Origin: Nitrospinota bacterium
GTDB lineage: Bacteria; JADFOP01
Assembly: GCA_022562795.1 (NCBI GenBank)
Contig: JADFOP010000027.1
Coordinates: 1 to 12,500, forward strand
Length of the DNA stretch: 12,500 nucleotides
Reading direction: 5' to 3'
Positions 1 to 12,500 of this stretch are shown here, one piece after another; within the stretch, counting starts at the first letter, position 1, and each line of letters begins with the position of its first letter. A model generated the notes under the pieces. The model had not been told where the DNA came from. It worked only from the letters and a program-made list of their open reading frames with translations, and ran no database searches. The position numbers and the translations under genes were made by a program.

Positions 1-693
1 GAAGCCGGTCACGTCGGTCGCGGCCGATACCCCCTCCTCCACCATAGCTTCGCTCGCCCCCCTGTTGAGGGCTGTGGCCACCTGGACCATCCGCTCGACC
101 ACCTCGGGCGGGGCTTTGTCGGCCTTGATGGCGGAGCCGATTATGCCCGTGCCGATGGGCTTGGTGAGGACTAGGAGGTCGCCCGGCCTGAGCCCGGCGT
201 TGGTGACCACCCTGGCCGGGTCGATGAGGCCCGTGACCACGAGCCCGTACTTGGGTTCGTTGTCGTCAATGGTATGGCCTCCAACGATGGGGATGCCCGC
301 CTCGGCGGCCTTGTCCGCCCCGCCTCGTAGAATGGTCGAGAGGATCTCCAGTGGCAGGTCGGTGCGGGGGAAGGCGACGATGTTGAGCGCCAAGAGGGGA
401 CGGGCCCCCATGGCGTAGATGTCGCTCAGGGAGTTGGCGGCGGCAATCTGGCCGAAGTCGTAGGGGTCGTCGACGATGGGTGTAAAGAAGTCGAGCGACT
501 GCACCAGGGCCTGGCCGTCGTCGAGCCGGTAGACGGCGGCGTCGTCGGCTTTCGCCGTGCCCACGAGAACGGCGGGGTCGGTGATTGGCGGTAGGTGACG
601 CAGGACCTGCATCAGCTCGTCGGGTCCGAGCTTGCAGGCTCACCCGCCGCCGTGAGATAGCGCCGTAAGTTTGATCTTCGTCTCGTCGGTCAT
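1..693 (-). CDS. selD: Selenide, water dikinase (SelD), selenocysteine-containing, C-terminus cut by window edge
   Basis: Makes selenophosphate from selenide and ATP, the selenium donor for selenocysteine (Sec) synthesis. Reading from the ATG at 693 gives 231 codons to the window edge, interrupted only by a TGA at codon 18 (640-642). The residues around it are GGG-U-ACK, which fit the SelD active site (Cys17-Gly-Cys-Lys in E. coli), so TGA is read as Sec (U18) with the partner lysine K21. Further SelD signatures follow: TAKADDAAVYRL near residue 50, QSLDFFTPIVDDPYDFG, ANSLSDIYAMGARP, GGHTIDDNEPKYGL and finally ATDVTGF, where the window ends; family members are about 330-350 residues. A weak AAGG lies 8 bases before the ATG, and a sigma70-like promoter is at 738-766. 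Reading through the TGA gives continuous family-like sequence, which makes a pseudogene unlikely. The annotation depends on Sec insertion, implying SelA, SelB and SelC elsewhere in the genome. Confidence 0.95.
606..638 (-). promoter_or_regulatory. Bacterial SECIS-like hairpin just downstream of the selD UGA
   Basis: Directly after the TGA (642-640) the mRNA can fold into a 12-base-pair stem. CCTGCA pairs with TGCAGG, and AGCTCG pairs with CGAGCT, with only a two-base GA bulge on the 3' side. The apical loop is GACCCGA (626-620) and begins with G, as bacterial SECIS loops usually have a G among the first two positions. SelB would bind here to deliver Sec-tRNA. The loop begins 13 bases after the TGA, slightly closer than in many bacterial SECIS elements. 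All pairs are read directly from the sequence; the function is inferred from position. Confidence 0.75.
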
Positions 694-737
694 CGCTTAA
701 ACCTTATGCCTCCATCAGCAAACCTTCGCCCTCATCA

Positions 738-766
738 ACTATAGAGGTCCACCGGGCCGAAGGCAA
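738..766 (-). promoter_or_regulatory. Sigma70-like promoter for selD
   Basis: On the minus strand TTGCCT (766-761) and TATAGT (743-738) are separated by exactly 17 bases, 45 bases before the selD ATG. Nothing else coding lies between this site and dinB. Confidence 0.6.
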
Positions 767-833
767 GGGGAGGGGATGTGGGCTAATACAGTTCCTTCTC
801 TCTCGCCAAGGGGCGACGCCCCCCGCTAGCAAT

Positions 834-2117
834 CTAGTCACCCCCCGGCGGGGAGAACCCGGAGGGCTCCTTACTGAGGAGGCGGCCCAGCCACTCGTCG
901 CCGTCAGCCCCGCTAATCGGATCAGCCGGTGGACGGGGGGCCATGAGGGAGATGGCCCGGCCGGAGACGACGGAGGCGTTCCCGTAGCGTGCCCTAAGGC
1001 GGTCGAGGCTCTCCGATAGCGCCCAGCGCCGCGCTGGTCCTGGGTCGAGGAGGTCGAACTGGCGGCGGGCTGGGCCGAGGCCCGTGAGCGTCACCCCCAC
1101 GAGCCTAACCCGCAGGCGGCGCACGTCGAGGGACCGAAGGAGACCTACCGCCTCGGCCTCGATGCGGGCTTCATCGCCGGTGGCCTCTGGCAAAGTGGTG
1201 CGACGGGTCGCCGTGGAGAAGTCGCTGTAGCGGAGCTTGACTACTACGGTTCGCGCCTCCAGGCCAAGAGCCCTCATGGAGGTGGCCGCCCTTTGAGCGA
1301 GGGCTGAGAGGGTCGCCTCGATCAGATCGCGGTTGAGGATGTCCTCGTCGAAAGTCCGCTCCCGTCCGATCGATTTTTGCCCATCTGGGTTAGGAGAGAC
1401 GTCCGAAGGAGGGTCGAGCCCACGGGCACACCGCCAAAGCCTTGAGGCGACCGCAGGGCCGAATTTCCGCTCCAGGACCGACCGGTCGAGGGCGGCGAGG
1501 TCGCCGACGGTCTTGAGTCCGAGCCCACGGAGCGATGCTACCGTGGCCGGCCCCACTCCGGGCAGCCGTGCGAGCGGCAGAGGTGATAAGAATGCCGCCT
1601 CCTCTCCGGGGATAATCCGCAAGATTCCCTGGGGCTTGGCGAGCCCCGAGGCCACCTTGGCCATCAGGCGGCCCGGGGCCACGCCAATGGAGCAGGGAAG
1701 GCCAGCCTCCTTAAGAATCTCGCCTTGCAGCCGGGAGGCGACAGACATTGGGTGGCCGAAGAGCCGCTCGCAGCCGGTGAGGTCGAGGTAGGCTTCGTCG
1801 AGCCCCAGGGGCTCGACTTCGGGCGTGTAACGCTCGAAACAGCGAAAGACCGTTCGGGAAGCCTCGCGGTAACGCTTGAAGTTTCCCCGAAGGAAGACGG
1901 CATGTGGGCATAGGCGCCGGGCACGGGAGATGGGCATGGCCGAGTGTATCCCGAAGCGGCGGGCCTCGTAGCTTGCGGCGGCCACTACCCCTCGGCCATT
2001 TGGCGCTCCGCCTACGATAACGGGGCGGCCTGCAAGACTTCGGTCGTAAAGCTCCTCCACGGATACGAAGAAGGCGTCCATATCGACGTGGAGGATGGTG
2101 CGGGGATGGCGCTTCAG
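834..2117 (-). CDS. dinB: DNA polymerase IV (Y-family translesion polymerase)
   Basis: Error-prone polymerase that copies past DNA lesions. From the proposed start it has 427 residues. The palm begins HVDMDAFF, with metal-binding D12 and steric-gate aromatic F17. Catalytic D107-E108 sit in GLDEAYLD, matching E. coli D103/E104 at a constant offset. Helix-hairpin-helix sequence LARLPGVGPATVASLRGLG is at about 182-200. The little finger starts near KSIGRERTFDED (248-259). QFDLLD (353-358) resembles a beta-clamp-binding motif, and about 70 residues follow it. Start choice: an ideal GGAGGG (2129-2124) lies 6 bases before a CTG at 2117, giving MKRHPRTILHVDMD, the normal N-terminal length. The only other in-frame start seen upstream is a TTG at 2189, which would add 24 unrelated residues and overlap lexA. 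The gene follows lexA by 40 bases and probably shares its promoter, so it should be SOS-induced. Confidence 0.95.
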   Translation of the reverse strand: MKRHPRTILHVDMDAFFVSVEELYDRSLAGRPVIVGGAPNGRGVVAAASYEARRFGIHSAMPISRARRLCPHAVFLRGNFKRYREASRTVFRCFERYTPEVEPLGLDEAYLDLTGCERLFGHPMSVASRLQGEILKEAGLPCSIGVAPGRLMAKVASGLAKPQGILRIIPGEEAAFLSPLPLARLPGVGPATVASLRGLGLKTVGDLAALDRSVLERKFGPAVASRLWRCARGLDPPSDVSPNPDGQKSIGRERTFDEDILNRDLIEATLSALAQRAATSMRALGLEARTVVVKLRYSDFSTATRRTTLPEATGDEARIEAEAVGLLRSLDVRRLRVRLVGVTLTGLGPARRQFDLLDPGPARRWALSESLDRLRARYGNASVVSGRAISLMAPRPPADPISGADGDEWLGRLLSKEPSGFSPPGGD

Positions 2118-2123
2118 GGGAGT

Positions 2124-2129
2124 CCCTCC
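2124..2129 (-). promoter_or_regulatory. Ribosome binding site supporting a CTG start for dinB
   Basis: GGAGGG is followed by ACTCCC and then CTG AAG CGC. Spacing of 6 bases is optimal, and no ATG, GTG or TTG in the right frame lies nearby. This is the argument for CTG initiation. Confidence 0.55.
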
Positions 2130-2157
2130 ATCGTCCCTGCGAGCGAGGTGCTGTGAG

Positions 2158-2769
2158 CTAACGGTACTTCCGCAAGACTCCGATAACAACGCCCTGAATC
2201 TGGAGGTCCTCGGCCCGGACCCGTATGGGCGCCATCGCGGGATTGGCAGGCTGTAGGCGGATGTGGTCGATTTCGTGGAAGAGCCGCTTCAGGGTCGCCT
2301 CCTCGCCCTCCAGCAGGGCCACCACCACCTCGCCGTCGCGGGCCTCGCTCCGCTCCTCGACGATGACGTAGTCGCCGTCGAGGATGTGCTCGTCCATCAT
2401 GGAGCTCCCCCGGACGCGGAGCACAAAGGTTCGGCCCCGGCCGATAAGGTCGGGCGGCACGGCGATGGTCTCGGCCACTTCGACGGCCTCAAGCGGTTCG
2501 CCTGCGGCGATGAGGCCCACGAGGGGCACCTCCACCGCCTCGATCCTTGGTGTCAGCTCCTCAAGTACCTCGATGGCCCGGCTCCGGTGGGCGTAGCGTC
2601 GGATGAGCCCCTTGGCCTCGAGGTTGGTTAGGTGCTTGTGCACCGTGGCGGGCGAGGAGAGCCCGAAGGCGCGGCCGATTTCCTCTATGCTGGGGGCGTA
2701 GCCGTGGGCAGAGCGGAAGTCTGTGATGAAGTCGAGAATCTCCCGCTGGCGGCGGGTGAGCATTGACAT
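2158..2769 (-). CDS. lexA: LexA, SOS response repressor and autoprotease
   Basis: Represses DNA-damage genes and cleaves itself when RecA is activated. The 203-residue protein has the N-terminal winged helix-turn-helix (LTRRQREILDFI at 4-15, recognition region around SSPATVHKHL, 38-47). The cleavage site A89-G90 lies in LIAAGEPLEA. The catalytic dyad is S123 in GSSMMD and K161 in EATLKRLF. These positions parallel E. coli A84-G85, S119 and K156, so it should be fully functional. The start at 2769 is chosen because AAGGAGGT (2783-2776) lies 6 bases upstream. The earlier ATG at 2796 lies at or above the expected transcription start of the promoter at 2800-2828. dinB follows 40 bases downstream, forming a compact SOS unit that LexA presumably represses itself. 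Confidence 0.97.
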   Translation of the reverse strand: MSMLTRRQREILDFITDFRSAHGYAPSIEEIGRAFGLSSPATVHKHLTNLEAKGLIRRYAHRSRAIEVLEELTPRIEAVEVPLVGLIAAGEPLEAVEVAETIAVPPDLIGRGRTFVLRVRGSSMMDEHILDGDYVIVEERSEARDGEVVVALLEGEEATLKRLFHEIDHIRLQPANPAMAPIRVRAEDLQIQGVVIGVLRKYR

Positions 2770-2799
2770 CGTCGCACCTCCTTCTTGGTCGGCCATCTA

Positions 2800-2828
2800 A
2801 TAATAGGCGAAAATAATACGAAGGTCAA
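2800..2828 (-). promoter_or_regulatory. lexA-dinB promoter with possible operator repeats
   Basis: TTGACC (2828-2823) and TATTAT (2805-2800) are 17 bases apart on the minus strand, predicting a transcript start near 2793. The heptamer TATTATT occurs twice in direct orientation, 13 bases apart (2799-2805 and 2812-2818), one copy overlapping the -10 box. I see neither the E. coli CTGT-N8-ACAG box nor a GAAC-N4-GTTC box, so the operator used here is unassigned. Confidence 0.7.
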
Positions 2829-2841
2829 TGGGAAAATGAGA

Positions 2842-2853
2842 GCCCGAACGGGC
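2842..2853 (-). terminator. Short hairpin behind the antiporter gene, weak terminator candidate
   Basis: GCCCG-TT-CGGGC forms five base pairs, followed on the minus strand by TCTCATTTTCCC. The U-run is poor, so termination is only tentative. It lies between the antiporter stop and the lexA promoter. Confidence 0.35.
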
Positions 2854-2887
2854 AGAAATAGGCACCCGGACCCGGCTTAAGCTCCGA

Positions 2888-4366
2888 CTAAAAGAAAATC
2901 CAGGTGACCACGAAGAATAAGGGGAAGAGAATGACAGTCGAGTAGGCCATGTAGCCGAAGAAAGAGGGCATCTTTACACCGGCCTCCTCGGCGACCGACT
3001 TCACCATGAAGTTGGGGGCGTTGCCGATATAAGAGTTGGCCCCCATGAAGACTGCCCCCACGGAGATACCTTTGAGGATGGACGCGTTGACGGCGCTTCC
3101 GTCCAACAAGGGCACGAAGTCGCTCCCCGCCGGCAGAGCCTTGGCTAGGGAGAGGAAGGTTAGGTAGGTTGGCGCGTTATCGAGAAAGCTTGAAAGGATG
3201 CCCGTGACCCAGAAGAACTGCCACGGCTTGGTCACCCCTAGCTCCGCTCCGCGGGTCTGCAGCAGCAGGAGGGTCGGCATCATGGCGGCGAAGATGGCAG
3301 CGAAGAGGATGGCCACCTCCTTGACAGGGAACCAGGTAAATCCGTTCTCCTCTCGTATGCGCTTCGGGGTAATCCAGAGGCTTATGGCCGCCATTGCGAA
3401 CATGCCGCCGACCTGGAAAATATCCCCGGCATAGTGGAAGTTGGGAAAAGCCTGGCGGACGCTCTTGTATAAGAGTACGAAGCAGAGGATGCCGAGGAGA
3501 AACAGAAAGTTGATCTTGCCCTCTATGCCCAAGGGTTCTTTCACCCCATCAGGCTCGGGCTGAGGCTCCTCCCGGCGGTAGACGACGGTATCCCAAACGA
3601 AGTAGATGGCAAGCAAAACGAGGACGGCGAAGGCCCAGTGTGGCGTAAGCTGGAAGGTCCAGAAGAAGTCCACCCCCTGGAGGAAGCCCAGAAAGAGGGG
3701 CGGGTCGCCGAGCGGGGTCAAGCTGCCGCCGATGTTGGCCACCAAGAAGGTGAAGAATATGATGGTGTGGACCTTTTTGTCGCGCCGCTCGTTGGCCCGA
3801 AGTAGGGGCCTGATCAAGGTGAGGGCCGCACCCGTGGTGCCGATGAACGAGGCGAGCAGAGACCCGATGGCCATGATGACGGTGTTGGTCAGGGGTTTTC
3901 CCTGAATGGAGCCGCGAATGTAAATACCGCCGGAGACGACGTATAGGCTTCCGACCAGGGCGATGAAGCTTATGTACTCGATGGCCGTGTGCCCCAGAGC
4001 CGGTGCGTAGAGAAACAGGTCGTAGATGACCATGGGTGCGAAGAAGGCCAGGCTCACCTTGGTGAAGTGATGGTGCCACCAGGTGCCGCTGATGAGTGGG
4101 ATGAGGGCGATGCAGAGCAAGAGCCCCACGAAAGGGGCGACGCTCCATATGGGCACTACGATGTCGAGCTTGTGGTGGGCGACCTCGCCATGCTCGGCCC
4201 CATGGGGCGCGGTGTGTTCTCCTTCGTGGGCGGTTGTGGAGAGAGCTGTCAGGGTCTGGCCCTGGCGCCCCCCTTCGCCGCTGGCGCCGCCAGCCGGGGC
4301 GGCTAAGGCTCCCCAGGGCACAAGCAGGAAGGCGAGGCATGAAAGGATAATCAACGCTCGTGTCAT
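2888..4366 (-). CDS. Ion transporter of the citrate-transporter/NhaD antiporter superfamily with His-rich periplasmic N-terminus
   Basis: Inner-membrane protein of 492 residues, probably a Na+/H+ antiporter. Residues 1-22 look like a signal peptide ending ALA. A periplasmic segment follows with six histidines between 47 and 65. About eleven hydrophobic membrane segments begin near residue 68. Ion-transporter-superfamily signatures are NIGGSLTPLGDPP (211-223), SSFLDNAPTY (392-401) and GANSYIGNAPN (442-452), arranged as two halves with a charged cytoplasmic-type linker near 264-282. The ATG at 4366 has only a distant G-rich element (GGGGGG, 13 bases away), so the start is moderately certain, although it yields a good signal peptide. 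It lies 49 bases behind the duplicated-domain gene and is probably co-transcribed with it. Substrate cannot be fixed from sequence; NhaD-type sodium/proton exchange is the most likely, and another cation or a dicarboxylate is possible. Confidence 0.85.
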   Translation of the reverse strand: MTRALIILSCLAFLLVPWGALAAPAGGASGEGGRQGQTLTALSTTAHEGEHTAPHGAEHGEVAHHKLDIVVPIWSVAPFVGLLLCIALIPLISGTWWHHHFTKVSLAFFAPMVIYDLFLYAPALGHTAIEYISFIALVGSLYVVSGGIYIRGSIQGKPLTNTVIMAIGSLLASFIGTTGAALTLIRPLLRANERRDKKVHTIIFFTFLVANIGGSLTPLGDPPLFLGFLQGVDFFWTFQLTPHWAFAVLVLLAIYFVWDTVVYRREEPQPEPDGVKEPLGIEGKINFLFLLGILCFVLLYKSVRQAFPNFHYAGDIFQVGGMFAMAAISLWITPKRIREENGFTWFPVKEVAILFAAIFAAMMPTLLLLQTRGAELGVTKPWQFFWVTGILSSFLDNAPTYLTFLSLAKALPAGSDFVPLLDGSAVNASILKGISVGAVFMGANSYIGNAPNFMVKSVAEEAGVKMPSFFGYMAYSTVILFPLFFVVTWIFF

Positions 4367-4415
4367 GGGTCAGCCGCATCCCCCCAGGAAAAGGCTCATC
4401 GGCTCTCCGGAGGGG

Positions 4416-5069
4416 TCAGAGGTACTCGTAGGTCACAGCCGCCCGGCCGATAATCCTTACAACCTTGAGCTTCAGTATTTGGCTTTCGTAGTGGACGACG
4501 TAGTCTTGGAGCTTCGCCCTGAGCTTGAGGAAGGTCGGGTTGTTGAGGACGGCGCTCGCCTCCTCCAGCGAGTTGGCCCGCCCTTCGAGCTTTTCGTGCG
4601 GCGCTGGGCCGATGAGGGTCTTCCAGTGTCCGCCTATAACGAGGCCCATCTCTTCGAGAGCGGGGACGAACTCCTCGGTGAGGAAAGGGCTGAAGCTCTC
4701 CTTTTGAACGTACCTGGTGTCCCAGAGCTGGTTGAGCTTGACGGCCTTGTGCTTGGGCTCCCCGATGAGGGTAGGAACTAGACCCGTTGGCACCATCACC
4801 CGGCTGGAGTAATGCTCCGCCCATCGGAAAAGCCCTTCGTTGAGCTGAGAGTGGCGCTCGTCCCCCAACGCATCCTTGAGCTGACTTATATCGTCGGAGA
4901 TCCCCTCGGAGACGAACCTCGGGCAGGTGCCGACGAGAACTTTCCAAACGGCCAGGATGGTGATGCCCAGCCCGTTCATCCCCGGAATCCACTCCCGGGT
5001 GAGGTATTTGGCGAACTTCTCCTCCACGAGGGGCTGCAGGTCCCAGTACTCGATGAATTTGACCGACAT
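4416..5069 (-). CDS. Unrecognised cytoplasmic protein made of two copies of one domain
   Basis: A 217-residue protein with no signal peptide or membrane segment. Residues 4-50 and 111-157 align without gaps at a constant offset of 107, with 16 of 47 positions identical. The shared frame includes W9/W116, D10/D117, the F..xLTxE core (19-26/126-133), P29/P136, G35/G142, WK (42-43/149-150) and G47/G154. The remaining part of each half, up to about 94 and 200, is helix-like. The pattern recalls small alpha+beta domains such as NIPSNAP or EthD-type dimeric barrels, where a duplication would replace a dimer, but I do not recognise a named family. The start at 5069 is set by GGAGGT lying 4 bases before the ATG; a reading frame extending upstream to 5363 has no such support. 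The antiporter gene follows 49 bases later, so a shared transcript is likely. Confidence 0.85.
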   Translation of the reverse strand: MSVKFIEYWDLQPLVEEKFAKYLTREWIPGMNGLGITILAVWKVLVGTCPRFVSEGISDDISQLKDALGDERHSQLNEGLFRWAEHYSSRVMVPTGLVPTLIGEPKHKAVKLNQLWDTRYVQKESFSPFLTEEFVPALEEMGLVIGGHWKTLIGPAPHEKLEGRANSLEEASAVLNNPTFLKLRAKLQDYVVHYESQILKLKVVRIIGRAAVTYEYL

Positions 5070-5188
5070 CGTAACCTCCTCCCCCGGGCTGGCGGCGCTT
5101 CTCTCAACGCTAGAAACCCAACTCGCATCGAGAGACCACAGGCTCCCGAAGGCCGCATTAAAGCACAACCGGAAACCGAAGGGAAGCC

Positions 5189-5216
5189 TTATTAGCGGCT
5201 CCCGGCTGCCCCTCAA
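5189..5216 (-). promoter_or_regulatory. Possible promoter for the duplicated-domain gene
   Basis: On the minus strand TTGAGG (5216-5211) and TAATAA (5194-5189) are 16 bases apart, about 120 bases before the ATG. The match is moderate; it is the best candidate I see in that leader. Confidence 0.35.
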
Positions 5217-5459
5217 CCGCCTCGGTCTTGGCAAGGGCGCCGGCCCGGGGAGGGAGGAGAACTTCCAACACTCAGCCCATTGAAATGGCAAACGGGACCA
5301 AGCCCGTAGAGCATGGAGGTTCGGTTTCAACGAACAGCCATTGACTCGTCTCGAACCCCACAATAATTATCGTGAAGTATCAGCGGGAGTTGAGAGATAA
5401 CTGGGAGCCGCCAATGATAGGACATAATGTCGTGGTTTGTAAAAAATCGCCAAATTTCC

Positions 5460-5488
5460 TTGACAAAAATGCAGTCCGGGTCTATATA
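5460..5488 (+). promoter_or_regulatory. Strong sigma70-like promoter for the outer-membrane protein gene
   Basis: A consensus TTGACA (5460-5465) is followed after 17 bases by TATATA (5483-5488), in an A+T-rich setting. The predicted start is near 5495, about 38 bases before the ATG at 5533, leaving room for AAGGAGGG (5519-5526). Confidence 0.8.
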
Positions 5489-5532
5489 TTAATTATTAAG
5501 GGAAAAGTTTCTTTCAAAAAGGAGGGGGGTAA

Positions 5533-6192
5533 ATGGATACGGCAAAATCGCGTTCACTATGGTTGGCCATCTTGCTGGGGGCGCTCTTGATGCTCCCAAC
5601 CCAGAGCTTCGCACAAATCTACGTCGGAGGGTACGGAGGTGTCTCAATACCTCACGATGCCGATGCTGCAATCACGATCCCTGGATTTGTGGGCCTTACG
5701 GGGGAGTTCGAATTTGACCCCGCAGTGATTGCGGGCGCGCGAGTTGGTTACTGGATGGAATACTTCGACCTCCCATGGTTAGGCGTGGAATTTGACGCCT
5801 ACTGGACTAATCCCGAACTCGACCGCTTCAAGACTGCAGGGCTCAACATTGCGTTTGATGACGATCTCATCGTGCTATCCGGCGGTGTAAATGGTCTTGT
5901 CCGATACCCGTACGGCCCCATCCAGCCGTACGCCGGGGTTGGGGTAGGAGTGATTTACGCAGATCTCGATAGGCCTAACGATGAAGATGTCGTCGCTTCC
6001 CTCCAACTAATGGGTGGCGTGAGGGGATTCGTCAACGACAACCTTGCTCTATTCGCCGAGTACAAATGGGTCTTGACCGAGTTCGAGTTCAATGATTCAG
6101 GTGAATCGCTAGAGGTTGATTACACCGCAAGCAACATCTACGGCGGGATCGAGTGGCATTTCGGCACTGGCGGCGTTCATCAGCAGCCATGA
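5533..6192 (+). CDS. Small outer-membrane beta-barrel protein
   Basis: A 219-residue exported protein. A charged N-terminus (MDTAKSRS) is followed by a hydrophobic core and a signal-peptidase I site, SFA before QIYVGG (cut after A27). The mature part alternates short hydrophobic and aromatic strands with polar acidic loops, consistent with about eight beta strands. Phrases typical of OmpA-like/OMP_b-brl barrels are PIQPYAGVGVGV (129-140), GGVRGFVNDNLALFAEYKW (161-179) and a terminal strand GGIEWHF (204-210) ending in Phe, the usual BAM signal, here followed by nine extra residues. The start has AAGGAGGG about 6 bases upstream and a near-consensus promoter. It stands alone, closed by the terminator at 6246-6306. 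Its G+C content looks lower than that of its neighbours. Specific role unknown; it shows the organism has an outer membrane. Confidence 0.88.
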   Translation: MDTAKSRSLWLAILLGALLMLPTQSFAQIYVGGYGGVSIPHDADAAITIPGFVGLTGEFEFDPAVIAGARVGYWMEYFDLPWLGVEFDAYWTNPELDRFKTAGLNIAFDDDLIVLSGGVNGLVRYPYGPIQPYAGVGVGVIYADLDRPNDEDVVASLQLMGGVRGFVNDNLALFAEYKWVLTEFEFNDSGESLEVDYTASNIYGGIEWHFGTGGVHQQP

Positions 6193-6245
6193 GCGGGGTG
6201 TAACAGACCAAGACCAGGCATAGACTCGTCTGCTCGGGTAACGGC

Positions 6246-6306
6246 GCCCGGAGGCGGGGTGCGTGACCCCAATGCCTCCCCGGGGCTGGCCGGGCAGTTC
6301 TTTTTT
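6246..6306 (+). terminator. Rho-independent terminator after the outer-membrane protein gene
   Basis: GCCCGG (6246-6251) pairs with CCGGGC (6290-6295), which is followed by AG and then TTCTTTTTT (6298-6306). A competing pairing joins GGAGGC with GCCTCC inside the same stem around GGGG/CCCC. Strong G+C stem plus U-tract supports termination. Confidence 0.75.
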
Positions 6307-6359
6307 CCCCAAGAATCCGATTCCCCCATCCTCACACGCTCCTTCAACTATACCGTTGC

Positions 6360-6388
6360 TTGACAGGAAACGTCCCCTGCCGTAGGCT
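6360..6388 (+). promoter_or_regulatory. Promoter for the CarD-family gene
   Basis: Consensus TTGACA (6360-6365), 17-base spacer, then TAGGCT (6383-6388). The -10 box is G-rich and off-consensus (TAnnnT), the kind of suboptimal open-complex element that CarD/CdnL proteins help; self-regulation is speculation. The predicted start is near 6395. Confidence 0.55.
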
Positions 6389-6409
6389 CGCCGTATGGGA
6401 GGAATCCTC

Positions 6410-6946
6410 GTGGCCACATCATTCAAGGCAGGTGATCGGCTTGTCGTTCCCCTCCACGGCCGTGGCGTGGTCCAGGCCGTCGAGCGAACATCCCTGCCCG
6501 ACGGCGGGGAAGAGTCGTGTTACGTCATCGCCCTGGAGGGGCGCCGGGGCGGGAAGGTCGTTATTCCAGCCGCAAGGGCGGTCGAGCACGGCCTGAGAAG
6601 ACCCATGAGCTCCAAGGAGGTGGAGGGGGTCATGGAGGTGCTGGCCGAGCCCCTGGCCGAGGACCCGGACGAGGAGGACTTCCCCTCGCAGACGGCCTTT
6701 TACGGGGAGCTGAAGGAGGAGTTGCGAACCGGCCAATCGGTGGCCCTGGCACGGGTCGTCCGCCGCGTGTACGTTTTCAGCCTCACCAATGCCATTACCG
6801 ATATCCATCTGAAGGAGCTCGATCGTTACGCAATGTCCGAGCTCGTCGATGAGCTTGCCGACGCCGATGAGACGACAAAGGCGGCGACCCTTCGCACAAT
6901 CCGCTCAACCCTGAAGCGAGCCACACCTCGGGATCTGCTCCGCTGA
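6410..6946 (+). CDS. carD: CarD/CdnL-family RNA polymerase-binding regulator
   Basis: Binds the RNA polymerase beta subunit and stabilises open complexes at promoters. Using the GTG at 6410 gives 178 residues. Residues 5-57 form the Tudor-like RNA-polymerase-interaction domain shared with Mfd/TRCF, with FKAGDRLVVPLHGRGVV (5-21), ESCYVIAL and GGKVVIP landmarks. GLRRPMS (61-67) leads into an all-helical C-terminal DNA-binding part with an acidic EDPDEED stretch near 84-90. The start is moved from ATG 6395 to GTG 6410 because GGGAGG (6397-6402) sits 7 bases before the GTG, and the ATG coincides with the predicted transcription start. Length is normal for the family. The gene is monocistronic, with a hairpin at 7006-7019 downstream. 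Confidence 0.92.
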   Translation: MATSFKAGDRLVVPLHGRGVVQAVERTSLPDGGEESCYVIALEGRRGGKVVIPAARAVEHGLRRPMSSKEVEGVMEVLAEPLAEDPDEEDFPSQTAFYGELKEELRTGQSVALARVVRRVYVFSLTNAITDIHLKELDRYAMSELVDELADADETTKAATLRTIRSTLKRATPRDLLR

Positions 6947-7005
6947 ATGACCACCCTCACCTGAGCAAACCGACCTCAAGCAACCGCTCGGCGATGGACT
7001 AATAA

Positions 7006-7019
7006 CCCGCCCTTGCGGG
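7006..7019. terminator. Small shared hairpin between converging genes
   Basis: CCCGC-CCTT-GCGGG forms five G:C pairs. It is followed by CTTGTCGTCCCTTT on the plus strand and, read the other way, by TTATTAG on the minus strand. It lies between the CarD gene and the lipoprotein gene, which converge here, so it may serve both; both U-tracts are weak. Confidence 0.5.
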
Positions 7020-7032
7020 CTTGTCGTCCCTT

Positions 7033-7647
7033 TCACGGTATGGGAATCTCGAAGACGAGTATGCGGTCATCGGCCGCGTCGTGGACGGGTACGACGACCT
7101 GACCCGTCACAAGCCGGTCTTTGTTTAGGCCGAAGAAGACGAATCCGTTGGCACGGCTCTGAGGGCCCAGAAGGCGACCGGCGAGGGATACCTCCAGGTA
7201 GCTCTGGGCGACCTCAGGGCTCGCCCTGGTGCCAAAACCTATAATACCAACGCCCACCGAGGGAGTCCCCAAGCCGCCGGCGAAGCCCCGGCGCTCGATG
7301 CCCTCTGCCACCTGGGTGACCTGCAGTCGGGGGTGGCTTTCGCCATTGGCATCTTTGAAGGTAATCTGGTTGGTGTAGACAAAGAACTTCTTCGGCCCGT
7401 CGTTCTTGAAGATAAGGTTAACGGCCAACAGTCCTTTGCGGACGAGCTCCACGCCGAAGACGGCCTTGGACTTGTCCGGGTCGGCGTAGGGATCGGCGGC
7501 GACGGTCAGACCCGCCCGGCTGGCCTTGGCCGGGTAGGCTGATGCCTCCCGTACGGCCGGCGGCGAGATGGACGGTGGCGCGCAGCCAGCCCCAGCTAGA
7601 CTGACACCCAGCACGACTGCCGCGGCTCGCATCACCAGTTGTCTCAC
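7033..7647 (-). CDS. Predicted lipoprotein of unknown function
   Basis: A 204-residue protein starting VRQLVMRAAAVVLGVSLAGAGC: short basic start, hydrophobic core and a lipidation cysteine at residue 22 preceded by GAG, a permissible though not ideal lipobox. It is therefore expected to be lipid-anchored in the cell envelope. The mature part has beta-rich segments such as VNLIFKNDGPKKFFVYTNQITFKD, which resemble an immunoglobulin-like sandwich, then a Gly-rich stretch (GTPSVGVGIIGFGT) and a final GQVVVPVHDAADDRILVFEIPIP. I do not recognise the family. The start is the GTG at 7647, with GGGAGGT 6 bases upstream, instead of the TTG at 7668. It has its own extended -10 promoter at 7679-7687 and converges on the CarD gene. 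Confidence 0.8.
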   Translation of the reverse strand: MRQLVMRAAAVVLGVSLAGAGCAPPSISPPAVREASAYPAKASRAGLTVAADPYADPDKSKAVFGVELVRKGLLAVNLIFKNDGPKKFFVYTNQITFKDANGESHPRLQVTQVAEGIERRGFAGGLGTPSVGVGIIGFGTRASPEVAQSYLEVSLAGRLLGPQSRANGFVFFGLNKDRLVTGQVVVPVHDAADDRILVFEIPIP

Positions 7648-7678
7648 GAAAGGACCTCCCTTTTCCAAGCCTACAGCC

Positions 7679-7687
7679 AGTATACCA
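7679..7687 (-). promoter_or_regulatory. Extended -10 promoter for the lipoprotein gene
   Basis: The minus strand reads TGGTATACT: a TGn extension directly before TATACT (7684-7679), about 32 bases before the GTG start. No good -35 box is seen, as expected for an extended -10 type. Confidence 0.5.
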
Positions 7688-7800
7688 GCCGCACCGCCCG
7701 GCAGGGAAGGAGGAGAGGTGAATCACGAATCGCTCAGGCGTTGGAAGGGCAGGCGCCTCTGGAAAAGGCGAGATTAAGAGGGGCCAAGGCCGACTGGCGG

Positions 7801-8349
7801 CTACTCCAGCCGCACGCTGGCCACGTGGGGGAGGTCTCGGTATTGCTCGCTGTAGTCCAACCCGTAGCCGACGACGAAGGCGTCGGGGATGGTGAAGCCA
7901 ACCCAGTCGGGCGTGAAATCCACCCGGCGCCGGGAAGGCTTATCCAGCATCACACAGGTATGTACGCTCTTGGGCCCCTTGCTCTGGATGTGCTTAAAGA
8001 GGTAGGAGAGGGTGTAGCCCGTATCGAAGATGTCGTCCACCAGGAGGACCCGCTCGCCCTCCAGGGACATGGTGATGTCTTTTAGCAGTTGGACGTCGCC
8101 GACCGAGGTGGTTTCGGCCCCGTAGGAAGCGGCGTGGACGAAGTCGAAAGTGCAGGGGATGGTGATGCGGCGCAGGAGGTCCACCGTAAAGATGACGCTT
8201 CCCTTGAGGACCCCGACGACCACGAGTCGGCCGTGGCGTTCGAACTTACGGGTTATCGCCTCCCCCAGCTCGGCAACCCGGCTGCGTAGCTGCTCCTCGG
8301 TCAGGAGGACGTCCTTCAAAGTGATTTTAGGCTGCTTGAGTGTCGTCAC
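7801..8349 (-). CDS. hpt: Hypoxanthine phosphoribosyltransferase
   Basis: Purine salvage enzyme that joins hypoxanthine (often also guanine) to PRPP, giving IMP or GMP, in the cytoplasm. All 182 residues match the normal family length. The LKG loop is at 48-50, the flexible SYG loop at 75-77, the PRPP-binding motif VLLVDDIFDTGYT at 101-113 (DD in place of the commoner ED), DKPSRR at 136-141 and the C-terminal VGYGLDYSEQYRDLP at 160-174. The start is GTG at 8349 with only a weak AGGG upstream; a promoter at 8397-8426 gives a leader of about 40 bases. It lies 104 bases behind def but has its own promoter. Confidence 0.95.
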   Translation of the reverse strand: MTTLKQPKITLKDVLLTEEQLRSRVAELGEAITRKFERHGRLVVVGVLKGSVIFTVDLLRRITIPCTFDFVHAASYGAETTSVGDVQLLKDITMSLEGERVLLVDDIFDTGYTLSYLFKHIQSKGPKSVHTCVMLDKPSRRRVDFTPDWVGFTIPDAFVVGYGLDYSEQYRDLPHVASVRLE

Positions 8350-8396
8350 GGCGATCCCTGCCCCTGAAAGAAGTAATCTCCCATTGGGATAAATTT

Positions 8397-8426
8397 AATA
8401 TAGAGCCCGCAGGTCGGATTCGTCAA
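8397..8426 (-). promoter_or_regulatory. Promoter for hpt
   Basis: On the minus strand TTGACG (8426-8421) and TATATT (8402-8397) are 18 bases apart, in the gap between the def stop and the hpt start. Confidence 0.6.
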
Positions 8427-8453
8427 GGCAGGGAGGGGAGCGGGACTTAAGGG

Positions 8454-9008
8454 TCAGGCCTGCCGGGCAGGCTCATCAGGCGGAGGGGCCGCCCAGTATT
8501 TAGCGAACTCCCGGGCGAAGGTGAGGGAGCGGAGATCCGGCATCCGGTCGAAGAAGAGGGTGGCCTGGAGGTGGTCGATCTCGTGCTGGAGCACCCTGGC
8601 AAAGAAATCCTCGGCCTTGACCGTGAGAGGCTGGCCGCCTCGGTCTAGTGCCTCGACGACGACGCTCCGGTTACGAGGCACCAGGCCTCGCAGCTCACCC
8701 GCCGAGAGGCAGCCCTCCCAGTCGGTGACCATCTCCTCGGAGGCCTCGACGATAGATGGGTTGAAGAGCACCGTTAGAGGGACCTCCCCCCGGTCTGCCC
8801 GCTCGCCGGCGGCCTCGACTACGATGAGTTGAATGGGATGGTGGACCTGGGGCGCGGCGAGCCCAACTCCTAAGTATTCCCGCATGGTCTCGACCATATC
8901 GGCGACGAGCCGCTCCATCTCAGCTCCGCCGATGAGCTCCCGTGGCACGGGCTCGGCTTCATGGCGGAGCACGGGGTGGCCTAGCTGGGCAACCTTCAGG
9001 AGAGCCAC
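8454..9008 (-). CDS. def: Peptide deformylase
   Basis: Metalloenzyme that removes the N-formyl group from new proteins. The 184-residue protein has all three family motifs. GVGLAAPQ is at 47-54, EGCLS at 98-102 with metal ligand C100, and HEIDH at 142-146 with ligands H142 and H146 and catalytic E143. The C-terminal tail is short and Pro-rich. The start is GTG at 9008, with AGGAGG 5 bases upstream. It lies 29 bases behind the dCMP deaminase fusion gene, so they are most likely one operon. Confidence 0.96.
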   Translation of the reverse strand: MALLKVAQLGHPVLRHEAEPVPRELIGGAEMERLVADMVETMREYLGVGLAAPQVHHPIQLIVVEAAGERADRGEVPLTVLFNPSIVEASEEMVTDWEGCLSAGELRGLVPRNRSVVVEALDRGGQPLTVKAEDFFARVLQHEIDHLQATLFFDRMPDLRSLTFAREFAKYWAAPPPDEPARQA

Positions 9009-9037
9009 TGACTCCTCCTACCTGGTTTCGCGCTCCA

Positions 9038-10036
9038 TTAGAAATGCAACTGACGAATGGTGATTCCGGCTTCTTTGAGGAGCGCCTGGGCGCGGGCTCC
9101 AAGGGGGTAGCTCTCGTTGTATATTACTTCGGCAATCCCGGCGTTGATTATCATCTTGGTGCACATGAGACAGGGCGAGTATGTGGAATAGAGCGTGGCC
9201 TCCCGCACGGAGATGCCGTGGTAGGCCGCCTGGGTGATGGCGTTCTCCTCGGCGTGGGAGCATAGGCATTCTTCCAGGGCGGTGCCTGCCGGGGCGAGGT
9301 CGTTGCACCGGGGGCAGCCGCCCTCGTTACAGTTGCGGGTTCCCCGGGGGGTGCCGTTGTAGCCGGTGGAAATTATGCGCCGGTCTTTGACGACGACGGC
9401 CGCCACCCTGCGCTTGATGCAGTTTGAGCGGTTGGAGACGACCTGGGCGATGCTCATGAAATACTCATCCCACCCGGGACGTGTGGACCCCTGGAGCAGC
9501 GAGCCGACCAGCCGGTCGATTCGTCCGTAGAAGACCTCCAGAGTCGAGTCGTTCGCAACGATGTGGTCGGCCATCTCCTCGCAAGGTATAAGCTGCTGGC
9601 CTCCCGCCTCAGTGCTTTCGAGCTCGGCCTCCTCGAGCGTTCTGAAGGCCTCCAGGCTCTGAGCCTCGGCCTCGCGGCCTCGCTCCAGGTTGCGCTCGAA
9701 GCGGACCTCAAGAGGAGCCCCCACGGCGACCAGGATGAAGCCCTCGCGGCTTCGAAGCGCCTCAACCTCGGCGGGGTGGCGAATTGAGTCGATTACGTAG
9801 TGCTTGTTGGGAGCCAGGCGGGCCAGGATCCGCTCGGCCAACACCGCCGGACCGTAGGTGGCCCTAAGCTCCCTTCCCGCCTCGATTAAGCGCTCTCTCG
9901 TAATCGGCTCTCCGCTGGTGCGGAGCTCCTCTCGGATGACGTCAGAGAGAGAGTGTGCCTCGAAGCTCTTACGGGCCAAGTAGTCGGCCATGGCGCCTTT
10001 GCCGGCGCCATTTCGTCCTGTCAGACCGATAATCAT
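9038..10036 (-). CDS. Fusion of a P-loop nucleotide-kinase-like domain with dCMP deaminase
   Basis: 332 residues in two parts. Residues 1 to about 180 resemble dephospho-CoA/NMP kinases: MIIGLTGRNGAGKG P-loop (G7 to K13), VIDSIRHPAEVEAL (81-94) as the second conserved strand, and an Arg-rich lid-like segment near 111-125. The residue after GKG is Ala15, where adenylate-kinase-type loops carry Thr. Residues 187-332 are a complete zinc deaminase: RPGWDEYFM, IISTGYNGTPRG (221-232), NCNEGGCPRCN (235-245) with extra zinc-type cysteines, HAEENA (H261, E263) and PCLMC (C289, C292). It converts dCMP to dUMP for thymidylate synthesis; the N-terminal part may bind a nucleotide as a regulator or be a kinase. 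The ATG at 10036 has no clear Shine-Dalgarno. The gene lies between the FYDLN gene (49 bases) and def (29 bases), probably in one operon. Confidence 0.9.
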   Translation of the reverse strand: MIIGLTGRNGAGKGAMADYLARKSFEAHSLSDVIREELRTSGEPITRERLIEAGRELRATYGPAVLAERILARLAPNKHYVIDSIRHPAEVEALRSREGFILVAVGAPLEVRFERNLERGREAEAQSLEAFRTLEEAELESTEAGGQQLIPCEEMADHIVANDSTLEVFYGRIDRLVGSLLQGSTRPGWDEYFMSIAQVVSNRSNCIKRRVAAVVVKDRRIISTGYNGTPRGTRNCNEGGCPRCNDLAPAGTALEECLCSHAEENAITQAAYHGISVREATLYSTYSPCLMCTKMIINAGIAEVIYNESYPLGARAQALLKEAGITIRQLHF

Positions 10037-10085
10037 AGCAGCACGGACCGAGGCGTCGTCCTTGTGGCTCCCTCGGCTAGTAGGG

Positions 10086-10361
10086 CTAAAGTTCCTTTTC
10101 TACCTCTTCTACATATTCATCGGAGACAACTTCTTCTTTGTCCTCCCCCGGTTCATCAGGCTCTTCGAATATATCGTTTTCGGTTTCTTCATCGACCGTG
10201 GCCTTTGAGACCCGACTCTGGCGTGGGGGGCGGGCCTCTTGGGTGGTCTCACGCTGGTCGACGCCGCAGCGAGGACAGAGGGGCTCGGGGCGATTGAGGT
10301 CGTAAAATTTGCATCCGCAAGAGTGGCAGGTGTAGCGATCTCCCCAATCGGGCTTGACCAC
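10086..10361 (-). CDS. FYDLN-type zinc-ribbon protein with acidic tail
   Basis: A 91-residue protein with a four-cysteine zinc ribbon: C12/C15 in CHSC and C29/C32 in CPRC, with the FYDLN signature at 19-23. After residue 45 it is low-complexity and strongly acidic, the arrangement of the TIGR02300/FYDLN_acid family, known from Alpha- and Deltaproteobacteria. Function of the family is unknown; a nucleic-acid or protein adaptor is possible. The start is GTG at 10361 with AGGAGG 8 bases upstream. It is probably the first gene of an operon with the dCMP deaminase fusion and def. Confidence 0.88.
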
Positions 10362-10398
10362 CGCAATTCCTCCTAGGGTGGGGGCCCTTCCGACGTCT

Positions 10399-10428
10399 TT
10401 GAGCAGGTCATCGGAGGGGCTCTAATAC
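10399..10428 (+). promoter_or_regulatory. Weak plus-strand promoter candidate ahead of the terminator
   Basis: TTGAGC (10399-10404) and TAATAC (10423-10428) are 18 bases apart. A start near 10435 would give a transcript of only about 45 bases ending at the terminator. This may be coincidence. Confidence 0.25.
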
Positions 10429-10448
10429 GAGGTCACAGCCTCTATAAC

Positions 10449-10479
10449 AGAGTTGCGCCGCGGGGCGCAACTCTTTTTT
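10449..10479 (+). terminator. Strong intrinsic terminator facing the plus strand
   Basis: AGAGTTGCGCC (10449-10459) pairs with GGCGCAACTCT (10464-10474): eleven perfect base pairs with loop GCGG, followed directly by a T-run (10474-10479). On the minus strand the stem has only GTTATAG behind it, so it should stop plus-strand transcription best. Both neighbouring genes are on the minus strand. Confidence 0.75.
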
Positions 10480-10494
10480 CTACCCTCTTCGCTA

Positions 10495-10510
10495 CCCTTC
10501 CGAGGAAGGG
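10495..10510. repeat. Perfect inverted repeat behind yfcE
   Basis: CCCTTC-CGAG-GAAGGG gives six base pairs with a four-base loop, between the yfcE stop and the terminator at 10449-10479. There is no U-run in either direction, so it is more likely an RNA 3'-end stabilising hairpin than a terminator. Confidence 0.4.
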
Positions 10511-10560
10511 GCGAGCCGACCATCAGCGTCCGGGCTCTGGGATGCCGGTCGCCGTATCGG

Positions 10561-11049
10561 TCACCGTAGGGAGTCTTCCAGTAAGTGGATTGCGGCCTCG
10601 AGGCCGTGCTCGGTAACCTGCAGGAGGGCCACTGAGCGCTTCCATCCGAAGCGCTGCCGGCCTGCGTAGCCCGGGTTGAGGTAAAGGACCCCGTCCTGGT
10701 GGCGGGCCAGGGGAAGGTGGGTGTGGCCGAAGACGAGGGCGGCGTGCTTGCGCTCTTCCAGGAGCGCCCCGATCTCCTCTGGGAGCCGCTCCGGCGGCCC
10801 CGCCTGGTGGGTCATGAGGAGGAGATGTCCTTCCAGTGAGACCTCGTCAAGCGGCGGGTATCGGTCGGTCAGGGGGGGCCCGTCTATATTGCCCACGACG
10901 GCTTTGACCGGCGCAAGGGCCTCAAGGTCGGTGATTATCGTCTCGTCTCCGATGTCGCCGGCGTGGAGAATCAGCTCCACGCCCTCGAATACCTGGAAGA
11001 CTCGGGGGTGGCAATGTCCGTGAGTGTCGCTGATAACGCCTATCTTCAC
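10561..11049 (-). CDS. Metallophosphoesterase of the YfcE/MJ0936 family
   Basis: Cytoplasmic two-metal phosphodiesterase; relatives cleave small phosphodiesters, with the natural substrate unclear. The 162-residue protein shows the full set of metal motifs in order: SDTHGH (D8, H10), AGDIGD (D32), GNIDG (N54, D56; the usual form is GNCD), MTHQAG (H81) and FGHTH (H109, H111). The start is the GTG at 11049, with GGAGG close upstream, instead of the TTG or ATG codons a few residues earlier. Promoter at 11119-11147. Its neighbours give no hint about substrate. Confidence 0.92.
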   Translation of the reverse strand: MKIGVISDTHGHCHPRVFQVFEGVELILHAGDIGDETIITDLEALAPVKAVVGNIDGPPLTDRYPPLDEVSLEGHLLLMTHQAGPPERLPEEIGALLEERKHAALVFGHTHLPLARHQDGVLYLNPGYAGRQRFGWKRSVALLQVTEHGLEAAIHLLEDSLR

Positions 11050-11118
11050 GAAACCTCCAGACTCTATGCAAGACATTGAATTCTGAAACGGTCTCCCGCC
11101 TGTGGTGGGGGAGGCTCA

Positions 11119-11147
11119 ATATTAGCGAAATCCTAGGTGACTGGCAA
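11119..11147 (-). promoter_or_regulatory. Promoter for the phosphoesterase gene
   Basis: On the minus strand TTGCCA (11147-11142) and TAATAT (11124-11119) are 17 bases apart, about 70 bases before the GTG start. The -35 box is 12 bases from the G-quadruplex motif at 11160-11180. Confidence 0.6.
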
Positions 11148-11159
11148 GGTCGAAACAGC

Positions 11160-11180
11160 GGGGGACGGGGCGGGGCGGGG
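11160..11180 (+). other. G-quadruplex motif behind the siroheme reductase gene
   Basis: Four guanine runs of at least four bases (5, 4, 4, 4) are separated by loops of only AC, C and C on the plus strand. This is a very tight four-tetrad consensus. It begins 13 bases beyond the reductase stop codon and lies on the template strand for that gene's transcript. Folding is inferred from sequence only. Confidence 0.7.
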
Positions 11181-11193
11181 ACGCACTGAGCCT

Positions 11194-12500
11194 TCAAGCG
11201 CGATTCGGGTGGTTGTAGGTCTTTTTCATCAGTTCGGTGGTTTCGGGGTCCTGCTTCAGGTGCTCGATGATGGCTTCCATGCCGGTTCGCTGATGAAAAT
11301 ATCCCAACGTCTCGCCGGGGTTTCGGTTGGCTAAGAAGAATTGAAAGAGGGTTTTGGTTACAGTGACGACCTCGTCCCGCGGCGTTAATATTAAATAATA
11401 TTTGCCACTCGAATCGGATAGAGATAGGCCCTGATGCCTGCCGTCTTCAGTCCCCATAAGCTTTAGTTGGTATCGGTTTTTCGCAGACCCGACCCACCCG
11501 ATCGCCTTCGTTGCCGGACGCGAGCATTGGGCCTCACACCCGCTCATCCCAATGGACTCCTTAAGGTCTCCAAAGCCCAACGCCTCCAGTTCGCCGATTA
11601 GGGAGGGGAGAAACTTCTCGGAATCCGTAAAAGCCAGACCACACGTGTTGAGCCCGACACAGGCTACGGATGATTTTCTCAACGTTGAGTAGGGCTTCCC
11701 ATTTACCTTCCCATACCCGAACCGGTGCATGTCGGCTTCAAAGTCATCCCTTGCATCTTCGGGGATGTCGGTGAACAGGAGATGTTGGTTCGGCGTGTTC
11801 ATGAGTTTGATGGGGTAGGTTTCCATGAGGTGGCGAACCATGGTCTTCATCTCACCATTTGGTCCATCGATGATTCTCCCGTTCTCGATAAAGGCCCCGT
11901 ATGTAAACAATCCATTCGATGGTTGCCTCATCCACCCGTGATGGAGGTCCCGGTCTCCATAGTCCAGGCGGGGGTCCGGTGGCTCAAACTCGACCTTCAA
12001 GCTTCTTACTTCGTTTTGGAACCATTCCATCCCCATTTTAAGGAGGACGTATTTGATCCGGGCCCAATATCGGTTTTGCCTATCACCCCATTCCTGATGG
12101 ATTCGGACAATCGCGTCCAGGCCCTCGAGCAGGTCTTCTTTGCGAAAGATGCCGATGGGCTCGCCGAGAGAAGAAATGGTCGGTTTGCGATTCTTCTCGC
12201 CCTGGCCGCCGCCGATATAGACCTGAAAGCGCTTGACTTCGCCGTTATCCAAGACGGGTGCAACCCCAATGTCCTGGGCGCGGAGCTCGACGCAATTATC
12301 GGGTACCCAACACCCCGATGCTTCGTCGAAGTGAATCGCAGAGAAGCTGATTTTAAATTTCCTGTTCAGCAAGTTTCTTCCATATTTAAAACGCTCGTCG
12401 GGCGTTCTCATATACTTAGGGTCAACCGCGATGACGGCAATATGGGCTTCGGCGGGAAGGCGGAAATATCGTCCAGACCGGTTGGCCATTGCATGGGCGT
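11194..12500 (-). CDS. Siroheme nitrite/sulfite reductase, C-terminal part, N-terminus beyond the window
   Basis: Siroheme and [4Fe-4S] enzyme that carries out six-electron reduction of sulfite to sulfide or nitrite to ammonia. The frame is open to the window edge; the Met at 12489 is probably internal because family members are clearly longer (about 500-600 residues or more). Counting from that Met, the first repeat region includes RNLLNRKFKISFS (38-50) and FQVYIGGGQG (88-97). The cluster/siroheme cysteines are C277 and C283 (C-x5-C, ACVGLNTCGLA) and C318 and C322 (C-x3-C, MSGCEAQC), so the cofactor site is intact. GCEAQCSRP resembles the GCPNGCARP of ferredoxin-type sulfite reductases more than the GCPNSCGQ of nitrite reductases, although the Pro-Asn is replaced. 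GETLGYFHQRTG (392-403) is a typical end. I lean to sulfite reductase without certainty. No hairpin terminator follows; a G-quadruplex motif does. Confidence 0.88.
   Translation of the reverse strand, partial: AHAMANRSGRYFRLPAEAHIAVIAVDPKYMRTPDERFKYGRNLLNRKFKISFSAIHFDEASGCWVPDNCVELRAQDIGVAPVLDNGEVKRFQVYIGGGQGEKNRKPTISSLGEPIGIFRKEDLLEGLDAIVRIHQEWGDRQNRYWARIKYVLLKMGMEWFQNEVRSLKVEFEPPDPRLDYGDRDLHHGWMRQPSNGLFTYGAFIENGRIIDGPNGEMKTMVRHLMETYPIKLMNTPNQHLLFTDIPEDARDDFEADMHRFGYGKVNGKPYSTLRKSSVACVGLNTCGLAFTDSEKFLPSLIGELEALGFGDLKESIGMSGCEAQCSRPATKAIGWVGSAKNRYQLKLMGTEDGRHQGLSLSDSSGKYYLILTPRDEVVTVTKTLFQFFLANRNPGETLGYFHQRTGMEAIIEHLKQDPETTELMKKTYNHPNRA

Follow-up and report, generated by a model that had tools for sequence, protein, structure and literature searches.

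The window analysed here, 12,500 nucleotides from the start of a contig of a Nitrospinota bacterium, begins with a minus-strand frame that resembles selD and contains one TGA. The locus raises the question of whether this TGA encodes the catalytic residue of a Sec-containing SelD, and of whether the genome has the genes for decoding it. It is well known in bacteria that SelD can itself be a selenoprotein with an active-site residue encoded by TGA, and Sec-containing SelD ranks second in spread among the prokaryotic selenoprotein families.

A selD gene with one in-frame TGA

The gene fragment and its internal stop codon are located as follows.

693 to 1, minus strand: first 231 codons of selD, predicted to encode a Sec-containing selenide, water dikinase (translation, TIGR00476, PDB entries 3u0o and 2yye)
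640-642, minus strand: TGA codon 18, predicted to be read as Sec (opposite Cys in the alignment with SelD 3u0o; forms UxxK with Lys21)

The frame starts at the ATG at 693 and is open to the window edge apart from a single in-frame stop, the TGA at codon 18, in the context SHGGG-U-ACKLGP. With Cys put at codon 18, the translation matches the NCBIfam selD model TIGR00476 with 313.8 bits (cut-off 125, E 1.2e-93), which bears out a preliminary description that had read this frame as SelD from the sequence alone. That description proposed aligning the read-through translation with SelD proteins. The structures 3u0o and 2yye align with it from residue 4 or 7 through residue 231, and the alignment with 3u0o (residues 4-231, E 2.3e-55) takes in nearly all of the part encoded in the window. 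Sec18 falls opposite Cys and Lys21 opposite Lys in the 3u0o and 2yye chains, so that U18-A-C-K21 corresponds to the (U/C)xxK catalytic motif; SelD 3u0o differs from the window protein in having Cys in place of Sec at the catalytic position. UxxK is the motif listed for Sec-containing SelD in a 2026 review (PMC13188914).

The window begins at base 1 of its contig (C27), so selD is cut by the assembly itself and not only by the limits of the window, which covers the 5′ two-thirds of the gene. The genome is assembled in 84 contigs (2.15 Mb, 97.1% complete). Sec-containing bacterial SelD (TIGR00476; PMC13188914, PMC1794560) is a common family with a catalytic Sec in the N-terminal loop, a UACK motif, and a hairpin 3′ of the UGA; the window gene shows no difference of substance from it, the gene being split by the contig end. 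The window protein is an ordinary bacterial Sec-type SelD. It is not novel, and the preliminary description recognized it correctly.

Codon 18 among SelD homologues

We compared 110 SelD loci (29 from a genome panel, 80 from named genomes, and the window's own). The codon aligned to position 18 is TGA in 55 loci, TGC in 35, and TGT in 20, and no other codon occurs. Chance is excluded as an explanation for the position of the TGA, because exactly this codon is TGA in half of the homologous genes and a Cys codon in the remaining 55. The SelD of Nitrospiria bacterium isolate Hainich-H52-bin057-1 (L075; 70% identity over residues 6-231) has its TGA at the same codon as the window gene but a different upstream gene.

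These counts bear on two other readings of the TGA. It is highly improbable that the codon arose by a sequencing error or really ends translation, with a functional protein made from Met28 or a gene that has become a pseudogene. The frame from Met28 is open, as such a protein would have it, but a start there would drop both the catalytic Sec and Lys21, the TGA is found at the identical codon in 55 homologous genes, and the SECIS-like hairpin described below is specific to TGA genes. We reject an altered genetic code in which TGA specifies an ordinary amino acid, a reading with next to no probability: one in-frame TGA within a conserved gene could be taken this way, but it is the sole TGA of selD and sits exactly at the Sec site, translation table 11 gives full-length products for the neighboring genes in the window, and a dedicated tRNA-Sec is present.

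In three panel genomes (G003, G032, and G047; L026, L028, and L029) a SelD-like domain lies within frames of ~745 codons and has Cys, not Sec. These may be oxidoreductase-SelD fusions.

A SECIS-type hairpin downstream of the TGA

Two hairpins are predicted just 3′ of codon 18.

596-614, minus strand: bacterial SECIS-type hairpin UGAUGCAG-GUC-CUGCGUCA (model scan and fold)
605-639, minus strand: competing, more stable hairpin directly 3′ of the UGA (-20.8 kcal/mol)

The bSECIS model (PMC13188914) calls for a loop of 3-9 nt with G at loop position 1 or 2, an upper stem of 4-16 bp, a distance of 16-37 nt from the UGA, and an energy of at most -7.5 kcal/mol; in our scan, stems had to be unbroken over 4 bp or more. 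The hairpin UGAUGCAG-GUC-CUGCGUCA agrees with all of these constraints in the scan, having an 8-bp stem, a 3-nt loop starting with GU, a position 33 nt past the UGA, and an energy of -9.0 kcal/mol. Folding of 596-614 gives -11.0 kcal/mol (z -2.5).

A hairpin within the constraints is found in 33 of the 55 TGA genes, among them that of the window, and in 0 of the 55 Cys genes (Fisher p 2e-13, a nominal value given the relatedness of the genes and the many Bacillota in the Cys set). The best hairpin has the same 33-nt spacing as in the window in 19 TGA genes. The 42-nt stretch from codon 18 is more structured in the TGA genes than in the Cys genes (mean z -1.35 vs -0.34, Mann-Whitney p 5e-6), a difference not seen when the stretch is taken at any of five other offsets in these genes.

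The hairpin predicted to be the window's most stable (605-639) differs from the one that conforms to the SECIS model (596-614). It has a z of -4.0 in a shorter stretch, and only 13 nt separate its loop from the UGA, below the 16-37 nt of the model. An Rfam scan of the window gave zero families above threshold, a result that is weakly informative because bSECIS elements vary.

The identification of the window's selD as a selenoprotein gene, as the preliminary description had it, is supported by homology, by the pairing of Cys and Sec at the catalytic position (55:55 between TGA and Cys genes), by the SECIS-like hairpin, and by a tRNA-Sec in the same genome. We infer from these sequence features that the UGA would be decoded as Sec in vivo.

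Gene finding at the TGA

Ordinary ORF listing gives two frames in this region.

1-612, minus strand: ORF for selD from Met28, without Sec (open ends allowed)
266-643, minus strand: spurious overlapping ORF in another frame

The gene had been described as hidden from standard gene finding. This is not the case: the ORF at 1-612 (204 aa, Met28 start) scores 279.4 bits by itself against the selD model (cut-off 125), and being recognized as SelD, the gene would be called and merely truncated at its 5′ end. What plain ORF calling loses is the first 27 residues of SelD, the active site and its Sec included. The accompanying claim, that ORF calling breaks the gene or reports a false frame at 266-643, holds in that this ORF exists and matched no family in a Pfam search; the true frame is listed as well.

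The C-terminal part of SelD

With the C-terminal end of the most similar named SelD as the query, the remainder of the gene was located in the same genome, on contig C45 (15,940-16,257, minus strand). This piece, the last ~105 codons, is open to a normal stop and is followed by a short conserved gene. In a congener (G001) the corresponding SelD end and the same downstream gene are found at the edge of contig C770. Alignment with complete SelDs indicates a gap of about 11-12 codons between the two pieces, which are open over 231 and ~105 codons. The dN/dS between the C-termini of the two species is about 0.25, as expected for a working gene, which points to purifying selection on this part of SelD.

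On the same contig (C45:15,900-17,041; L195, L198) the reading frame of the SelD C-terminus is continuous with that of the N-terminal half of a PAS sensor kinase, the two meeting at GGCGTGGCC. The join motif is short and suits the kinase (AGGVA) and SelD (a predicted SGVAVEV) alike. We set aside a real kinase-SelD fused gene because the motif fits both partners and the downstream gene matches the one at the SelD end of the congener. The join is more likely an assembly chimera, and it may be a true rearrangement.

Genes for Sec decoding

The genome contains an intact tRNA-Sec gene (selC) on contig C37 (Rfam RF01852, 77.6 bits; anticodon TCA in ARAGORN); a single acceptor-stem base, at which pairing is kept, distinguishes it from that of the congener. 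We found zero matches to selA in this 97.1% complete assembly, and nothing over the 242-bit cut-off for selB. We discounted two selB candidates below that cut-off (401-aa frames with 175 and 174 bits) as being EF-Tu-like, and this genome alone lacks the SelB C-terminal domain among six genomes tested. The selA search works as a method, as it gives matches over the cut-off in 28 of the 60 panel genomes (the congener and G002 included) and the adjacent selA and selB of the congener pass both curated cut-offs. The claim that the whole Sec machinery is encoded thus stands for tRNA-Sec, whereas the assembly contains neither selA nor selB. SelB and SelC are given as signatures of Sec decoding in PMC1273633; of these, the genome has half, SelC being present and SelB not found.

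In the congener, selA and selB are adjacent (about 3.3 kb) and lie beside scpA. The contig with scpA in the window's genome (C34) carries other genes at this place, and the dehydrogenase gene located beyond selB in the congener is on a small contig (C78). Where the congener has selA-selB by scpA (C277:5870-9271; L155), the window's genome carries two ORFs, one plastocyanin-like and one unknown (C34:1-1805; L176).

The absence of selA and selB very probably reflects one unassembled gap and not loss, given that the two genes are neighbors in the congener and that the assembly visibly fails inside selD. The preliminary description had held that absence of selA, selB, or tRNA-Sec from the complete genome would speak against its reading; the first two are absent from this assembly, which in formal terms counts against that reading, but the third is present, and the gap is the likelier cause.

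A real loss of selA and selB in the lineage, with tRNA-Sec and the TGA-containing selD as relics and SelD either a 17-residue stub or not made, is unlikely. Such a loss is in keeping with a 97% complete assembly that has tRNA-Sec yet neither selA nor selB, with the rearranged selA-selB neighborhood, and with a SelD C-terminus that adjoins a sensor-kinase fragment on C45. However, the N-terminal SelD frame runs undamaged through 231 codons, the dN/dS between the two species shows purifying selection on the C-terminus, and tRNA-Sec is near-identical in them although their aligned DNA is about 77-86% identical. A single gap can also take both genes, as these are adjacent in the congener and the assembly is demonstrably broken within selD. 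It is more doubtful still that the genome combines tRNA-Sec and an intact Sec-type selD without canonical selA and selB, either through unrecognized Sec factors or as a trait in mid-loss with SelD as the sole selenoprotein.

Our preferred explanation, with a probability of about 0.88, is an ordinary bacterial selD with a catalytic Sec, whose UGA is recoded via a downstream hairpin, in an organism that has selA and selB and in which both have fallen in an assembly gap. We infer that the two genes exist in the organism. In the mechanism that we propose, SelB carrying Sec-tRNA-Sec would bind a hairpin just 3′ of the UGA at codon 18, and the ribosome would then read this codon as Sec. The resulting SelD would convert selenide and ATP to selenophosphate, which SelA would need to make Sec-tRNA-Sec. 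SelD would depend on its own product, because SelA uses selenophosphate for the Sec-tRNA-Sec that decodes the UGA of SelD.

The window adds one more Sec-containing SelD and is a reminder that plain ORF calling drops the N-terminal part in which the active site lies. The case would gain interest only if a complete genome likewise lacked selA and selB, because a Sec-type SelD with no means of decoding its own UGA would be a paradox.

Other selenoproteins and users of selenophosphate

The preliminary description expected the organism to have other selenoproteins, and none was found among the formate-dehydrogenase-like genes of the genome. We rejected formate dehydrogenase as a second selenoprotein, as no match contains an internal in-frame stop and none is over the cut-off. 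A query with E. coli SelU (selenouridine synthase) also gave no match in the genome, a weak test since the query is one sequence.

Every selenoproteome that had been examined at the time contained FdhA or SelD, FdhA was present in 67 of 75 Sec-using organisms, and several species have SelD as their single selenoprotein (PMC1794560). SelD may be the only selenoprotein of this genome, a known situation. Given the result for the formate-dehydrogenase-like genes and these single-SelD species, further selenoproteins are neither shown nor required.

Other genes of the window

Two genes lie upstream of selD.

834-2189, minus strand: dinB-type DNA polymerase (IMS family), upstream of selD and in the same direction
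2158-2796, minus strand: lexA, upstream of dinB

The lexA gene and the dinB-type polymerase gene (834-2796 together, minus strand) are thus directly upstream of selD and co-directional with it. Further along, the window encodes a protein whose N-terminal domain is AAA/kinase-like and whose C-terminal domain is a deoxycytidylate deaminase (9038-10036, minus strand); it resembles the model for anti-phage dCTP deaminase, with a score far under the cut-off (154 vs 400 bits).
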